A stretch of 64,000 bases of DNA from Clostridium sp. BNL1100 (GTDB lineage: Bacteria > Bacillota > Clostridia > Acetivibrionales > DSM-1351): assembly GCF_000244875.1 (NCBI RefSeq), contig NC_016791.1:2361001-2425000 (forward strand), read 5' to 3'. Shown piece by piece: positions 1-64,000 of this stretch. Numbering within the stretch: the first letter of the stretch is position 1; each line of letters opens with the position of its first letter. Under the pieces are notes generated by a model. It made no database searches. It saw nothing but the letters and a program-made list of their open reading frames with translations, and was not told the DNA's origin. Made by a program: the position numbers and the translations under genes.

Positions 1-924
1 ATTTTCACTTTCATACTTTGCAAGTCTTTCAAGGTCACCTACCATCTTGCTAATCCTTACAATCTCTTCATGACAGCTTTTAAGTCTTTCCGAATCAGCA
101 GGCCATATTCCATCTATCATGGCTTCTAAATGGCTCTGTAGAGTTGCGAGCGGAGTTCTGAGTTCATGTGCAACATCTCCGGTAAGCCTTTTTCTTAATA
201 TTTCCTGCTTTTGCATGTTTTCTGCAAGATCATTTATGGTAACAGTAAGCTGATTTATTTCTCGTGTATTTGACTTCTCTGTAATTCTATCTGAATAAAA
301 CCCTTTTGATATAGCTTTTGCCGTATTTATTACCCTTCCTATGGGCGAAACCAGTCTTTTTGACATAACAGTTCCGAACAACAGAGAAAGAATTAAGGAG
401 AAAATCCCCACAGCCCAAAGTAAATTGTATAAATCATTTATAAATGCAATGTCGTGTTCATTAAGATAATTGTCTCCATAGGTTCCGATTTCTACAGTTC
501 CTACCTTGTTAAGGTCATGGTTTATAGAATAGGGAACCTCTGTGTAGCTTGACTTACCGCTGCCGGGTATCCTGCTTGCATTTTTTGACATATGCTCTAT
601 TATTCTTTGACACATACCATTGTTGTGAGCTTTTGCGTCCCAAATAATATTACCGTTAATATCTTTGACTTTTAAGATAATTCCATTCTCCATTGAACTT
701 ATCCCGATGGTTTCAATTACTTTTGTATTCCATTTGCCATTTCCCATGTATTGGCCTGATAGGGTAGTAACAATTTCACGGTTTTTTTGTTCCGTATTTT
801 GTTTTACATATTCTTCAAAATGCTTGTATATAAAAAGTGTTGTAAAAATACTTATAAGCATAATGCAAATAAGTGCAACCGCAACATATGAAATTGAAAG
901 CTTGGTTCTTAAACTGGAATTCAT
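1..924 (-). CDS. Sensor histidine kinase, 3' end cut by window
   Basis: Membrane sensor kinase of a two-component pair; the visible 308 codons hold the N-terminal part and the start of the kinase core. The protein begins MNSSLRTKLSISY, with a membrane segment at about residues 8-30, an extracytoplasmic sensor region of about 100 residues, a second membrane segment at about 165-185, a HAMP-like linker, and an H-box reading GDVAHELRTPLATL whose His is the expected autophosphorylation site. The ATPase domain lies beyond position 1. The start is the ATG preceded by GAGGTG. It follows the response regulator by 31 bases and is almost certainly co-transcribed with it and the CopZ-like gene. The ligand is unknown; the metallochaperone neighbour makes metal stress an inference only. 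Confidence 0.9.
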   Translation of the reverse strand, partial: MNSSLRTKLSISYVAVALICIMLISIFTTLFIYKHFEEYVKQNTEQKNREIVTTLSGQYMGNGKWNTKVIETIGISSMENGIILKVKDINGNIIWDAKAHNNGMCQRIIEHMSKNASRIPGSGKSSYTEVPYSINHDLNKVGTVEIGTYGDNYLNEHDIAFINDLYNLLWAVGIFSLILSLLFGTVMSKRLVSPIGRVINTAKAISKGFYSDRITEKSNTREINQLTVTINDLAENMQKQEILRKRLTGDVAHELRTPLATLQSHLEAMIDGIWPADSERLKSCHEEIVRISKMVGDLERLAKYESEN

Positions 925-955
925 GTCCGGCACCTCAGTTTATTTATAATAATAA

Positions 956-1657
956 CTATTCTCCCGCAAATCTGTATCCTACTCCGTGAACAGTCACCAG
1001 ATACCTTGGGGCTTTGGGGTCATCCTCTATTTTTTGCCTGAGATTTTTTATGTGAGTATCAACCGTTCTGTCAAAACCCTCAAAATCATCACCAAGGGCC
1101 ATACTTATAAGTTCTTCTCGAGTAAAGGTTTTTTTAGGGAATCCAGCCATAGTAACCAATATCCTGTATTCATTAGGAGTAACATTTATTGTATTGCCTG
1201 CTTTTCTTATTTCATGTACAAAGGTGTCTATTGCAAGATCTCCATTGTCAAAAATAACTTTACTGTTATCTTCAACAGGTTCTTTCACAGTTCTTCTGAG
1301 CACTGCTGTAACTCTTGCAAGAAGCTGTCTTGGGCTAAATGGTTTTAAGACATAGTCATCGGCACCAATATCCAGTCCTGTTATTACATCGTCATCAGAG
1401 ACTTTAGCTGTTAACATTATTATTGGAACGGAAGAATTTTTTCTAATTTTTTTACATATTTCCTCCCCTGAAATATCAGGCAGCATCAAGTCAAGTATAA
1501 TCAAATCAGGATTGGTTTCATTGAAGACCTCCATAGCTTCTTTACCGTTTAATGCTGTAAACACTTTATAACCGTTATATTCAAGATATGATTTTATAAC
1601 CTCTGATATTTTTGTTTCATCATCAACAACCAGTATTTTTTTTGCAGAATCAGTCAA
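956..1657 (-). CDS. OmpR/PhoB-family response regulator
   Basis: Cytoplasmic DNA-binding response regulator of 233 residues, the usual OmpR-family length. The receiver domain (about residues 6-120) shows the acidic pair in VVDDE, the phospho-acceptor Asp in LIILDLMLPD, the Thr/Ser-type switch residue in IIMLTAK and the Lys in YVLKPFSP. The C-terminal winged helix (about 135-230) ends in the typical TVDTHIKNLRQK...VHGVGYRF motif. The start is TTG, 8 bases after GGAGG. The adjacent histidine kinase is its partner. It most resembles regulators of envelope, antibiotic or metal responses; target genes cannot be read from the sequence. Confidence 0.93.
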   Translation of the reverse strand: MTDSAKKILVVDDETKISEVIKSYLEYNGYKVFTALNGKEAMEVFNETNPDLIILDLMLPDISGEEICKKIRKNSSVPIIMLTAKVSDDDVITGLDIGADDYVLKPFSPRQLLARVTAVLRRTVKEPVEDNSKVIFDNGDLAIDTFVHEIRKAGNTINVTPNEYRILVTMAGFPKKTFTREELISMALGDDFEGFDRTVDTHIKNLRQKIEDDPKAPRYLVTVHGVGYRFAGE

Positions 1658-1762
1658 TCCAAAATCCTCCGTCCATAGTTTTTATATATAAATATACCCC
1701 GTTCCACACATATAATCAGTGAAACGAGGTTTACTTTTTCCTTCCGGACCTGTTGATAAAGC

Positions 1763-1996
1763 TTATACGAAATTATTATGTTCCATGGTAACATCATAAC
1801 CCTGATCTTCAATTGCATCTTTAATTTGTTTTCCTTTAACAATCTCAGGGTCAAACTCAACTGTTACCTTTTTAGTAGCGAGGTCAACGTCAACCTTTTC
1901 TACTCCTTGTAAAGAGCCGACAGCATTTTTAATGCTGTTTACACAGTGATTACAGGTCATTCCTTCAACAACAATATCTGTTATTTCCTTAGCCAT
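1763..1996 (-). CDS. CopZ-like heavy-metal-associated domain protein
   Basis: Single HMA-domain protein of 77 residues, the size of soluble copper chaperones. The metal-binding motif GMTCNHC lies at about residues 12-18, followed by the beta-alpha-beta-beta-alpha-beta pattern of the family (VEKVDVDLATKKVTVEF, then KDAIEDQGYDV). Such proteins carry Cu(I) or similar ions to P-type ATPases or repressors. No ATPase is nearby. The start has a strong AGGGAGG site 7 bases upstream. It is first in an operon with the response regulator and kinase, which suggests that the two-component system may respond to metal or redox stress; this is inference. The ion bound cannot be told from sequence. Confidence 0.9.
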   Translation of the reverse strand: MAKEITDIVVEGMTCNHCVNSIKNAVGSLQGVEKVDVDLATKKVTVEFDPEIVKGKQIKDAIEDQGYDVTMEHNNFV

Positions 1997-2060
1997 AAAA
2001 ATACCTCCCTTTTTATAATTCTACAATGATATTATTTTTTAGTTTCAATTCTTTATGTAT

Positions 2061-2115
2061 TCAACTTTTGCAAGTATATACCAATCACTGATTTCATGCA
2101 AGCTGCAAAAGTTGA
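2061..2115 (-). promoter_or_regulatory. copZ promoter enclosed by a 12-bp inverted repeat
   Basis: On the minus strand a -35 TTGCAT (2101-2096) and a -10 TATACT (2078-2073) are separated by exactly 17 bases. The perfect 12-bp arms TCAACTTTTGCA (2061-2072) and TGCAAAAGTTGA (2104-2115) abut the -10 and lie 2 bases from the -35. The arms are centred 43 bp apart, about four helical turns. Transcription would start inside the proximal arm, so the repeat should act as DNA (an operator pair) rather than as an RNA hairpin. The regulator is unknown. Confidence 0.6.
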
Positions 2116-2129
2116 TATGTTATTTAATT

Positions 2130-2612
2130 TTACTCTGTTTTCCAATTAGCTGTAAACAGGCCCTTATTATTTTCGATAAATTCTTTTGGTATAGTGATAT
2201 TTTCGGGATCCTCTTTTTTGTTTTCCCTATATATAGGAATTGGATTGCAGCCGCCTCTTTGTTGCTCTATCATATCCATAGAAAATCTGTTGCCACAATT
2301 CTGACAGACAATAACGTCGCCTTCCTGCTTGTAATAAGCTCTTGGTGAGCCATTGCACACCTGACATGTATTAAAGGCTGTTCTTATTGTACCATCACTT
2401 GCTTTAACTGCAAGAACTTCCATATTGGTCTTACCTGCCTTTACAGGATAAAATGTAACTTTATTTGTAATCTGACTCTTAGGTATTATAGTATCTTCAA
2501 CAGCCACAATATTTTGCGAATCATTTCCTGCAAATTTTAATATTAAAATTCCGGCTAATACTACTATTATTGCTCCGATTATGGTAAAGTTTAACTTATA
2601 TGAATTTTTCAA
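2130..2612 (-). CDS. DUF2318 membrane-anchored, Cys-rich protein
   Basis: A 160-residue protein with one N-terminal membrane segment (about residues 9-27) and an extracytoplasmic domain. It carries two closely spaced Cys pairs, CQVC and CQNC, followed by a GGCNPIPI motif. This matches the DUF2318 family, annotated as predicted Fe-S or metal-binding membrane proteins and related to the C-terminal part of FtrD-type iron-uptake proteins. The precise function is unknown. It lies upstream of the CopZ-like gene on the same strand, but that gene has its own promoter in between. Metal handling is a reasonable but unproven role. Confidence 0.8.
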   Translation of the reverse strand: MKNSYKLNFTIIGAIIVVLAGILILKFAGNDSQNIVAVEDTIIPKSQITNKVTFYPVKAGKTNMEVLAVKASDGTIRTAFNTCQVCNGSPRAYYKQEGDVIVCQNCGNRFSMDMIEQQRGGCNPIPIYRENKKEDPENITIPKEFIENNKGLFTANWKTE

Positions 2613-2766
2613 TTTGTTACCTCCTTGTATTAATTTTTAAACTACAGCTAAATACTATCAATAAGATATGTAGATTTTATGAAGGTTACAAATTTGCAAT
2701 GTTTATTTACTTATTTTGCTATGTTAATATATATTTTGTATATAAAAAAATATAGGAGTGTGACAA

Positions 2767-3906
2767 ATGAAGTCTGCAAAGATATCCTTTTTAAGTTGCC
2801 TTTTCAGCGGAATTATTTTATTTATAATAGGTACTGTTCTAATGGTTAATATAAAAACAACGCCTCCTCCTCAACAAAAGAAAGAAAATGCCTTGCCGTC
2901 AGGCGATACAAAAAACTCTATAAATGTAACTGAAACATACACAAACAGCGGTAATCCGATTAATTTTCTTGTCTTAATAAAAGAAGCCTCCGGTGCAAAT
3001 ACAGATTCAATGATTGTTGCAAATTATGAACCTGCAACTAATCAAATCAGCCTACTGACCATACCGAGGGATACAAAGCCTACCAGTAAAGGAACCTATA
3101 AAATAAATTCTGTATTTTATCTGGGTACAAAAAAATATGCTAATTTGCCTTCATCTCAATGCAAGCATAAAGCCGCTGAATATACAGCTCAAACCATAAG
3201 CAATCTTACAAACATTCCTATAGATTATTATGTGTACCTCGAAATAGACACAATTAAGAAAATTGTAGACATGCTTGACGGGGTTTATTTTGATGTTCCT
3301 GCTGATTTGAGATATCCTGACCCATCTCAAGACCTGAATATTAACCTAAAAAAAGGGTATCAACTCCTTGATGGTGACAAGGCAGAGCAATTGCTGAGAT
3401 TCAGGAAGCCCCCTTACAGTCTTAGAAAAGCACCTGAAGACCTTCGCAAGTATTACGACGGTTCAGACCTCAAAAGAACGGAAATGCAGATAAAGTTTGT
3501 CAATGAACTTATTAAACAAAAAGTAACTGTTTTGAACCTTCCCAAGCTTATTCCTGTTATTAACTATGCCTTCAGCAATGTAATTACAAACATTTCACTT
3601 TCAGATACGCTGAACCTCGCAAGTGGATTTACAAAGGCCAACAGACCGGAAATGAACACTTTTAAGTTATACGGTGTAGACAGGACTATAAATGATATAT
3701 ACTATTTCATATACAATAATAAAGTTGAAGATGTTAAAACAAGAGATCAGTATGATACTCAGGAGATAATTGAAAAGTTTTTTAAAACAAAAACCGGCAA
3801 CTTTTTGCCTGACCCTGATAAAAAATACAATTATCACACAGTACTCGCCGATAACCCATCAAACAGTGAAACTGAGTCAAGAAACAACGGTAAAGACAAG
3901 CCTTAA
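2767..3906 (+). CDS. LytR-CpsA-Psr (LCP) family protein
   Basis: Membrane-anchored enzyme family that transfers wall polymers such as teichoic acids or polysaccharides from lipid carriers to peptidoglycan. The 379-residue protein has an N-terminal signal anchor (about residues 7-28), then the LCP domain: DSMIVANYEPATNQISLLTIPRD (as short blocks), KINSVFYLG, IDYYVYLEIDTIKKIVDMLDG, and the arginine-containing LRFRK and DLKRTEMQ segments that bind the polyprenyl pyrophosphate. The C-terminus is charged and low in complexity. The start is an ATG after AGGAG. It stands alone, ends in a strong terminator and diverges from the DUF2318 gene. The polymer substrate is not identifiable. Confidence 0.9.
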   Translation: MKSAKISFLSCLFSGIILFIIGTVLMVNIKTTPPPQQKKENALPSGDTKNSINVTETYTNSGNPINFLVLIKEASGANTDSMIVANYEPATNQISLLTIPRDTKPTSKGTYKINSVFYLGTKKYANLPSSQCKHKAAEYTAQTISNLTNIPIDYYVYLEIDTIKKIVDMLDGVYFDVPADLRYPDPSQDLNINLKKGYQLLDGDKAEQLLRFRKPPYSLRKAPEDLRKYYDGSDLKRTEMQIKFVNELIKQKVTVLNLPKLIPVINYAFSNVITNISLSDTLNLASGFTKANRPEMNTFKLYGVDRTINDIYYFIYNNKVEDVKTRDQYDTQEIIEKFFKTKTGNFLPDPDKKYNYHTVLADNPSNSETESRNNGKDKP

Positions 3907-3911
3907 AGAAA

Positions 3912-3950
3912 AAGCATAATAGCCGAAAAAACGGTTATTATGCTTTTCTA
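3912..3950. terminator. Bidirectional terminator between convergent genes
   Basis: A 13-bp stem (AAGCATAATAGCC with GGTTATTATGCTT, one G-T pair) and an 8-base loop are followed by TTTTCTA on the plus strand and flanked by A-rich sequence that gives U residues on the minus strand. It sits between the LCP gene and the stalk-domain gene and probably serves both. Confidence 0.85.
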
Positions 3951-3971
3951 TACTCTATCAATATCAAAGTT

Positions 3972-5876
3972 TTACTTCAAGGTGAAACTGTTCCAAATTG
4001 AGCTTACCATTTCTTTATTCGTATTGCCATAGTAGAAATCATTTGCAGTGAAGGTAACCTGTATCATTTGGTTTCCTTTAGTCAATACATATACATCCTG
4101 GCGGTATTGAGTGTTGTTTTCATTTACAATAAATACATATTTGTAACCGAAGGTACCTTTTTCATTAATGGCAGTTTTACTTTCCAATTTTAAATTCTTA
4201 TCAAGTAAACTGTTAAAGTACTGGTCAAGACCTGAAAAAGAATCCGTTGATGATGTTTGCATTTCAGCCGTTGAAATATTTAAATATATACTCTCATCGC
4301 TACTATAATATGTTTTAGAATCTTCAGTATTATCTTGACTTGTTTTCCATCCGGAAGGAAGTTTAAAGGAATAATAGTCGTCGTCAATTGTACGGGTTTT
4401 TGTTGAGGCGGTTATTTTTGAAGGATCCATCAGCTTACCCGTTGCTTTTAAATCTAGCTGTTCAAATCTGAATGAATTAACCATCCCTTCCACCATCATT
4501 CTCTTGTTGGAATCATTATATGCTTCTTCCGGAAGCTCGTAACACAATACGTATTTATAGCTTTTATCCACGAAGAAAATATCACAACCATATTTTTGCT
4601 TACCTGACCTTGTATATTTATAATACAACTTGCTGCATTTTACTCCTCCAATAACAGCACTTTCCTGCCCCTCAAACTTGAACATTTCAGGATTGTAATC
4701 ACGCTCATAACTCTTGATTGCTGATGATGTTATTAAATCCAAGGTCTCTCCCTTTTCAAGGGAATAAATATTTACTGAAAATAGCTCTCCGAGGAGACCA
4801 TTAAACTGAACTTCATTATGAATATTTTCATCCTTATATTCGCTCCAGTAAGGTAGGATCTTTGCTGACCATTTCAGCTGAGTGTCCTGATACTTTCTGT
4901 ATCCTGCGGTTGTTACATCAGACAAATCCTCTGTGCTACCGTCCTTGCTGAACTTAAACTGAAATGAATCAAGTAAATCCTGATACTTGCTATCCAGGTA
5001 GGATTTGTCATTATCTAAAAGCAGCAGCATTGAGAATTTCTTTGTATCGGTCATATAAACTCTCTTTTCAAAAGTTAAATCACTGTCTTTATAAACTATT
5101 TCTGCATATTCAAATCCCTTTAACTCATAAATTCCAGAGTCTATAAGTGTTGAATCCTCTGCTTCTTCACGAAGATTTTGCTGTTCATCCTCCAGAGTTG
5201 CATCCTTATCCTTGTCTCTGATTGCAACACTTATACTGTAGGATGCATCCTGTGAAATGAAAAAACTATAGTCTCCGTTAAAGCTTCTTGAACCCAGAAT
5301 AAGCTCACGTGGAAGCTTCATAGACCAGTTATAGTAGCTATCTCCCACTTTTGTCTTATTTGTATTTTTTATTAATGTACCAAAGTCCTTTATGCTATTT
5401 GGGTTTGCGATTTCTTTTGTAAAAGTAACTTTTCCGCCACTATTTGTGAGGTCAGCCCCAAATACATCAGCTAAAAAAGAAATAGTTGCCATGAACGATG
5501 AATTTTTTATGTACGGAGCGGCATCCATTTTTGTTTTCTTGCCTGCTATTATAGCCTCTTGCTTTTTATCGGTAATTTTGATTTCCACATCATTGTATTT
5601 GATAACAGCAGTTTTTTTCTTTAAATCAGGGGTAAATGAAGCACCCAACGCGTCTGTTATAACCTTTACTGGAACAAAAGTTTTTCCTTTCACAACAGCA
5701 CTGGCTTCTGCTTTTACTGCCTTACCGTTAGCAGTATAGCTTCCTGAACCTGCTTTAAAAGAAACTGTTATTATGGTTGATGTATTCTCATCAAGAAGAT
5801 CATCTGCTGCAAATACACTCACCGAACTTAAAATCAAACAAACAATTAAACTGAACAGCACAAATAGCTTTTTCAT
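3972..5876 (-). CDS. Secreted protein with copper-amine-oxidase-like stalk domain
   Basis: A 634-residue exported protein. A signal peptide (about residues 1-23, ending SVFAA) is followed by a copper amine oxidase N-terminal-like domain at about 35-150 (GKAVKAEASAVVKGKTFVPVKVITDALGA as short blocks), a surface stalk module common in clostridia, not an oxidase. The rest (about 165-634) shows three loosely repeated segments of the type WSMKLPREL / WSAKILPYW / SFKLPSGW, each followed by a Y-rich beta domain, which suggests three copies of one fold. I do not recognise a catalytic motif. The protease gene downstream has the same stalk, so both may act at the cell surface. The start has GGAGG upstream. 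Confidence 0.8.
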   Translation of the reverse strand: MKKLFVLFSLIVCLILSSVSVFAADDLLDENTSTIITVSFKAGSGSYTANGKAVKAEASAVVKGKTFVPVKVITDALGASFTPDLKKKTAVIKYNDVEIKITDKKQEAIIAGKKTKMDAAPYIKNSSFMATISFLADVFGADLTNSGGKVTFTKEIANPNSIKDFGTLIKNTNKTKVGDSYYNWSMKLPRELILGSRSFNGDYSFFISQDASYSISVAIRDKDKDATLEDEQQNLREEAEDSTLIDSGIYELKGFEYAEIVYKDSDLTFEKRVYMTDTKKFSMLLLLDNDKSYLDSKYQDLLDSFQFKFSKDGSTEDLSDVTTAGYRKYQDTQLKWSAKILPYWSEYKDENIHNEVQFNGLLGELFSVNIYSLEKGETLDLITSSAIKSYERDYNPEMFKFEGQESAVIGGVKCSKLYYKYTRSGKQKYGCDIFFVDKSYKYVLCYELPEEAYNDSNKRMMVEGMVNSFRFEQLDLKATGKLMDPSKITASTKTRTIDDDYYSFKLPSGWKTSQDNTEDSKTYYSSDESIYLNISTAEMQTSSTDSFSGLDQYFNSLLDKNLKLESKTAINEKGTFGYKYVFIVNENNTQYRQDVYVLTKGNQMIQVTFTANDFYYGNTNKEMVSSIWNSFTLK

Positions 5877-5919
5877 TTTTTAAATCCTCCAAGTGCCTCT
5901 ACCGGGCATATTTTAACTG

Positions 5920-7044
5920 TTATTTTAATTCGTCCATTACCACATTGAAACTCTGTACCTTACCGTTTCTTCTTACACCTACTTTGATTTTATTACCGGG
6001 AAGTACGGATTTATATGCTTCATTAAGATCCACAAGTGTATTTACATATACACCGTTTATACTGTAAATAAAATCATCTTTTTTTAAACCATATTTTTCT
6101 GCACAAGACCCTTTTTCAATGTTTGTTATTTTTAAACCATTTCTACTCGGTAATCCGTAAAGAGCCACATAGTCCTCTTCAAAATCAGCACCCAATGTAA
6201 CTCTTTTTACTTTGCCATATTTGTAGAAGTGGTTTAAAACATACTGGACAGTATCTATGGGGATGGCATAACTTAATCCTTGTGCATTAACGGTTGTCAT
6301 TGAGTTAATACCAATAACTTCTCCCTTTGTAGTTAGAAGCGGCCCACCGCTGTTACCGGGGTTTATGGCAGCATCAGTCTGTATAAGCTTGTATTGATAG
6401 AAACCATCAGCACTTCTGTTCAGCCCGCTGATTACACCAACTGAAGCAGAATTCCTGTTTTGAAATGACATAGGTGTTCCAATTGCTATAGCAGTCTTTC
6501 CGATTACTATATCCTGCATTTTGCCAAGTGTGGCCGCTGTAAGTCCAATCTTGTCAATCTTTATTACAGCAAGGTCGCTTGGCTTATCGATGTATTTAAT
6601 TCTGGCTTGGTATCCTGTGCCATCCGTTAAAACAACGACAATTCTACTCATGTCTTCAACTACATGGGCATTTGTAAGGATATCTCCGCCGGATTTGATT
6701 ATTATGCCTGTCCCCAGCACAACTCCATCGGCGGTAGAATCTCCTGAATCAATATTACCGATTATACCAACTACTGATGGACTTATTGACTTGATAATGT
6801 TTGGAATAATATCATCATTTTTAGTGGAAATATTGATAGACTTGCTTGTTTTACTTGCATTAAAGCCTAATTGATTTGCAAGTGCCTCCGCATCTACATA
6901 GATCTTGTTATTTACTGTTGTTGTTCCGATATCGGTTGAAATACCGTTTATAGACAGCTTGAACTGAGTAGCACCTGAAACAAGAAAATTGAAACTTAAT
7001 AATAAGATCATTACTACCAGTAGTACTAAATACCTTTTTTTCAT
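5920..7044 (-). CDS. HtrA/DegP-like serine protease with stalk and PDZ domains
   Basis: Extracytoplasmic trypsin-fold protease, probably for protein quality control. The 374 residues comprise a signal peptide or anchor (1-25), a short stalk domain (about 28-75) like that of the preceding gene, a protease domain with H127 (TNAHVVE), D157 (PSDLAVIKID) and S232 (NPGNSGGP), and one PDZ domain (about 280-374). The triad is complete. Most clostridial HtrA proteins lack the stalk, so the domain order is a lineage feature. It follows the 634-residue stalk protein by 43 bases and probably shares its transcript. I would not assign degP or htrA paralogy more narrowly. Confidence 0.9.
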   Translation of the reverse strand: MKKRYLVLLVVMILLLSFNFLVSGATQFKLSINGISTDIGTTTVNNKIYVDAEALANQLGFNASKTSKSINISTKNDDIIPNIIKSISPSVVGIIGNIDSGDSTADGVVLGTGIIIKSGGDILTNAHVVEDMSRIVVVLTDGTGYQARIKYIDKPSDLAVIKIDKIGLTAATLGKMQDIVIGKTAIAIGTPMSFQNRNSASVGVISGLNRSADGFYQYKLIQTDAAINPGNSGGPLLTTKGEVIGINSMTTVNAQGLSYAIPIDTVQYVLNHFYKYGKVKRVTLGADFEEDYVALYGLPSRNGLKITNIEKGSCAEKYGLKKDDFIYSINGVYVNTLVDLNEAYKSVLPGNKIKVGVRRNGKVQSFNVVMDELK

Positions 7045-7132
7045 ATTGTGACCTCTGTTGGAATTAATATTGTAATTCTAACACTATTTGGCAACCCAAT
7101 TCAAGTATAAATTATTTTATGTTAAACTAATA

Positions 7133-7525
7133 TTAAAATGGCCTTATAAAATTTCTTACTATAAAATATATTAAAGAAATCGCACCCAACGCCCACCAAA
7201 AGATACGGTTTCTTGGAAATACCTTTTTATGCCTGCCAAATACATAAGTTATCAACTCAATATATGCCAGTATAACCAGAATAATACCCAGCAATGGTAC
7301 AGGGTTAAATCTTATGGAGCTCGGAATATCACCTTTTAGTAAATGCTGAACACTTCTTGTATTGCCGCACCCCGGACAATATATGTTGAGATAAGTATAG
7401 CTTGGACACGAAGGAAAAAGTGTCCCTAAATATATAATCTGATTTCTTAGGAAATAAGCTAAAATAATTAGCGCAAAAGGAAAAATACAAACTGCGGCCT
7501 TTATCCATTTTAGATTGTTTTTCAA
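7133..7525 (-). CDS. DUF2752 membrane protein
   Basis: A 130-residue protein of unknown function with three to four membrane segments and the DUF2752 signature YCPGCGNTRSV, a Cys-x-x-Cys motif next to Thr-Arg. Start TTG with AAAGGTGAG upstream. It lies between the protease and the amidohydrolase genes, all on the minus strand. The family is widespread in Firmicutes and Bacteroidetes; nothing here points to a specific role. Confidence 0.85.
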   Translation of the reverse strand: MKNNLKWIKAAVCIFPFALIILAYFLRNQIIYLGTLFPSCPSYTYLNIYCPGCGNTRSVQHLLKGDIPSSIRFNPVPLLGIILVILAYIELITYVFGRHKKVFPRNRIFWWALGAISLIYFIVRNFIRPF

Positions 7526-7548
7526 AATCTACTCACCTTTCACTTATT

Positions 7549-8352
7549 CTAGTCTATAATCTTATTAACCGGAATTTGACTGCGTACGTTGTTTACCATA
7601 TTGAGGTCAATATCAGCTATCAGTATTCCCTCTTTTTCGTCTGCCCTTGAAACAACACTTCCCCAGGGGTCGCACACCATTGAATTGCCGTAAGAGACAT
7701 AATCAGCACTTGTATTCCTGGCAGAAGAAACCACTGCATGGAATATCTGATTATCAAGTGCTCTTGCCCTCACAAGCAGCTCCCAGTGTGCAGGGCCTGT
7801 TGTCATATTAAATGAAGCCGGTGTAATAATTATTTTTGCCCCTGCCTCTGTCATTTCAGAGTAAAGCCCAGTAAAACGCATATCAAAACAAACGGCAAGA
7901 CCTACACCCCCAAATTCGGTTTCGGCAACGGTAACCGACCTTCCTGCTGTCAAAACATCGGATTCCCTAAAAGCAATACCATCCTTAATATTTACATCAA
8001 AGAGATGTACTTTTCTGTGTTTTGCTATTATATTACCTTGTCTGTCAAACATTATTGATGAATTGTAGACACAGTCATTGGAACGTTCAGGAATAGTCCC
8101 CGCTACAATATACATATTATTATACTTTGCCGACTCTGAAATGACTGATATGGTTTTACTATTTTCTATATTTTCAGCATATAAAGAAAACATCTTTGTG
8201 TCATAAGGGCAATTAAACATTTCAGGGAGTATTGCTATGTCTGCACCTCTTTTACAACATTCTTCAATCATGGACAGTGCTTTTTTTAAGTTATCATTTT
8301 TATTATCCGTAACAGCCATTTGGCATAAACCAAGTTTTATCTTAGTATTCAT
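7549..8352 (-). CDS. Carbon-nitrogen hydrolase (omega-amidase/nitrilase family)
   Basis: Cytoplasmic hydrolase of amide C-N bonds, 267 residues. The Glu-Lys-Cys triad is visible: E in IAILPEMFNCPY, K in KHRKVHLFD and C in GLAVCFDMRF. The sequence pattern (PEMFNCPYDT, ARALDNQ) resembles omega-amidases that act on alpha-ketoglutaramate, as opposed to nitrilases proper. An in-frame ATG 13 codons upstream exists, but the ATG at 8352 is preceded by AGGAGG at ideal spacing and begins the conserved MNTKIKLGLCQM block, so I use it. Substrate remains an inference. Confidence 0.88.
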   Translation of the reverse strand: MNTKIKLGLCQMAVTDNKNDNLKKALSMIEECCKRGADIAILPEMFNCPYDTKMFSLYAENIENSKTISVISESAKYNNMYIVAGTIPERSNDCVYNSSIMFDRQGNIIAKHRKVHLFDVNIKDGIAFRESDVLTAGRSVTVAETEFGGVGLAVCFDMRFTGLYSEMTEAGAKIIITPASFNMTTGPAHWELLVRARALDNQIFHAVVSSARNTSADYVSYGNSMVCDPWGSVVSRADEKEGILIADIDLNMVNNVRSQIPVNKIID

Positions 8353-8402
8353 GAAATACCTCCTGAAAATATGTATTCCTATATCATCCATATATATTAT
8401 AA

Positions 8403-8441
8403 GGGTGGTAAATTACCAGTTAGACCGGTAATTTGCCACCC
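8403..8441. terminator. Intergenic hairpin, likely terminator
   Basis: A 15-bp stem, GGGTGGTAAATTACC with GGTAATTTGCCACCC (one wobble), and a 9-base loop lie just after the PFL gene on the minus strand. The following T tract is short, so termination efficiency is uncertain. Confidence 0.65.
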
Positions 8442-8465
8442 TTTATAAAATTCTGTTTTATAAAT

Positions 8466-9824
8466 TTAGTTTTTAAGGCTGTGCATTGGAGCCGGAATTC
8501 TTCCGCCTCTCTTAATAAACTCATTACTGCTGAAAGGATTTACTTTCATAACAGGACCTGAACCCAGTAATCCCCCGAACTCAACCTTGTCTCCGACTTT
8601 CTTGCCCGGAGCAGGAATTAATCTGACAGCAGTGGTTTTGGTATTAACCACACCGATTGCAGCTTCATCCGCAATTATTGCAGAAATAGTTTCAGCACTG
8701 GTATCACCCGGAACAACAATCATGTCAAGTCCTACTGAACATACACAAGTCATTGCTTCAAGCTTTTCCAGAGTTAATGCCCCTGAAAGTGCTGCATCAA
8801 TCATTCCTGCGTCTTCACTTACAGGAATAAACGCACCACTTAGGCCACCAACGTAGGAAGAAGCCATTACTCCTCCCTTTTTAACTGCATCATTTAAAAG
8901 AGCAAGAGCCGCAGTGGTTCCGTGAGTTCCACACTTCTCAAGACCCATTTCTTCAAGAATATATGCAACACTGTCCCCGATTGCAGGAGTAGGAGCCAAA
9001 GATAAATCAACAATACCAAAAGGAACATTTAACCTTCTGGATGCCTCCTGCGCTACCAGCTGTCCCATTCTTGTTATCTTGAAAGCAGTCTTCTTAATAG
9101 TTTCAGAAACAGTTCCAAAATCGGCACCCTTAACCTTTTCCAAAGCACATTTTACAACACCGGGTCCGCTTACACCAACATTTATAACACATTCCGGTTC
9201 TCCGATACCATGAAATGCACCTGCCATAAACGGGTTGTCCTCTACAGCGTTAGCAAAAACAACAAGTTTTGCACATGCAAGTGCTCCGTTATCTGCGGTC
9301 AATTCAGCACATTTCTTTATAATCCTGCCCATTTCAGCCACAGCATCCATATTTATACCTGCTTTTGTAGAAGCAACATTTACAGATGAACAAACAAGTT
9401 TTGTCCGGCTTAATGCTTCAGGAATGGATTGTATAAGCCTCTTATCACCTACTGTGTAGCCCTTATGAACAAGAGATGAAAATCCGCCTATAAAATTTAC
9501 GCCCACAGTTTGCGCTGCTTTGTCCATAGCTTCAGCAAACTTAACATATTCGTCGCTTTCACAACTTTCAGCAACAAGAGCAATGGGAGTTACTGATATT
9601 CTTTTATTAATTATGGGTATACCGAATTCCCTTTCGATATTTTCTCCGGTAACAACAAGCTTTTCAGCATATCTGGTTATCTTGTCGTAAATCTTCTTAC
9701 ATGAAATATCTATATCGGGATGACAACAATCCCTCAATGAAATACCCATAGTAATTGTTCTTATATCAAGATTTTCTTTTTGAATCATATCAATGGTTTC
9801 TAGTACTTCGAAAGGACCTAGCAT
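8466..9824 (-). CDS. PFL family protein (UPF0210)
   Basis: A 452-residue protein that matches the UPF0210 (DUF711) family, whose fold relates to pyruvate formate-lyase but lacks an assigned reaction. The family N-terminus ([14 protein letters not shown]), a Gly-rich core ([14 protein letters not shown]) and the C-terminal [12 protein letters not shown] block are present. The start has GAGGTG 9 bases upstream. It lies 11 bases after the ACT-domain gene; this ACT (UPF0237)-UPF0210 pair is conserved across many bacteria and archaea, so the two proteins probably work together, perhaps with the ACT protein sensing a small ligand. Confidence 0.92.
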
Positions 9825-9835
9825 TATTGTTCACC

Positions 9836-10105
9836 TCATATTCTATGCATTGAATTAAAAATATCTTCGTGCTGAATCTGTATTTTCAGACCCATTTCAA
9901 CACCCTTGGATTCCAACTTATCAGAAATATTATGAAATGGTATGTTGCATTTGGATATATCTACAAGCATTATCATTGTAAATACATCCTGCAGAATAGT
10001 CTGGGATATATCAAGTATATTAACATTACTCTCTGCCAATATGTTGCTGACACCTGCAATTATTCCAACTTTATCCTTACCGATAACTGTTATTACTGCT
10101 CTCAC
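9836..10105 (-). CDS. ACT domain protein (UPF0237)
   Basis: An 89-residue single ACT domain (beta-alpha-beta-beta-alpha-beta) beginning MRAVITVIGKDKVGIIAGVSNILAE as short blocks, the ligand-binding loop KDKVGI being typical of amino-acid-sensing ACT folds. It is the full family length. First gene of a two-gene unit with the UPF0210 gene. The ligand is unknown. Confidence 0.92.
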   Translation of the reverse strand: MRAVITVIGKDKVGIIAGVSNILAESNVNILDISQTILQDVFTMIMLVDISKCNIPFHNISDKLESKGVEMGLKIQIQHEDIFNSMHRI

Positions 10106-10217
10106 GCTATTACCTCCCGCATATGCTTATAAATAATATTCTAAATTAACTTACTAATGTATCAGAGTTGGTTAATATTATATATCTTTAATATACAAAT
10201 ATCAATCACAAACATTC

Positions 10218-10257
10218 CGAACATGTGTTTGATTTATTGGATAAAATATGTTATACT
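10218..10257 (+). promoter_or_regulatory. SigA promoter overlapped by a LexA (SOS) box
   Basis: A -35 TTGATT (10229-10234) and a -10 TATACT (10252-10257) stand 17 bases apart. The 14-mer CGAACATGTGTTTG (10218-10231) fits every fixed position of the Gram-positive LexA/DinR consensus CGAACRNRYGTTYG and overlaps the -35 by three bases, the expected place for repression. It drives the radical SAM/DUF4130 pair. Confidence 0.75.
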
Positions 10258-10315
10258 ACTATCAAATAGATAAATCAGCTTGATTTTGAGTAAATTATTT
10301 ACGAGGAAAACATAT

Positions 10316-11701
10316 ATGGACTTGAATGAAAAATTAGGTATATTAGCAGATGCAGCAAAATATGACGTTTCATGCTCATCTAGCGGAGGGACAAGAAAAA
10401 ACAAAAATGGTGTAGGAGACAGTCATGCATGTGGAATCTGCCATACCTGGGCTGATGACGGTAGATGTGTTTCTCTGCTTAAAATTTTATTGTCAAATGA
10501 ATGTATATACGACTGCGTATACTGTATAAACAGGTCTTCAAATGACGTGCCCCGTGCGAGTTTTACGGCCGAGGAAGTTATTGAGCTTACCATGAATTTT
10601 TATAGAAGAAACTATATAGAAGGACTTTTCTTAAGCTCCGCTGTTTTAAAAAATCCAAGCCATACCATGGAATTAATGCTTGAAATCGTAAAAAAACTCC
10701 GTACTGAACATGGCTTTTTTGGTTATATACATATAAAAGCAATTCCCGGGGCTGATGAAAGGCTTATAAACGAAGCCGGAACGTACGTTGACAGAATGAG
10801 CGTAAACATTGAACTTCCATCTGACAAAGGCCTTGAAGTACTTGCTCCTCAAAAACCTAAAAAAGCTCTACTCAAACCCATGCATCAGATAAACAACAGA
10901 ATAATAGAAAACAAGGAAAATAAGCGATTATTTAAAAAGGGAGATTCTTTCGTACCCGCCGGACAAAGTACGCAGCTTATTGTAGGGGCAACACCCGATA
11001 AGGATTTAAGTATTTTAAAGCTCTCAGAAGCCTTGTACGGCAATTTTAATCTCAAGAGGGTTTATTACTCGGCATTTGTACCAACCGTAACAGATCCTAG
11101 GCTGCCGGCTCTTATCAAGCCTCCTCTACTACGTGAACACAGATTGTATCAGGCCGACTGGCTTTTGAGGTTTTACGGTTTTGAGGCTGATGAATTATTA
11201 AGCAAAACCAATCCCAATTTTGATCCTGAGCTTGATCCCAAAGCTGACTGGGCTATGAGAAATCTGCATTTGTTTCCGATAGAAGTAAATTCTGCAGAAT
11301 ATGAAATGCTTTTGAGAGTACCGGGAATAGGTGTTAAATCGGCACAAAGGATTATTACTGCAAGAAGGGTTGGCAGACTGACTTTTGACAACTTAAAAAA
11401 AATTGGAGTAGTCTTAAAACGTGCAGGCCACTTTTTAACCTGTCAGGGTAAAACATATGATAGTTACAGCTCAAATGAAGCTATTGTAAAAGAATCCTTG
11501 ATAAGTGCAAAACTTCAACCCAAAAGTAAAAAGTCTGTTTTAGGACAGATGTCATTATTCTCACTAGTAAATGATAGCGGAGCTGATGAAAACATCTCAG
11601 AGTTTCTTCTAACAGACTCTCCTTCAAATAACCGGCAATGGCTTAGTTTTTACAATCAACCACAAGACGGGAGGCTTTTGTTAAGTGATATACATTTATG
11701 A
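10316..11701 (+). CDS. Putative DNA modification/repair radical SAM protein
   Basis: A 461-residue member of the radical SAM family that protein databases call a putative DNA modification/repair enzyme (linked to the uracil-DNA glycosylase family). The radical SAM motif CIYDCVYC gives C63, C67 and C70. Four further Cys (about C20, C39, C42, C51, including CGIC) precede it and could hold a second Fe-S cluster. A helix-hairpin-helix, LLRVPGIGVKSAQRI, near residue 335-350 suggests DNA binding. An upstream TTG (10280) is open, but the ATG at 10316 has GAGG at good spacing. It overlaps the DUF4130 gene by 17 bases. The LexA box in its promoter supports a role in DNA damage. The chemical reaction is unknown. 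Confidence 0.85.
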   Translation: MDLNEKLGILADAAKYDVSCSSSGGTRKNKNGVGDSHACGICHTWADDGRCVSLLKILLSNECIYDCVYCINRSSNDVPRASFTAEEVIELTMNFYRRNYIEGLFLSSAVLKNPSHTMELMLEIVKKLRTEHGFFGYIHIKAIPGADERLINEAGTYVDRMSVNIELPSDKGLEVLAPQKPKKALLKPMHQINNRIIENKENKRLFKKGDSFVPAGQSTQLIVGATPDKDLSILKLSEALYGNFNLKRVYYSAFVPTVTDPRLPALIKPPLLREHRLYQADWLLRFYGFEADELLSKTNPNFDPELDPKADWAMRNLHLFPIEVNSAEYEMLLRVPGIGVKSAQRIITARRVGRLTFDNLKKIGVVLKRAGHFLTCQGKTYDSYSSNEAIVKESLISAKLQPKSKKSVLGQMSLFSLVNDSGADENISEFLLTDSPSNNRQWLSFYNQPQDGRLLLSDIHL

Positions 11702-12425
11702 CGGAACATGGGATTGCTTTTTGACAGCAATTCATCATTATTATTATGACAAACAGGATGTTTCAAAAATTGAATCGAGCCTTTGCTATATACCAAATCT
11801 TATTGACGAATACAGAACCATAACTACTGATATTATAAAGGCTAAGGCCGTAGAAGAAGCAATACTGCGCAAGATTTCAGCGGAAAGTCTTGAAAATCTT
11901 CAAAGATGTTTCTTTTCGGAGATCGAAGGGCGTGAAATGTGGATTTTAAAATATATTCGTCTTGGGTTTAAAATTGGTATACGCATAGACAGTATGCTTG
12001 GAGATAAAACCGTTTTAGATGTATTGATTCCTGCCAGAAAAGTAGGAATGGAGTGTCATAGAATGCTTGGACTGCTACGTTTCGAGCTTTTGGAAGGTGG
12101 CATTTATTATGCAAAAATCCAACCGGACCATAATATAATTTCTTTTATATCTCCTCACTTTAAGAACCGTTTTGCAGATCAGAACTGGATAATACATGAT
12201 ACAAAACGAAAAATTGCTTCTTTGTACAACACAAAAAAAATGCTTCTTTCCTATATGGATCTTTCCAATATCCCTGAACTTCATGCAGATGAACTCAAAT
12301 TCCAGGCTCTCTGGAAAAATTATTATAAGCATATAGCAATCAAGAATAAAATAAATCCAAAATTACAAAAGAATTTTATGCCTAAACGTTATTGGAAAAA
12401 CCTTACGGAGAAGAAACCTGATTAA
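11685..12425 (+). CDS. DUF4130 putative DNA metabolism protein
   Basis: A 246-residue protein of the DUF4130 family, the regular partner of the radical SAM gene just upstream; in other bacteria the domain also occurs fused to a uracil-DNA glycosylase-like domain. It starts with the family opening IYIYDGTWDCFLTA. The start is GTG inside the 3' end of the radical SAM gene, with GGGAGG upstream, so the two are translationally coupled. No glycosylase catalytic motif is visible in it, so it may be an accessory or substrate-recognition subunit. Function is unproven. Confidence 0.85.
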   Translation: MIYIYDGTWDCFLTAIHHYYYDKQDVSKIESSLCYIPNLIDEYRTITTDIIKAKAVEEAILRKISAESLENLQRCFFSEIEGREMWILKYIRLGFKIGIRIDSMLGDKTVLDVLIPARKVGMECHRMLGLLRFELLEGGIYYAKIQPDHNIISFISPHFKNRFADQNWIIHDTKRKIASLYNTKKMLLSYMDLSNIPELHADELKFQALWKNYYKHIAIKNKINPKLQKNFMPKRYWKNLTEKKPD

Positions 12426-12443
12426 ATATCCATAATATTGAGT

Positions 12444-12469
12444 AAAGAGGCCGTTGAAACAGCCCCTTT
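12444..12469. terminator. Weak hairpin between convergent genes
   Basis: AAAGAGGC and GCCCCTTT can pair (one G-T) around a 10-base loop with an inner GTT/AAC. It lies between the DUF4130 gene and murD. The T runs are short on both strands. Confidence 0.45.
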
Positions 12470-12479
12470 AAATTTCAAA

Positions 12480-13877
12480 CTATTTAAGCTTATTAACCAA
12501 TTCTTTAAACACATTTCCACGGTGTTCAAAATTTTTAAACATATCAAAGCTCGTGCTTGCAGGCGACAAAATTATACAGTCACCGGATTTTGCCTGTTCA
12601 TACGCTTTTTCAACAACTTCTTCATAACTGTCGCAATGAATTATTTTTATTTCATTTTCCATGTCCCTTTGCTGTAGATAATTCTTATATGCTTCCTCGA
12701 TTCTTGAAGCAGTAGCACCTATCAGCAACAGGCACTTTACCTTCTCAGCAATAATTTCACCGATTGAATCATACGGTATTCCCTTATCCTTCCCTCCGGC
12801 AATAAGAATTACTTTATTCTTAAAAGTTTTTAATGCCGCTATTGTTCTTGAAGGGCTGCTGTCGATAGAACTGTTATAGAATTTTACCCCACTAAGCTCC
12901 CTTACCAATTCTATTCTATGTTCAACACCATTAAATGTAGTTGCAATCTTTGCGATGGTCTCAGGTTTTACATACTCTATAGTTGCTGCAGTTGCAGCCA
13001 TATAATTCTCTATATTATGAACTCCTGGAATCTTAATTTTGTCACCTTCTATAATTTCGGTGCTGACGTTTCCGTTTTTCACCATTATTTTGCCGTCTTG
13101 ATATACAACACCTTCATTAAGGTCGTTCAATCTTGAAAAGTAAACATATTTACCTCGAGCCTCATAATTAAAACTCTTTGTAATTTCGTTGTCATAATTG
13201 AGAATAAGCTTGTCATTTTCTTTCTGATTAATAAAAATGTTCTTTTTTGCATCAATGTACTCTTGCAATGACTTATGAACATCAAGGTGATTAGGAGTTA
13301 TGTTTGTAACAACAGCAACCGACGGACAGTCTTTAATGGTCATTAGTTGAAAACTACTTAATTCCAATACTACCTTGTCAGTTTCTTCAACATCATCTAT
13401 TTTGCTCAGTAGTGGTGTCCCTATATTTCCGCCAAGCCAGCAATTATAACCTTCCTCTGAAAGTATTTTATAAATCAAGGTTGTAGTAGTTGTTTTTCCA
13501 TCGCTTCCGGTTACTGCAAAGACCTGTGCCGGACATAATTTTAAAAAAACTTCCATTTCTGATGTAAGTTCAGCACCATTCTCTACTGCCTGAACAAGTT
13601 CCGGTAGATCGGGTCTCATACCCGGTGTACGGAATATCAAATCAAATCCGTTTAACTTGGAAAGATAATCAGACCCAATACTATATTTAACAGGCAATCC
13701 TTTCAATTCAGTGAAAGCATCTGCAAGTTTTTCTTCTGGTGATTTATCAAATGCAGTTACATCTACCCCAAAATTTATGAGATATTTAATCAAAGGAATA
13801 TTACTTATACCTATTCCCATAACCGCAACCTTTTTATTTATAACGTCTTTCTTGAACTGTTCCAGCTTATTATTCAT
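12480..13877 (-). CDS. murD: UDP-N-acetylmuramoyl-L-alanine--D-glutamate ligase
   Basis: Cytoplasmic Mur ligase that adds D-Glu to UDP-MurNAc-L-Ala in peptidoglycan precursor synthesis, with ATP. The 465 residues show a Rossmann N-terminal domain (VAVMGIGISN), the ATP loop VTGSDGKTTTT at about 122-132, the central NITPNHLDVH block and the C-terminal domain with LIAGGKDKG and LLIGATA. The length fits the family. The start has GGAGG 5 bases upstream. It stands outside the usual division and cell wall cluster, which is common for clostridia. Confidence 0.96.
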   Translation of the reverse strand: MNNKLEQFKKDVINKKVAVMGIGISNIPLIKYLINFGVDVTAFDKSPEEKLADAFTELKGLPVKYSIGSDYLSKLNGFDLIFRTPGMRPDLPELVQAVENGAELTSEMEVFLKLCPAQVFAVTGSDGKTTTTTLIYKILSEEGYNCWLGGNIGTPLLSKIDDVEETDKVVLELSSFQLMTIKDCPSVAVVTNITPNHLDVHKSLQEYIDAKKNIFINQKENDKLILNYDNEITKSFNYEARGKYVYFSRLNDLNEGVVYQDGKIMVKNGNVSTEIIEGDKIKIPGVHNIENYMAATAATIEYVKPETIAKIATTFNGVEHRIELVRELSGVKFYNSSIDSSPSRTIAALKTFKNKVILIAGGKDKGIPYDSIGEIIAEKVKCLLLIGATASRIEEAYKNYLQQRDMENEIKIIHCDSYEEVVEKAYEQAKSGDCIILSPASTSFDMFKNFEHRGNVFKELVNKLK

Positions 13878-13925
13878 AATTACCTCCGTTATTCTCCATA
13901 TTTCACATAAAATAAATATTGCCTA

Positions 13926-13954
13926 TTGAAAAAACAAAAAACATATAGTAAAAT
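13926..13954 (+). promoter_or_regulatory. Promoter of tRNA-Leu
   Basis: TTGAAA (13926-13931), a 17-base spacer and TAAAAT (13949-13954) end 19 bases before the tRNA. Confidence 0.7.
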
Positions 13955-13973
13955 ACTAATGCAGTTAAGTCGT

Positions 13974-14060
13974 GCGGATATGGCGGAATTGGCAGACGCG
14001 CATGGTTCAGGTCCATGTGAAAGCAATTTCATGCAGGTTCAACTCCTGTTATCCGCACCA
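13974..14060 (+). tRNA. tRNA-Leu (anticodon CAG)
   Basis: An 87-nt class II tRNA. The acceptor GCGGATA pairs with TATCCGC, discriminator A and encoded CCA follow. The anticodon stem-loop reads CATGG-TTCAGGT-CCATG with CAG in the loop, and the long variable arm (GTGAAAGCAATTTCAT) is present. It reads CTG codons. Confidence 0.96.
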
Positions 14061-14062
14061 AA

Positions 14063-14097
14063 AGAGTTTGAATATTAAATTTCAAACTCTTTTTTTA
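14063..14097 (+). terminator. Terminator of tRNA-Leu
   Basis: AGAGTTTGAA (14063-14072) pairs with TTCAAACTCT (14081-14090), followed by TTTTTTATTT. Confidence 0.9.
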
Positions 14098-14111
14098 TTT
14101 CTATCATTACT

Positions 14112-14903
14112 TTAAACCTGATAATTAAAATTATCTGAGTCCTTTATATAGAAAAATGTCTTCAGTGATTTAAAATTGTACTTATTTGCCATTATGAGCT
14201 GTTCCGTACTTCCTACAAAAAGCACACCTTGATGATTTAATGCCATATTAAATTTTTTGTATATTTCGGTTTTTGCTTCCTCTGTAAAGTATATTAACAC
14301 GTTCCTGCAAACTATTAAATCAATGTTGGTGGGATAAGGTTCTCTTAAGAGATTGTGCTGCTTGAACTCAACACAATTCTTTACTTCATCCTTTATTTTA
14401 TAGCTTTCACCCAAAACTGTAAAATACTTGTTTTTAAACTCCTGTGGTAAATTCTCGACACTTTTAGCATTATATATACCAGTTTTTGCCTTTTCTATGG
14501 CTCCCATGTCTATATCTGTTGCAAGTATCTTTATAGAGCTAAGAGGCATAAGTTTATTGAGTACCATAACAAGGGTATATGGTTCATCTCCTGTAGAACA
14601 TGCGGCACTCCATATTGTCAGCTTCTTTTTTTTGCTCAGCAAAAGTGGAAAAATTTCTTTCTCCAAAACAGACCATTGGTCCGGATTTCTGTAAAACTCA
14701 GACACATTTATCGTAAGGTAATTTATAAATTCCTTGAACAATTCCTTATTATCTTTTAATGCCTGCACGTAATCCTTGTATGTATTATAATTATTCTTTC
14801 TTATAAGAGCATCGATTCTTCTTTTCATTTGCTTTTCTTTGTAGAGAGTGAGATTTATCTTAGTCATTTTGAAAATTTCTTCTTTAAAGCCTTCGTAATC
14901 CAT
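14112..14903 (-). CDS. cheR: CheR-type chemotaxis methyltransferase
   Basis: Cytoplasmic SAM-dependent enzyme that methylates glutamates of chemoreceptors. The 263-residue protein has the CheR N-terminal helical domain (about 1-75) and the SAM domain with WSAACSTGDEPYTLVM, the motif that binds SAM, then ILATDIDMGAIEKA, NLLREPYP and DLIVCRNVLIYF. No chemotaxis or flagellar gene is close, so it is a lone copy in this window. GAGGAGG precedes the ATG. CheR assignment is firm; whether it serves motility or another signalling path is unknown. Confidence 0.93.
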   Translation of the reverse strand: MDYEGFKEEIFKMTKINLTLYKEKQMKRRIDALIRKNNYNTYKDYVQALKDNKELFKEFINYLTINVSEFYRNPDQWSVLEKEIFPLLLSKKKKLTIWSAACSTGDEPYTLVMVLNKLMPLSSIKILATDIDMGAIEKAKTGIYNAKSVENLPQEFKNKYFTVLGESYKIKDEVKNCVEFKQHNLLREPYPTNIDLIVCRNVLIYFTEEAKTEIYKKFNMALNHQGVLFVGSTEQLIMANKYNFKSLKTFFYIKDSDNFNYQV

Positions 14904-14985
14904 ATGAACCTCCTCATTGGTTTATTATTACGTTTTTTATACAATATTATATTCAGAATGAGGTATGATGATGTTTTTACACTTA

Positions 14986-15017
14986 AATAAAGGATGTACC
15001 AAATGTACATCCTTTAT
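14986..15017. terminator. Terminator after ispH-S1
   Basis: A perfect 14-bp stem AATAAAGGATGTAC / GTACATCCTTTATT with a 4-base loop lies 34 bases past the ispH-S1 stop on the minus strand, and U-rich sequence follows. Confidence 0.75.
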
Positions 15018-15050
15018 TATAATTATTTAAAATGAAAAGTATAATCAAAA

Positions 15051-17069
15051 TTATCCTTTAACGCTCTCACCAATTGTGTTGGTCATATCTTCAACATGTT
15101 CTTTTGGAAGTTCTTCCTCTTCAGTTGCTGAAAGGCCTTCTTCCTTTTTTGCTCCTACAGGATCAATTGGGTTTACTTCCTTTATGCTAAGACTGATTTT
15201 CTTTGTTTCCGCATCAAATTCAATTATCTTTGCGTCAACCTGCTGACCAACTGTCAAAGCATCACCCGGCTTACCTAAGCGAACTGATGAAATCTGGGAG
15301 ATATGAACCAATCCGTCAATTCCTTCTTCGAGTTCAACAAATGCACCGAATGGTACAAGTCTTACAACCTTACCTGTTACTACATTACCTACCTGATATT
15401 TTTCTACGGCCTTAGCCCATGGGTTGTCTGCTTGTTTCTTGTAGCCAAGTGAAATACGCTTCTTTTCCTTGTCAAAATCCAGTACGGAAACAATTATCTC
15501 ATCTCCAACCTTAACAACCTCAGACGGATGCTTTATCTTGCTCCATGAAAGTTCACTAAGGTGTACAAGCCCGTCTACTCCGCCGATATCTACAAAAGCA
15601 CCGAAGTCCATAAGGCTCTTTACCTGACCTTTGTATGTCTTACCTATTTCAATATTATTCCATATCACACTGGATGCAGCTTCCTTATTCTTTTCAATTA
15701 AAGATCTTGCTGAACCCACAACTTTTCTTTTCTGCTTATTTACTTCTATAATCTCAACCTGTAAAATCTGTTTTACAAATTCAGAAAGATCCTTAACGAA
15801 TCTGTCACTGATTTGTGAAGCAGGAATAAATACTCTAACACCACTGGCATTACCAATTACACCGCCGTTAACCTTTTCAGTAACCCTAACTTTTACAGGC
15901 TGCTTGTTCTCAAATGCACTTTCAATTACATCCCATCCTTTAACGGCATCAACCCTCTTCTTGCTCAGAAGAACGTTACCTTCACCATCGTTTACCCTTA
16001 CTACAAAAACGTCAATCTCGTCCCCAACTTTAAGTGATTTTTCAGGATTAAAGTCCGGATCATCAGAAAACTCCTGCATTGGAATGATTCCGTCTGATTT
16101 ATACCCCATGTCAATAAATACTTCATTATGGTTATATCCAATAATTTTACCTTTTGTAATCTGACCCGTAGTCAAAGTTACGAGTGAGCTTTCAAAAGCA
16201 TCAGCAAAGCTCATTTCCAAATCCTGTCTATTTAATTCACTCATTTTATGAATAACCTCCTTGATTACCCAGTCAGGTGTTGACGCCCCTGCAGTAATAC
16301 CAATTTTTTTAATTTTTTTTATATCAACCGGTGGAATATCATCGGCTGTTTGTACTTTAAATGTATTATCACAATTTGCCTTGCAAATTTGATAAAGTTT
16401 ATTGGTATTGGAACTGTTATTTCCGCCAATAACCAACACCATGTCAACCATTTTTGAAATTTTTTCTGCTTCAGTTTGTCTTTTGTCTGTCGCATTACAT
16501 ATTGTATCAAATTTTAAAACATTTTCAAACCTTTTATTTAATCTAAGTATAATTTTTTCCCATTTATCACGAATAAATGTAGTTTGAGCAACAATACATA
16601 TCTTTTTTTTGATATCGGGCAGATCATTAACATTATCCTCATCTTCAATGATAAAGGCACTATTATTGCACCATCCGTTTATCCCTATTATCTCAGGATG
16701 GGTCTTATCGCCTGCTATAATTATCTGGTAACCTTCCCTATATTTCTTGTTGACCAAGCCATGTATTTTTTCCACATAAGGACACGAAGCGTCTACTACC
16801 TCAAGTCCACGGATTTTCAATCTTTCAATTACCTGTGGGCCTACACCATGAGCTCGTATGACCACCTTTGCAGGAGCCTCCGCCTCTTCCGGATTGTTTA
16901 TTGTGGTAACTCCGTATTTTGTAAGTTTTTGTACTACCTGATCATTATGAATTATAGGTCCAAGTGTATATATTTTATGTTCTGATTTTGTCGCCAAATC
17001 AGATACTATTTTAACCGCATTATTTACTCCAAAGCAAAACCCGGCGGTATTTGCGATAACCAGTTCCAT
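15051..17069 (-). CDS. ispH: Fused IspH (HMBPP reductase) - ribosomal protein S1
   Basis: A 672-residue fusion known from clostridia. The N-terminal 280 residues are 4-hydroxy-3-methylbut-2-enyl diphosphate reductase, the last step of the MEP isoprenoid path, with the three [4Fe-4S] ligands C12, C96 and C191 and the GGNNSSNT and GASTPDWV motifs. The C-terminal 370 residues hold four S1 RNA-binding repeats (around 300, 385, 470 and 555), the last two being canonical (GAFVDIGGVDGLVH, GAFVELEEGIDGLVH). The start has GAGG and the gene follows cmk by 17 bases. Both halves look intact. The fusion may link translation with isoprenoid supply, but a purely co-transcriptional reason is also possible. 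Confidence 0.96.
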   Translation of the reverse strand: MELVIANTAGFCFGVNNAVKIVSDLATKSEHKIYTLGPIIHNDQVVQKLTKYGVTTINNPEEAEAPAKVVIRAHGVGPQVIERLKIRGLEVVDASCPYVEKIHGLVNKKYREGYQIIIAGDKTHPEIIGINGWCNNSAFIIEDEDNVNDLPDIKKKICIVAQTTFIRDKWEKIILRLNKRFENVLKFDTICNATDKRQTEAEKISKMVDMVLVIGGNNSSNTNKLYQICKANCDNTFKVQTADDIPPVDIKKIKKIGITAGASTPDWVIKEVIHKMSELNRQDLEMSFADAFESSLVTLTTGQITKGKIIGYNHNEVFIDMGYKSDGIIPMQEFSDDPDFNPEKSLKVGDEIDVFVVRVNDGEGNVLLSKKRVDAVKGWDVIESAFENKQPVKVRVTEKVNGGVIGNASGVRVFIPASQISDRFVKDLSEFVKQILQVEIIEVNKQKRKVVGSARSLIEKNKEAASSVIWNNIEIGKTYKGQVKSLMDFGAFVDIGGVDGLVHLSELSWSKIKHPSEVVKVGDEIIVSVLDFDKEKKRISLGYKKQADNPWAKAVEKYQVGNVVTGKVVRLVPFGAFVELEEGIDGLVHISQISSVRLGKPGDALTVGQQVDAKIIEFDAETKKISLSIKEVNPIDPVGAKKEEGLSATEEEELPKEHVEDMTNTIGESVKG

Positions 17070-17086
17070 TAAATCGACCTCACAAT

Positions 17087-17758
17087 TTATATGTTTGCAT
17101 AATTCTTATAGAAGTAGAGTATTCTCTCAGCTACTTCCTCTATTGTCATGGAAGTAGAATCTATCTCAACAGCATCCGGTACTTTTTTGAGGGGGGCAAA
17201 AGCTCTTGACATGTCGTTATTGTCCCTATTTCGCATATCTTCTCTGACTTCATCTAAATTAACCTGTTGACCTTTCAAAACAAGTTCTTCATATCTCCGC
17301 TTAGCTCTCTCATCAATATCTGCATTTAAAAATATTTTAAGATTTGCCTGGGGCAGTACATATGAACCTATATCCCTGCCATCCATAACAACATCTTTCT
17401 CATCTGCGATCTTCCTTTGAAGTTCAACCATTTTAAGTCTTACTTCTTTAATAGCTGCAACACTTGCAGCACCTGCAGATACTTCCCCTGTTCTTATATC
17501 CTCTGAAACATCACGACCATCCAAGAAAATCTTCTGGGCATTGTCATTATGTGTAATGGCTATATTTATATTTTCAATTATCCTGATTATATCTTCCCTG
17601 GATTTAGTATCAACACCACTTTCTATTGCCTTCAACGCCACTGCCCTGTACATTGCTCCCGTATCAAGGTATATAAAGCCAAGCTCGGCTGAAACCTTTT
17701 TGGCAATTGTACTTTTTCCGGCACCTGCCGGACCATCTATTGCTATGCTCTTTGGCAT
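17087..17758 (-). CDS. cmk: Cytidylate kinase
   Basis: Phosphorylates CMP and dCMP with ATP in the cytoplasm. The P-loop IAIDGPAGAGKST is at the N-terminus, followed by LDTGAMYRAVA, VVMDGRDIGSYVLP and RAFAPLKKVPDAVEIDSTSM, all hallmarks of the Cmk family. The full length is 223 residues from the ATG at 17758; an earlier in-frame ATG at 17767 lacks room for a ribosome binding site, whereas GGA sits 9 bases before the chosen one. The order aroH, cmk, ispH-S1 suggests one transcript. Confidence 0.95.
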   Translation of the reverse strand: MPKSIAIDGPAGAGKSTIAKKVSAELGFIYLDTGAMYRAVALKAIESGVDTKSREDIIRIIENINIAITHNDNAQKIFLDGRDVSEDIRTGEVSAGAASVAAIKEVRLKMVELQRKIADEKDVVMDGRDIGSYVLPQANLKIFLNADIDERAKRRYEELVLKGQQVNLDEVREDMRNRDNNDMSRAFAPLKKVPDAVEIDSTSMTIEEVAERILYFYKNYANI

Positions 17759-17803
17759 TCTTATCATTCCGTTTCTTGTATTGTATTTATCTTACGTCTG
17801 CTA

Positions 17804-18166
17804 CTACTTAACTAAGTCGGGCCTTAATACCTGAGCCCCTTTAAGATATACATGATTAATTTCGATGTTACTCTTTTCAGTATTAATGTGTATCAGCACT
17901 CGTATGCATTTTCCCAGACTGCCCGGAACGTTTATTTCGTTTGTACACATAAGAGGAATATCGTTCCAACCTATTTGTCTTGCAGCTACTGCCGGAAAAG
18001 TTGCATTCAAATCATGTGTAACCGTAAATATTGCACTTATTATATCTGTATTTTCTAAAGAATTTCTTTCTATAATTTCCACAAGAAGCTCTTTTGTTCC
18101 TTCCAAAATTAACTCTTTTGTATTTTCTGATACCGTTATTGCCCCTCTTACCGCTCTTACAGCCAT
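17804..18166 (-). CDS. aroH: Chorismate mutase, AroH class
   Basis: Converts chorismate to prephenate for Phe and Tyr synthesis. The 120-residue protein has the AroH-class start [14 protein letters not shown] with the catalytic Arg in VRGA, the [13 protein letters not shown] block, and VRVLIH near the C-terminus. Monofunctional AroH proteins of this length form trimers. GGAGAG precedes the ATG. It lies between the hutP-like gene and cmk on the same strand. Confidence 0.94.
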
Positions 18167-18196
18167 TAGTCTCTCCTTAAAAATGGTATTTTAAAT

Positions 18197-18616
18197 CTAT
18201 ACAACTCTATGTCCAAGTCCTATTGAAACCTCGTTTAAATTCAAGAGACCTATACCGAAAAACACGGCAACACTTACATGATCCTTATACCTAGCTATTC
18301 CGATTTTCCCTCCGACATTCAAGCCTATTGCCTTTGGCATTATCTGCGATATGGCCTCTCTTGTTGCACCTGCTACGGCACCCTGCTCTGCATGACTTTC
18401 GCTAATTACTCCTTCACGTTTTGACGATACAACTGCTCTCTCCACAATCTTCATAACTGATGAAATAAACTCACCACCATAGTCAACAGCAGCAGTGTTT
18501 ATGCCTGATTGCAGAAATTCTTGCTGAAGCTTCTTCTCAGTTGTCCTGTCATTGGTTAGTGCAATTCTTATTGCTGCACTTGCTATTTCTTTGCTTCCAA
18601 ATTCTTCATTAGCCAT
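18197..18616 (-). CDS. HutP-family RNA-binding antiterminator homologue
   Basis: A 139-residue protein that matches HutP, which in Bacillus binds the hut leader RNA with L-histidine and Mg2+. The ESHAEQGAVAGATREAI and C-terminal VSIGLGHRVV blocks are recognisable. No hut genes are in the window. Recalled against Bacillus HutP, the His in ESHA and the His in GLGH are kept, but the second His of the ESHALYH motif is replaced by Gly (ESHAEQG), so metal-histidine binding may differ. It probably acts on another RNA. GGAGG precedes the ATG. Confidence 0.85.
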   Translation of the reverse strand: MANEEFGSKEIASAAIRIALTNDRTTEKKLQQEFLQSGINTAAVDYGGEFISSVMKIVERAVVSSKREGVISESHAEQGAVAGATREAISQIMPKAIGLNVGGKIGIARYKDHVSVAVFFGIGLLNLNEVSIGLGHRVV

Positions 18617-18734
18617 ATTAACCTCCGCTAGCCATAGTGCGACTACTAATAATTATTATATATTTTTACTCATATTCAACTCAAAAGAACGATGATTGTA
18701 ACATTTATTACCTTATTAGGAGTTTTAAGTCAAC

Positions 18735-18767
18735 AAAAACCTATACAGTTAAATTATATAGGTTTTT
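18735..18767. terminator. Terminator after the 162-residue membrane protein gene
   Basis: AAAAACCTATA (18735-18745) pairs with TATAGGTTTTT (18757-18767) around an 11-base loop, with T-rich flanks on both strands. It lies about 50 bases past the stop of the minus-strand gene at 18816. Confidence 0.75.
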
Positions 18768-18815
18768 CTATTATAAAACAATAATTAAGTTAATTTTGTC
18801 AAAGACATAAACCAA

Positions 18816-19301
18816 TTAATTAAACTGGATTTTAACCAATTTCTTAATATTACGTTCAATATTTGCAATTGCATTTATACACTTATTGTTTATGTTTGAT
18901 GAAGCATTTTGCACCTTGATAATGTGGCTTATCTGGCTTTCGCTGCCGTCAATCTCTATGACATCTCCATCGTTCACATTAATGGGGATTTCTATCTTGT
19001 CAAATACTGCAACCTGTTCACCATTCACCAGTATCTTGGCCTGCGGATCAGGCTCTTCATCAATCAGCTCCAAAGTCACCTTTCCTCTTCCATAGAGGTA
19101 TTCGTCACTTCCAAGAGGTATTCCCACAGACTTATCCATAATATTCAGACGAACCCGTACTGAAGGCACTGACAGGACGATCTGAACAGATATAAGTACT
19201 ATAAAAAATATAATACAAGTCCGAAACAATATCTTTTCTAATGATGATGTTTTATCTGTTTGAGTAACTTTATCATTGTTCCTTTTCAAGTTAATTTTCA
19301 T
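18816..19301 (-). CDS. Unknown single-pass membrane protein
   Basis: I do not recognise this 161-residue protein. It has a charged cytoplasmic head (1-25), one membrane segment (about 27-50), and an extracytoplasmic beta-rich domain (SVGIPLGSDEYLYGRGKVTLELIDEEPDPQAKILVNG as a region) of Ig-like character. The open frame extends 24 codons upstream, but the ATG at 19301 has TTGAGG 8 bases before it and starts the Lys-rich head, so I use it. It sits between the HutP-like and HI0933-type genes. Confidence 0.75.
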   Translation of the reverse strand: MKINLKRNNDKVTQTDKTSSLEKILFRTCIIFFIVLISVQIVLSVPSVRVRLNIMDKSVGIPLGSDEYLYGRGKVTLELIDEEPDPQAKILVNGEQVAVFDKIEIPINVNDGDVIEIDGSESQISHIIKVQNASSNINNKCINAIANIERNIKKLVKIQFN

Positions 19302-19388
19302 ATACCAAGCCTCAATTTGTTTATTTACTGTTAATATGTACAAACTTTCGGCCAAATACACATAATTTCCCAAAATTGATTATAACTT

Positions 19389-20615
19389 TTAGCAATTTAA
19401 CCCTGCAAGGTAGCCTGTTGAAAAGGCAATTGTAAGATTAAAGCCGCCTGTGTATGCGTCAACGTCAATTACTTCACCAGCCATAAATAAACCGCTTATT
19501 TTTTTTGATTCCATGGTTGAGGGATTTATTTCACTTGTTTTTATTCCACCAGCTGTGACTATGGCTTCCTTAATTGGCCTTGCACCGATGATAGTAATTT
19601 TAAGGCTTTTTAGCAGTGTGACAAGTCTTTTTCTTTCTTCTTTTGTAATTTGATGTACAGGTTTCTCAGGATTGATTTCAGATAACTTTATTATAACGGG
19701 AATGAACTTTTGAGGCAGTAGATCATCCAGTGAATTTTTATATTGTTTTCTTGAATATTTGTCAAAATCCCTCTGAACTCTCTCATCTAGTTTTTCCAAA
19801 GTCAATGCGGGTTTTAAATCCAAAAAGAGAGCTACATTTTTAAAATCATAAGAGAGTAAATGTCTACTTGCACTCAGAATTACCGGCCCTGACACTCCAA
19901 AATGAGTGAAAATCATTTCACCAAAGTCGTTATATATCTCCCTACCGTTTCTGTTTTTAAATGAAACAAAAACATTTTTAAGGGAAAGTCCTTGTAAATC
20001 TCTAATCCAATCTTCCTGTGTAATAAGAGGTACGAGGGATGGTTTTAACGGAGTTATGGTGTGGCCCAGCTTTCTCACCATTTCATATCCGTCCCCGGTT
20101 GAGCCTGTTCCCGGATAAGACATTCCGCCTACCGCAAGTATAACCGATTCAGCCTCAACAGTGCTTCCATCAGCAAGGCGAACTCCGGTCACTTTATTGT
20201 CTTGGGCAAGAATTTCAGTAGCTGTCGCTTCTGTATTTATTTTAACACCATTTGATTTAAGGAAATCCAAAAGCGTGTTCAATACATCTCTGGAAGAATC
20301 TGATTCAGGAAAAACCCTTCCACCTCGTTCTACTTTGGTACGAAGTCCCTTTTGATTGAAAAAATCAATTAAATCCTGATTTGAAAACGTATAAAAAGCC
20401 GAGTAAAGGAAGTTCCCATTCCCCGGCGTATTTTCTATCAAACCTTCAACATCAGTATCATTAGTAATATTACATCTGCCTTTACCTGATATTAAAAGTT
20501 TTTTGCCAAGCCTGCTGTTTTTCTCCAATAAAATAACGTCCCGTCCTCTTCCGGCTGCAATTCCTGCAGCCATTATTCCTGCCGGGCCGCCTCCAATTAC
20601 TATTACTTTACCCAT
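19389..20615 (-). CDS. HI0933/YhiN-family FAD flavoprotein
   Basis: A 408-residue NAD(P)/FAD-dependent oxidoreductase of the HI0933 family (often called BaiN-like). The FAD-binding Rossmann motif VIGGGPAGIMAAGIAA is at the N-terminus, SGKGRCNITN follows at about 45-54, and the C-terminus has GLFMAGEVIDVDAYTGGFNL, a second FAD contact. The physiological substrate of the family is not settled. AAGGA precedes the ATG. It is co-directional with the RpiR regulator 20 bases upstream and could be its target. Confidence 0.9.
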   Translation of the reverse strand: MGKVIVIGGGPAGIMAAGIAAGRGRDVILLEKNSRLGKKLLISGKGRCNITNDTDVEGLIENTPGNGNFLYSAFYTFSNQDLIDFFNQKGLRTKVERGGRVFPESDSSRDVLNTLLDFLKSNGVKINTEATATEILAQDNKVTGVRLADGSTVEAESVILAVGGMSYPGTGSTGDGYEMVRKLGHTITPLKPSLVPLITQEDWIRDLQGLSLKNVFVSFKNRNGREIYNDFGEMIFTHFGVSGPVILSASRHLLSYDFKNVALFLDLKPALTLEKLDERVQRDFDKYSRKQYKNSLDDLLPQKFIPVIIKLSEINPEKPVHQITKEERKRLVTLLKSLKITIIGARPIKEAIVTAGGIKTSEINPSTMESKKISGLFMAGEVIDVDAYTGGFNLTIAFSTGYLAGLNC

Positions 20616-20635
20616 ATGTGTCCTTTCAACGTAAA

Positions 20636-21529
20636 TTACAGTTTTTCATCATGATATTCGTCTTTTTCGTATACCTCATATTCATCCCATATCTTTTCAA
20701 GCTTTTCAAAGGTATTGTAGACATCATTTTTCCTTCTCATACCTACTGCTACTATTAATGCATTTATAAGGCTTAAAGGAGCAACAAGTGAATCTACGAA
20801 GGAAGCCATATCGCTTCTGGCCAATAAATACTGGTTGGCAGCCTGTGCAACCGGCGAATCTGCACTGTCAGTAATGGCAATTGTGTTAACCCCCTGGTCT
20901 TTTGCAAACTGTAATGCCTTTATAGTTCTTTTAGAGTAACGTGGATAACTAATCCCAATAACAACGTCCCCAGGCTGTGCTTTTATGATTTGTTCAAACA
21001 TTTCGCTGACACTTGTGGTATGAACAAGTCTTATATTATCAAATATCAAATTGAAGTAGAAACCAAGAAAACTTGCAAGAGGAGCAGAACTTCTTACCCC
21101 AAGAATGAATATCCTTTTTGCTCCCAATATGGTTTCAACTATTTCATTGAAATTGTTTGTGTCCATTTGTTCAAGTGTTAATTTTATTTTATCCATATCA
21201 GATTGCAATACACTCTTTAGTATATTGTCTTCATTGAGCCTATTCGATGATACCTCTATTCGCTGTACTGAAGTAAGCTTGCTTTTTATAAGCTCCTGAA
21301 GGACCTTCTGAAGCTTAGGATACCCATCAAATCCCAATTCTATAGCAAATCTTACTACAGTGGATTCACTCACGCCTACTATTTCTCCAAGCTTGGCTGC
21401 AGTAACAAATGCAGCCTTGTCATAATGGTTTGTTATATAGTTGGCTATAAGTTTCTGACCCTTACTGAAATCATTATATTTCTGTTGTATTAAACTCAAT
21501 AAATCGTTATTTTTAAGGCTGTTATTCAT
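20636..21529 (-). CDS. RpiR/MurR-family transcriptional regulator
   Basis: A 297-residue repressor-type protein: an N-terminal RpiR helix-turn-helix (about 10-80, with VTAAKLGEIVGVSESTVVRFAIELG as region) and a C-terminal SIS sugar-phosphate-binding domain (about 120-260, with IFILGVRSSAPLASFLG and VVIGISYPRYSKRTI). Members sense phosphosugars such as GlcNAc-6P or MurNAc-6P. The ATG at 21529 is chosen since GGAGGAG lies 4-5 bases before it; an ATG six codons earlier lacks a site. No sugar catabolic genes adjoin it, so its regulon is elsewhere or is the flavoprotein gene. Confidence 0.92.
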   Translation of the reverse strand: MNNSLKNNDLLSLIQQKYNDFSKGQKLIANYITNHYDKAAFVTAAKLGEIVGVSESTVVRFAIELGFDGYPKLQKVLQELIKSKLTSVQRIEVSSNRLNEDNILKSVLQSDMDKIKLTLEQMDTNNFNEIVETILGAKRIFILGVRSSAPLASFLGFYFNLIFDNIRLVHTTSVSEMFEQIIKAQPGDVVIGISYPRYSKRTIKALQFAKDQGVNTIAITDSADSPVAQAANQYLLARSDMASFVDSLVAPLSLINALIVAVGMRRKNDVYNTFEKLEKIWDEYEVYEKDEYHDEKL

Positions 21530-21708
21530 AATCTCCTCCAAATGCACTTCTAAACAATATAACTTATATATTACCTTTTTGCAGGAAAAAAATCAAGCAA
21601 TTGCATTTTTTTAAGTACATAGAATCTAGAAATAACTTTATTAATATTATTTCAAAACCTACTAATAATATTGATATACATAATCAGCAGGAGGTTAAAA
21701 TACTGAAT

Positions 21709-22353
21709 ATGATACAAATTGACGATGCTGGAAGCGGAAGCTTTATTGGCGGTACATGTATCGGTTTTTACAGACCTGAAACAAACGAATATTACTTTGA
21801 TATTATTCCTGTGGAGCTTTATAATACAGATAACTTTAAAAAAAAATTGTATCTGGACGATGTTGTTGAAATAGCCAAGAAGGCCTTTAAAGCTCTTCGT
21901 GTATCAAAGTCTGAATCAATTGAAATTTGCAGAGGCTATATGTTTGAGAGGCTGAAGTGCTGGTTGACAGAAGAAGGCTTTTGTTGGTACGTAACCCAGA
22001 TAACTGGACGGATACAGGAAGTTGTTGAAAAGAACTTTGAGCTATATGCAGTTAATCTCGGACTTCCTAATGATTATATAAAATTTACCAGATTCCCCTT
22101 TCACTTCCATAAACTTCTCAGATGGGTGCTGTCTGATTATGAAAACAGGATTAACCTGTGTAAGGTTGGATGGAAGAGCTGGCAAAAGATTAAAGATATT
22201 ACCCCTACATTGAGTTATTCACAAATCCAGCAGTCAAATTTTGTATGTCTTAAATGCGGAAAACATATAAAAAAGGGCTCAGACGTTGCTGTACTTGAGT
22301 TTTTCAGTAATAAGCAAAATTTTATTTATCTTCACAGCGGGTGTGAAAATTAA
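21709..22353 (+). CDS. Unknown conserved-looking protein with C-terminal Cys/His cluster
   Basis: I do not recognise this 214-residue protein. Its N-terminus MIQIDDAGSGSFIGGT has an acidic beta-strand look reminiscent of RNase H-like folds, then YYFDIIPVELY. The C-terminus has FVCLKCGKHIKKG and a final YLHSGCEN, a likely zinc-binding set (three Cys, one or two His). The frame is open from a TTG at 21601, but AGGAGG sits at 21689-21694: this is 8 bases before a CTG (21703) and 14 before the ATG (21709), so translation probably starts at one of these. It stands alone between divergent and convergent neighbours. Confidence 0.65.
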   Translation: MIQIDDAGSGSFIGGTCIGFYRPETNEYYFDIIPVELYNTDNFKKKLYLDDVVEIAKKAFKALRVSKSESIEICRGYMFERLKCWLTEEGFCWYVTQITGRIQEVVEKNFELYAVNLGLPNDYIKFTRFPFHFHKLLRWVLSDYENRINLCKVGWKSWQKIKDITPTLSYSQIQQSNFVCLKCGKHIKKGSDVAVLEFFSNKQNFIYLHSGCEN

Positions 22354-22361
22354 TTTGAAGC

Positions 22362-22390
22362 AAAAAACCCCCACAGTTTTACCGTGGAGG
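22362..22390 (-). terminator. Terminator of the carboxylase cluster
   Basis: On the minus strand CCTCCACGG pairs with CTGTGGGGG (two G-U pairs) around TAAAA, followed by six T residues. It lies 38 bases after the stop of the 5S-like gene and close to the end of the convergent unknown gene. Confidence 0.85.
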
Positions 22391-22428
22391 TCTCGCAATT
22401 GTGAAAAATTAAAACGGGGTTTTATGTT

Positions 22429-23961
22429 TTATATCTTTGTTCTGAATCTATCAAGCATACCGTACAGACCCCATCTGTTCTGATTTTGGTTAATCTTTGA
22501 GATGTTGCCGATTCTGTACTCTCTGCCGTCTCTTTCACCCATTTCATTGACTACGGCTGATATTGCTGCTACAACTTCGGGTTTTATTCCGTCTGCTGCT
22601 GGTGCAGTAGCCTTATTTCTATCCTCAATACGCTGTTTAAAGAACTTCTCGGCTACCTGAGGAAGCATTGCGTATGAAAGTATATCTTCATCCTGCTCTA
22701 TATAGTCCTTAACAGCTTCTCTAATCTTTTCAAGCTCAGGCTCAATAAGATCTGCAGGTCTGCATGTAATTGGCTTTTCATCACCCAGAATCTTAGTTTT
22801 TATCTCATCACTAATAGGTGCAGGTGTTTTACCGTATTCACCCTTTACAACGCCTTTTGATTCCTTTGGTACCATCTTGTATCTCTCACCAGTCAATACA
22901 TTAAGCACCGCCTGGGTACCAACTATCTGACTTGATGGTGTAACAAGTGGAGGATAACCGAAATCAGCTCTTACTCTTGGAACTTCCTTAAGAACCTCTT
23001 CATATTTATCCAGAGCATTTGACTGCTTCAATTGGGAAACGAGATTTGAAAGCATTCCTCCGGGTACCTGATAAATAAGTGTGTTAACGTCAACACCCAT
23101 TACTTTTACATCCAATAGTCCGCTTTCTATATATTTTTCTTTAAGAGGTCTGAAATAGTCTGCAATTTCACTGAGTTTTTCCAAATCCAGTCCTGTATCG
23201 AATTCAGTTCCCTTTAAAGTTGCTACCAACGGCTCTGTAGGCGGCTGTGACGTTCCCATTGACATAGGTGAAATTGCACAGTCAACAACATCAACACCTG
23301 CTTCTATAGCCTTCAGATATGTCATTGATGCTACACCGCTTGTATAGTGCGTGTGCAACTGTATTGGTATCTTTACACTTTCTTTTAGAGCTCTTACCAA
23401 TTCGTATGCCTGATACGGTACTAAAAGTCCAGCCATGTCCTTGATACAGATAGAGTCTGCTCCCATGCTCTCCAACTGTTTTGCATCTTTTACAAAAAGT
23501 TCAAGATTATGAACCGGGCTTATTGTGTAGCAGATACAGCCCTGAGCATGGCCGCCTTCTTTTTTACATGCCTTAATTGCCGTCTCAATATTTCTGGCAT
23601 CATTCAATGCGTCAAATATTCTCATTATGTCCATACCGTTTGCAACTGCTTTTTGGACAAAGTATTCAACTATATCATCTGCATAATGCTTATATCCTAA
23701 AAGGTTCTGACCTCTAAGCAGCATTTGCAGAGGTGTCTTTTTTGCAACATCTTTTATTTTTCTCAGTCTCATCCATGGATCTTCATTTAAAAATCTCATA
23801 CATGAATCAAAAGTAGCTCCACCCCAAGCTTCCAGCGAATGGTAACCAACATTGTCAAGCTTCTCAACAATGGGAAGCATATCTTCGGTCTTCATTCTGG
23901 TTGCTATAAGGGACTGGTGAGCATCTCTTAATACTGTTTCCGTAATTCTTACGCCTGCCAT
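22429..23961 (-). CDS. Oxaloacetate decarboxylase alpha / transcarboxylase 5S-type subunit
   Basis: Biotin-dependent carboxyltransferase that moves CO2 between oxaloacetate/pyruvate and carboxybiotin. The 510 residues begin with the aldolase-type barrel: TETVLRDAHQSLIATRM (substrate Asp), SLEAWGGATFD, the metal-binding HTHYTSG region and the catalytic Lys in SICIKDMAG, followed by the conserved carboxylase domain. The C-terminal biotinyl domain present in OadA and pyruvate carboxylase is absent; it is supplied by the separate gene 32 bases upstream. This split matches the Propionibacterium transcarboxylase 5S subunit. The partner on the same strand is the 12S-like subunit. Confidence 0.92.
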   Translation of the reverse strand: MAGVRITETVLRDAHQSLIATRMKTEDMLPIVEKLDNVGYHSLEAWGGATFDSCMRFLNEDPWMRLRKIKDVAKKTPLQMLLRGQNLLGYKHYADDIVEYFVQKAVANGMDIMRIFDALNDARNIETAIKACKKEGGHAQGCICYTISPVHNLELFVKDAKQLESMGADSICIKDMAGLLVPYQAYELVRALKESVKIPIQLHTHYTSGVASMTYLKAIEAGVDVVDCAISPMSMGTSQPPTEPLVATLKGTEFDTGLDLEKLSEIADYFRPLKEKYIESGLLDVKVMGVDVNTLIYQVPGGMLSNLVSQLKQSNALDKYEEVLKEVPRVRADFGYPPLVTPSSQIVGTQAVLNVLTGERYKMVPKESKGVVKGEYGKTPAPISDEIKTKILGDEKPITCRPADLIEPELEKIREAVKDYIEQDEDILSYAMLPQVAEKFFKQRIEDRNKATAPAADGIKPEVVAAISAVVNEMGERDGREYRIGNISKINQNQNRWGLYGMLDRFRTKI

Positions 23962-23993
23962 TTTTCCATCTCCTTTGCGGTAAAGTCAGCCTT

Positions 23994-24362
23994 TTAGGCT
24001 ATAGATACCATTAATTCTCCAGCAGTAACAGACTTTCCGGCTTCAACAGTTAAAGTAGTTATTTTACCGTCAGCCGGTGCTACTATTTCATTCTCCATTT
24101 TCATGGCTTCCAGTATTAAAAGCACCTGTCCTTTTTTAACCTCGTCACCGAGATTAACCTTTACCTTTAAAACAGTTCCCGGCATTGGAGCAGCAACATC
24201 CCCTGCCTTGCCTGCCTGAGGCTGTGCAGATTTTGCAGCCGCAGTCTGCCCTGGTTTGGAGGCTCTTGGCTTTGGAGCAGCCGCAACCGGTCTTCCTCCG
24301 CCAACTTCTTGAACCTCTACTTCATAAGGAGTTCCGTTTACCTTAATTATATATTTATTCAT
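23994..24362 (-). CDS. Biotin carboxyl carrier protein (1.3S-type)
   Basis: A 122-residue carrier with an N-terminal strand segment, a flexible Ala-Pro-Lys linker (about 25-55) and a biotinyl domain with EAMKMEN, K88 being the biotin site. GGAGG is 9 bases before the ATG at 24362; the ATG nine bases earlier directly abuts the site and is unlikely. It lies between the 12S- and 5S-like genes, the carrier between the two half-reactions. Confidence 0.93.
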   Translation of the reverse strand: MNKYIIKVNGTPYEVEVQEVGGGRPVAAAPKPRASKPGQTAAAKSAQPQAGKAGDVAAPMPGTVLKVKVNLGDEVKKGQVLLILEAMKMENEIVAPADGKITTLTVEAGKSVTAGELMVSIA

Positions 24363-24395
24363 TACACTCATCCTCCAGATATTTTGTTTCCTATA

Positions 24396-25946
24396 TTATA
24401 GCGGAATGTTACCATGCTTCTTTGAAGGCCTGTTTTCCCTCTTCGTATCCAACATTTCCAGTGCCTTTATAATTTTTATTCTTGTTTCAGAAGGCTCTAT
24501 AACATCATCAATATAACCTCTTGATGCTGCTACATAAGGATTTGAAAATTTGTCTCTGTATTCCGCAATCTTTTCCTGTCTGGTTTCTGCCGGATTTTCA
24601 GACGCTGTAATGTCCTTTTTGAATATGATATTTGCTGCTCCGTCAGGTCCCATAACAGCTATTTCAGCTGATGGCCATGCCAAAACCATATCTGCTCCGA
24701 TTGTTTTGCTGTTCATGGCAATGTAAGCTCCGCCATATGCCTTTCTGAGAATGACATTTATCTTTGGAACTGTTGCTTCTGAGAATGCATATAAGAGTTT
24801 TGCACCATGGCGGATTATACCGTTATGCTCCTGTGCCACACCGGGTAGGAATGCAGGTACATCTGTCAATGAAACTACAGGTATATTAAAAGCATCACAG
24901 AAACGGACAAAACGTGCCGCCTTATCAGCTGCATTCATATCAAGGGAGCCAGCCATTACTTTTGGCTGATTCGCAACAATACCAACACTTTTGCCATTCA
25001 TTCTTGCAAATCCGATTATTATATTCTGAGCGAAATAACTTTGAATTTCAAAGAAATCGCCATCATCTACTACTTCAGCTATTACGTCAAACATATCGTA
25101 AGGTTTGTTTGATTCTTCAGGAATAATACTATTTAGGCTTTCGGCTAATCTGTCAGCAGCATCAGACACTCCGTAGTACATAGTATCTGATACGTTATTA
25201 TCCGGAATAAAGCTTAAAAGTCTCTTTATATCTTCTATGCACTCTTCTTCACTTGAAGACTTGAAATGTGCCACACCGCTTACAGCAGTATGAACGTCTG
25301 CACCTCCCAGATTTTCAACTGATACGTCTTCACCCGTAACAGACTTGATTACCTGTGGTCCTGTAATAAACATCTGACTTGTTTTTTCTACCATAAATAT
25401 AAAGTCGGTTATAGCCGGTGAATAAACGGCACCGCCTGCACATGGCCCCATTATTACTGATATCTGGGGAATGACACCTGATGCGAGAGTATTTCTGTAA
25501 AAAATATCTCCATAACCTGAAAGTGCATCCAAACCTTCCTCGATACGAGCTCCGCCCGAATCATTAATTGCTAAAAAAGGTGCTCCCATTTTCAGAGCCA
25601 TATCCATAACCTTTGTAATCTTCTTTGCGTGCATCTCTCCCAATGAACCGCCTATAACAGTAAAGTCCTGAGACGCTACAAAAACTTTTCTGCCGTTAAC
25701 TGTTCCGTAACCGGTAACAACCCCGTCACCAGGAAGTTTCTTCTTCTGCATACCAAAGTCAAAGCATCTGGATTCTATGAATGCATCTACTTCAACAAAA
25801 CTGTTCTCGTCAAATAACAAATCGATCCTTTCTCTGGCAGACAGCTTTCCATCTGCGTGTCTTTTTGCTATTTTCTCTTCTCCGCCGCCCTGAGCTATAG
25901 TTGTCTTCATATTTTTTAGATTTTGTATCTTTTCAATTTGTGACAT
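24396..25946 (-). CDS. Acyl-CoA carboxyltransferase (transcarboxylase 12S-type)
   Basis: A 516-residue crotonase-fold carboxyltransferase that exchanges carboxyl groups between acyl-CoA (methylmalonyl- or malonyl-CoA) and biotin. Family hallmarks are HADGKLSARERIDLLFD, QDFTVIGGSLGEMHAKKI, the oxyanion-hole Gly-Gly motifs around GPCAGGAVYSPA and the second GGAYIAMNSK. It is first in the cluster 12S, 1.3S, 5S. No biotin carboxylase or sodium-pump subunit is adjacent. That points to a transcarboxylase coupling oxaloacetate/pyruvate with acyl-CoA, though a separately encoded OadB or AccC cannot be excluded. Confidence 0.92.
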   Translation of the reverse strand: MSQIEKIQNLKNMKTTIAQGGGEEKIAKRHADGKLSARERIDLLFDENSFVEVDAFIESRCFDFGMQKKKLPGDGVVTGYGTVNGRKVFVASQDFTVIGGSLGEMHAKKITKVMDMALKMGAPFLAINDSGGARIEEGLDALSGYGDIFYRNTLASGVIPQISVIMGPCAGGAVYSPAITDFIFMVEKTSQMFITGPQVIKSVTGEDVSVENLGGADVHTAVSGVAHFKSSSEEECIEDIKRLLSFIPDNNVSDTMYYGVSDAADRLAESLNSIIPEESNKPYDMFDVIAEVVDDGDFFEIQSYFAQNIIIGFARMNGKSVGIVANQPKVMAGSLDMNAADKAARFVRFCDAFNIPVVSLTDVPAFLPGVAQEHNGIIRHGAKLLYAFSEATVPKINVILRKAYGGAYIAMNSKTIGADMVLAWPSAEIAVMGPDGAANIIFKKDITASENPAETRQEKIAEYRDKFSNPYVAASRGYIDDVIEPSETRIKIIKALEMLDTKRENRPSKKHGNIPL

Positions 25947-26036
25947 GCAATCACCTCTTTAAAATATATACTAGATAAATTATTCTATAAATTCAACGTG
26001 TTAATTCTCAAATTGATAATTTATCCGGCAGTTTCA

Positions 26037-26052
26037 TAACTATTATTAGTTA
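26037..26052. repeat. Palindrome in the carboxylase leader
   Basis: TAACTA and TAGTTA arms separated by TTAT lie between the carboxylase promoter and its first gene. It could be an operator or chance in AT-rich DNA. Confidence 0.35.
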
Positions 26053-26068
26053 TTAGCACCTAGTAATA

Positions 26069-26097
26069 ATTATATTATATTAGGAAAAGAGTGTCAA
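26069..26097 (-). promoter_or_regulatory. Consensus SigA promoter of the carboxylase cluster
   Basis: On the minus strand TTGACA (26097-26092), 17 bases and TATAAT (26074-26069) match the SigA consensus perfectly. The leader to the 12S gene is about 115 nt. The 331-base gap 25947-26277 holds this promoter, the palindrome at 26037 and the two sigI promoters; I see nothing else in it. Confidence 0.85.
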
Positions 26098-26182
26098 TAT
26101 AGCTTATATACTCTCCTTAAATTTATTTGATACAACATGGAAATTTATATATAATAGTAGATATTTAATTATGTCAACACAA

Positions 26183-26211
26183 TTGCTGTTTATAGGTTTG
26201 TTTTATAAAAT
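26183..26211 (+). promoter_or_regulatory. SigA-type promoter upstream of sigI
   Basis: TTGCTG (26183-26188), a 17-base spacer and TAAAAT (26206-26211) could give basal transcription of sigI-rsgI. Confidence 0.5.
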
Positions 26212-26221
26212 TTTTCTGTTT

Positions 26222-26250
26222 GCCCCCTCAAAACAGAATGTACTTGCGAA
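26222..26250 (+). promoter_or_regulatory. Candidate SigI-dependent promoter of sigI
   Basis: A C-rich -35 element GCCCCCTCAAAA (26222-26233) is followed, 19 bases after the C run, by CGAA (26247-26250). SigI promoters in Bacillus and Clostridium are described as having a C-run -35 with nearby A's and a CGWA -10. This would place a start near 26257, just before the ribosome binding site, and implies autoregulation. Confidence 0.55.
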
Positions 26251-26277
26251 TAATATTGTAAGGAGTGAATATATAAG

Positions 26278-27048
26278 TTGACCATTCTAAATTTATTTAG
26301 CAAATCCCGGAAAAAAGCACAGTCTATCGAAGAAACTGTGGCTAAGATCAAGAATGGGGAAACTCATTTAAAAGAAGGCTTAATTAACGACTACAAACCT
26401 TTCATTTTAAAAGTAATATCCACGGTCACAGGTAAATTTGTTGACACTAAAAACAGTGATGAGCTCAGTATTGGCCTTATGGCTTTTAATGAGGCTATTG
26501 AGTCTTATAACCCTGAAAAAAATGTAGGGTTTCTGAGCTTTGCTGAAACAGTTATAAAACGAAGAATAGTAGACTATATAAGAAAGGATTACAAGCATAG
26601 TAACGTTTATCCTTTCACCTATTTTCAAACTAACGATATTGATGATAAAGATATTATTGAAAATAAATACATGGTAGTTGAAGCAAGTACTTTTTTTGAT
26701 AATGTGGAACTAAAAGAAGAGATTGATTTATTCAGAACAAGACTTAAAGATTTCGGAATAAGCTTGTCTGATTTGGTTGGAAATGTCCCCAAGCATACAG
26801 ATTCTAAAAAACTGGCAATAAGTATTGCCCGGGTTCTGTCGGAAAATAAATCCTTGTCTGATATGCTCATTACAAAGAAAACCATCCCTATGTCGCAACT
26901 AATGAAAATAGTGCAAGTAAACCGTAAGACCGTTGAAAGAAACAGAAAATTTATAATAGCAGTTTATTTAATACTGAACAGTAGACTTGAAGTATTACAG
27001 GAATATGTGAGCAATATAGAGAAAGGAGGAAATAACCATGGGAAATAA
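26278..27048 (+). CDS. sigI: RNA polymerase sigma factor SigI
   Basis: Alternative sigma factor of 256 residues. Region 2-like sequence is seen in DYKPFILKVISTVTGKFVD and GLMAFNEAIESYNPEKNVGFLSFAETVIKRRIVDYIRK (as short blocks), and the C-terminal helix-turn-helix includes VNRKTVERNRKFIIA. In cellulolytic clostridia several SigI factors control cellulosomal genes; in Bacillus SigI acts in heat and wall stress. The start is a TTG with AGGAG 12 bases upstream, a long spacing; no other start fits. It overlaps rsgI by 11 bases, the standard arrangement. Confidence 0.93.
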   Translation: MTILNLFSKSRKKAQSIEETVAKIKNGETHLKEGLINDYKPFILKVISTVTGKFVDTKNSDELSIGLMAFNEAIESYNPEKNVGFLSFAETVIKRRIVDYIRKDYKHSNVYPFTYFQTNDIDDKDIIENKYMVVEASTFFDNVELKEEIDLFRTRLKDFGISLSDLVGNVPKHTDSKKLAISIARVLSENKSLSDMLITKKTIPMSQLMKIVQVNRKTVERNRKFIIAVYLILNSRLEVLQEYVSNIEKGGNNHGK

Positions 27049-28237
27049 TACCGGAATGATTCTTGAATTTAAGGGTAATAAAGCTATCGTAATGACAAGT
27101 ACATGTGATTTTATAACTATAACCAGAATGCCTGAAATGTTTGTTGGACAGCAGCTGGATTTAAGCAACTCTGTTCTCCCAAGGAAAATTAATCCGATGA
27201 AATATTTTGCTATCGCCGGGATGTTTGTTTTAATATTTTGTTCGCTTTTAATTTACCAATTGGTTAAACCGTCTTCTGTTTTTGCATATGTTGATGTAGA
27301 TATAAACCCAAGCCTTGAATTATCAATAGATAAAAAAGCCAATGTTATTGAGGTCAAAGCACTGAATAGTGATGCGGCAGCTCTTATAAAAAATATAAGA
27401 CTTGTAAACAAGTCCTTAACCAGTGCCGTAAGGATTATTATAGAAGAATCACAAAGTAAAGGGTTTATTCATCCCGGCACCAAAAATGCGGTTTTGATTT
27501 CGGCTTCAATAAAGTCCGGTAGTGAAAAAGTTCTTGATGGTATTGTTTCTGAGCTTCAAAAAACGGATTTCAGAGTGGGGTCTGAATCTATAAAGCCGGA
27601 GGTAATTAAGGTTAATCCAACCGAAAGATCCAAGGCTGTAAGAAATAATATTTCCATGGGACGTTATAAGCTGTTTGAAGAAATTTCAGATTCGGACGGT
27701 GATATAGATATACAAAAGGCCAAAACCGAAGGTATTTCCAAAATAATTGAAGCATATGAAGCCAAAAAGCAGAACAAAATATCTTCTGATAAAAATAAAG
27801 ACAATAATTACAAACCTGTACAAGAAAATGAAAAAGCCCTTGACATGCCAGAGAAAAGCACTGATAAAGATACTCCCACGGTTCCTAATAGTAAGAAGCC
27901 AGAAAATAACGACTCTAAAAATTATAGTAATGAGAAAACAAACAACTCAATAAGTTCTGCTGAGAAACCGGATAAAGCAGATAAACGGGTTAAGGTCATT
28001 CCTTCCGGCAGTGAAGATAAATCTTCAAATAATAGTGATAGCAGTGGAAATACTGTCAAAGAAAGCCCTGATAAAAAGGAAACTTTTAATCAGGGCTCAA
28101 AACCTATTCCTTCGGAAAACGGTAAAAAAGCTCCTAATGATAATACCAACGGAAAGCCTAATAACAATTCCTCAAGTGAGAAAAAAGAAGAAAATGGTGC
28201 TAACCAACAAAATGAAAAAGGTCAAGGTAAAAAATAG
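27038..28237 (+). CDS. rsgI: Anti-sigma-I factor RsgI
   Basis: Membrane anti-sigma factor of 399 residues. The N-terminal RsgI domain (about 5-45) binds SigI; a membrane segment lies at about 55-76; an extracytoplasmic domain follows with VDVDINPSLELSID, which contains the Asn90-Pro91 bond reported as the self-cleavage site of this family. From about residue 240 to the end the protein is a low-complexity Lys/Asn/Ser/Glu-rich tail. It lacks the carbohydrate-binding or hydrolase module found in many clostridial RsgI proteins, so it resembles the Bacillus type and probably senses something other than a polysaccharide. GGAGG precedes the ATG. Confidence 0.93.
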   Translation: MGNNTGMILEFKGNKAIVMTSTCDFITITRMPEMFVGQQLDLSNSVLPRKINPMKYFAIAGMFVLIFCSLLIYQLVKPSSVFAYVDVDINPSLELSIDKKANVIEVKALNSDAAALIKNIRLVNKSLTSAVRIIIEESQSKGFIHPGTKNAVLISASIKSGSEKVLDGIVSELQKTDFRVGSESIKPEVIKVNPTERSKAVRNNISMGRYKLFEEISDSDGDIDIQKAKTEGISKIIEAYEAKKQNKISSDKNKDNNYKPVQENEKALDMPEKSTDKDTPTVPNSKKPENNDSKNYSNEKTNNSISSAEKPDKADKRVKVIPSGSEDKSSNNSDSSGNTVKESPDKKETFNQGSKPIPSENGKKAPNDNTNGKPNNNSSSEKKEENGANQQNEKGQGKK

Positions 28238-28255
28238 AGAGATAGCCGCTTTTTC

Positions 28256-28822
28256 CTAACCAATCTTCTCTAAACAAACAAAAATAGGAGGACAGTTTAT
28301 CTGATTAACAAATTCGGTTTGCATTACACTGAATTTCTTGCAGTCTATTGTTTTAATATAATTAATAACTTCGTTCTTTTCATCAAAACCACTGTCCCCC
28401 CCATAGTATACAACTATACTGATTATACCGTGAGGAACTACCAGCTCCATGGCACTTTTAATAGCCTCGATGGTAGTTCCTCCCCTAGTACCTATGTTAT
28501 GGTCTCCTCCCGGAAGATACCCCAGATTAAACATAGCAGCTTTAATAGGCTTATTTACATACTTCATCATATTTTGATGGCCGTCATGAATTAGATTAAC
28601 CCTGCTCAAAAGATTTTCCGATTCCAATCTGTTTTTTGTGGTATCTAGTGCCGATTCCTGAATATCAAAGGAATAAACCTGCCCACCCGCGCCCACTAGT
28701 CTTGCCAGAAATGCCGTATCGTGCCCGTTCCCGGCAGTCCCATCAATAACGGTATCGCCGTTACAGACCACACGGGAAACTATTTCATGAGATTGGTATA
28801 ATGAATTTTTTAAAATACACAT
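28256..28822 (-). CDS. mnmM: tRNA U34 methyltransferase MnmM-like (YtqB family)
   Basis: SAM-dependent methyltransferase of 188 residues. Motif I, VIDGTAGNGHDTAFLA, and FNLGYLPGGDH are typical of the YtqB family, which in Bacillus completes mnm5s2U at the tRNA wobble base. The family was formerly annotated as rRNA methylase. AAGGAG precedes the ATG. It is convergent to rsgI with a gap of only 18 bases and no clear terminator between them. Confidence 0.85.
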   Translation of the reverse strand: MCILKNSLYQSHEIVSRVVCNGDTVIDGTAGNGHDTAFLARLVGAGGQVYSFDIQESALDTTKNRLESENLLSRVNLIHDGHQNMMKYVNKPIKAAMFNLGYLPGGDHNIGTRGGTTIEAIKSAMELVVPHGIISIVVYYGGDSGFDEKNEVINYIKTIDCKKFSVMQTEFVNQINCPPIFVCLEKIG

Positions 28823-28932
28823 TAAAAACTCTCCTTTTCATTAACTTTACTTATCGTAGATATATTATAATGATTGTTTTTATGCTATAATTTAAACACA
28901 CATTCTAAAATTTGTATTAAGGAGATTTAATT

Positions 28933-29418
28933 ATGGATCAATATAATGAATCGGATATTGCTTTACAGGATGATCCCCAATCAACAGCAACTAACAACGC
29001 AGTATTAAACAACAATACCTATCAGCAGCCGCAAGCTGACTATCGGTATCAGCAACAACATATACCTCAACCGGGTATTTACAATTCCATCATCAACAGT
29101 CTGTCAGGATGGATGAAATTTTTAGGAATATACACAATTGTAATCGGTGCAATAACCTGTATAGGTATTATATCTGCAGCAATCGGTGTTCCTCTTATAT
29201 TTGCAGGTATTTCCCTTACAAATGCATCTAAGGCTATAAAGGAATATGCTGATTTTAATAATCCCAATGTACTGTATAATTTGTTTACATATCTTAAAAA
29301 GTACTTTAAAATCCAAGGTATCATGGTAATCGTGTCTCTTGCACTTACCTTTGTGTATATTGTTATTATATTGGTTGTTTTTGCCCTTGGTGCTTACAGT
29401 TATATGTACAATTATTAA
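28933..29418 (+). CDS. DUF5362 membrane protein
   Basis: A 161-residue protein with a Gln/Asn-rich cytoplasmic N-terminus (about 1-50) and two membrane hairpins (about 63-95 and 130-158), with a conserved GIYTIVIGAITCIGI stretch. It matches the DUF5362 group of unknown function. AAGGAG precedes the ATG. Its last four bases overlap the 3' end of rluB on the other strand, so both genes end with no room for a terminator. Confidence 0.75.
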   Translation: MDQYNESDIALQDDPQSTATNNAVLNNNTYQQPQADYRYQQQHIPQPGIYNSIINSLSGWMKFLGIYTIVIGAITCIGIISAAIGVPLIFAGISLTNASKAIKEYADFNNPNVLYNLFTYLKKYFKIQGIMVIVSLALTFVYIVIILVVFALGAYSYMYNY

Positions 29419-30122
29419 TATAGAATTTTTATTTCATTGTCATGAAGATGTCTCCACTTTCCCTCGGGAAGGTTATCCAGAGCTATAGGCCCTATCTGAA
29501 TTCTTTTTAATGTCAGTACTTTATGGCCTATGGCTTCGCACATCTTTCTCACCTGTCTGTTTTTCCCTTCATGGATGGTAATTCGGACAAGTGTATTAAT
29601 TCCCTGCTTACCTAAAACCAGAAATTCTGCCGGAGAAGTTTGATAATCTTCTATTTTCAATCCGGATTCAAACCTTTTAATTTCATCCTTTTCAGGAAAA
29701 CCCGAAATGACAGCTTCATAAACCTTATTTATCTCATGCTTTGGATGTGTTAGGCGGTAAGTAAAATCACCGTCATTTGTGAGAAGAATAAGCCCTGATG
29801 TATCATAGTCAAGTCTCCCGACCGGATACAACCTCTTTCCCGCATCCTTTACCAGGTCAATAACCGTGGGTCTTCCGAACTGGTCTTTGCTGGTAGAAAC
29901 ATAACCCACAGGCTTGTTCAGCATTATATATACTTTTTTCTCTTCTGTTATAACAGGCTTTCCGTCTACAGTTACTACATCAGTGCTTGATACAGTAACC
30001 CCCATGTTCTCCACTATAATGTTATTTATGGCTACCCTACCCTGTTTGATCATTTCTTCTGCTTTTCTTCTGGAAGCAACCCCGGCATGTGCCAAAAATT
30101 TCTGTAATCTGATTTCCAACAT
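29415..30122 (-). CDS. rluB: rRNA pseudouridine synthase, RluB/RsuA family
   Basis: Modifies a uridine of rRNA. The 235 residues comprise an S4 RNA-binding domain (about 1-60, RLQKFLAHAGVASRRKAEEMI) and a synthase domain with the catalytic Asp in GRLDYDTSGLILLTNDG, and KNRQVRKMCEAIGH near the end. In Firmicutes the RluB member, placed after scpAB and ytfJ as here, acts on 23S rRNA. AAGGA lies 9 bases before the ATG. Confidence 0.93.
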   Translation of the reverse strand: MLEIRLQKFLAHAGVASRRKAEEMIKQGRVAINNIIVENMGVTVSSTDVVTVDGKPVITEEKKVYIMLNKPVGYVSTSKDQFGRPTVIDLVKDAGKRLYPVGRLDYDTSGLILLTNDGDFTYRLTHPKHEINKVYEAVISGFPEKDEIKRFESGLKIEDYQTSPAEFLVLGKQGINTLVRITIHEGKNRQVRKMCEAIGHKVLTLKRIQIGPIALDNLPEGKWRHLHDNEIKILY

Positions 30123-30219
30123 TCATAATATTCCTTATATAAATTTTAGTATACCTTTTATTCTATATTTGATTTTAAATTGAGTCAACATTATCAGAAC
30201 TTACAGACAGTGTAAAACT

Positions 30220-30289
30220 ACGTTAAGTAAAACAACAACTTACAACAAAGTCACTTTGTCCTTTGCGAGTTGTTGTTTTGCTTTAACGT
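30220..30289. repeat. 21-bp palindromic element between ytfJ and rluB
   Basis: Arms 30220-30240 and 30268-30289 pair over about 21 bp with one bulge and one mismatch (inner arm AAAACAACAACT / AGTTGTTGTTTT perfect). Inside is a second hairpin ACAAAG-TCA-CTTTGT (30245-30259). It lies 26 bases past the ytfJ stop, with a weak T tract, so it may end ytfJ transcription. It shares CGTTAAGT, GTCACTTT and TGCGAGTYGTTG, in this order, with the element at 60798-61011. Confidence 0.7.
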
Positions 30290-30314
30290 TAAGAAAAATG
30301 TTTTCCGACACCTT

Positions 30315-30773
30315 TTATTCTTTACATTTTTCATTTTCTTCTTTTTTATTTTTACTGTGTTCTTCTTTTGGTTTTGACATCTTTTCATTAAGCATTTGAC
30401 TTGCTTTTTGAACCAATTCCGGAACCATATCCAGAATTTTGTCAACAGATGAATTCACATTTACAGGAAGGAGTTTAACCTGATTCTGTCCGCACACCAT
30501 AAATGCCACAGGATTTATTGAAACACCTGCTCCACTACCTCCGGCAAAAGGGAATTTTCCTTTATCTTGTTCTTCCTGTGAATTATTAGAGGATGAATCT
30601 TCACCATAGTCCCCTCCTCCTGCTGCAAATCCAAAACTAACCTTAGATATAGGTATAATTACAGTTCCGTCAGGTGCTTGAACTGCATCTCCAACTATTG
30701 TATTAACATCAACCATTTCCTTGATACTTTGCATTGCTGTAGTCATTAGACCTTCTATTGGATGATTTGACAC
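30315..30773 (-). CDS. ytfJ: GerW/YtfJ-family sporulation protein
   Basis: Spore-associated family; in Bacillus GerW is needed for proper germination. The 152 residues begin SNHPIEGLMTTAMQSIKEMVDVNTIVGD (as blocks), then the Gly-rich FGFAAGGGDYG and a second GGSGAGVSINPVAFM core, ending in a Lys/Glu-rich tail. I choose the GTG at 30773, 8 bases after GGGAGG, over the GTG at 30782, which lies inside that site. Its first 65 bases overlap the 3' end of the upstream DUF2953 gene in another frame. Confidence 0.88.
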   Translation of the reverse strand: MSNHPIEGLMTTAMQSIKEMVDVNTIVGDAVQAPDGTVIIPISKVSFGFAAGGGDYGEDSSSNNSQEEQDKGKFPFAGGSGAGVSINPVAFMVCGQNQVKLLPVNVNSSVDKILDMVPELVQKASQMLNEKMSKPKEEHSKNKKEENEKCKE

Positions 30774-31338
30774 CAGCACCACCTCCCTTTCTATTTTTTA
30801 AGTACAGTATGGCAATTACTTTAGCTACAGTAATAATATTTACAATTTTTAGGCTAAATATGCAGTCTAAGTTTACTTTAATATATTTTCCATTAAAATC
30901 GGCCTCAACTTTAATTTCTTTATTTTTAACCTTATATTGCGTAAAAATCAGATTCTCTATCATTCCAATTGCGCTCCATAAAAAGCCGTATAAAATAGCA
31001 GTGTTGAACGCATCTCCGGTTCCTTGCTTAATATGAAGCTTGAAGTCTTTTATTATTAAGGATCTTCTGAAAAGTCCTCTCAATATGTGCAAGCTTTTTT
31101 TTAATTCTTTCAAGTCTCTCTTACCATTTACCGTTTTTCTCTTAGGTTTTTTATTCTTTTTGGGAATAGGATATATCATAAAGTTTTTAACAACATTATT
31201 TCTAAATGAATATATAGTAATAAAAACTGAACAGTCCTTGTTTTGAAGTTTTGCTGTAAAACCCAGTGTCAGTCTGATATTCAAAATTATAGTTACAAGA
31301 ATGCAAATTATTATAATAACAATAAAAAAAATAACCAA
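30709..31338 (-). CDS. DUF2953 membrane-associated protein
   Basis: A protein of about 209 residues with an N-terminal membrane segment (about 2-22) and a hydrophilic, basic remainder that includes the DUF2953 pattern (FRRSLIIKDFKLHIKQGTGDAFNTA as region, then a hydrophobic WSAIGMIENLI). Family function is unknown but it commonly neighbours scpAB and ytfJ. The start is probably the TTG at 31338, 6 bases after GAGGTG, not the GTG within that site (31347). The last 20 or so residues are translated from the ytfJ leader and N-terminus and look unconserved. Confidence 0.75.
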   Translation of the reverse strand: MVIFFIVIIIICILVTIILNIRLTLGFTAKLQNKDCSVFITIYSFRNNVVKNFMIYPIPKKNKKPKRKTVNGKRDLKELKKSLHILRGLFRRSLIIKDFKLHIKQGTGDAFNTAILYGFLWSAIGMIENLIFTQYKVKNKEIKVEADFNGKYIKVNLDCIFSLKIVNIITVAKVIAILYLKNRKGGGAGVKSSNRRSNDYSNAKYQGNG

Positions 31339-31383
31339 GGGAATCACCTCTTGGTTATTTTTGACATGTTTTACAGTTTTAAA

Positions 31384-31956
31384 TCACTTATTATCCTCTT
31401 CTTGTACTTCATCAACAAGTTCCTGAAGATTGAGATCACTTAAATCATCAATATCCAGCAATGGCAAATCCCTAAGGGATTTAAAACCAAAGCATCTCAA
31501 AAACTCATCGGTGGTTTCGTACAATCTGGGTCTTCCCGGTACATCCAGTTTTCCTGCTTCTTTAACGAGGTTTCTTTCCAAGAGTCTTGTTACTGCACTA
31601 TCGGAATTAACACCCCTGATTTGCTCAATCTTGGCCTTTGTTATAGGCTGATTATATGCAATAATCGCAAGTACCTCATATGCTGCCTGTGAAAGAGCCT
31701 GTTTCTGCCTGATTTGATAGAGTTTAGATACATAATCAAAATATTCGGGTTTTGAACACATCTGGTATTTCTCGTTGATTTCTCTTATAATAATACCCCT
31801 GTTTGACCTGTTATACGAGTCCATCATATTTTTAATTATGCTTCTTGCAGTTTTTTTATCCAACTCCAGTATTTCGCATATTTTATCTAGTGGTAAAGGA
31901 TCGCCGTAGGAAAAAATAAGGCTTTCAATTACGCACTCTATAGTACTGATTTCCAT
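31384..31956 (-). CDS. scpB: Segregation and condensation protein B
   Basis: Winged-helix subunit of the SMC-ScpAB condensin that organises the chromosome. The 190 residues hold two winged-helix domains, with YEVLAIIAYNQPITKAKIEQIRG (as blocks) and GRPRLYETTDEFLRCFG, the family signature. The acidic C-terminal tail is usual. GGAGG precedes the ATG. It follows scpA by 26 bases. Confidence 0.95.
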   Translation of the reverse strand: MEISTIECVIESLIFSYGDPLPLDKICEILELDKKTARSIIKNMMDSYNRSNRGIIIREINEKYQMCSKPEYFDYVSKLYQIRQKQALSQAAYEVLAIIAYNQPITKAKIEQIRGVNSDSAVTRLLERNLVKEAGKLDVPGRPRLYETTDEFLRCFGFKSLRDLPLLDIDDLSDLNLQELVDEVQEEDNK

Positions 31957-31982
31957 TTTAGACCTCCATTTTATGACCGGTT

Positions 31983-32786
31983 CTAGAATTCACTTATGTT
32001 TTCATCTATATCATTATATAATTCATAGTCTTCTTTTTCGTTCTGGGTATTGCCGATTACATGAATATCTGAAAATTGTTGATTCTGAACAATTTTGACC
32101 TTCTTCATCTTAGCCAGTTCTAAAATCGCCATAAAGCCTGTGACAACCTCTGTTTTAGACTTGGTTTTAAAGGAAAAAAGCTCTGAGAACTTAAAGGAAA
32201 CCTTGTGAATCAGCTGTTTTACTACCTCTCTCATTTTGCTACGAAGTGAAACTTTTTCATGTTCAACAAGCTTTGTAATGTTTTTTGCACCCAAATTTAT
32301 TTTTTTCTTATTTCTGTCTAATATTGCAATGTACTGCTGCCGCAAAACCTGAGGGTCGATTTCCATGATTTCCTCTCTTACGGGCAAATCAAGTGCTTCC
32401 GGAAGTCTGAAAGAAACTCTATCCCATTTCTTTTCCATCTCTTTTAGTTCTTGTGTAAATTCCTTATATCTTTTATATTCAACCAAACGTCTGACCAGTT
32501 CTTCCCTTGGATCTTTTTCCTCTTGCTTTTCCTCTTTTTTGCTTGGGAGAAGAGTTTTTGACTTTATATGCAACAACGTTGCAGCCATTATCAGAAATTC
32601 GCTTGCCACTTCAAGGTCAAGCTGCTGCATGGCATACAAATAATCAAGATATTGGTCTGTAATAGAACTTATAGGTATATCGTAAATATCTACCTGATTC
32701 TTTTCAAATAAATGAAACAACAAATCAAATGGACCTTCAAAATTGTCAAGTTTTAAAGTACAGGCGTTTGTAAGGGAGCTTTCCAT
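31983..32786 (-). CDS. scpA: Segregation and condensation protein A
   Basis: Kleisin subunit that bridges the SMC dimer. The 267 residues begin with the N-terminal SMC-binding helix block LDNFEGPFDLLFHLFEKNQVDIYDIPI (as region), then LDLEVASEFLIMAATLLHIKSK, a charged linker, and the C-terminal winged helix with FKTKSKTEVVTGFMAILELAK. The ATG at 32786 has AAGGTGG 6 bases upstream; a TTG just before it is open but less likely. It is first in the scpA-scpB-DUF2953-ytfJ run. Confidence 0.95.
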   Translation of the reverse strand: MESSLTNACTLKLDNFEGPFDLLFHLFEKNQVDIYDIPISSITDQYLDYLYAMQQLDLEVASEFLIMAATLLHIKSKTLLPSKKEEKQEEKDPREELVRRLVEYKRYKEFTQELKEMEKKWDRVSFRLPEALDLPVREEIMEIDPQVLRQQYIAILDRNKKKINLGAKNITKLVEHEKVSLRSKMREVVKQLIHKVSFKFSELFSFKTKSKTEVVTGFMAILELAKMKKVKIVQNQQFSDIHVIGNTQNEKEDYELYNDIDENISEF

Positions 32787-32965
32787 CAACTACCACCTTA
32801 ATTATTTATGTAATATCGTTTTTTTAACCTTTTAATCTTATCATAAATGGGGCAATAATTACAATATTATTGCGATGGTAGACATATCATTAAAGTTCTA
32901 GTAAAATTTATACAGCGACATCAAAGAGATGCTAATAAAGTCGGCCTTTCAGGAATGGAGGAAAT

Positions 32966-33607
32966 ATGCTTTTTTCACGCGGGGATATAATTTATACGTT
33001 AATGATTATACCGGGAATACTTTTGGGGTTTGTACTGCATGAATTCGCTCACGCAGTTACCGCAAACAAGCTTGGTGATCCTACACCTAGGGTTCAGGGA
33101 AGAATTACTCTTGACCCCAGAGCTCATATAGATATTATAGGATTTATTATGATTCTTCTTGTGGGATTTGGTTGGGCAAAACCTGTTATGACCAATCCAC
33201 GACATTACAAAAAGCCCAGAAGGGATGACATTCTTGTTTCCCTTGCAGGGCCTTTCATGAACTTACTGGTAGCAATCGGTTTTTTATTAATTTTAAAACT
33301 GGTAGCAGTAACGGGGTTTCTTTCAAATAACCAGGTTGTTCTTGAAAATGTGGCTAATCTTCTGACATATTCAGCTCGAATAAATGTTGTACTGTTTGTG
33401 CTGAACCTTCTTCCAATACCGTTTTTTGACGGCTATCATGTTATTTCAAACATATTTAATACTTGGAAGTACCGTTTCTTTACCATATTGGAGCAATATA
33501 GCATGGTTATTTTCATACTTTTGTTATTTACCAGAGTTTTTAATAAGATAGTTGGAATTCCTGCATCATATATTTTTATTTCACTTTATAAGGCAATTAT
33601 TTTTTAA
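32966..33607 (+). CDS. Site-2 protease family (M50) membrane metalloprotease
   Basis: Intramembrane zinc protease of 213 residues. The HEFAH motif at about residue 25 gives the zinc His pair and catalytic Glu, and NLLPIPFFDGYH at about 150 gives the third ligand Asp. There are five to six membrane segments and no PDZ domain, as in the short SpoIVFB/YwhC-like group. The substrate is unknown. GGAGG sits directly upstream. It diverges from scpA and converges on dacF. Confidence 0.92.
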   Translation: MLFSRGDIIYTLMIIPGILLGFVLHEFAHAVTANKLGDPTPRVQGRITLDPRAHIDIIGFIMILLVGFGWAKPVMTNPRHYKKPRRDDILVSLAGPFMNLLVAIGFLLILKLVAVTGFLSNNQVVLENVANLLTYSARINVVLFVLNLLPIPFFDGYHVISNIFNTWKYRFFTILEQYSMVIFILLLFTRVFNKIVGIPASYIFISLYKAIIF

Positions 33608-33611
33608 AGGA

Positions 33612-33633
33612 GGGAGAGCTTTTACGCTCTCCC
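33612..33633. terminator. Terminator overlapping the dacF stop
   Basis: GGGAGAGC (33612-33619) and GCTCTCCC (33626-33633) form a perfect 8-bp stem with a 6-base loop. It includes the dacF stop codon and lies four bases beyond the M50 gene. Confidence 0.65.
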
Positions 33634-34848
33634 CAGACTGAACCACCTTACAATTAGTTTTGAAAAAATTCTGCCGTAAGATACTTTATCAATTCTTTCA
33701 CTTGCAATGAGATCAAATCTTCCTGCTTCTTTTCCGTCTATTTTATAAATTACTTCCCCAACCTTTTGATTTATTTCAACTGGTGCAGAAAGACCCGGTA
33801 CAAGTGCTACTTCCTTTTCTACTTTACCCTTTTGACCTTTTGAAACCATTATACTGGTATCAGTACCATATACCGCACTAACACTCAGTTTGTTTCCCTT
33901 TTTTACGGGTATATTGCCTACAGCATTTCCTCTTTTATCCAGATTTATTACCTCATAGTTTGCAAAACCGTAATCCAAAAGTTTCCTTGACTCAGCAAAC
34001 CTTGTATTAGAATCGGGTTCGCCAAGTACAACTGAAACCAGTCTTAAATTGTTTCTACATGTTGTAGCTGATAAGTTAAAGCCTGCTTTGCTGGTAAAAC
34101 CCGTTTTAAGGCCGTCACAATTTGCGTAGAATTTTACCAGCTTATTTGTATTATACAGGTCAAATGATCCGTTTCTGAAAGTGTCATGCCATTTTCCGGT
34201 AAACTGGAGAACTTTCGGGTGTTTCATAATCAGTTCTCTTGACATTAAAGCCACATCGTGTGCAGAACTGTAACCGTCATCATTCAATCCCGTACAATCC
34301 ATAAATTTTGTATCCTTCATTCCCAACTCTTGAGCCTTGTTATTCATATCAGTTACAAATGTTTCCTCGCTCCCGCTGACCTTTTCTGCCAAAGCAACCG
34401 CAACATCATTTGAAGAGTGTATTGCCAAAGCATTCATCATTTCAGTAACAGTAAATTCCTCACCAGGCTCCATGTACGCTTGAGAGCCGCCCATGCCTGC
34501 CGAATATTCCGATACGCTTACTTTATCATCAAAAGTAAATCTACCTGAATCTATAGCCTCCATTACCAGAAGCATAGTCATAACCTTGGTTACACTTGCA
34601 ATCGCAAGTCTCTCATGGCTGTTCTTTTCAGAAAGAACTTTTCCGGAAGCTGCGTCCATCAGTACAGCAGATTTTGCCTTTAAATCAAGAACATTTGTCT
34701 TGGTTTCCAATTTTGTTACTGTCACAACGTCATATTTTGCGGATGCCTCAACTGCAGCTTCGTTTGTATCTGCTAATACCGCAGCCGGTAACATGGTTGT
34801 AACTATAGCTATAATCAAAGAAAAAGCTAAAACAGAGTTTCTTTTCAC
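33622..34848 (-). CDS. dacF: D-alanyl-D-alanine carboxypeptidase (DacF/PBP5 type)
   Basis: Exported penicillin-binding protein that trims the terminal D-Ala of peptidoglycan. The 408 residues have a signal peptide (1-27), SVTK (S85, K88), SSN (145-147) and KTG (248-250), the full S11 active site, and a C-terminal beta domain ending in a membrane-associated amphipathic segment. Its place next to pdp, xerD and spoIIM is like the dacF sporulation locus of Bacillus, so a role in the spore cortex is likely, though a vegetative role is possible. Start GTG, with GGAGGG upstream. Confidence 0.93.
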   Translation of the reverse strand: MKRNSVLAFSLIIAIVTTMLPAAVLADTNEAAVEASAKYDVVTVTKLETKTNVLDLKAKSAVLMDAASGKVLSEKNSHERLAIASVTKVMTMLLVMEAIDSGRFTFDDKVSVSEYSAGMGGSQAYMEPGEEFTVTEMMNALAIHSSNDVAVALAEKVSGSEETFVTDMNNKAQELGMKDTKFMDCTGLNDDGYSSAHDVALMSRELIMKHPKVLQFTGKWHDTFRNGSFDLYNTNKLVKFYANCDGLKTGFTSKAGFNLSATTCRNNLRLVSVVLGEPDSNTRFAESRKLLDYGFANYEVINLDKRGNAVGNIPVKKGNKLSVSAVYGTDTSIMVSKGQKGKVEKEVALVPGLSAPVEINQKVGEVIYKIDGKEAGRFDLIASERIDKVSYGRIFSKLIVRWFSLGRA

Positions 34849-34942
34849 TTAGGTCCCTCCAGTTAACTATTCGTTATTTAAAATACAATTCGTCCTAGTT
34901 AATTGTTATGCGGGACAATATTAGTATATTCTAGTAAAATAA

Positions 34943-36265
34943 TTATTTTTTTATGTTTCCTTCACTGTCGATATACGCCAGAATCAGCGGTTTTCTTTCA
35001 TGAGGCAAATCATTTATTACAACTGCTTCGTTTAAAAGAGAAACAGCCTGTAAAAGCGTCTCTTCCCTGTTTGTATACAAAAATGCAAGACAATCTCCAA
35101 CTTCAACCCTGTCGCCGGTTTTTTTATTTAACATAATACCTGCACTGTAGTCGATTTTACTATCCTTTGTCTCCCTTCCGGCTCCAAGAACCAGTGAAGC
35201 CATGCCAATTTTATCGGTTTTCATAGACTGTATATAACCCGGCCTCTTACATATAAAGCTCATCTTGTAAACAGGCTGAGGGAACAAGGTATAGTCATTT
35301 ATAACTTCTTTATTTCCCCCCTGATTCTCAATCAACTCAGCAAATTTGGACAATGCTTTTCCGCTTTCAACCGCATCGACAACTTTTATCCTGCACTCTT
35401 CAAGATTGCCTATGCCACTAAGTTCAAGCATTCTGGCAGCAAGTTCAAATGAAACATCTTTCAAATCCTCAGGCCCCTTGTTTTTTAGTGTATCAATGGC
35501 CTCAATTATTTCGAGTGAATTCCCTACTGCATAGCCCAGCGGTATGTCCATATCAGTAACTACAGCAACTGTTTTTCTACCTGTATTACGGCCTATCTTT
35601 ACCATAGCCTTCGCAAGTTCTACAGAATCCTCATAGGTTTTCATAAATGCTCCACTTCCGGTTTTTACATCCAACACAATTCTGTCGGCACCCGAAGCAA
35701 GCTTCTTACTCATAATACTGCTTGCAATAAGCGATATATTATTTACGGTTGCAGTCACATCTCTCAAAGCATATATTTTTTTATCAGCAGGAGCCAGATT
35801 TCCTGTTTGTCCAGCAATTGAGATGCCTATGCTTTTTACATTATCTATAAACTGTTCTGTTGAAAGGCTTGTATTGAATCCGGGTATTGACTCAAGCTTG
35901 TCTATTGTTCCTCCTGTATGTCCAAGCCCTCTTCCTGACATTTTTGCAACGGGTATTCCGCAGGCAGCAACAATAGGTGCTAGTATAAGCGTGGTCTTGT
36001 CTCCTACACCTCCTGTGCTGTGTTTATCAACCTTTATACCGGGTATTGAAGAAAGATTTATTCTATCACCTGAATTCGCCATTACATTGGTTAAATCCGC
36101 CGTTTCCCTTTCATTCATCCCCCTGAGGAAAATAGCCATTAAAAGTGCAGCCGCCTGATAGTCAGGAACATTATTATTGCAATATTCCGTAATGAAATAA
36201 TTTATTTCATCCAAGCTGAGTTCTAAACCATCTCGCTTTTTCTCAATTATTTCGTACATTCTCAT
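34943..36265 (-). CDS. pdp: Pyrimidine-nucleoside phosphorylase
   Basis: Cleaves uridine, thymidine or deoxyuridine with phosphate in nucleoside salvage. The 440 residues hold the family signature KMSGRGLGHTGGTIDKLES (about 105-125), the phosphate-binding KHSTGGVGDKTT and the C-terminal domain with GDRVEVGDCLAFLYT. The ATG at 36265 has GGAGG 7 bases upstream; an in-frame ATG eleven codons earlier is open but lacks a site. Pdp and the narrower DeoA thymidine phosphorylase are hard to tell apart by eye; the Firmicute context favours Pdp. Confidence 0.92.
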   Translation of the reverse strand: MRMYEIIEKKRDGLELSLDEINYFITEYCNNNVPDYQAAALLMAIFLRGMNERETADLTNVMANSGDRINLSSIPGIKVDKHSTGGVGDKTTLILAPIVAACGIPVAKMSGRGLGHTGGTIDKLESIPGFNTSLSTEQFIDNVKSIGISIAGQTGNLAPADKKIYALRDVTATVNNISLIASSIMSKKLASGADRIVLDVKTGSGAFMKTYEDSVELAKAMVKIGRNTGRKTVAVVTDMDIPLGYAVGNSLEIIEAIDTLKNKGPEDLKDVSFELAARMLELSGIGNLEECRIKVVDAVESGKALSKFAELIENQGGNKEVINDYTLFPQPVYKMSFICKRPGYIQSMKTDKIGMASLVLGAGRETKDSKIDYSAGIMLNKKTGDRVEVGDCLAFLYTNREETLLQAVSLLNEAVVINDLPHERKPLILAYIDSEGNIKK

Positions 36266-36326
36266 GATATAACCTCCATTGGACTTTCTTTGGTTCAAGT
36301 AAATCGTATATGTAGCATTTTATCAT

Positions 36327-36360
36327 AAAAAAAGGACATCTCACTATAAATGAGTGTCCC
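36327..36360 (-). terminator. Terminator of xerD
   Basis: On the minus strand GGACACTCA pairs with TGAGATGTCC (one bulged base) around a 7-base loop and is followed by eight T residues. It lies 15 bases past the xerD stop. Confidence 0.92.
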
Positions 36361-36374
36361 TTTGTACAACAAAA

Positions 36375-37259
36375 TTATGCTCTGGGATGAGTCTTTTTGT
36401 AAACATCTTTAATTTTGTTTTTAGCAATCTGCGCATATATCTGAGTCGAAGAAATATCTGAATGACCAAGCATTTCCTGTATTGACCTTAAATCCGCACC
36501 ATTTTCAAGTAAATGTGCTGCAAAGGAATGTCTTAATGTATGTGGTGTTATGTCCTTATTTATTTTTGCTTGATTCTTGTAATGTTTTATTATCTTCCAG
36601 AACCCTTGTCTTGTAAGACGTTTACCGTTTACATTTACAAAAAGTGCTGTTTCCTGACTGTCCTGAATCAAAAAGTTACGGGATTTTTCAAGATACTCAT
36701 GTACTGCGGCCATTGATATGGATCCGATGGGAATTGTCCTTTCACGTGTGCCTTTATTGCACTTTATAAACCCTAATTCAAAATTAATATCGTCTAAGTT
36801 TAGTGATATAAGTTCTGAAACACGAATACCTGTTGCGTATAATAATTCAAGCATAGCCTTGTCACGGATTCCTTTAAGATCAAGGCACTTAGGCTGGTCG
36901 AGCAGCAACTCAACCTCTTGGGTTGATAATATCTGTGGAAGCTTTTTTTCTACTTTAGGTGATTCCAACTCGGAGGTAGGGTCATTGTCTATTACTTTAT
37001 CCTTATAGAGGAATTGATAAAAGGACCTTATTGACGCAAGGTTCCTTGATATGGTAGATGTAGCTCTACCCTTTTTCTGTAAATGTAACAAGTAGGCAAT
37101 TACAGTTGTCTTATTAGTATTTGCGATGTTGGTTACGTTAATTTCTTTTAAGTATGTTATGTATTGTTCTATGTCCCGTTTATAGGACTGAAGCGTATTG
37201 AGCGATAATCTCTTATCTCTCTCTAGAAAATTAATAAACTTTTCAACATTAGCTTCCAT
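36375..37259 (-). CDS. xerD: Site-specific tyrosine recombinase XerD
   Basis: Resolves chromosome dimers at dif together with XerC. The 294 residues have the N-terminal SAM-like core-binding domain (about 1-90) and the catalytic domain with Arg in LYATGIRVSELISLN, the HTLRHSFAAHLL box (His, Arg), His in LGHSDISST and the nucleophile Tyr in TQIYAQI. The set is complete. Chosen start is the ATG at 37259 with AAGGAG 10 bases upstream. Its place by spoIIM and dacF is the conserved chromosomal one, so it is not part of a mobile element. Confidence 0.95.
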   Translation of the reverse strand: MEANVEKFINFLERDKRLSLNTLQSYKRDIEQYITYLKEINVTNIANTNKTTVIAYLLHLQKKGRATSTISRNLASIRSFYQFLYKDKVIDNDPTSELESPKVEKKLPQILSTQEVELLLDQPKCLDLKGIRDKAMLELLYATGIRVSELISLNLDDINFELGFIKCNKGTRERTIPIGSISMAAVHEYLEKSRNFLIQDSQETALFVNVNGKRLTRQGFWKIIKHYKNQAKINKDITPHTLRHSFAAHLLENGADLRSIQEMLGHSDISSTQIYAQIAKNKIKDVYKKTHPRA

Positions 37260-37285
37260 CAAACAACGACTCCTTTATTATCTAT

Positions 37286-37344
37286 TTATCCATTTTATGT
37301 AAATGGATAATTATACGAAACCATTTTATAATTTGGAATGGTTT
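37286..37344. repeat. Two adjacent small hairpins between xerD and spoIIM
   Basis: TTATCCATTT / AAATGGATAA (37286-37310, 5-base loop) and AAACCATT / AATGGTTT (37318-37344) follow each other in the 171-base gap. Neither has a T tract on the minus strand that would mark a standard terminator. They may form the 3' end of spoIIM mRNA or the leader of xerD. Confidence 0.4.
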
Positions 37345-37430
37345 TCTAATAATATTCTAATACAAATTATGTAATTTTGAAAGGATTATTTAGGATTTTT
37401 ATCAATTTTTAACAAATTTTCTATCTGTAA

Positions 37431-38087
37431 TTATACAAATGTCAATAATCTTAAGGTAAATGGAGCTATAAAAGCATCCATAATTGTCATAACCAGTATA
37501 AATAAGGAAAAGAAAATAGCAACAAAACAGTAGGGCAGAAATCTAAATTTTAATGTGTCTTCTTTTTTAACAGGTTTTTTAATCCAATTCTTGAATATTC
37601 CTTTTGTTAATCTTATACCATTAACTCCGAGGGCAATAATAAAAGGTACTGTCAGGATTTCTTTCGGGAGAAAGCAGAAAACTGAAACCAATATTCCCTT
37701 TTCTCCCAGAACTCCCATTACAATCCCTGAACTGAATCCGGTACTAAACCCTTTCATTCCCAAGGTCAGGTAATAAACAGGTAATCCTATTACTGTAACA
37801 CCAAGCAGCCAAAAAAGTATTATAATTCTCATACTGTCCAGTATTGAAATCTTTAGTAACGATATTCCATTTACATTATCACTGTTTAACAACTTTAAAA
37901 AGTCATTGAAAAATGTAGTCATTTCGGTTTTCTGGTGGTAGTCCAGCTCATTAACAGATAGTGCACCGGCCACAATTCCTATTATATAAAAAATAAACAA
38001 ACTAAGGTATGTGTATTTATTATCTCTTATGTGTTCTTTTACTACATTTGCTGTTTTGTGAATCACAATCTTATCCCCCGGCGTCAA
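37431..38087 (-). CDS. spoIIM: Stage II sporulation protein M
   Basis: Membrane part of the SpoIIDMP machine that degrades septal peptidoglycan during engulfment. The 218-residue protein has five predicted membrane segments, the family's FIYIIGIVAGALSVN-type N-terminal helix and the GFSSGIVMGVLGEKGI central stretch. I keep the TTG at 38087 with GAGGG 9 bases upstream; a GTG seven codons later (38066) with GGGGGA upstream is also possible. It marks the host as a spore former. Confidence 0.93.
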   Translation of the reverse strand: MTPGDKIVIHKTANVVKEHIRDNKYTYLSLFIFYIIGIVAGALSVNELDYHQKTEMTTFFNDFLKLLNSDNVNGISLLKISILDSMRIIILFWLLGVTVIGLPVYYLTLGMKGFSTGFSSGIVMGVLGEKGILVSVFCFLPKEILTVPFIIALGVNGIRLTKGIFKNWIKKPVKKEDTLKFRFLPYCFVAIFFSLFILVMTIMDAFIAPFTLRLLTFV

Positions 38088-38166
38088 ATTGTTTAACCCT
38101 CGTTACTTATTAAATATATATGCCGGATAAACATAAGATATTACTATAATTTAATAACTTTTTACA

Positions 38167-38709
38167 TTACTTTTCACGCAATATTTTTTCTGCCATCATA
38201 ACACCTATAATAGTCTTTGCGTCTGTTATTTCGTGATTGAGAATCATGTCAACGAGTTTTGAAACATGAATTTTTTCTACATCCAGAAATTCGTCTTCGT
38301 CAGTACATGAGTCTCCCTGGGTAAGCTCAGTTGCTGCATACATATGAATAACCTCGTTACAGAAACCCGGCGTGGTATGTATGCTTATCATATGTTCTAT
38401 CTTTCCGGCGCGGAGACCTGTCTCCTCCATTAACTCCCTTTCGGCGCATAGTTTTGGATCTTCCCCGGCTGAATCAAGTTTACCGGCAGGCAGCTCAAGG
38501 GTTGTCATATCAAGAGGTTTTCTGAATTGCTTAACCATGTACAATTCACCTTTTTCGTTTATTGGAACAACAACCGATGCTCCCGGGTGTAATACTATAT
38601 CTCTTGTAGCCTCTTTTCCGTTTGGAAGGCTGACGGTTAAATTTTGCACCTTAATTATGTTGCCTTTGTAGATATCCTCTGTTTTAAGTGTTTTTTCATT
38701 ATAATCCAT
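38167..38709 (-). CDS. nudF: NUDIX hydrolase, ADP-ribose pyrophosphatase type
   Basis: Hydrolyses nucleoside diphosphates linked to another group, most likely ADP-ribose. The 180 residues contain the Nudix box GKLDSAGEDPKLCAERELMEETG (as a region at about 76-98) with the metal-binding REx-xEE core. The HTTPGFCNEVIHMYAA block after it is typical for ADP-ribose pyrophosphatases. AGGAGG precedes the ATG. It lies 13 bases after rnhA in a run that ends in spoIIM, an order often seen in Firmicutes. Confidence 0.92.
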   Translation of the reverse strand: MDYNEKTLKTEDIYKGNIIKVQNLTVSLPNGKEATRDIVLHPGASVVVPINEKGELYMVKQFRKPLDMTTLELPAGKLDSAGEDPKLCAERELMEETGLRAGKIEHMISIHTTPGFCNEVIHMYAATELTQGDSCTDEDEFLDVEKIHVSKLVDMILNHEITDAKTIIGVMMAEKILREK

Positions 38710-38722
38710 ATTTCAATTCCTC

Positions 38723-39160
38723 CTAGCTGTTTTTCTTAATTTCGTCCGTTGCAAGCTTGTCACACCGATTATTATATACATTATCTGCATGACCTTTAAC
38801 CTTTATCCATTTTATTTCATGAATATCTGCAAGCCTAACAAGTTCTTTCCATAGTTCTATGTTTTTTACTTCCTCATTTTTATTCCGCTTCCATCCGTTT
38901 TTTATCCATTTATCAAGCCAGCCCTGTAAAAAAGCATTTACCAGATAGGCACTATCACTGTATAAATTTACCTTACACGGCTCTTTTAGCCTTTTCAGAG
39001 CTTCATATGCCGCCGTCAGTTCCATTTTATTGTTTGTGGTACTCTTTTCAAATCCGGATATTTCAACTTTATGCTCACCATACATGAGCACTGCTCCCCA
39101 ACCGCCTGCACCGGGATTTCCGGAGCAGGCTCCATCGGTGTATATTTCTACCTGCTTCAT
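38723..39160 (-). CDS. rnhA: Ribonuclease HI
   Basis: Cuts the RNA of RNA-DNA hybrids. The 145 residues have the four acidic residues of RNase HI: D in [18 protein letters not shown] in [12 protein letters not shown] in [11 protein letters not shown] and D in CDKLATDE, plus the basic loop [11 protein letters not shown] that binds hybrid. AGGAGG precedes the ATG. Full length and complete. Confidence 0.95.
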
Positions 39161-39187
39161 TCCGCCTCCTGCTAATCAGCAAATTCT

Positions 39188-40000
39188 TTATCCGTAGATT
39201 TTACCAAGCTCTCTTGCTTTTTTTGTACACTCGTTCATAGCTTCCATTATAGAGTTTCTGAACCCGTGCTTTTCCAAAGCCGCAACCGCTTCAATTGTAG
39301 TACCTGCCGGTGAGCAAACCTGATCTTTTAATTCTCCCGGATGCTTACCTGTCTCAGCTACCATTTTTGCACTTCCTGCCACAGCCTGAGAAGCAAGCCT
39401 GTACGCAGTTTGCCTTGGGATACCTGATAAAACAGCCGCATCTGCCATTGCTTCTATTAACATAAAAATATATGCAGGACTGCTGCCGGTTAACGCTACA
39501 ACTTCATTCATAAGTTTTTCTTCCATACATTCTACTTTTCCAAGAGAACTCAGCAAATTCATAGCTTCTTTTACTTCACTATCCGGAACACAAGAATCAA
39601 AGCTTATGAGGGTCATTCCTTCACCAATTACTGCGGGAGTATTTGGCATAGCCCTAATTATTTTTTTGTCTTCGCCAAGTGTATTCTTGTAGGTTTTGAG
39701 AGGAATACCAGCCGCAATACTTATAAAAAGCTTTTCATTGGAAAATACATCCTTTATATCTTCTAAAACTATTTTTACTACGTTTGGCTTAACTGCAAGA
39801 AATACAAAATCACATTTCTTTACAATTTTTCGTGAACTTTCTTCTGCATTTACTCCCAAATCGCTGCATAATACATCAAGCTTTGCTTTATCCAAATCAA
39901 AAACATGAATATCTGAAGGGTTGACAATCTGTGCCCCAATTATTCCTTTTATCATTGCTGTTCCCATCATTCCTGTACCTATAAATCCTATTTTTTTCAT
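39188..40000 (-). CDS. proC: Pyrroline-5-carboxylate reductase
   Basis: Last step of proline synthesis, NAD(P)H-dependent. The 270 residues start KKIGFIGTGMMGTAMIKG, a dinucleotide-binding motif, and include AVKPNVV, RAMPNTPAVIGEGM and the family signature near the C-terminus, LKDQVCSPAGTTIEAVAALE. The ATG at 40000 is 7 bases after GGAGGAA; an ATG six codons earlier lacks a site. No other proline gene is next to it. Confidence 0.95.
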   Translation of the reverse strand: MKKIGFIGTGMMGTAMIKGIIGAQIVNPSDIHVFDLDKAKLDVLCSDLGVNAEESSRKIVKKCDFVFLAVKPNVVKIVLEDIKDVFSNEKLFISIAAGIPLKTYKNTLGEDKKIIRAMPNTPAVIGEGMTLISFDSCVPDSEVKEAMNLLSSLGKVECMEEKLMNEVVALTGSSPAYIFMLIEAMADAAVLSGIPRQTAYRLASQAVAGSAKMVAETGKHPGELKDQVCSPAGTTIEAVAALEKHGFRNSIMEAMNECTKKARELGKIYG

Positions 40001-40098
40001 AAAGTTTCCTCCATTCATATAATTTTCCGTTTTATCAATACTACTATTATATCTTATAAACAGAATTTGAAAAGTAAATCTGAAATTTCGTTAAAATG

Positions 40099-40122
40099 GC
40101 ACAGTACCATTAGTACTGTGCC
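40099..40122 (-). terminator. Terminator of paaK
   Basis: A perfect 10-bp stem GGCACAGTAC / GTACTGTGCC with a 4-base loop, followed on the minus strand by ATTTTAA, lies 23 bases past the paaK stop. Confidence 0.85.
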
Positions 40123-40145
40123 ACAGCAAATCCCAACGAATGTTT

Positions 40146-41444
40146 TTATTGGTTTCTCATATCAATAACACGCTTTGCTTTTCCTGTTGTTCTTTCAATT
40201 GATTTTGGTTCTACAAGCTTAACCTTTGCATCTATCTGAAGAACGACTTTTAATTCATGACGTATCTTTTTCTCAAGTTTTTCTAACTCGCTAAACTTTT
40301 CAAGGAGTCTCCCATCAATAAGCTCAACATGTACTTCTATTGCGTCCATATATCCGTTTTTAGTAACAATTATCTGGTAATGAGGTCCAATTCCTTCCAT
40401 ACCTACAAGTACACTCTCAATTTGAGAAGGAAATACATTTACACCTCTAATTATCAGCATATCATCAGTTCTTCCAAGAACCTTGTGCATTCTAACGGTA
40501 GTTCTTCCACACTCACATTTTTCCGGGTTCAGTATGGTTATATCCTTTGTTCTGTAACGAAGCATCGGAATTCCCTCTTTTGTAATTGTTGTAAGTACAA
40601 GTTCTCCTTTATTTCCATACTCAAGAGCTTCTCCTGATTCTGAATTAATTATTTCAGGATAAAAATGGTCTTCATTAATATGCATACCGCATTGGCAGTA
40701 ACATTCACCTGCAACACCGGGGCCCTGTACTTCACTTAGTCCATAATTTTCTGTAGCCTTTATACCCCATCTTCTTTCTATTTCAGCCCTCATTTCAGGA
40801 GTATGACCTTCACCGCCGAATAAACCCAACTTTAGCTTAAGCTTACTCTTGTCAAGACCCATTTCATCAGCAGTCTCTGCTAAATAAAGTGCATATGATG
40901 GTGTTCCTACAAGAATGGTGGTTCCAAAATCCTGCATAAGCATAAGCTGTCTTTCGGAATGACCACTGGAGGAAGGAACAACTGTAATTCCAACCTTTTC
41001 AAGACCCTGATGCAGTCCAAAGCCACCCGTAAAAAGACCATATCCGAAAACAACCTGTGCTATATCGTCTTCACTTCCGCCTGCTGCAATAACAAGTCTT
41101 GCTATGTTTTCAGACCAGTTTTCCATATCATTTTTGGTGTAACCTACAACTATGGGTTTACCTGTTGTACCGGATGATGCGTGAAGTCTTACTATTTTCT
41201 TTAAAGGTACTGCAAAAAGTCCATAGGGATAGTTGTCTCTTAAATCATTCTTTGTTGTGAATGGAATTTTCTCTATATCTTTCAACGATTGGATATGCTC
41301 AGGCCTCAGGCCTATTTCGTCAAATTTTCTCTTATACATTGGAACATTCTCATATGCAACTCTTACGATATTCTTCAAACGTTCCAGCTGAAGCTCTTTC
41401 ATAGAATTTCTTGTCATACACTCAACCTGAGTATTCCAAATCAT
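40146..41444 (-). CDS. paaK: Phenylacetate-CoA ligase family enzyme
   Basis: Adenylate-forming ligase that makes an aryl-CoA from an arylacetate, ATP and CoA. The 432 residues show the phosphate loop HASSGTTGKPIVVGYT, the ENYGLSEVQGPGVA block, YRTKDI and the C-terminal GRTDDMLIIRGVNVFPSQ. A CxC...C cluster (CYCQCGMH and CECGRT) matches the zinc site of the PaaK fold. In anaerobes such enzymes often pair with indolepyruvate oxidoreductase; that gene is not here. It is followed upstream by a lactate permease-like gene 21 bases away. Confidence 0.92.
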   Translation of the reverse strand: MIWNTQVECMTRNSMKELQLERLKNIVRVAYENVPMYKRKFDEIGLRPEHIQSLKDIEKIPFTTKNDLRDNYPYGLFAVPLKKIVRLHASSGTTGKPIVVGYTKNDMENWSENIARLVIAAGGSEDDIAQVVFGYGLFTGGFGLHQGLEKVGITVVPSSSGHSERQLMLMQDFGTTILVGTPSYALYLAETADEMGLDKSKLKLKLGLFGGEGHTPEMRAEIERRWGIKATENYGLSEVQGPGVAGECYCQCGMHINEDHFYPEIINSESGEALEYGNKGELVLTTITKEGIPMLRYRTKDITILNPEKCECGRTTVRMHKVLGRTDDMLIIRGVNVFPSQIESVLVGMEGIGPHYQIIVTKNGYMDAIEVHVELIDGRLLEKFSELEKLEKKIRHELKVVLQIDAKVKLVEPKSIERTTGKAKRVIDMRNQ

Positions 41445-41465
41445 TTTAACTTCCCCCTAGTTATC

Positions 41466-43061
41466 TTATATTTTTAATCCTATTTTAAGCAACATCATTG
41501 CGTACACAGATGTTACAAATGTCAAAATTAATGCGAAAACAAATGCTATCCTGATTACTTTGTTTTCTTCACCAAGCTTGTCTATTGATGCTGCTGCATT
41601 TTGAAGCTTTGCAGGAGATATTACACTTGCGAGACCTCCTCCAAATGCAAGTGCAGCAGTAACAATTATAAGTCCGTCAAGTCCCAGATTCAGCTTATTA
41701 GCCGTCTGCATTGTATAGTTTGCAAACATGGCAATGGTTGAGGCTTCACTTCCCGTTACAAAACCACCAAAGAGACCGACGAATCCTGTTATAAATCCAT
41801 AAGCTCCACTGAATGCATTTGCTGATGTACTTGCAAGGACTTTTATCATACTTTCGGTTTGGTATGCCATGGTATTAAGACTCCAACCCGAATAATTCAT
41901 TACATCACCTATTGCGAAAAATATTGCAGCCGAAAACACAGGTCTTGGAGCTCTCTTAATCCATACTTTTACAGAGGCTTTTAACTCTGATTTTTTAGGC
42001 TGTATTACAAGCATTGAGACAACTACGGCAACTGCAATCCATGTATATGCATTCCATAGTGCTCTTGTAGCTATAGGCCTTCCATCAACAGTTATTCCCT
42101 TTATAGGCAGTGCCAGATTGTAAAGGTAGTCATAAATCGGCTTTGGAAGATTTAATGCAAGTATAAAGCCAATAAGTATAATCCAAGGACTCAATGCCTT
42201 CCAAAGAGGGTACTTCTTCTCATATTCTCTTTCTTCATCGGTTAAGATGCTTTTATCAATAATCTTTTTACCGGTAAATTTCAGGTAAAGCGCCATCGCT
42301 AATATTACCGCAAGGCCGCTTAAAACTCCGGTCAATGTTACCAGATTATCAACCTTGTTTGTGAAAAATGCTACAAGTGCTATAACCCCGCCCGTTACAA
42401 TACAAGGTAGAAAGCCCTTCTTAATTCCGTTCCATTTGTCAACGATATACAACATACAGAATCCGATTAAAGTTGAAACTAAAGGTAAAAACATAAAAAA
42501 TACTCTTCCTGCCTGTGAAGGTGTTATTTCATGCCCTTGTCCCAAAAAGTTGTTTGCAAAATCCAGAAATGCCACAAGAGGAGCACCCAGAAGTGAGTAT
42601 GTACAAAGTGAATCATATCCTATAGATGGAAGTGCAATTGAAACATATGTGGAATATCCCATTGCTAGGAGTATAGGCGGAAGTATGGATACAGGTGTAG
42701 CACCCACAGCTACCATCAAAGTACCAAACCCTATGTTAATCATCATAATCTGAACTGCTTTATTATGACTTGCTATTGTCTTTATGAATATTATTATTCT
42801 TTTCAGAGCACCGGTTTTTTCCATATAAGCCATCATAAATAATGATGTCAATACTATCATTGAAACCGGAAATGAACGAATGAATCCCGAAGCAGTTGAC
42901 CGGAAAATAACCGGCAAAGATGTTTTAAAAAATAGAAATGCTACAACAGATACGCAAAGCCAGCCTACAATACCACTGATGTCAGCTGACTTCTTAAAAA
43001 TTACAAGCATACATACTATTACCAAAATTGGTAATAGTGTCAAAATTAGTGACCCTACCAT
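41466..43061 (-). CDS. L-lactate permease (LctP) family transporter
   Basis: A membrane transporter of 531 residues with about 13 to 14 membrane segments that belongs to the LctP family of lactate/glycolate-proton symporters. The conserved parts include VGATPVSILPPILLAMGY, GAPLVAFLDFANNF and GLFGGFVTGSEASTIAMFANY (as region). The ATG at 43061 is 8 bases after GGAGG; an ATG five codons earlier lies in the site. It may carry a different carboxylate, perhaps an aromatic acid given paaK downstream; this is inference. Confidence 0.85.
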   Translation of the reverse strand: MVGSLILTLLPILVIVCMLVIFKKSADISGIVGWLCVSVVAFLFFKTSLPVIFRSTASGFIRSFPVSMIVLTSLFMMAYMEKTGALKRIIIFIKTIASHNKAVQIMMINIGFGTLMVAVGATPVSILPPILLAMGYSTYVSIALPSIGYDSLCTYSLLGAPLVAFLDFANNFLGQGHEITPSQAGRVFFMFLPLVSTLIGFCMLYIVDKWNGIKKGFLPCIVTGGVIALVAFFTNKVDNLVTLTGVLSGLAVILAMALYLKFTGKKIIDKSILTDEEREYEKKYPLWKALSPWIILIGFILALNLPKPIYDYLYNLALPIKGITVDGRPIATRALWNAYTWIAVAVVVSMLVIQPKKSELKASVKVWIKRAPRPVFSAAIFFAIGDVMNYSGWSLNTMAYQTESMIKVLASTSANAFSGAYGFITGFVGLFGGFVTGSEASTIAMFANYTMQTANKLNLGLDGLIIVTAALAFGGGLASVISPAKLQNAAASIDKLGEENKVIRIAFVFALILTFVTSVYAMMLLKIGLKI

Positions 43062-43175
43062 TCTACCGTCCTCCACAAAACTAAATTAATTTTAAAACCC
43101 ATTCTACTAAACTACTGACGCAAAATACAATCGCTACTATAATATTTTATTACAAACTTCTACAAAAATAAAGAA

Positions 43176-44168
43176 TTATTTGGAGGATTCTTCCGAAGTA
43201 TAATATTTTGAGAATAACTGGTAGTAGGTATATGTCTCCTCTGCATATTTTTCTTTTGTCTTAATTGGTCCGATGTTTTTTGAAATTTTTGACTGATTGT
43301 ATTCAGCCAATATCTTATTTAGCTGCTCCTTCTTAAGATTATTTAGGTTTACGTTTTTGTCACCGGTAATTTGAATTGCCCTTGCTTTAAGCTGAACCGC
43401 ACAAAAGTATACTGCCAGTTCCGGGGTTTCCAACATTTCCCTGATAAGTTTATCGGAATAATTTACAATCAAAGAGCTTTTTCCGTGTACAACCTGTTCG
43501 TTAAGGCGGACATTATCTATTCCAATCTGACAAATACCTATTGATTTCCCTCCCAGAATAGGAACCCCATCAAGAATATCCTCCTGCCCGAGAAACATCA
43601 TTTCTCTGAATAAAACTGAAGATAAAAAGGCCTTAGGCATCTTTTGGGCTTTTGCAGTTTTTGCAATGACAGGCTCAAGTTCTTTTAGAGCATCAAAAGT
43701 ATACTCAAAATCGTTTATATAATAAAAACCGAGCTTTTTATCTCTGTATGAATCTGCTTCAACCTGACTTTTTAACTGCTGAGTGATACTTTTAACCTCA
43801 GGTTTGTACATAAAATCACTGAATTCAAAATCCCCTCCGGAGCTTTTAAAATTTTGCTCTTGAAGGTACATGTATCCTTTGCTGCTGCTGTTAATTAAAT
43901 TGTTAAGGGTCTTACCATCATATGTATTATTTGAATTATATGTTACGTTATCTCCGTCGGAGTCATTAGAACCTCCCGTATACCGGTCTCCCTGCGATGT
44001 TCGTTCACCGTACATATACTTCATTTCTTTTTCTTTTATTTTTACGTATGTCTTTCCTATATCATCTTTTATATGTATATATCCGTTTGCATAATTAAGC
44101 AACGTAAAACATGTCATTATCATAATTAAAGAAAAAGCAAATTTTTTCTTTAATTCAGCCGTCTTCAT
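43176..44168 (-). CDS. Exported lysozyme-like (transglycosylase-fold) protein, unassigned
   Basis: I do not recognise the family. The 330 residues have a signal peptide or anchor (about 8-30), a Ser/Asn/Gly-rich spacer (about 50-105), then a helical domain whose pattern recalls lytic transglycosylases: an Arg-Glu in SSVLFREMMF, GGKSIGICQIGIDN like the GxxGxxQI loop, then LKARAIQITG and ILAEYNQS, and a final Tyr-rich helix. If so, the Glu of FREM would be catalytic. The ATG at 44168 is 8 bases after GGAGG. It has its own consensus promoter. A role in wall remodelling is inferred. Confidence 0.7.
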   Translation of the reverse strand: MKTAELKKKFAFSLIMIMTCFTLLNYANGYIHIKDDIGKTYVKIKEKEMKYMYGERTSQGDRYTGGSNDSDGDNVTYNSNNTYDGKTLNNLINSSSKGYMYLQEQNFKSSGGDFEFSDFMYKPEVKSITQQLKSQVEADSYRDKKLGFYYINDFEYTFDALKELEPVIAKTAKAQKMPKAFLSSVLFREMMFLGQEDILDGVPILGGKSIGICQIGIDNVRLNEQVVHGKSSLIVNYSDKLIREMLETPELAVYFCAVQLKARAIQITGDKNVNLNNLKKEQLNKILAEYNQSKISKNIGPIKTKEKYAEETYTYYQLFSKYYTSEESSK

Positions 44169-44242
44169 ATGATTTTCCTCCATGCACCGACTTTATCAGG
44201 TACAATAATGTAAGTACTCAACTTTAGTCAATATCCCTATTT

Positions 44243-44271
44243 GTTATACATATTTATAAAAGAAATGTCAA
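44243..44271 (-). promoter_or_regulatory. Promoter of the lysozyme-like gene
   Basis: On the minus strand TTGACA (44271-44266), 17 bases and TATAAC (44248-44243). The gap 44169-44501 holds this promoter and the terminator at 44416; I see nothing else. Confidence 0.8.
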
Positions 44272-44415
44272 TTATTCTATTTTACCAAAAACATTAAAAT
44301 TCAGTAAGTGTTATCCATTACCGCCATATAAATCTCTTTATTTGCTAAAAGGTATGTTTTCCTAGCACATTTGCAAAATTGCTCAAAGTCTTCATTTCCT
44401 AAGGATTTCAGGCAT

Positions 44416-44465
44416 AAAAATAGACAAAAACACAGGAGTAACCCTATCCTTTTTTGTCTATTTTT
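44416..44465. terminator. Terminator after the beta-CASP hydrolase gene
   Basis: AAAAATAGACAAAAA (44416-44430) pairs perfectly over 15 bp with TTTTTGTCTATTTTT (44451-44465), with an inner AGGA/TCCT pair. It lies 36 bases past the stop of the minus-strand gene. Confidence 0.85.
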
Positions 44466-44501
44466 AATAGTCCCATATTCAAAATTACAATATAGTAATT
44501 T

Positions 44502-46133
44502 TTATTTTAAGGCTTCAATAATCGATTTTTCAACCATTTTGAGTTTGGCAGCAACTTCGTCTATTTCCACATCTGACTTTTCCTGCTTTAAATCATTTTT
44601 AAGTATTTCTGATAATTCATCAAACTCTTCTTTTAATGTTTCAAGCATTTCAACCACCGCAAGACGTCTAAATCTCTTTTTGGCATTTGCACTAGGAACA
44701 TGTTCGTAAATGCTTCCTCCACTTATGACATAACTCTCACCTCTTGAAGGAACAATGCACTGTAAGCCAAGCTCATCAGTAATAGTCTGTGCAAATGAAG
44801 CAGCAACGCCCTGTTCTCCATGGACGACAAATATGTTCTTTGGCTTTCTTCCGATGCTCCTAATCCAAGAAAGAAGTCCTGCCTTGTCCGCATGTCCCGA
44901 AAAGCCGTCGATACTTTCTATTCGTGCATTTACAGATATCTCTTCACCAAATAGTTTTACCTTCTGAGCCCCATCCTGTATTTTACGTCCAAGAGTTCCT
45001 TCAGCCTGATAACCCACAAAAAGAATTGTTGATTCTTTACGCCAAAGGTTATGTTTGAGATGATGCTTTACTCTGCCGGCATCGCACATACCGCTGGCAG
45101 ATATAATTATCATGCTTTCAGCTTTTTCATTAAGTTTCCTTGATTCCTCGGGAGATTGTGTAAATTTAAGAGACGGAAAGTCAAGGGGATTGTCTCCGTT
45201 GGCAATATATGCCTTTGCCTCCTCGTCAAAGCAGTCAAGGTTTTCCCTGAATATCTGGGTTGCTGAGGTTGCAAGGGGACTATCAACATATACGGGAACA
45301 TTCAATATCTCATTTACCTTGTCACCGAAAACATCCATATGCTTGTTTAAATCATATATCAGTTCCTGAGTTCTTCCTACCGCAAAGGATGGTATAACTA
45401 CATTTCCTCCCTTGGAGATTGTTTCTGATATTATACTTATAAATTTTTCAATTTTGTCAGTCTCTTTTTTTAGTGTATGCAGCCTGTCTCCGTATGTAGA
45501 TTCAACTATAAGGTAATCAGTATCCCCGATTATGCTGGGATCCCTGAGAATTGGCATTCCCTTGTTTCCAAGATCACCGCTGAATACAACCTTTGTTTCC
45601 TGGTTATTTTCCCTTATCCAAATTTCCAGTATTGCCGAACCAAGAATATGTCCTGCATCATTAAATCTAACCCTCACATTATCTGAAACAGATATTACTT
45701 CATCATATGCCACACCTTTAAAAAGGCTGAGGCAATCAGTAGCCTCTTCTAACGTATATAATGGTTTAACAGGAGGTTTTCCGGCCCTCTGCCTCTTTCG
45801 GTTGGTCCATTCATTTTCCATTTCCTGAATGTGCCCGCTGTCGGGAAGCATTATACCACAAAGTTGTACTGTAGGCTTGGTGGCGTAAATAGTTCCTTTA
45901 AAACCGTCCATATAAAGTTTTGGAATTCTTCCACTGTGGTCAATATGTGCATGGGTCAAAAGCATGAAGTCCAATTCACCGGGATTAAAAGAAAATGGTT
46001 CTGTATTTAATAAAACTTCATTTGCCTTACCTTGAAACATTCCGCAATCAACCAGAAATTTTGTTTCCTTCGTTTCAACCAAATAACATGAGCCTGTAAC
46101 GGTTTTTGCTGCCCCCAGAAATGAAATATTCAT
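44502..46133 (-). CDS. Metallo-beta-lactamase/beta-CASP hydrolase
   Basis: A 543-residue zinc hydrolase of the RNA-processing beta-CASP class. The HxHxDH motif THAHIDHSG (H61, H63, D65, H66), the EST-Y GDR block, the beta-CASP GRTQELIYDL region and the C-terminal ISASGMCDAGRVKHH and DGFSGHADKAGLL (motif C) are all present. Such proteins act as ribonucleases related to CPSF-73. A C-terminal helical tail of about 60 residues (ELSEILKNDLKQEKSDVEID as region) is extra. GGAGG precedes the ATG. RNA target unknown. Confidence 0.9.
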   Translation of the reverse strand: MNISFLGAAKTVTGSCYLVETKETKFLVDCGMFQGKANEVLLNTEPFSFNPGELDFMLLTHAHIDHSGRIPKLYMDGFKGTIYATKPTVQLCGIMLPDSGHIQEMENEWTNRKRQRAGKPPVKPLYTLEEATDCLSLFKGVAYDEVISVSDNVRVRFNDAGHILGSAILEIWIRENNQETKVVFSGDLGNKGMPILRDPSIIGDTDYLIVESTYGDRLHTLKKETDKIEKFISIISETISKGGNVVIPSFAVGRTQELIYDLNKHMDVFGDKVNEILNVPVYVDSPLATSATQIFRENLDCFDEEAKAYIANGDNPLDFPSLKFTQSPEESRKLNEKAESMIIISASGMCDAGRVKHHLKHNLWRKESTILFVGYQAEGTLGRKIQDGAQKVKLFGEEISVNARIESIDGFSGHADKAGLLSWIRSIGRKPKNIFVVHGEQGVAASFAQTITDELGLQCIVPSRGESYVISGGSIYEHVPSANAKKRFRRLAVVEMLETLKEEFDELSEILKNDLKQEKSDVEIDEVAAKLKMVEKSIIEALK

Positions 46134-46249
46134 AACAGACCTCCATTCGACAAATAAAATTAAATCTTTATCTCTAATAATACTAATTCTGCTTTAAATC
46201 CTGAAATTCCTTGTTGAAATTTCCAATATTTTAAATTTGAAACTTTCAT

Positions 46250-47236
46250 TTACTTGTAATGTTTCATAAACAGACCCGCCAGCTTGACACAGTTATTTAA
46301 ATCTTGAATGCTCACCATTTCACAAGGGGTATGAACATACCTGCATGGAATTGATATACCTCCGCATGGTATTCCTGTTCCAGATGTCTGCATTGCGCCG
46401 GGATCACTCCCTCCCCTTTCCAGTAATTCCAAGGTATAGGGAATATTGTTTTCCTGGGCTAAATCCTGTAAAGTCCTGCGAATCTGTGGATGAGCTATAT
46501 AAGAAGAATCTTTTACTTTTATTGCAGGGCCCTTGCCAAGCTTTACTTCCATACTGTTACATTCCGGTGTATCACCTGTACGTGTAACATCAATTGCGAT
46601 GGCACAATCCGGCATAATTCCGAAAGAAGCTGTCTTTGCACCTCTCAGTCCCAATTCTTCCTGAGTAGTAAAGACAAAGTAAATTTCATTATCTGTTTTA
46701 GGCATGGTTTTTATAAGCTCAATAAGTACTGCACAGCCGCTCCTGTCATCCATTGCCTTTGAAACGGCAAAATCCCCCTGAACATGAAAATCGCCTGTAA
46801 AGCTGGCTGTATCTCCAACCTTTACGTATTTCTCAGCTTCCTCTTTGCTGGTGCAGCCGATATCAATATACATTTTTCCAAGTCTGAGATCCTTCATGCT
46901 TTCAAGTTTCTCTTCTGCATTTATACAACCCACTGTGCCGTTTTTAAACCTCACTCTTTGTGCAAGGGAATTGAACGCTGATACTCCCCCTAAATTGGAA
47001 AACCTTATAAATCCTTTATCATCAATAAAGGTAGCTATGACACCAATTTCATCCATATGGGCCGCAAATAGGATTTTCTTCTTTTTTCCTTTTTTTACTG
47101 CAATCAGATTTCCCATTGCATCAACTTTTATTTCATCAACATATTTTTTTATTTCAGAAGTAATTATTTCTCTGATATCTTCTTCATTTCCGGATACACC
47201 AAAGGCCTGTGTAACTGTTTTTAATGTTTCCTGCAT
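46250..47236 (-). CDS. M42-family metallo-aminopeptidase (copy 1)
   Basis: Cytosolic dinuclear-zinc aminopeptidase of the TET type that degrades peptides in large particles. The 328 residues show the zinc ligands: His in FAAHMDEIG, Asp in AMDDRSGCAV, Glu pair in FTTQEELGLRGA and the C-terminal His in CRYVHTPCEM. It is one of three tandem copies and 34 bases after the second. Earlier databases name such proteins endoglucanase M, wrongly for most. Substrate length preference cannot be read. Confidence 0.92.
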   Translation of the reverse strand: MQETLKTVTQAFGVSGNEEDIREIITSEIKKYVDEIKVDAMGNLIAVKKGKKKKILFAAHMDEIGVIATFIDDKGFIRFSNLGGVSAFNSLAQRVRFKNGTVGCINAEEKLESMKDLRLGKMYIDIGCTSKEEAEKYVKVGDTASFTGDFHVQGDFAVSKAMDDRSGCAVLIELIKTMPKTDNEIYFVFTTQEELGLRGAKTASFGIMPDCAIAIDVTRTGDTPECNSMEVKLGKGPAIKVKDSSYIAHPQIRRTLQDLAQENNIPYTLELLERGGSDPGAMQTSGTGIPCGGISIPCRYVHTPCEMVSIQDLNNCVKLAGLFMKHYK

Positions 47237-47270
47237 TTAAATCCCTCCAATTTTGTTAACTCACCTGTCT

Positions 47271-48317
47271 CTATACTGCTGCCATGTTTTTTATAAAATC
47301 CTTATCTTTGTTCATTTCATTTAATGCCGCAAGTGTAAGTCTTTCTACACATTCAAAATCACTTCTGCTCATAACAGAAACGGGAGAATGTATATACCTG
47401 CAAGGAACAGAAATTGATGCCGTTTTAACACCACTACCAGTTCTTTGTATCTGTCCTGCATCATTTCCACCTGTTGTGGTCTGTTTATATTGAACTTTTA
47501 TTCCATTTTTAACTGCCGTATCATATAAAAACTGTACCAGCTTTCTGTCGCTGTAACAGGTTCTGTCTACCAGTGTAAGAGCTGCACCATTACCTAGTTC
47601 TGTAGAAAAATCAAAGGGTTTTACCTCGGGAACGTCGGCACAAGTAGTTCCTTCCAGAACAAGGGCTACATCCGGCATAATTTTAAATGCCGCTACTTGT
47701 GCACCTCTAAGTCCAACTTCTTCCTGCACTGTAAAGCACGCATACAAATCAAACTCAAAGTTATACTTTAAAACCTCCATAAGTACTGCACAGCCTACTC
47801 TGTCGTCCAGTGCCTTTGCCTTTATACTGTCTTTCCCAAGTTCTACATAATCACTGTCAAAGGCTATAAACTCTCCCAAAGGAGCTAATTTTTCGGCTTC
47901 TTCCTTTGTTTCCGCTCCAATATCTATATATAAATCCTTAATTTTAGCTATCCTTTCCCGTTCTTCAAGACTTTGCTGATGTAGCGGCTTTGCACCGATT
48001 ACACCTTTGAGTCTTTTTTTACCAATTACCACTCTTTTACCGGGCAAAATTCTACTGTCAATACCCCCAACAGGTTTGAATTTTAAAAATCCTTTTTCCA
48101 TATAACCCGAAACCATGAATCCTACTTCATCCATATGGGCTGAAAGCATAACCTTAAGCCTGCCGCTGCTGCCTTTTTTATAAGCAATAATATTTCCGAT
48201 TGTGTCAACCTCTATAGAATCACACAATCCATTAATTTTATTTTTAATATATTCTCTCACTTCATTTTCATTTCCAGATACACCATTTAAATCTGTAAGT
48301 TCTTTTATCAACGTCAT
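47271..48317 (-). CDS. M42-family metallo-aminopeptidase (copy 2)
   Basis: Second M42 copy, 348 residues, with LSAHMDEVGFMV, ALDDRVGCAVLME, CFTVQEEVGLRGAQ and VPCRYIHSPVSVM as zinc and catalytic motifs. It is clearly diverged from copy 1, and so the three are not recent duplicates. The ATG at 48317 is preceded by GGAGG; an ATG four codons earlier overlaps that site. Middle gene of the run. Confidence 0.92.
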   Translation of the reverse strand: MTLIKELTDLNGVSGNENEVREYIKNKINGLCDSIEVDTIGNIIAYKKGSSGRLKVMLSAHMDEVGFMVSGYMEKGFLKFKPVGGIDSRILPGKRVVIGKKRLKGVIGAKPLHQQSLEERERIAKIKDLYIDIGAETKEEAEKLAPLGEFIAFDSDYVELGKDSIKAKALDDRVGCAVLMEVLKYNFEFDLYACFTVQEEVGLRGAQVAAFKIMPDVALVLEGTTCADVPEVKPFDFSTELGNGAALTLVDRTCYSDRKLVQFLYDTAVKNGIKVQYKQTTTGGNDAGQIQRTGSGVKTASISVPCRYIHSPVSVMSRSDFECVERLTLAALNEMNKDKDFIKNMAAV

Positions 48318-48382
48318 ACAATCCTCCACAAGCCTTACTGCCGTAATATACTATTTATGATATGATTTAATCAGATAGTCTT

Positions 48383-49429
48383 TCATTGCAGAACTTTCTC
48401 TAATTTCTCACTGCTAAGTCTTAAAAACTCCGTTATTATTCTGGCCGTATACTTTATATCTTCCAAATTAACAGTCTCTACAGCAGTATGCATATATCTG
48501 ACCGGTATTGAAAGCAGAGCGGTAGGTATTCCGCAGCCGCTGACCTGAGTTGCCCATGCTTCAGTTCCTGTATCCCCTGATTCAACCATTTTTTGAAAAG
48601 GAATGCATATATCTTTACCAAGTTCAAACAGCTTTTCAACCATTCCCTGATGGAGGTTTGGGCCTATCGATATTTCAGGCCCTTTTCCCGGGGTTGAGGA
48701 CACATCCTTTGAAAGATCAGGTATGTCTCCATGGCATGCATCAATTACTATTGCAGCATCCGGCTTCAGTGCAAACGCTGCGGTTGTGATACCTACAAGA
48801 CTTGTTTCTTCCTGAGTTGAAGCCATAAATATGATATCATTTTCATGGTTTATATCCTTTAGAGACTGTAATATTTCCATCAAACAAACAATACCGGTAC
48901 GATTGTCAAAAGACTTTCCGCTGGCTTTGTTTTTGTTCATTAAAGAGAAGCTTGATTTAAAGGATACAACATCGCCAATTGAAACTACTTTTTTAAGATC
49001 TTCCCCCTTTAGTCCTGTATCCACACGTAAATCCTTTATTTTTACTGCCTTTCCTGCATCCTCCGGCTTCATCAAATGAGGCGGCATTGCTCCTATTATA
49101 CCGGGGATATCCTCTCTGCCGTGTATTATTACTTCCTGTGCCAGCAATATTTTGCTGTCTATACCTCCAATTGAGCTTATACCGATAAAGCCCTTATCGT
49201 CTATGGAGTTGACCAGAAAGCCTATTTCATCACTGTGTGCGGTAATCAATATCTTTTTTGCCGACTTATTAAAACCTTTTTTCAGGAAAACTACATTGAA
49301 AAACTTATCTATTCGGACTTCGTCGCAGTAATCCTTAAAGGTTTCAGCAATTTTTGCAGCTGCTGTTGCTTCAAAGCCTGCTACTGCCACAAGTCCTGAC
49401 AAATACTCCAAACAATTTGCTATTTCCAT
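48383..49429 (-). CDS. M42-family metallo-aminopeptidase (copy 3)
   Basis: First transcribed of the three M42 genes, 348 residues. Motifs: ITAHSDEIGFLV (Ser in place of the Met of the other copies), SFDNRTGIVCLME, MASTQEETSLVGI and IPVRYMHTAVETV. The second zinc-ligand motif reads FDNR, not MDDR or LDDR as in the other two, so the bridging Asp is kept but its neighbour is Asn; specificity may differ. The ribosome site GGGGA is weaker than usual. The three may assemble as homo- or hetero-oligomers with complementary specificities, as the TET proteins of archaea do. Confidence 0.9.
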   Translation of the reverse strand: MEIANCLEYLSGLVAVAGFEATAAAKIAETFKDYCDEVRIDKFFNVVFLKKGFNKSAKKILITAHSDEIGFLVNSIDDKGFIGISSIGGIDSKILLAQEVIIHGREDIPGIIGAMPPHLMKPEDAGKAVKIKDLRVDTGLKGEDLKKVVSIGDVVSFKSSFSLMNKNKASGKSFDNRTGIVCLMEILQSLKDINHENDIIFMASTQEETSLVGITTAAFALKPDAAIVIDACHGDIPDLSKDVSSTPGKGPEISIGPNLHQGMVEKLFELGKDICIPFQKMVESGDTGTEAWATQVSGCGIPTALLSIPVRYMHTAVETVNLEDIKYTARIITEFLRLSSEKLEKVLQ

Positions 49430-49567
49430 TCTTCTGATTCCCCTATTTTTATTTGATCTGTTATTAATCTTTTATATAATACTAGCAAAAAATCATAGAT
49501 TTTCCTAGAGAATTGTAAATCTTAAAGCACTAAAAAAATATTTATTAATAAATTTATAATATTACTA

Positions 49568-49596
49568 TTGACTTAATTTAATTTTTTTATTATACT
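49568..49596 (+). promoter_or_regulatory. Promoter of the tRNA pair
   Basis: TTGACT (49568-49573), 17 bases and TATACT (49591-49596) end 17 bases before the first tRNA. Confidence 0.8.
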
Positions 49597-49613
49597 AAAA
49601 CTCGTCCTTTCGA

Positions 49614-49690
49614 GGGCCTTTAGCTCAGTTGGTTAGAGCAACCGGCTCATAACCGGTTGGTCCGGGGTTCGAGTCCCTGAAGGCCCACCA
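49614..49690 (+). tRNA. tRNA with anticodon CAU, probably tRNA-Ile2
   Basis: A 77-nt tRNA with acceptor GGGCCTT / AAGGCCC, discriminator A and CCA. The anticodon loop CTCATAA holds CAT. It resembles Bacillus tRNA-Ile2 (lysidine-modified) more than elongator tRNA-Met, and has C4-G69 and C5-G68, the pairs that TilS uses to tell the two apart. Elongator Met is the alternative. Confidence 0.9.
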
Positions 49691-49696
49691 ATTAGT

Positions 49697-49724
49697 TTGT
49701 TAGTGTTTTAAAAAACACTAACAA
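49697..49724. repeat. Inverted repeat between two tRNAs
   Basis: TTGTTAGTGTTTT and AAAACACTAACAA form a perfect 13-bp repeat with a 2-base centre in the 38-base spacer of the tRNA pair. It probably folds in the precursor and may guide processing. Confidence 0.6.
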
Positions 49725-49728
49725 TCTT

Positions 49729-49804
49729 GCCCAGATAGCTCAGTCGGTAGAGCAGGGGACTGAAAATCCCCGTGTCGCTGGTTCGATTCCGGCTCTGGGC
49801 ACCA
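49729..49804 (+). tRNA. tRNA-Phe (anticodon GAA)
   Basis: A 76-nt tRNA with acceptor GCCCAGA / TCTGGGC, discriminator A and CCA. The anticodon stem GGGGA / TCCCC encloses CTGAAAA, with GAA as anticodon. Confidence 0.97.
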
Positions 49805-49806
49805 AA

Positions 49807-49845
49807 AAAGAATTTTTCGTCTACAAAACGAAAAATTCTTTTTTT
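49807..49845. terminator. Terminator shared by tRNA pair and opp operon
   Basis: AAAGAATTTTTCGT (49807-49820) pairs with ACGAAAAATTCTTT (49828-49841), followed by TTTTTATTTT; the minus strand also ends in a T run. It closes both the tRNA unit and the small membrane peptide gene. Confidence 0.9.
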
Positions 49846-49849
49846 ATTT

Positions 49850-49990
49850 TCAAAGCCATATCTTCGTCAAAAACATCGTCAGGAGCAAATACACTCCAAT
49901 ACTTATCAAAATATAAGGCCAGACAACCTGAATGATAGCTATAAAAATTGCTAAAATGTCTTTGAATGATTCTCTTTGTATTAATTTCAT
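49850..49990 (-). CDS. Small membrane protein of 46 residues at the end of opp
   Basis: A short ORF starting ATG at 49990 with GGGAG 8 bases upstream and ending in TGA at 49850. The peptide begins MKLIQRESFKDILAIF and has one long hydrophobic helix (about residues 11-41) followed by LTKIWL. It is 27 bases after oppF on the same strand and just before the terminator, so it is likely the last gene of the opp operon. No family is recognised; it may be a small partner of the transporter. Confidence 0.55.
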   Translation of the reverse strand: MKLIQRESFKDILAIFIAIIQVVWPYILISIGVYLLLTMFLTKIWL

Positions 49991-50017
49991 ATTCTTACTC
50001 CCTACCTCAGGTAATTG

Positions 50018-50983
50018 TCAAGCAAAATGACATGCAACTTTATGGTTTTGTCCAACATCTTTCAATTCCGGTACCTGTTGTTTGCAAATATCGCTGCACT
50101 TTGGGCATCTTGTGTGAAAGCGGCAGCCGGACGGAGGATTTGCAGGGCTGGGCAAATCCCCGGATAAAACTATTTTTTCTCTTTTAAGTCTAGGGTCAGG
50201 CAGTGGGACGGCCGATAAAAGGGCCTTTGTATACGGATGAAGCGGATTATCATAAAGCTCTGTTTTGTCAGCAATCTCAACAAGGCAGCCAAGATACATT
50301 ACTGCCACCCGGTGTGAAATATGCTTTACTACGCTTAAATCGTGTGAAATAAATAAGTAGGAAAATCCATATTCTTTTTGAAGATCAGATAAAAGGTTTA
50401 TTATCTGTGATTGAATGGATACATCCAATGCCGAAACAGGCTCATCGCATACAATAAATTCAGGATTCAAGGCCAAAGCCCTTGCAATACCGATTCTCTG
50501 CCTCTGCCCTCCTGAAAATTCATGGGGATATCTGTCAATATGAAAGGTCAGCAGTCCGCACTGTTCCATAACCTTTAATACACGCTGTTTTAAATTCTTT
50601 TTTTCACAAAAACCGTGTTCAAGAAGTGCTTCACCAATAATTTCACCAACTGTAAGTCTGGGATTCAAGGAGCTGTACGGGTCCTGGAAGACAATCTGAA
50701 TTTTGGGCCTCAGCTTTTGCATTTCTTGTTTCTTAAGGTCAAATAATTCTGTTCCTTTAAATAAAACCTCTCCTCCGGTTTTATCATGTAGCCTCAGAAT
50801 TGTACGGCCTACGGTGCTTTTTCCGCATCCCGATTCGCCTACCAACCCCAGAGTTTCACCCTTATTTATTTCGAAGGATATATCTTCTACTGCTTTAACG
50901 TGTCCTACCGTTCTCTGGAATACTCCTCCTTTTATGGGAAAGTACTTTTTCAAATTTTTTACCTCAAGCAAAGCTTCACTCAT
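50018..50983 (-). CDS. oppF: Oligopeptide ABC transporter ATPase OppF
   Basis: Cytoplasmic ATPase of a peptide importer, 321 residues. Walker A GLVGESGCGKSTVGR, Q-loop in QDPYSSLNPR, signature SGGQRQRIGIARAL, Walker B FIVCDEPVSALD and the H-loop ISHDL are intact. The C-terminal oligopeptide extension has CRFHTRCPKCSDIC, the Fe-S cluster Cys pattern of OppD/F-type subunits. The ATG at 50983 overlaps the oppD stop (ATGA) with GGAGG upstream. Confidence 0.95.
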   Translation of the reverse strand: MSEALLEVKNLKKYFPIKGGVFQRTVGHVKAVEDISFEINKGETLGLVGESGCGKSTVGRTILRLHDKTGGEVLFKGTELFDLKKQEMQKLRPKIQIVFQDPYSSLNPRLTVGEIIGEALLEHGFCEKKNLKQRVLKVMEQCGLLTFHIDRYPHEFSGGQRQRIGIARALALNPEFIVCDEPVSALDVSIQSQIINLLSDLQKEYGFSYLFISHDLSVVKHISHRVAVMYLGCLVEIADKTELYDNPLHPYTKALLSAVPLPDPRLKREKIVLSGDLPSPANPPSGCRFHTRCPKCSDICKQQVPELKDVGQNHKVACHFA

Positions 50984-51957
50984 CTTGTCACCTCCCCAAA
51001 CAATGTACATGCAACGAAATGGTCATTTCCCATATCAATCAGCTTTGGAAAACCTTGTTTACAGACATCCTTGCACATTTTACACCTATCTGAAAAGTAA
51101 CAGATTTCAGGTAAATTAATAAGGTTCGGTACCTGTCCGGGTATTGTATAAAGCCTGTCACTTACAGTAGTTATACTCGGTTTTGATTTTAGAAGCCCTA
51201 TTGTATACGGATGCATGGGATTCAGATAAATGTCGTTTACATTTCCCTGTTCAATTATTCTTCCTGCATACATTACTATTACATAATCCGCCATTTCGGC
51301 TACGACCCCAAGATCGTGTGTAATTAACATTATGGAAGTCCCGAATTTTCTCTTTATTTCTTTAAGCAAATCTAGTATTTGTGCTTGTATTGTAACATCC
51401 AAAGCTGTTGTCGGTTCATCTGCAATCAAAAGTTCGGGATTGCAGGAAAGTGCCATGGCTATCATGATTCTCTGTCTCATACCTCCGGATAATTCATGGG
51501 GGTAAGAGTCATATATGCCTTCTGCACGAGGTATTCCAACAGTTGAAATCATTTCGATTGCTTTTTCCCTTGCCTGTTTTTTTGTTAAATTTTCATGAAG
51601 TATAAGTGATTCTGCTATCTGGTTACCAACTGTAAAAACAGGATTTAATGAAGTCATAGGTTCCTGAAATATCATTGAAATCCTGTCTCCGTTTATTTTC
51701 CTCATTTCACTCTGGGATAGTTTTACAAGATCCTGACCATTGAAAATTACCTGTCCCTCAACTATTTTTCCCGGTTCCTGTATTAATCGCATAATAGAAA
51801 GAGACATGACACTCTTTCCACAGCCGGATTCACCAACTATGCCTATCGTTTGTCCTTTATTAACCTGAAAGGAAACGCCGTTTACCGCTTTAACAACACC
51901 TGCATCAGTATAAAAAAATGTATGTAGATCTTTAATTTCCAAAAGTTTTTCAGACAT
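50980..51957 (-). CDS. oppD: Oligopeptide ABC transporter ATPase OppD
   Basis: Second ATPase of the importer, 325 residues: Walker A GIVGESGCGKSVMSL, QEPMTSLNPV, signature SGGMRQRIMIAMAL, Walker B LLIADEPTTALD, H-loop ITHDL. The C-terminal CYFSDRCKMCKDVC motif matches the Cys cluster of OppD/DppD. Translationally coupled to oppF by a 4-base overlap. The operon order is oppA, oppB, oppC, oppD, oppF. Confidence 0.95.
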   Translation of the reverse strand: MSEKLLEIKDLHTFFYTDAGVVKAVNGVSFQVNKGQTIGIVGESGCGKSVMSLSIMRLIQEPGKIVEGQVIFNGQDLVKLSQSEMRKINGDRISMIFQEPMTSLNPVFTVGNQIAESLILHENLTKKQAREKAIEMISTVGIPRAEGIYDSYPHELSGGMRQRIMIAMALSCNPELLIADEPTTALDVTIQAQILDLLKEIKRKFGTSIMLITHDLGVVAEMADYVIVMYAGRIIEQGNVNDIYLNPMHPYTIGLLKSKPSITTVSDRLYTIPGQVPNLINLPEICYFSDRCKMCKDVCKQGFPKLIDMGNDHFVACTLFGEVTR

Positions 51958-51972
51958 AAATGCTTCTTCCTC

Positions 51973-53379
51973 CTACTTTTTCATTTTAGGGTCAAAGGCA
52001 TCCCGTAGGCCGTCACCCACAAAATTAATTGCAAGAACTATGGTGAAGATACATATTCCCGGTGGTATCCAAAGCCATGAGCGGAGAATGAAATCATTGG
52101 TATCTCTTACTGCCTGAACCATGTTTCCCCACGATGGGAACGGCATAGCCACGCCAAGTCCAAGAAAAGATAATGCAGATTCCATCAATATGGCATCACC
52201 TATCCCAAGAGTTGCAGATACAATTATACTGGGGATAACATTAGGAATAAGGTGTCTTACTATTTTTCGCCTGTCCTTGAGTCCAAGTGCTTCTGCTGCA
52301 ATCATATACTCCTGTTCACGTAAGGTAAGAATCTGTCCGCGAACCAATCTCGCCATTACAGGCCAGCTGAGAACTCCTATTATGAACATTACGAAATATA
52401 TCCTGCGTTGAGGAGGTATATTTAAATCAGACATTATTGCACCTATTATTATTACAACAGGCAAAAATGGGATACTAAGGAATATATCAACAAGCCTCAT
52501 AAGCATATTATCAATTTTACCACTGTAATAGCCTGCCAAGCCTCCTATAGTGGTACCCAGGAGTATTTCCAGGAGTACAGCAACAAAGCCTACGGTTATG
52601 GAGATTCTCCCTCCATACATCAAGCGTGTTAAAATATCACGTCCGCTGCTGTCAGTACCCAATAAATGCTCAGGCCCCGGTTTAAGCTTTGCCATAATTA
52701 TGTCTGTTTTCAGTAAAGGATATTTAGAAAATACCGGCCCGTAAAAACATATAATAATAAGAAAAGATATCAAGAATAATCCCACTATTGCCAGTTTGTT
52801 TCTTTTAAATTGTTTGATAGCCATAGTCCAAGGTGTCTGAATATTGTCTCCTTTGTTGCGTTCCCTAGTATCCAGTATTTTGAGTATAGCTACAAAAATC
52901 AAGGAAACAAATGCAACTATAACCAGGAGCTTTGCACCCGGCCCGGTCTGAGACGTAATATCACTGGTTTTAAATATAGTTTTACCATCACCGGTTTTTA
53001 ATTCAAGGAGTATGGTACCAAAAAAATCAGTTATGGATGTCTGACTGTTGGAAAGCTGTACTCCATATGATATTACAGCACATATAACTGCCCCCAAAGC
53101 ACCTGAAAGTGCTTTACTGCTTTTACGTAACTGATAGTACGCTAATAAAGCAATAGCAGCAATAAACAATAAAAATGTTACAAGCAGTGGAACAGAAGTG
53201 CTTGTAAATACATAAGTCTGTATGTTTTCAGTAAGCTTGTGAAGCTCTTTTCTTTTGAACAGCGACGTTATAAGATTAAACCCGTTTATTGAACTATAAT
53301 CCTTAAATGTGAGAAATGGGAGTATATAACACAAAACTGCTGCAAACAATGATATCATCGTAAATATTTTTATCTTCAT
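51973..53379 (-). CDS. oppC: Oligopeptide ABC transporter permease OppC with long N-terminal extension
   Basis: Membrane permease of 468 residues, about 180 longer than the family norm. The last 285 residues are a normal OppC: an anchor helix FKRNKLAIVGLFLISF, GTDSSGRDILTR, and the EAA loop EQEYMIAAEALGLKDRRKIVRHLIPNV (as region). The first 180 residues are an added domain with four predicted membrane segments (about 5-24, 62-84, 90-110, 145-165) and an extracytoplasmic loop, of no known family to me. The ATG at 53379 has GAGGTGG 8 bases upstream. The extension is in frame with no stop and appears genuine. Confidence 0.9.
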   Translation of the reverse strand: MKIKIFTMISLFAAVLCYILPFLTFKDYSSINGFNLITSLFKRKELHKLTENIQTYVFTSTSVPLLVTFLLFIAAIALLAYYQLRKSSKALSGALGAVICAVISYGVQLSNSQTSITDFFGTILLELKTGDGKTIFKTSDITSQTGPGAKLLVIVAFVSLIFVAILKILDTRERNKGDNIQTPWTMAIKQFKRNKLAIVGLFLISFLIIICFYGPVFSKYPLLKTDIIMAKLKPGPEHLLGTDSSGRDILTRLMYGGRISITVGFVAVLLEILLGTTIGGLAGYYSGKIDNMLMRLVDIFLSIPFLPVVIIIGAIMSDLNIPPQRRIYFVMFIIGVLSWPVMARLVRGQILTLREQEYMIAAEALGLKDRRKIVRHLIPNVIPSIIVSATLGIGDAILMESALSFLGLGVAMPFPSWGNMVQAVRDTNDFILRSWLWIPPGICIFTIVLAINFVGDGLRDAFDPKMKK

Positions 53380-53392
53380 TTTTCTTTCCACC

Positions 53393-54358
53393 TCACTTTA
53401 GCTTAACTCTGGGATCAACAATTGCATAGAAAATATCCGAAAGCAGATTTCCCAGAAGGGTAAGTACAGCAACAAACAGTGAAAATCCCATCAAAAGCGG
53501 ATAATCTCTTTTTGTCACTGCTTCCAGTGCAATTTTTCCTATACCCGGAATACCAAATATACTCTCTGTTATGATTGCACCTGAAAATAATCCCGGAAGT
53601 GAAAGACCAATGAGAGTAACGATAGGAATCAATGCATTTCGCAATGCATGTTTATATATAACCACCTTTTCACTGAGACCTTTTGCTCTGGCAGTCCTTA
53701 TATAATCCTGTTTTACAATTTCAAGTACAGCAGTTCTTGTGTATCTCATCATAGACCCGGCACTTATTAATGCAAGTACTAGAACCGGTAGTATCATATG
53801 TTTCAGCCGGTCAATTATAAACGCAAATCCTATATAGTTGGAACCCGGCGTATTTAAACCCGCCAGTGGCAGAATATGAAGGTTTACGGCAAAAACTTTT
53901 ATTAATATATATCCAAGGAAAAAGGATGGAAAGGAAATTCCGATTAGTGCTAAAAAAGTAAAAATCATATCAGTCTTTGAGTATTGCCTGGTAGCAGAAA
54001 TAATACCTATAGGTATTGCAATAAGCAGCTCCAGAATAAAAGCCACAAGCGCAATACTGAAGGAATTCCATACATATGTATTGATTACGGTAGAAACAGG
54101 CTTCTGGTATGTAAATGAATCACCAAAGTCAAAATGAACGGCACCTTTAATCCATTTAAAATACTTGAGATAAATGGGGTCGTTAATCCCGTAAATATCT
54201 TTAAGATGTTGAATCTGCTGGGGTGTCATATGTGTGGATGAAACTTTTGAATCAATAAAATTTCCGGGAACCAGATTGATTATTAGGAATAATATTATGG
54301 AAACTCCAATTATAATAGGTATCATCTGAAGGATTCTTCTGGCTAAGTAATTCCACAT
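53393..54358 (-). CDS. oppB: Oligopeptide ABC transporter permease OppB
   Basis: Membrane permease of 321 residues with six predicted segments. It has the family N-terminus RRILQMIPIIIGVSIILF, the large outer loop, and the EAA loop DYIRTARAKGLSEKVVIYKHALRNALIP (as region), followed by GAIITESIFGIPGIG. AGGAG precedes the ATG. It is separated from oppA by a hairpin that probably lowers expression of the downstream membrane genes. Confidence 0.95.
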   Translation of the reverse strand: MWNYLARRILQMIPIIIGVSIILFLIINLVPGNFIDSKVSSTHMTPQQIQHLKDIYGINDPIYLKYFKWIKGAVHFDFGDSFTYQKPVSTVINTYVWNSFSIALVAFILELLIAIPIGIISATRQYSKTDMIFTFLALIGISFPSFFLGYILIKVFAVNLHILPLAGLNTPGSNYIGFAFIIDRLKHMILPVLVLALISAGSMMRYTRTAVLEIVKQDYIRTARAKGLSEKVVIYKHALRNALIPIVTLIGLSLPGLFSGAIITESIFGIPGIGKIALEAVTKRDYPLLMGFSLFVAVLTLLGNLLSDIFYAIVDPRVKLK

Positions 54359-54395
54359 GTTACAACTCTCCTGTCGTTTGTTAATTTGGGTTAAA

Positions 54396-54430
54396 GAGAA
54401 TGTCCGTTCATTTTAATGACGGACATTCTC
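54396..54430. terminator. Partial terminator between oppA and oppB
   Basis: GAGAATGTCCGT (54396-54407) pairs with ACGGACATTCTC (54419-54430). It lies 22 bases past the oppA stop, a common place for attenuation that leaves the binding protein more abundant than the permeases. Confidence 0.75.
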
Positions 54431-54451
54431 AAAAACATATGTGAAAATTTC

Positions 54452-56203
54452 TTACTTTCCAATTTCGGCTTTATATAAGTTATAGAAAAAATCCCTGAAA
54501 GATGAAAGTTCATAGTTCTTTATTCTGGAGTTGGCTACCCACATGTCACTTCTCTGATATACAAAAAGTACAGGTAAGTCGTTATTCAATATTTTGTAGA
54601 GTTCCTTGTAAATAGGCTTTCTCTTTTCTGTGCTTATTTCGTTCAGACCTTCTTCGCACAGCTTATCAACTTCGTCATTTTTGTAATTGTAATAGTTTTG
54701 AGTTGCGTTTGATTTATATGCATTTGCTAATGAATTATCAGGATCCGGAGTAAGTCCGTTAGCCATAAAATAAGCTTCCAGCTGCTTTTTGGTTGCCTTT
54801 TGCTGAAGAGTCGGCCAGTCAAGATTCTCAACAGTAACATCTATCCCCAGCTTTGCATAATCGTCCTTCATAACCGGAACCATGATGTCCGTTACAGGAT
54901 GAGGGCTCATACAGGAGAACTTGATTTTAAACTCTTTACCATCTTTTTCACGTTTTCCGTTGCTGTTTAGCTTCCAGCCTGCTTCATCCAACAGCTGTCC
55001 TGCTTTATCCAGATTATATTCATATGTATTGCAGCCTTCATCGTCGTATGCCCATGATACATTTGACTCAGGTATATTCACGACTCTTGCATATTCACCG
55101 TATACCTTTTCTACAACAGCAGCTCTGTTAAGGGCATACATAAGAGCCTGTCGTACTTTTACATCACTGAATTTAGGGTCAGCATCGTTTAATCCCACAT
55201 ATCCGTAACCATTGGTTGCGAATCTGTATATGTCTATAAACCCTGCATCCTTTGCTGCTTTCATATTATCAGGTGAAACATCAGCCATATCTATATCCGT
55301 CTCCCCTGCCATGACTCTCTGAAGTTCCTGACCTGTAGGTGTTACTGAAAATATAAGATTTTTAATTTTAGGAGCTCCCTTGAAATAACTCTCGTTAGCT
55401 ACAAGTTTCAGCTCCTGACCTGCTTTATAATCAACAAATTTATATTGACCTGTACCCATTGGTGCTCCGTTTTTTTCCTTGACCTTCGCAGTATCACCCT
55501 TCTTGAAATCTGCACCGTAATACTTCTTTTCAAGTAACGGAACCTGTAATGCATAGATTGCAGGGCCACTGGCTTTGTCAACGGTAATTTGCAGTGTTTT
55601 ATCATCAATTACCTTTATACCTTCGATTTTATCAGCGCTTCCGTTTTTATATGCATCAAGACCTTTTATGAATGTTTTTGATATATCCGACGGTCCATCA
55701 TATTTGGGGTCTGCTTCAAGATAATATGCAAACTCCAAATCAGAAGCTGTAGCAGGATTTCCATCCCAGAACTTGACACCGTCTTTGATTTTAAAAGTAT
55801 ATGTGAGTCCGTCATCCGAAACTTTATAATCGGTTGCACCCGGTATTGCCTTACCATCGAAATCAACTTCTATATTGAAATCAAACATGGTATAGATTGC
55901 ATACCAATCGTAAGCATTATCGCCGTACAAATAATTAAATATTCCTGTTGTATCCGGTAAACCAATAACTAATGTGTCCTTTCTGTCTGTTGCAACTTTA
56001 GGACTTTTTCCTACATCAGTAGCGGCAGTATATTCAACGCCGTATTTCTTGTAGCCAAATCCTGTCTGACTAGCCTTTGTTCCTGTTGATGTGCTTAATG
56101 ACGAGCTCTCGGATGTATCTCCGGGTTCAGATTTACTGGTGCATGCAGGTATTGTCAATATAATTGACAATACAATTGATAATATTGCTAATTTCTTCTT
56201 CAT
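54452..56203 (-). CDS. oppA: Oligopeptide-binding lipoprotein OppA
   Basis: Extracellular solute-binding protein (family 5) of 583 residues, attached by lipid. The signal peptide ends in a lipobox ILTIPAC with C21 as the lipidated residue; a Ser/Thr-rich linker follows. The mature domain has the conserved FKIKDGVKFWDG, DVKVRQALMYALNRAAVVEKVYG (as region) and YNLDKAGQLLDEAGWK blocks. It is first in the opp operon. GGGGGA precedes the ATG. The peptide range cannot be read. Confidence 0.93.
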   Translation of the reverse strand: MKKKLAILSIVLSIILTIPACTSKSEPGDTSESSSLSTSTGTKASQTGFGYKKYGVEYTAATDVGKSPKVATDRKDTLVIGLPDTTGIFNYLYGDNAYDWYAIYTMFDFNIEVDFDGKAIPGATDYKVSDDGLTYTFKIKDGVKFWDGNPATASDLEFAYYLEADPKYDGPSDISKTFIKGLDAYKNGSADKIEGIKVIDDKTLQITVDKASGPAIYALQVPLLEKKYYGADFKKGDTAKVKEKNGAPMGTGQYKFVDYKAGQELKLVANESYFKGAPKIKNLIFSVTPTGQELQRVMAGETDIDMADVSPDNMKAAKDAGFIDIYRFATNGYGYVGLNDADPKFSDVKVRQALMYALNRAAVVEKVYGEYARVVNIPESNVSWAYDDEGCNTYEYNLDKAGQLLDEAGWKLNSNGKREKDGKEFKIKFSCMSPHPVTDIMVPVMKDDYAKLGIDVTVENLDWPTLQQKATKKQLEAYFMANGLTPDPDNSLANAYKSNATQNYYNYKNDEVDKLCEEGLNEISTEKRKPIYKELYKILNNDLPVLFVYQRSDMWVANSRIKNYELSSFRDFFYNLYKAEIGK

Positions 56204-56313
56204 TGCAATCCCCCTTTTTTAATGTTAATAGCATTCTGCTTACAAAAAAACACAGATAGTTCTACTACATGGAGCGCCCTTGCTTCCATTTAGAATTAAT
56301 CCATGTTAATTTC

Positions 56314-56325
56314 AACATGCATGTT
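56314..56325. repeat. 12-bp palindrome in the opp leader
   Basis: AACATGCATGTT is a perfect palindrome about 30 bases downstream of the opp start site, a possible repressor site. A further half-like CATGTTAA lies near 56302. Confidence 0.4.
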
Positions 56326-56358
56326 TTGAATCTAGATTGTGGTTTGTAATTATTTGTT

Positions 56359-56387
56359 ATTTTACCATATATTTGTGTGTTTAGCAA
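56359..56387 (-). promoter_or_regulatory. Promoter of the opp operon
   Basis: On the minus strand TTGCTA (56387-56382), 17 bases and TAAAAT (56364-56359). The leader of about 150 nt carries the palindrome at 56314 and a small hairpin near 56269-56289. The 333-base gap 56204-56536 also holds the tRNA-Tyr promoter; nothing else is seen. Confidence 0.6.
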
Positions 56388-56474
56388 TTTATAACTGATA
56401 TTTATAATTATGTTATTATTTTTTACAGTAAGTATTCTTCAAATAATACAATTAAATAAAATTATCAAAAGTTG

Positions 56475-56503
56475 TTGACAAGATGTAGTATTTAGTGCAT
56501 AAT
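56475..56503 (+). promoter_or_regulatory. Promoter of tRNA-Tyr
   Basis: TTGACA (56475-56480), 17 bases and CATAAT (56498-56503), ending 33 bases before the tRNA. Confidence 0.75.
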
Positions 56504-56536
56504 TTTATTTGTTGCTGAAAACAACATATTGATTTT

Positions 56537-56621
56537 GGAGGGGTTCCCGAGTGGCCAAAGGGGGCAGACTGTAAATCTGTTGTCTCTGACTTCGATGGTT
56601 CGAATCCATCTCCCTCCACCA
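56537..56621 (+). tRNA. tRNA-Tyr (anticodon GTA)
   Basis: An 85-nt class II tRNA with acceptor GGAGGGG / TCCCTCC (one G-T), discriminator A and CCA. The anticodon stem-loop CAGAC-TGTAAAT-CTG holds GTA and the long variable arm is present. Confidence 0.96.
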
Positions 56622-56627
56622 ACAAAG

Positions 56628-56666
56628 CTCTGTACATTCGCTTTTATGCTGTGTACGGAGTTTTTT
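56628..56666 (+). terminator. Terminator of tRNA-Tyr
   Basis: CTCTGTACA (56628-56636) pairs with TGTACGGAG (56652-56660), followed by six T residues. Confidence 0.9.
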
Positions 56667-56724
56667 CATTATCAACCTTTCTTTAGGAAACATAATACTT
56701 TTACATTTTTTATTTTACAAATAT

Positions 56725-56769
56725 ATTACAGCTATTGACAGGACTTACTATGCTGTAATAACATATGTT
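56725..56769 (+). promoter_or_regulatory. Promoter and dyads upstream of the ABC exporter
   Basis: TTGACA (56735-56740) is followed by TAATAA (15-base spacer) or TAACAT (18-base spacer). The inverted repeat TATTACAGC (56724-56732) / GCTGTAATA (56752-56760) brackets the -35 and spacer, and AACATATGTT (56760-56769) is a palindrome right after. These are candidate repressor or activator sites. Confidence 0.55.
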
Positions 56770-56821
56770 GGTAATGTATTCTTTTATATTACAAATTCGG
56801 TGAAAGGAGTGTTTAAAAAAT

Positions 56822-56857
56822 ATGTACAATAAAATTAGCGGGGTATTTCATCCATAA
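56822..56857 (+). CDS. Leader peptide of the ABC exporter (11 residues)
   Basis: ATG TAC ... CCA TAA encodes MYNKISGVFHP, with AAAGGAG about 12 bases before the ATG. It sits between the promoter and the terminator of the exporter operon, where a stalled ribosome could control read-through. In Bacillus the related exporter BmrCD is controlled by such a leader. Too short for a homology call; the evidence is position, ribosome site and attached terminator. Confidence 0.5.
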   Translation: MYNKISGVFHP

Positions 56858-56866
56858 TTTAATATC

Positions 56867-56913
56867 GGACCTTTATATAAAGCATTTGTTATTTTGTTTT
56901 GCTTTTTAAGGTC
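56867..56913 (+). promoter_or_regulatory. Leader hairpin between leader peptide and attenuator
   Basis: GACCTT (56868-56873) pairs with AAGGTC (56908-56913) and AAAGCA (56879-56884) with TGCTTT (56900-56905). It starts 10 bases after the leader stop codon, so a ribosome stalled on the leader could mask its 5' side. Confidence 0.55.
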
Positions 56914-56962
56914 AGCACTTAAGTAACCGTCATACAGTTAAATATGTTAAATAAATATATTG

Positions 56963-56992
56963 AACACGATGCTTGCGTTATCGTGTTTTTTT
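56963..56992 (+). terminator. Attenuator terminator ahead of the ABC exporter
   Basis: AACACGAT (56963-56970) pairs with ATCGTGTT (56980-56987), followed by seven T residues. Since no full gene lies between this and the promoter, it can only act on the leader transcript, about 95 bases before the exporter start. The 463-base gap 56622-57084 is thus fully regulatory. Confidence 0.8.
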
Positions 56993-57084
56993 ATTCCTTA
57001 TTTTTCAAAAATTTCTCATAATACACCCTGTTTTTATGTGACTGTTACTAAAAAATCATTACATTTATATAAGGAGAATTTATC

Positions 57085-58929
57085 ATGCAATCCAAAAACA
57101 AAGGTCGATTTAAGATGCTCTATTCATTCATGGAAGGATATAAATGGTTATTTGCTCTTGCTGTGTTGTTTACAATGCTAGCAATAGTATTCAACTACCT
57201 GATGCCACAAATAACTAAGATTATTGTTGATTCAGTTATTGGCAATGAGGAGCTGAAACTGCCTAAATTTATTATGAATTTTATCAACAGCCATGGAGGC
57301 AGGGATATGCTGAGGAGCAATCTGCTTGCCTGCTCCCTTCTGGCACTGGCACTTGCCGCTTTGTCAGGTTTGTTTACATTACTTTTCAGAATATGTATCG
57401 CAAAGGCTTCAGAGGGTACAATCCGTAAAATGAGAAATCACTTGTTCAGTCATATTCAGAGGCTACCCTACAGCTGGCATGTTAAAAACCAGACTGGCGA
57501 CATAATACAAAGATGTACTTCTGATGTTGAGGTTATAAGAAATTTTATCTCCCAGCAGCTTATAGAAATGATAAGAACTGTTTTTTTAGTAGGCTTCTCT
57601 ATTACTATCATGTTTACAATGAATATCAGGCTGTCTCTTATAGCACTAGCTTTCTTCCCTATCATTGTGGCATACTCAGCAATTTTCTATAATAAAATTG
57701 CTGCCAAGTTCAAGTTTGCTGACGAAGCAGAAGGTGCATTGTCTGCAATGGTACAGGAAAATCTTACCGGAGTACGTGTAGTGCGTGCTTTCGGAAGACA
57801 GAACTATGAAATAGAAAACTTTGACACTAAAAATGATCACTTCGCCAACTATTGGATTAAATTGGGCTTTCTTCTAAGTAAATATTGGGGAATCGGGGAT
57901 TTTGTTTCCGGCCTTCAGGTTGCGCTCATAGTAATCATGGGATCAATTGACGCAGCAAATGGAGTTATTACACTTGGTGAATTTCTTGTATTTGTTTTCT
58001 ACAATTCCATGTTGATTTGGCCGGTAAGGAACTTCGGACGTATTCTTTCAGAACTTAGTAAAACCAGCGTTTCTCTGAATCGTGTACTTGAAATAGTTGC
58101 AGAAGAAGAAGAAAAAGATTGTGAAGATGCTGTGACACCTGAAATGACAGGTGATATTGAGTTTAAGAAGGTCAATTTTGATTATGAAGGTGTTAAGCCG
58201 GTACTAAAGGATATTTCATTTAGAATTAAGGCAGGAACCACTTTTGGCATACTGGGAGGTACAGGTTCGGGTAAGTCCACAATAACATACCTTCTGGACA
58301 GATTATATAACCTGCCTGAAGATCAGGGTTCAATTGAAATTGGTGGAGTGGATATCAGAAAAATACAGCTTGAACATCTCCGTAAAAATATTGGGTTTGT
58401 TCTTCAGGAACCGTTTTTGTTTTCCAAAACTATTAAGGAAAATATAGATATTTTTGAGAATACGGGAGATATGGAGCGAATCCGCTATTGTGCAGATGTT
58501 GCTGCCGTAGATGATGCCGTTATGAGCTTTTCCAAGGGGTATAACACTATTGTAGGCGAGCGTGGAGTTACTCTCTCGGGAGGACAGAAGCAAAGAGTCG
58601 CTATTGCAAGAATGCTTATGCAGAAGCCACCAATCATGATATTTGACGACTCCCTTTCTGCAGTTGACTCTGAAACAGATGCAAAAATCCGCAGTGCCTT
58701 AAAGAATAGTACCGGGCAAAGTACAGTACTTCTGATTTCCCATAGAATTACAACATTAATGCAGGCAGATGTAATCATGGTTCTGGATAACGGTAAAATT
58801 TCGGAAATCGGTTCACATACTGAATTACTTGCCAATGACAAAGGTATCTATAAAAAAATATATGAAATACAAAGCAGTCTTGAAACTGAGCTTTCAGATT
58901 CAGCTGTTCAAACAGGAGGTGGTAATTAA
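57085..58929 (+). CDS. Heterodimeric ABC exporter, subunit with degenerate site
   Basis: Membrane-ATPase half transporter of 614 residues: six membrane segments (about 20-330) and an ATPase domain with Walker A GGTGSGKST (391-399), signature LSGGQKQR (497-504) and Walker B MIFDDSLSAVD (D521-D522), in which Asp replaces the catalytic Glu. This swap is typical of the non-catalytic half of heterodimers such as BmrC, TM287 or the LmrC type. The H-loop ISHRITT is kept. Its stop codon overlaps the start of the second subunit by one base. Multidrug or peptide export is likely. Start ATG with AGGAG. Confidence 0.92.
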   Translation: MQSKNKGRFKMLYSFMEGYKWLFALAVLFTMLAIVFNYLMPQITKIIVDSVIGNEELKLPKFIMNFINSHGGRDMLRSNLLACSLLALALAALSGLFTLLFRICIAKASEGTIRKMRNHLFSHIQRLPYSWHVKNQTGDIIQRCTSDVEVIRNFISQQLIEMIRTVFLVGFSITIMFTMNIRLSLIALAFFPIIVAYSAIFYNKIAAKFKFADEAEGALSAMVQENLTGVRVVRAFGRQNYEIENFDTKNDHFANYWIKLGFLLSKYWGIGDFVSGLQVALIVIMGSIDAANGVITLGEFLVFVFYNSMLIWPVRNFGRILSELSKTSVSLNRVLEIVAEEEEKDCEDAVTPEMTGDIEFKKVNFDYEGVKPVLKDISFRIKAGTTFGILGGTGSGKSTITYLLDRLYNLPEDQGSIEIGGVDIRKIQLEHLRKNIGFVLQEPFLFSKTIKENIDIFENTGDMERIRYCADVAAVDDAVMSFSKGYNTIVGERGVTLSGGQKQRVAIARMLMQKPPIMIFDDSLSAVDSETDAKIRSALKNSTGQSTVLLISHRITTLMQADVIMVLDNGKISEIGSHTELLANDKGIYKKIYEIQSSLETELSDSAVQTGGGN

Positions 58930-60761
58930 TGGCATATTATGAAGAAGAAGATTACAAAAAACCTTTTTCCATAAAGGTTTGGGGAAATGTTGTTCCCTTT
59001 GTAAAGCTTTATAAAAAAGCCTTTGCAATGGCTATGTCATTTTTAATACTTGTTTCTTTGATTGACATTATATATCCGTTTTTTCAACGGTATGCAATAA
59101 ACAATTTTATAATACCAAAGTCTACTGAAGGAATAGGAAAATTTGCACTGGTAAACACTTCTGTACTACTTGCTCAGGCCTTAGCGGTAATTATTTTTAT
59201 ACGTAATGCAATGACTGTTGAGCTTAATGTATCAAAGTCCATTAGGAAGTCTCTTTTTGTACACTTGCAGAAGCTTTCCTTTACTTATTACAATAAGACT
59301 CCCGTGGGCTATATGATGGCCAGGGTTATGAGTGATACCGGAAGGATAGGCCAGATGGTTTCCTGGGGTCTTATTGATTTGCTATGGGCTGTTATTTATG
59401 TAATCGGTGTTTTCATAGCAATGCTGTTCCTTAATGTTAAACTGGCCTTGTTGGTAATGACTATTATCCCGTTTATTTCTGTTATAACTATGTACTTTCA
59501 GAAAAAGATTCTAAATGTTAACAGAAAAATCAGAAAAATCAATTCAACCATGACAGGTGCTTTTAATGAAGGGATAACCGGAGCGAGAACCTCTAAAACT
59601 CTGGTAATTGAGGACAACAACTTGAAGGATTTTTCACAGGTTACAGATAAGTTTTACTCCTCGACTATGCGTGCAACTGTATTGAATGCAGTATTTATAC
59701 CAATCATTCTATGTTTCAGTGCAACTTCTCTCACAATGGTATTGACCTATGGCGGTTACATAGTAATGAAAAATCCAAGCGAATTAGGTACTCTCTCTGT
59801 ATTTATTACCTATGCTGTCAGCATTTTTGAGCCAATACAGCAAATAGCCCGTGTATTTGCAGACTTTGTATCTACCCAGGCAAATATAGAACGTGTTACG
59901 GGTCTGTTGGAGACAGAGCCTGATATTACGGATACTCCTGAGGTTATTGAAAAATACGGAGATAATTTCAACCCCAAGAAAGAAAACTGGGAACCACTTG
60001 TAGGTGATATTGAGTTTAAAAATGTTACCTTTAAATACCCTGACGGTGACGAATATATATTGACGGATTTCAATCTTAAAATACCGGCAGGAACAACAGT
60101 TGCAATTGTAGGTGAAACCGGTGCGGGCAAAAGCACTCTGGTTAATCTTGCATGTAGGTTTTTTGAACCAACCTCCGGTGAGATACTCATTGACGGAAGA
60201 GATTACAGGGAGCGTTCACAATTGTGGCTACACAATAACATAGGCTATGTGCTTCAAAGCCCCCACCTGTTTTCCGGAACTGTCCGGGAAAATATTCGTT
60301 ATGGTAAGTTCGACGCCACTGATGAGGAGATAGAAGCCGCCATAAAAATAGTGGCTGCAGACAGTGTTATAAACAGTCTGGAAAACGGTCTTGACACAAA
60401 CATAGGCGAAGGCGGCGACCGACTGTCTACCGGGGAAAAACAGCTGATTTCATTTGCCCGTGCGGTTATATCAGACCCAAGGATTTTCGTACTCGACGAA
60501 GCAACCTCCTCTATTGACACACAGACTGAGCAAATGATTCAGGAAGCAATCATGCATATTCTGAAAAACAGGACATCGTTTTTAATTGCTCACAGGCTTT
60601 CTACCATCAAGAAAGCAGATATTATTCTAGTTGTAAAAAACGGTAAGATTATGGAACGTGGAAATCATAGCGAACTGCTTAAACAGAAAGGTTACTATTA
60701 TTCCCTGTACAAGAAGCAGTTCGAAGATGAGACAGGTGCAGCAGTTTTGAATAATGCATAA
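58929..60761 (+). CDS. Heterodimeric ABC exporter, catalytic subunit
   Basis: Partner half transporter of 610 residues: six membrane segments (about 30-330), Walker A VGETGAGKST, Walker B FVLDEATSS with the catalytic Glu, and H-loop IAHRLST. The signature reads LSTGEKQL where the partner has LSGGQKQR. Its own Walker A/B with the partner's canonical signature forms the active site, and the partner's Asp-type Walker B with this altered signature forms the degenerate one. The two genes thus complement one another as in BmrCD. AGGAGG precedes the ATG. Substrate unknown. Confidence 0.93.
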   Translation: MAYYEEEDYKKPFSIKVWGNVVPFVKLYKKAFAMAMSFLILVSLIDIIYPFFQRYAINNFIIPKSTEGIGKFALVNTSVLLAQALAVIIFIRNAMTVELNVSKSIRKSLFVHLQKLSFTYYNKTPVGYMMARVMSDTGRIGQMVSWGLIDLLWAVIYVIGVFIAMLFLNVKLALLVMTIIPFISVITMYFQKKILNVNRKIRKINSTMTGAFNEGITGARTSKTLVIEDNNLKDFSQVTDKFYSSTMRATVLNAVFIPIILCFSATSLTMVLTYGGYIVMKNPSELGTLSVFITYAVSIFEPIQQIARVFADFVSTQANIERVTGLLETEPDITDTPEVIEKYGDNFNPKKENWEPLVGDIEFKNVTFKYPDGDEYILTDFNLKIPAGTTVAIVGETGAGKSTLVNLACRFFEPTSGEILIDGRDYRERSQLWLHNNIGYVLQSPHLFSGTVRENIRYGKFDATDEEIEAAIKIVAADSVINSLENGLDTNIGEGGDRLSTGEKQLISFARAVISDPRIFVLDEATSSIDTQTEQMIQEAIMHILKNRTSFLIAHRLSTIKKADIILVVKNGKIMERGNHSELLKQKGYYYSLYKKQFEDETGAAVLNNA

Positions 60762-60797
60762 ATAAAACTTGTAAGTGTTGAACTGTCACGTAAGGAC

Positions 60798-61011
60798 GAC
60801 AACTTCAAATAAATATGAAGCATAATTCATAGCTTTTGCTAAAATTGTAGGCTCACAGCAATCCTTTTTTCCGTTAAGTGACAGGATGTCACTTTATGCA
60901 AAACGCCGAGCACACGATGTGCGAGTCGTTGCAACGCTAAAAAAAGGTGAGCTGTGAGCCGAACTATTTCAAGCAAAGGCTTTGTGTGCAAGCGTTTATT
61001 TGAAGCTTGTT
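60798..61011. ncRNA. Multi-branched structured intergenic element
   Basis: A 16-bp outer stem (60798-60813 with 60995-61011, one bulge) encloses several helices: hairpin 815-830, hairpin 830-841, a long stem built of GGCTCACAGC / GCTGTGAGCC (60850-60859, 60951-60960), CCTTTTTT / AAAAAAGG (60863-60870, 60940-60947) and CGTT / AACG (60872-60875, 60933-60936), which opens to a perfect hairpin AAGTGACA-GGA-TGTCACTT (60876-60894) and a second one GCACA-CGA-TGTGC (60910-60922) on a GCAAAACG / CGTTGC stem. No ORF fits. The 371-base gap 60762-61132 holds this element and the tmcAL promoter. It may be a noncoding RNA, a 3' UTR or a MITE-like DNA palindrome; strand unknown. Confidence 0.5.
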
Positions 61012-61073
61012 CAGGGTAAGCAGGCGACCACCCCCATGCAAGTTAAATCAAGTTGATAATTATCTTCCACCCA

Positions 61074-61103
61074 TTGATAAATTTTATTAATAATTGATAT
61101 AAT
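61074..61103 (+). promoter_or_regulatory. Promoter of tmcAL
   Basis: TTGATA (61074-61079), 18 bases and TATAAT (61098-61103), 30 bases before the start codon. It lies downstream of the structured element, so that element is not the tmcAL leader. Confidence 0.65.
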
Positions 61104-61132
61104 ACCCATATCAAATGACATGGAGAGAACAA

Positions 61133-62383
61133 ATGAAGGTACTTGGAATAGTTGCAGAATACAACCCTTTTCATAACGGGCATATGTATCATATAGAAGA
61201 ATCAAAAAAACTCACCGGCTGTGATGCAGTGGTTTGCGTAATGAGCGGTAACTTTATACAAAGAGGTGAACCGGCCATTATTAATAAATTTGCTCGTACT
61301 GAAATTGCTCTTGGTAACGGCGTGGATTTAATCATAGAGCTGCCTGCTCCCTTTGCGGTATCAAGTGCAGAGTTTTTTGCATTTGGTGCCGTAAGCATTT
61401 TAAACTGTATAGGTATAGTTGATTGTATCTCTTTCGGAAGCGAGTCAGGCGACATTCGTTCTCTTAAAAAATTAGCTAAAATCCTTGTTTCCGAGCCGGA
61501 AAGCTATAGGGATGAATTGAAAAAACAGTTGTCCGGAGGGCTGTCTTTCCCTGTTTGCAGACAAAGAGCTTTGGAAAAATATCTTAAACTACAAAATGAT
61601 TCAAATGAGGATCTCTCCTATTTACTTGAAACCTCTAATAATATACTTGCTTTAGAATATTTAAAGGCTCTTATAAAACTTAATAGCCCCATACAGCCGT
61701 GTACTGTAAAAAGGATCTCCAACAGCTATAATACACCGGAGCTTACCGGTAGTATTTCCAGTGCAACTGCTATCAGAAACAGTATTCATGAGAGTGAAAT
61801 TGTTGCCAGCAGGCAAGCCCTTCCCACACTGGCACTGCAGATTTTGGATAGGGAAATTTCCGCGGGCAGAGGGCCGAACAGCTTGTATTCTTTTGAAAAT
61901 ATAATATTGGCCTTTCTGCGTCACGCCACAACACAAGAGTTGGAAAATATTCAGGACGTTGCAGAGGGCCTTGAGTATAGGATAAAAAATGCCGCAGAAA
62001 ATTCAGGCTCCTTTGATGACCTGCTTGCCAATATATGCACTAAGCGTTATCCTAAAACACGTATACAGAGAATACTCATTTCTCTCCTTGCCGGAATGAA
62101 AAGGGTTGATATGGAGGGATTCATGGGAAGTGGTGGTCCTCAATACGCCAGAATTCTAGGATTTAACGAAAAAGGACGTGAGCTACTGTCCATTATGAAA
62201 AAAAAATCAACAATCCCGGTTGTAACTAAGGCATCCCACTACAAATCATCCTCCGACAGTTTGATTTCAAGAATGCTGGAGGTTGAGGCACAGGCAACGG
62301 ACACGTATGTTCTGGCATATAAAAACCCGGCTTTCAGAAAAGCCGGGCAAGAATTTACTCAAAATATTGTTATTTGCAGGTAA
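61133..62383 (+). CDS. tmcAL: tRNA(Met) cytidine acetate ligase TmcAL
   Basis: Makes N4-acetylcytidine at the wobble base of elongator tRNA-Met from acetate and ATP. The 416 residues start VLGIVAEYNPFHNGHMYHI with the nucleotidyltransferase HNGH motif, then VMSGNFIQRGEPAIINKFAR and VDLIIELPAPFAVSSAE, all typical. GGAGAG is 5 bases before the ATG at 61133; the ATG six codons earlier lacks a site. The last codons contain an inverted repeat that acts as terminator for the opposite gene. Confidence 0.92.
   Translation: MKVLGIVAEYNPFHNGHMYHIEESKKLTGCDAVVCVMSGNFIQRGEPAIINKFARTEIALGNGVDLIIELPAPFAVSSAEFFAFGAVSILNCIGIVDCISFGSESGDIRSLKKLAKILVSEPESYRDELKKQLSGGLSFPVCRQRALEKYLKLQNDSNEDLSYLLETSNNILALEYLKALIKLNSPIQPCTVKRISNSYNTPELTGSISSATAIRNSIHESEIVASRQALPTLALQILDREISAGRGPNSLYSFENIILAFLRHATTQELENIQDVAEGLEYRIKNAAENSGSFDDLLANICTKRYPKTRIQRILISLLAGMKRVDMEGFMGSGGPQYARILGFNEKGRELLSIMKKKSTIPVVTKASHYKSSSDSLISRMLEVEAQATDTYVLAYKNPAFRKAGQEFTQNIVICR
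62321..62347 (-). terminator. Terminator of the RNase J gene inside tmcAL
   Basis: On the minus strand CCCGGCTTT pairs with AAAGCCGGG around a 4-base loop and is followed by TTTTTAT. It lies 43 bases past the RNase J stop and within the coding end of tmcAL. Confidence 0.85.
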
Positions 62384-62389
62384 ATGAAC

Positions 62390-64000
62390 TTATATTTCCA
62401 TTATTATAGGCAATATCATTGGTTTACGCTTTGTACGTTCGTAAATACAGTCCTTTAGAGCTTCTCTGATAGCTGACTTTCTTATGGACCAATCTCCCTG
62501 ATTTTTAGAAGAACTTTTGAATATTGCCTGTTTTGCTATTTCTTTAAGCTGTTCCATTAAATCCTCAGATTCACGGACATATACAAAGCCTCTTGAGATT
62601 ATGTCAGGGCCTGCCACAACATTTCCGGTATCGCCCTCTATTGTGATTACCACCACTATTAGACCATCCTGTGAAAGGTGCTTTCTGTCCCTTAAAACAA
62701 CATTTCCTACATCTCCGACACCTAAGCCGTCAACAAGAACCTTTCCTGCTGTAACAGACCCGTTAATTTTTGCGGAGTCATTGGTAAGCTCCAGAACTTT
62801 TCCTGTTTCCATTATGAATATTTTCTCTCTTGGCAAACCCATTTTTACGGCAAGCTCAGCGTGCTGTCTAAGATGCCTGTGTTCTCCATGTACCGGCATA
62901 AAGAACTTTGGTTTAACTAAGTTATGAATTAGCTTGATTTCTTCCTGACATGCATGTCCTGATACATGGACATCCGCAAGTGCTTCATATATTACCTTTG
63001 CACCTTTTTTGAACAACTCATTTATTACCTTTGAAATCAGTTTCTCATTTCCCGGTATTGGGGACGCTGATATAATAACCAGGTCATCCGGAACTATTTC
63101 AACTTTTTTATGTTCATTGAATGTAATCCTTGTAAGTGCTGACATAGGCTCGCCCTGACTGCCTGTAGTTATTATTACAAGCTTGTCCCTTGGTACCTTG
63201 TCCATGTTGTCAAGATCAATCAGTACTCCTTCCGGCACATTAAGATAACCCAACTCCATTGCAACATTTACAACATTAATCATGCTTCTTCCAAGAACTG
63301 TAACCTTACGTCCAAATTTAACTGCTGCGTTGAATATCTGCTGAACCCTGTGAACGTTTGAAGCAAAAGTTGCAACCAGAATCCTGCTTTTACAGTTCAT
63401 AAATATCTCGTCAAAGGTCTCTCCTACAGTACGCTCTGAAAGTGTATACCCTTCGTTTTCTACATTTGTACTGTCGCACATAAGTAGAAGTACACCCTTC
63501 TTGCCTATTTCCGCAAGTCTTGCGAGATCCATTGGCTGTCCCTCAATCGGGGTATAGTCAATTTTAAAATCTCCGGTATGGATTACAGTACCTACAGGTG
63601 TAAAAATTGCCAAAGCTACGGCATCGGCAATACTGTGAGTAGATCTTATAAACTCTACCTTAAAAGACCCCAGCTCTACTGTTTGCCCCTGATGAACAGT
63701 TTCCATCTGGACAATATCAAGAAGTCCATGTTCTTCAAGTTTGCACTTTATCAAACCAAGAGTAAGCTTTGTTCCATATATAGGCACATTTAGTTCTCTC
63801 AATACATATGGTAGCGCACCTATATGGTCCTCATGACCATGTGTCAGAACAATTCCTCTAACTTTTTCTTTATTTTTAACCAGATACGTAACATCAGGTA
63901 TTACCAGGTCTATACCCAGCATTTCATCCTCAGGAAATGAAAGACCGCAATCAACAACCAGAATGTCATCTCCATATTCAAAAGCAGTTATGTTTTTCCC
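62390..64000 (-). CDS. rnj: Ribonuclease J, 5' end cut by window
   Basis: Endo- and 5'-3' exoribonuclease for mRNA decay and rRNA maturation, of the metallo-beta-lactamase/beta-CASP class. The visible 536 codons read from GKNITAFEYGDDILVVDCG (start of the family N-terminus) through FPEDEMLGIDLVIPDVTYL, the zinc motif LTHGHEDHIG, the beta-CASP CDSTNVE and TTGSQGEPMSAL blocks, and the C-terminal PVHGEHRHLRQHAE, HVSGHA and GLGVGDVG. The frame is open to the window end, so the start codon lies beyond 64000, about 20 residues away. J1 or J2 cannot be told. Confidence 0.95.
   Translation of the reverse strand, partial: GKNITAFEYGDDILVVDCGLSFPEDEMLGIDLVIPDVTYLVKNKEKVRGIVLTHGHEDHIGALPYVLRELNVPIYGTKLTLGLIKCKLEEHGLLDIVQMETVHQGQTVELGSFKVEFIRSTHSIADAVALAIFTPVGTVIHTGDFKIDYTPIEGQPMDLARLAEIGKKGVLLLMCDSTNVENEGYTLSERTVGETFDEIFMNCKSRILVATFASNVHRVQQIFNAAVKFGRKVTVLGRSMINVVNVAMELGYLNVPEGVLIDLDNMDKVPRDKLVIITTGSQGEPMSALTRITFNEHKKVEIVPDDLVIISASPIPGNEKLISKVINELFKKGAKVIYEALADVHVSGHACQEEIKLIHNLVKPKFFMPVHGEHRHLRQHAELAVKMGLPREKIFIMETGKVLELTNDSAKINGSVTAGKVLVDGLGVGDVGNVVLRDRKHLSQDGLIVVVITIEGDTGNVVAGPDIISRGFVYVRESEDLMEQLKEIAKQAIFKSSSKNQGDWSIRKSAIREALKDCIYERTKRKPMILPIIMEI

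Follow-up and report, generated by a model that had tools for sequence, protein, structure and literature searches.

Does a LexA box over the promoter of an operon that pairs a radical SAM protein with a DUF4130 protein place this pair under SOS control, and what would the two proteins then do? The question is raised by a locus in a 64-kb window (the whole stretch of DNA that was analysed), for which a reading made from the sequence only had proposed such a box. The features considered here are the following.

10218..10231, + strand: LexA box CGAACATGTGTTTG, a match to the Gram-positive consensus, kept in 11/11 genus genomes and in 88/108 paired-type class loci
10229..10234, + strand: -35 hexamer TTGATT, whose TTG is common to the -35 and the LexA box
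10252..10257, + strand: -10 hexamer TATACT, with TG just before it and 17 nt from the -35
10316..11701, + strand: radical SAM gene (TIGR03916), 461 aa from ATG 10316, stop TGA
10373..10468, + strand: N-terminal Cys20/Cys42-His43/Cys51 set, a probable second metal site
10502..10525, + strand: radical SAM motif Cys63-x3-Cys67-x2-Cys70, kept in 175/176 sequences with DUF4130 in the locus and in 18/18 without
11279..11374, + strand: helix-hairpin-helix DNA-binding motif (residues 322-353; HHH_3, 24.5 bits, under the cut-off of 27)
11685..12425, + strand: DUF4130 partner gene (TIGR03915), 246 aa, GTG start, overlapping the radical SAM gene

A LexA box over the -35 of the operon promoter

The 14-mer CGAACATGTGTTTG fits every defined position of the Gram-positive LexA consensus, as the sequence-only reading had stated, and its overlap with the -35 of a TTGATT-N17-TATACT promoter was confirmed as well; a LexA operator at the operon promoter, one mark of an SOS regulon, is present here as an exact consensus. 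It is the sole exact match in the window, and no match was found in 100 shuffles of the window. The whole genome (4.61 Mb) has two exact matches, at this operon and upstream of uvrA, compared with four for the pattern read backwards, and with one mismatch allowed the counts are 23 and 63. The genome-wide count was dropped as proof of the box because it shows no excess over the backwards control, and the match by itself therefore proves little. The promoter scan alone was not significant (11 sites versus 8.8 expected). It is position and conservation that carry the weight of the case, not the match. The box lies upstream of the radical SAM gene in all genomes of the genus, and the same layout of box, -35 and -10 is found in 10 of the 11.

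The genome itself encodes a LexA protein (LexA_DNA_bind plus Peptidase_S24), divergent from a LysM (YneA-like) gene, and a near-consensus box with one mismatch is located in this divergent region. One-mismatch sites upstream of recA and uvrB were also confirmed, and several others fall within ORFs.

Conservation of the box in the class and its association with LexA

Among 108 paired-type loci, made up of a class sample and further genomes of the genus, 88 have the box core within 300 nt upstream of the gene, covering 33 of 40 families, compared with 1 of 346 other ORFs and 21 of 1531 other windows used as controls. When 8 solo paralogues are included (116 loci), the core was observed in 91 loci, while shuffles gave a mean of 1.3 and a maximum of 6; the solo paralogues themselves have the box in three cases. 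The class count excludes L027, L029, L030, L031, L032 and L173 (alignment starting late, gene split, or locus at the edge of a contig), the first four of which bear the box. Also outside it are two class matches, G273 at the start of a contig and the split G030, together with weak partial matches. In a set of 25 named clostridial or Bacillota-like loci, which was kept apart from the class counts and from which the short loci L099, L139 and L141 were left out, the core lies within 400 nt upstream in 20; 4 of the 25 duplicate genus genomes. The lack of a conserved box upstream of orthologues had been set beforehand as one observation that would refute the proposal; the search was run, and the box proved to be widely kept.

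The remaining 20 of the 108 paired loci are without the box core, and at least two of them sit in genomes whose lexA has the box (G255, G224). Upon comparison of all 20 of these misses with 20 box-bearing genomes taken from the top scorers among the 88, the LexA DNA-binding domain was missing from 6/20 and 0/20, respectively (Fisher p = 0.02), i.e. absence of LexA goes with absence of the box.

LexA operators in other bacterial groups

In Alphaproteobacteria the group's own LexA operator is found at the radical SAM gene in 27/27 cases (control windows 1/570), and in Bacteroidota in 19/20 (control windows 12/419), a count made without L137, whose gene is truncated. The radical SAM family is rare in Gammaproteobacteria (above cut-off in 4/229 genomes); the exact operator CTGT-N8-ACAG occurs in two of five genomes (L236 and L239; control windows 0/71), L238 (same genome as L133) has a near-miss to it, and it is absent upstream in L237 and L101 (Acinetobacter). 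None of the tested LexA motifs was found upstream at L108 (Pirellulaceae). As judged from these sites, SOS control appears to span groups that use four distinct LexA operators; three have strong support, and the gammaproteobacterial one is present in 2/5.

Taken as sequence evidence, SOS control of the operon by LexA is well supported, and the proposal of the earlier reading is upheld by the conserved box, by the own operators of three other groups and by the absence of LexA tracking the absence of the box. The pair appears to be under the same repressor as the known damage response, and its relatives in several bacterial groups have differently shaped switches; therefore, it is very probably damage-induced. 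Such control is a sign of a damage response, not of which lesion or which reaction is involved.

The radical SAM protein and its N-terminal cysteine set

The start codon of the radical SAM gene is most likely ATG 10316, which has GAGG upstream. The protein scores 649.5 bits with TIGR03916 (cut-off 343.5; profile positions 1-415 of 415 covered) and 31.7 bits with PF04055 (cut-off 29.5). In the 176 sequences with DUF4130 in the locus, Cys20 is kept in 174 and Cys42, His43 and Cys51 in 175. Eight solo paralogues, of which 7 come from genomes without DUF4130, have lost the C-C-H-C site, and wherever the genome was searched, every protein with the complete site came from one that has DUF4130, a link that we did not find in print. 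The N-terminal Cys region of the structure model is of low confidence, and hence the metal site was inferred from conservation; it is probably a second, metal-binding site. Within the helix-hairpin-helix, P336, G337 and G339 of the PGxG are invariant in 194/194 sequences. Among the structural matches listed for the model are LipA, HydE, MqnE and BioB.

The DUF4130 partner

The second protein scores 262.5 bits with TIGR03915 (cut-off 112.25) and 180.1 bits with DUF4130 (PF13566; cut-off 27). The DUF4130 structure model has a mean pLDDT of 95.8, and the structures that it matches best are those of PAP phosphatase, PggH and RecJ-type enzymes, with a best Foldseek E-value of only 1.2e-3 and unrelated proteins from rank 5 on. 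A degenerate DHH (RecJ/Cdc45-like) fold is tentatively predicted from this model; we did not find such a fold for DUF4130 in print.

In 110 DUF4130 sequences, residues 1-122 contain no Asp or His conserved at 90% or more; the catalytic Asp/His motifs, DHH among them, are not conserved, and the strictly conserved residues sit in the C-terminal half. A motif-I-like D-G-xxx-G skeleton can be traced (D in 94/110, G in 80/110 and G in 99/110), the second glycine of which is Cys11 in the window's own protein. A search of solved structures with the DUF4130 profile gave six matches, all of them S100 proteins (best E 0.13) and taken as chance; in a Pfam scan of the 110 members no DHH family was among the 25 of 49 families listed; and hhalign against 10 NrnA-like proteins (10 of 20 NrnA-type regions passing a crude motif filter) gave a probability below 1% in both directions. 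A small hhalign segment fell on the DHH-motif stretch of NrnA; it agrees with the fold but lacks significance and was not counted as proof.

In 25 alphaproteobacterial partners, one Pirellulaceae partner and one partner from Caenimonas (genome G296, which we take to be placed in Gammaproteobacteria by GTDB), UdgX is fused to DUF4130. The loop His of UdgX is present in all 27 fused partners, and the three scanned for TIGR03914 were all above cut-off. By these marks, the fused UDG of the SOS-controlled alphaproteobacterial partners would be of the cross-linking UdgX type, an assignment that we did not find in print. In the window's DUF4130 protein no UdgX (TIGR03914) domain was found by the profile scan, and the two matches among the UDG proteins of this genome were both under the TIGR03914 cut-off, one of them lying partly in a stretch of N. 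To judge from the fusion in other phyla, pyrimidine-derived (uracil or abasic) sites may be at least one of the targets.

Relation to known systems

The window's pair lies far above both curated cut-offs of the TIGR03916/TIGR03915 radical SAM-DUF4130 pair, with only normal divergence. Both families are also matched in Caulobacter vibrioides, which served as a control genome. COG4277 is presumably the helix-hairpin-helix protein family that TIGR03916 describes. SOS control of the pair is not new, as it is already in print for C. acetobutylicum, as a prediction of 2013, and for the COG1573-COG4277 operon of other phyla. In C. acetobutylicum, operon CAC3343-CAC3344 has a predicted LexA site in its promoter, expression suggests LexA control, and its first gene is annotated as the window's radical SAM gene is (PMC3828012); this operon of another organism is likened to ours by its description. 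To it we add the promoter layout, the class-wide count, the other operators and the LexA-loss control. The COG1573-COG4277 operon was reported as SOS-regulated in Bacteroidetes, with Alphaproteobacteria and Verrucomicrobia cited there (PMC8565304), and the Verrucomicrobia LexA work (PMC4951493) is taken here through that citation. It is likewise a two-gene SOS operon, but its partner is named a uracil-DNA glycosylase; in the window this place is taken by a DUF4130 protein that lacks a UDG domain. A general LexA comparison places 'a radical SAM protein', not specified further in the passage concerned, in the Gram-positive core SOS regulon (PMC7739468), and the regulon from C. thermocellum LexA DAP-seq has two 'DNA repair proteins' (PMC8457756). 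The word 'radical' is absent from a C. difficile LexA paper (PMC4234289), as are 'radical', 'uracil' and 'glycosylase' from the main text of a 2025 Caulobacter SOS paper (PMC12700426).

Spore photoproduct lyase (SplB) is likewise a radical SAM DNA-repair enzyme and is SOS-regulated in several species (PMC8565304). The window's protein differs from it by the helix-hairpin-helix motif and the N-terminal C-C-H-C set; no SPL profile matched the window's proteins at E 0.001, and SPL is not among the structural matches listed for the radical SAM model. In lipoyl synthase (LipA/LIAS) the auxiliary-cluster motif is CX4CX5C, from which the spacing here, C20-x21-C42-x8-C51, departs, and the window's protein has in addition the helix-hairpin-helix and another partner. 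As for UdgX, its domain is missing from the window's DUF4130 and is present in those fused partners from other phyla that were scanned. Compared with the DHH/DHHA1 family (RecJ, NrnA, PAP phosphatase, Cdc45), DUF4130 is without conserved catalytic motifs and without detected sequence similarity.

Proposed mechanism and alternative explanations

We consider it likely that this is a LexA-repressed SOS operon whose radical SAM protein and degenerate DHH-like DUF4130 act on a damaged nucleotide. LexA on the box over the -35 would block transcription, and upon DNA damage active RecA would lead to self-cleavage of LexA and thus to expression, a step for which the sequence support is good. The radical SAM protein, by sequence and model, would have a LipA/HydE/BioB-type barrel with a C-terminal helix-hairpin-helix and a second N-terminal C-C-H-C site that is probably metal-binding. 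From its fold, DUF4130 may be a catalytically degenerate DHH/DHHA1-like module, in the way that Cdc45 is an inactive relative of RecJ, which would bind a DNA end or a flipped nucleotide and present it to the radical SAM enzyme. This enzyme could then use the 5'-deoxyadenosyl radical for direct repair or modification of the damaged nucleotide.

It is highly improbable that the box arose by chance or belongs to the divergent ACT-domain/DUF711-like genes: the genome as a whole shows no enrichment of the exact pattern and a good reverse-strand promoter (TTGATA-N17-TATAAT) adjoins the box, but the box is kept upstream of the radical SAM gene in 33/40 families, other phyla have other LexA operators in its place, and the divergent neighbours accompany it in only 7 of 88 box loci within the fetched stretch, all of them within the genus, on which count the box as a property of these neighbours was rejected. 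LexA control may instead be real while the pair serves damage tolerance or mutagenesis, for example by producing a modified or bypassable base or by working alongside error-prone polymerases, and is not an enzyme of direct repair. We regard this as unlikely, since no error-prone polymerase was recognised by eye in the flanking ORFs of nine loci and the UdgX fusion points to a lesion and not to a template change; nevertheless, DUF4130 has been described from gene neighbourhoods as a predicted mutagenesis-related enzyme, found with radical SAM proteins and UDGs, that might modify thymines (PMC3765255), and error-prone polymerases are named as the conserved SOS core (PMC8565304).

The structural matches to PAP phosphatase, PggH and RecJ-type enzymes would also suit a DUF4130 that is an active DHH-fold phosphoesterase or nuclease trimming DNA ends that the radical SAM enzyme generates, instead of an adaptor; with no Asp or His conserved at the 90% level in residues 1-122 and strict conservation confined to the C-terminal half, we give this little credence. 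The nature of the N-terminal site is more evenly balanced. C-C-H-C is a common zinc pattern, and the presence of the site tracks the partner protein, as would be seen if it bound zinc and only held the DUF4130 interface, with no auxiliary iron-sulphur cluster. Lipoyl synthases, however, have an N-terminal auxiliary cluster, the VIA alignments to them start at model residues 1-7 (only end points given), and the divergent relative L214 weakly matches the LipS1/LipS2 profiles; a zinc site is a tentative though serious possibility. A bolder version of the preferred reading, direct action on a damaged nucleotide, takes the pair as the partner so far missing from UdgX-type uracil capture: DUF4130 would be a dead RecJ/NrnA-like grip on a site that is abasic or derived from uracil, the radical SAM protein with its second N-terminal metal cluster, which occurs only alongside DUF4130, would perform an oxygen-independent direct reaction at this site, and UdgX-fused forms would resolve or use the covalent UdgX-DNA adduct. 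This we hold to be speculative and rather improbable.

Significance

SOS control across groups with four LexA operators would mean that cells need the radical SAM/DUF4130 pair when their DNA is damaged, and the annotation 'putative DNA repair' becomes a testable prediction. The link between the C-C-H-C site and DUF4130, together with the predicted DHH-like fold, offers concrete residues and an architecture for such tests. The precise physiological role of UdgX has been called largely unknown (PMC10359453), and the DUF4130-UdgX fusion offers a possible setting for it. Should the enzyme repair an abasic or pyrimidine lesion directly by a radical reaction, a new repair chemistry would be added to that of spore photoproduct lyase; and if the pair is indeed the partner of UdgX, damage-induced DNA repair of a new kind would have been placed under LexA in several phyla through different operators.

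LexA box and promoter of the operon

The sequence-only reading had placed an exact Gram-positive LexA consensus over the −35 element of a TTGATT-N17-TATACT promoter preceding a radical SAM/DUF4130 pair, and each of these points was borne out. The box is the single exact match to CGAACRNRYGTTYG in the 64-kb window, and 100 shuffles of the window gave no exact match.

10218-10231, + strand: LexA box CGAACATGTGTTTG, exact match to CGAACRNRYGTTYG
10229-10234, + strand: −35 hexamer TTGATT, its TTG common to the box
10252-10257, + strand: −10 hexamer TATACT, spaced 17 nt from TTGATT
10316-11701, + strand: radical SAM gene, 461 aa, downstream of the box; clear TIGR03916 member
11685-12425, + strand: DUF4130 gene, 246 aa, overlapping the radical SAM gene; clear TIGR03915 member

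The radical SAM gene could also open at a TTG at 10280, but the ATG at 10316, with GAGG ahead of it, is the likelier start. For both families the curated description indeed goes no further than putative DNA modification or repair. For the claimed helix-hairpin-helix, the HHH_3 match fell slightly under its cut-off, but the PGxG residues were invariant in 194/194 sequences (including at least four duplicates from genomes present twice).

Across the whole genome, the box pattern occurs twice exactly and 23 times with one mismatch, and the backwards pattern is commoner (4 and 63); by itself this count does not place the box above chance. Genes preceded by matches include uvrA, uvrB, recA and the divergent yneA-like/lexA region. 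Near-consensus boxes also lie 122 nt 5′ of a MutH-domain protein gene (L003, G000:C1:589080) and upstream of genes for a serine recombinase (L006, G000:C1:1368270) and a YfbR-like HD-domain/GNAT fusion protein (L017, G000:C1:3042507), the latter two being possible further SOS genes.

Conservation of the box in Clostridia

Of 291 sampled Clostridia genomes, 109 have a TIGR03916 match above the cut-off and 138 have one at E ≤ 0.001. Together with additional genomes of the genus, this sample gave 116 distinct usable loci, and the box core (GAAC-N4-GTTY, either strand, ≤300 nt upstream of the radical SAM gene) was present in 91 of them, compared with a mean of 1.3 and a maximum of 6 for shuffled upstream regions, 21/1531 for 300-nt windows elsewhere in these loci and 1/346 upstream of other ORFs. 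The full 14-mer was found in 85/116 loci with at most one mismatch and exactly in 46/116. Excluding the eight solo paralogues that lack an adjoining DUF4130 gene, the box preceded the orthologues at 88/108 paired-type loci; related genomes are not independent events, and the family count (33/40) is the fairer measure. Within the genus the box occurred in 11/11 genomes, with an identical box/−35/−10 layout in 10. DUF4130 followed within 200 nt on the same strand at 95 of the 108 loci, was more distant at six and was absent from the fetched stretch at seven, at one of which (L214) a divergent DUF4130 adjoins. The window's divergent neighbours were shared by only 7/88 box loci, all within the genus.

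Every one of the 20 paired-type genomes without the box was set against 20 genomes that have it. Six of the former (6/20) and none of the latter (0/20) lack the LexA DNA-binding domain (Fisher p = 0.02), and where lexA loci were fetched the core lay upstream of lexA in 7/13 box-less versus 15/17 box-bearing genomes. Among these seven, four (G013, G118, G131, G148) carry CAAACATATGTTTG, a symmetrical variant, ahead of the radical SAM gene and G014 offered just 240 nt of upstream sequence; G255 and G224 have no such explanation.

One genome (G010, contig 21; L031/L032) has its radical SAM gene in two pieces, open frames matching profile positions 1-202 and 205-414, with the box and promoter pattern present. 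The solo branch (L215-L222) is TIGR03916-like at 307-325 bits, with 8/8 under the cut-off; its members lack the full N-terminal Cys set, 7/8 of their genomes lack DUF4130, and a LexA-like box lies upstream in 3/8. In G200 and G156, of a single genus, DUF4130 lies away from the radical SAM gene (L225/L226), directly behind O6-methylguanine-DNA methyltransferase-like and Hsp33-like genes as read from sequence; no LexA box was found at these two loci, and the neighbours might hint at alkylation damage.

LexA operators and UdgX fusions in other groups

With alphaproteobacterial and Bacteroidota LexA motifs as given in PMC8565304, GTTC-N7-GTTC lay ≤300 nt upstream in 27/27 alphaproteobacterial loci of named relatives (control windows 1/570) and CTAA-N5-TTAG in 19/20 Bacteroidota loci, likewise of named relatives (control windows 12/419). 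These counts are not independent: Hymenobacter makes up nearly all of the Bacteroidota sample, and Paracoccus most of the alphaproteobacterial one. In crossed tests, the 20 Bacteroidota loci gave no alphaproteobacterial or clostridial operator and two loose gammaproteobacterial ones; the 27 alphaproteobacterial loci gave no Bacteroidota or loose gammaproteobacterial operator and one clostridial. Exact CTGT-N8-ACAG was found in 2/5 gammaproteobacterial genomes (control windows 0/71). Thus, group-specific operators upstream of the radical SAM gene point to local LexA control in four groups, strongly in three. At the Hymenobacter loci (L069-L088, L095), where the operator was checked at the radical SAM gene only, DUF4130, where found, lies ∼0.8-2.5 kb behind that gene; at L081 and L088 the intervening stretch contains further small ORFs or a hydrolase-like gene.

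Among partner frames of ≥400 aa at L101-L142, UdgX-type motifs follow DUF4130 in 27/27 (25 Alphaproteobacteria, one Pirellulaceae, one Caenimonas): GEQPG/GEAPG in 24 and an HPSxxLR-type motif in 26; every one of them has the loop His (KRRIH/KRRLH/RRRLH in 21, KxRLH in six). All three scanned partners (L108, L110, L133) exceeded the TIGR03914 (UdgX) cut-off. The 25 alphaproteobacterial fusions belong to operons under the alphaproteobacterial operator; no exact operator was found at L108 or L133. The window's system has no UdgX, and its core activity would therefore be independent of UdgX. Two UdgX papers make no mention of SOS, a fusion or an operon, and none of the papers listed for UdgX together with radical SAM contains both terms.

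Discussion

SOS control of the pair is already in print. A 2013 study of C. acetobutylicum (PMC3828012) describes a predicted LexA site for the operon CAC3343-CAC3344, with expression that suggests regulation by LexA. COG4277 is presumably the TIGR03916-type HHH protein. In PMC8565304, a Bacteroidetes COG1573-COG4277 operon is predicted under both LexA motifs, and previous reports of this SOS operon in Verrucomicrobia and Alphaproteobacteria are cited. PMC3765255 was the only paper found to name the TIGR03916, TIGR03915 or DUF4130 families; it predicts DUF4130 to be an enzyme related to mutagenesis and associates it with UDGs and SplB-like radical SAM proteins. Among the 12 of 16 papers listed for DHH/RecJ/Cdc45, none was found to name DUF4130.

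Our data support the SOS reading proposed earlier, and the observation behind it was correct. Judging from the conserved sites, the operon is very probably under LexA control. That the pair repairs a pyrimidine or abasic lesion directly by radical chemistry seems rather unlikely. The coupling of the CCHC set (Cys20/Cys42-His43/Cys51) with DUF4130 and the predicted DHH-like fold of DUF4130 are additions that merit tests. More broadly, the pair is likely to have a damage-induced role in DNA repair or damage processing.
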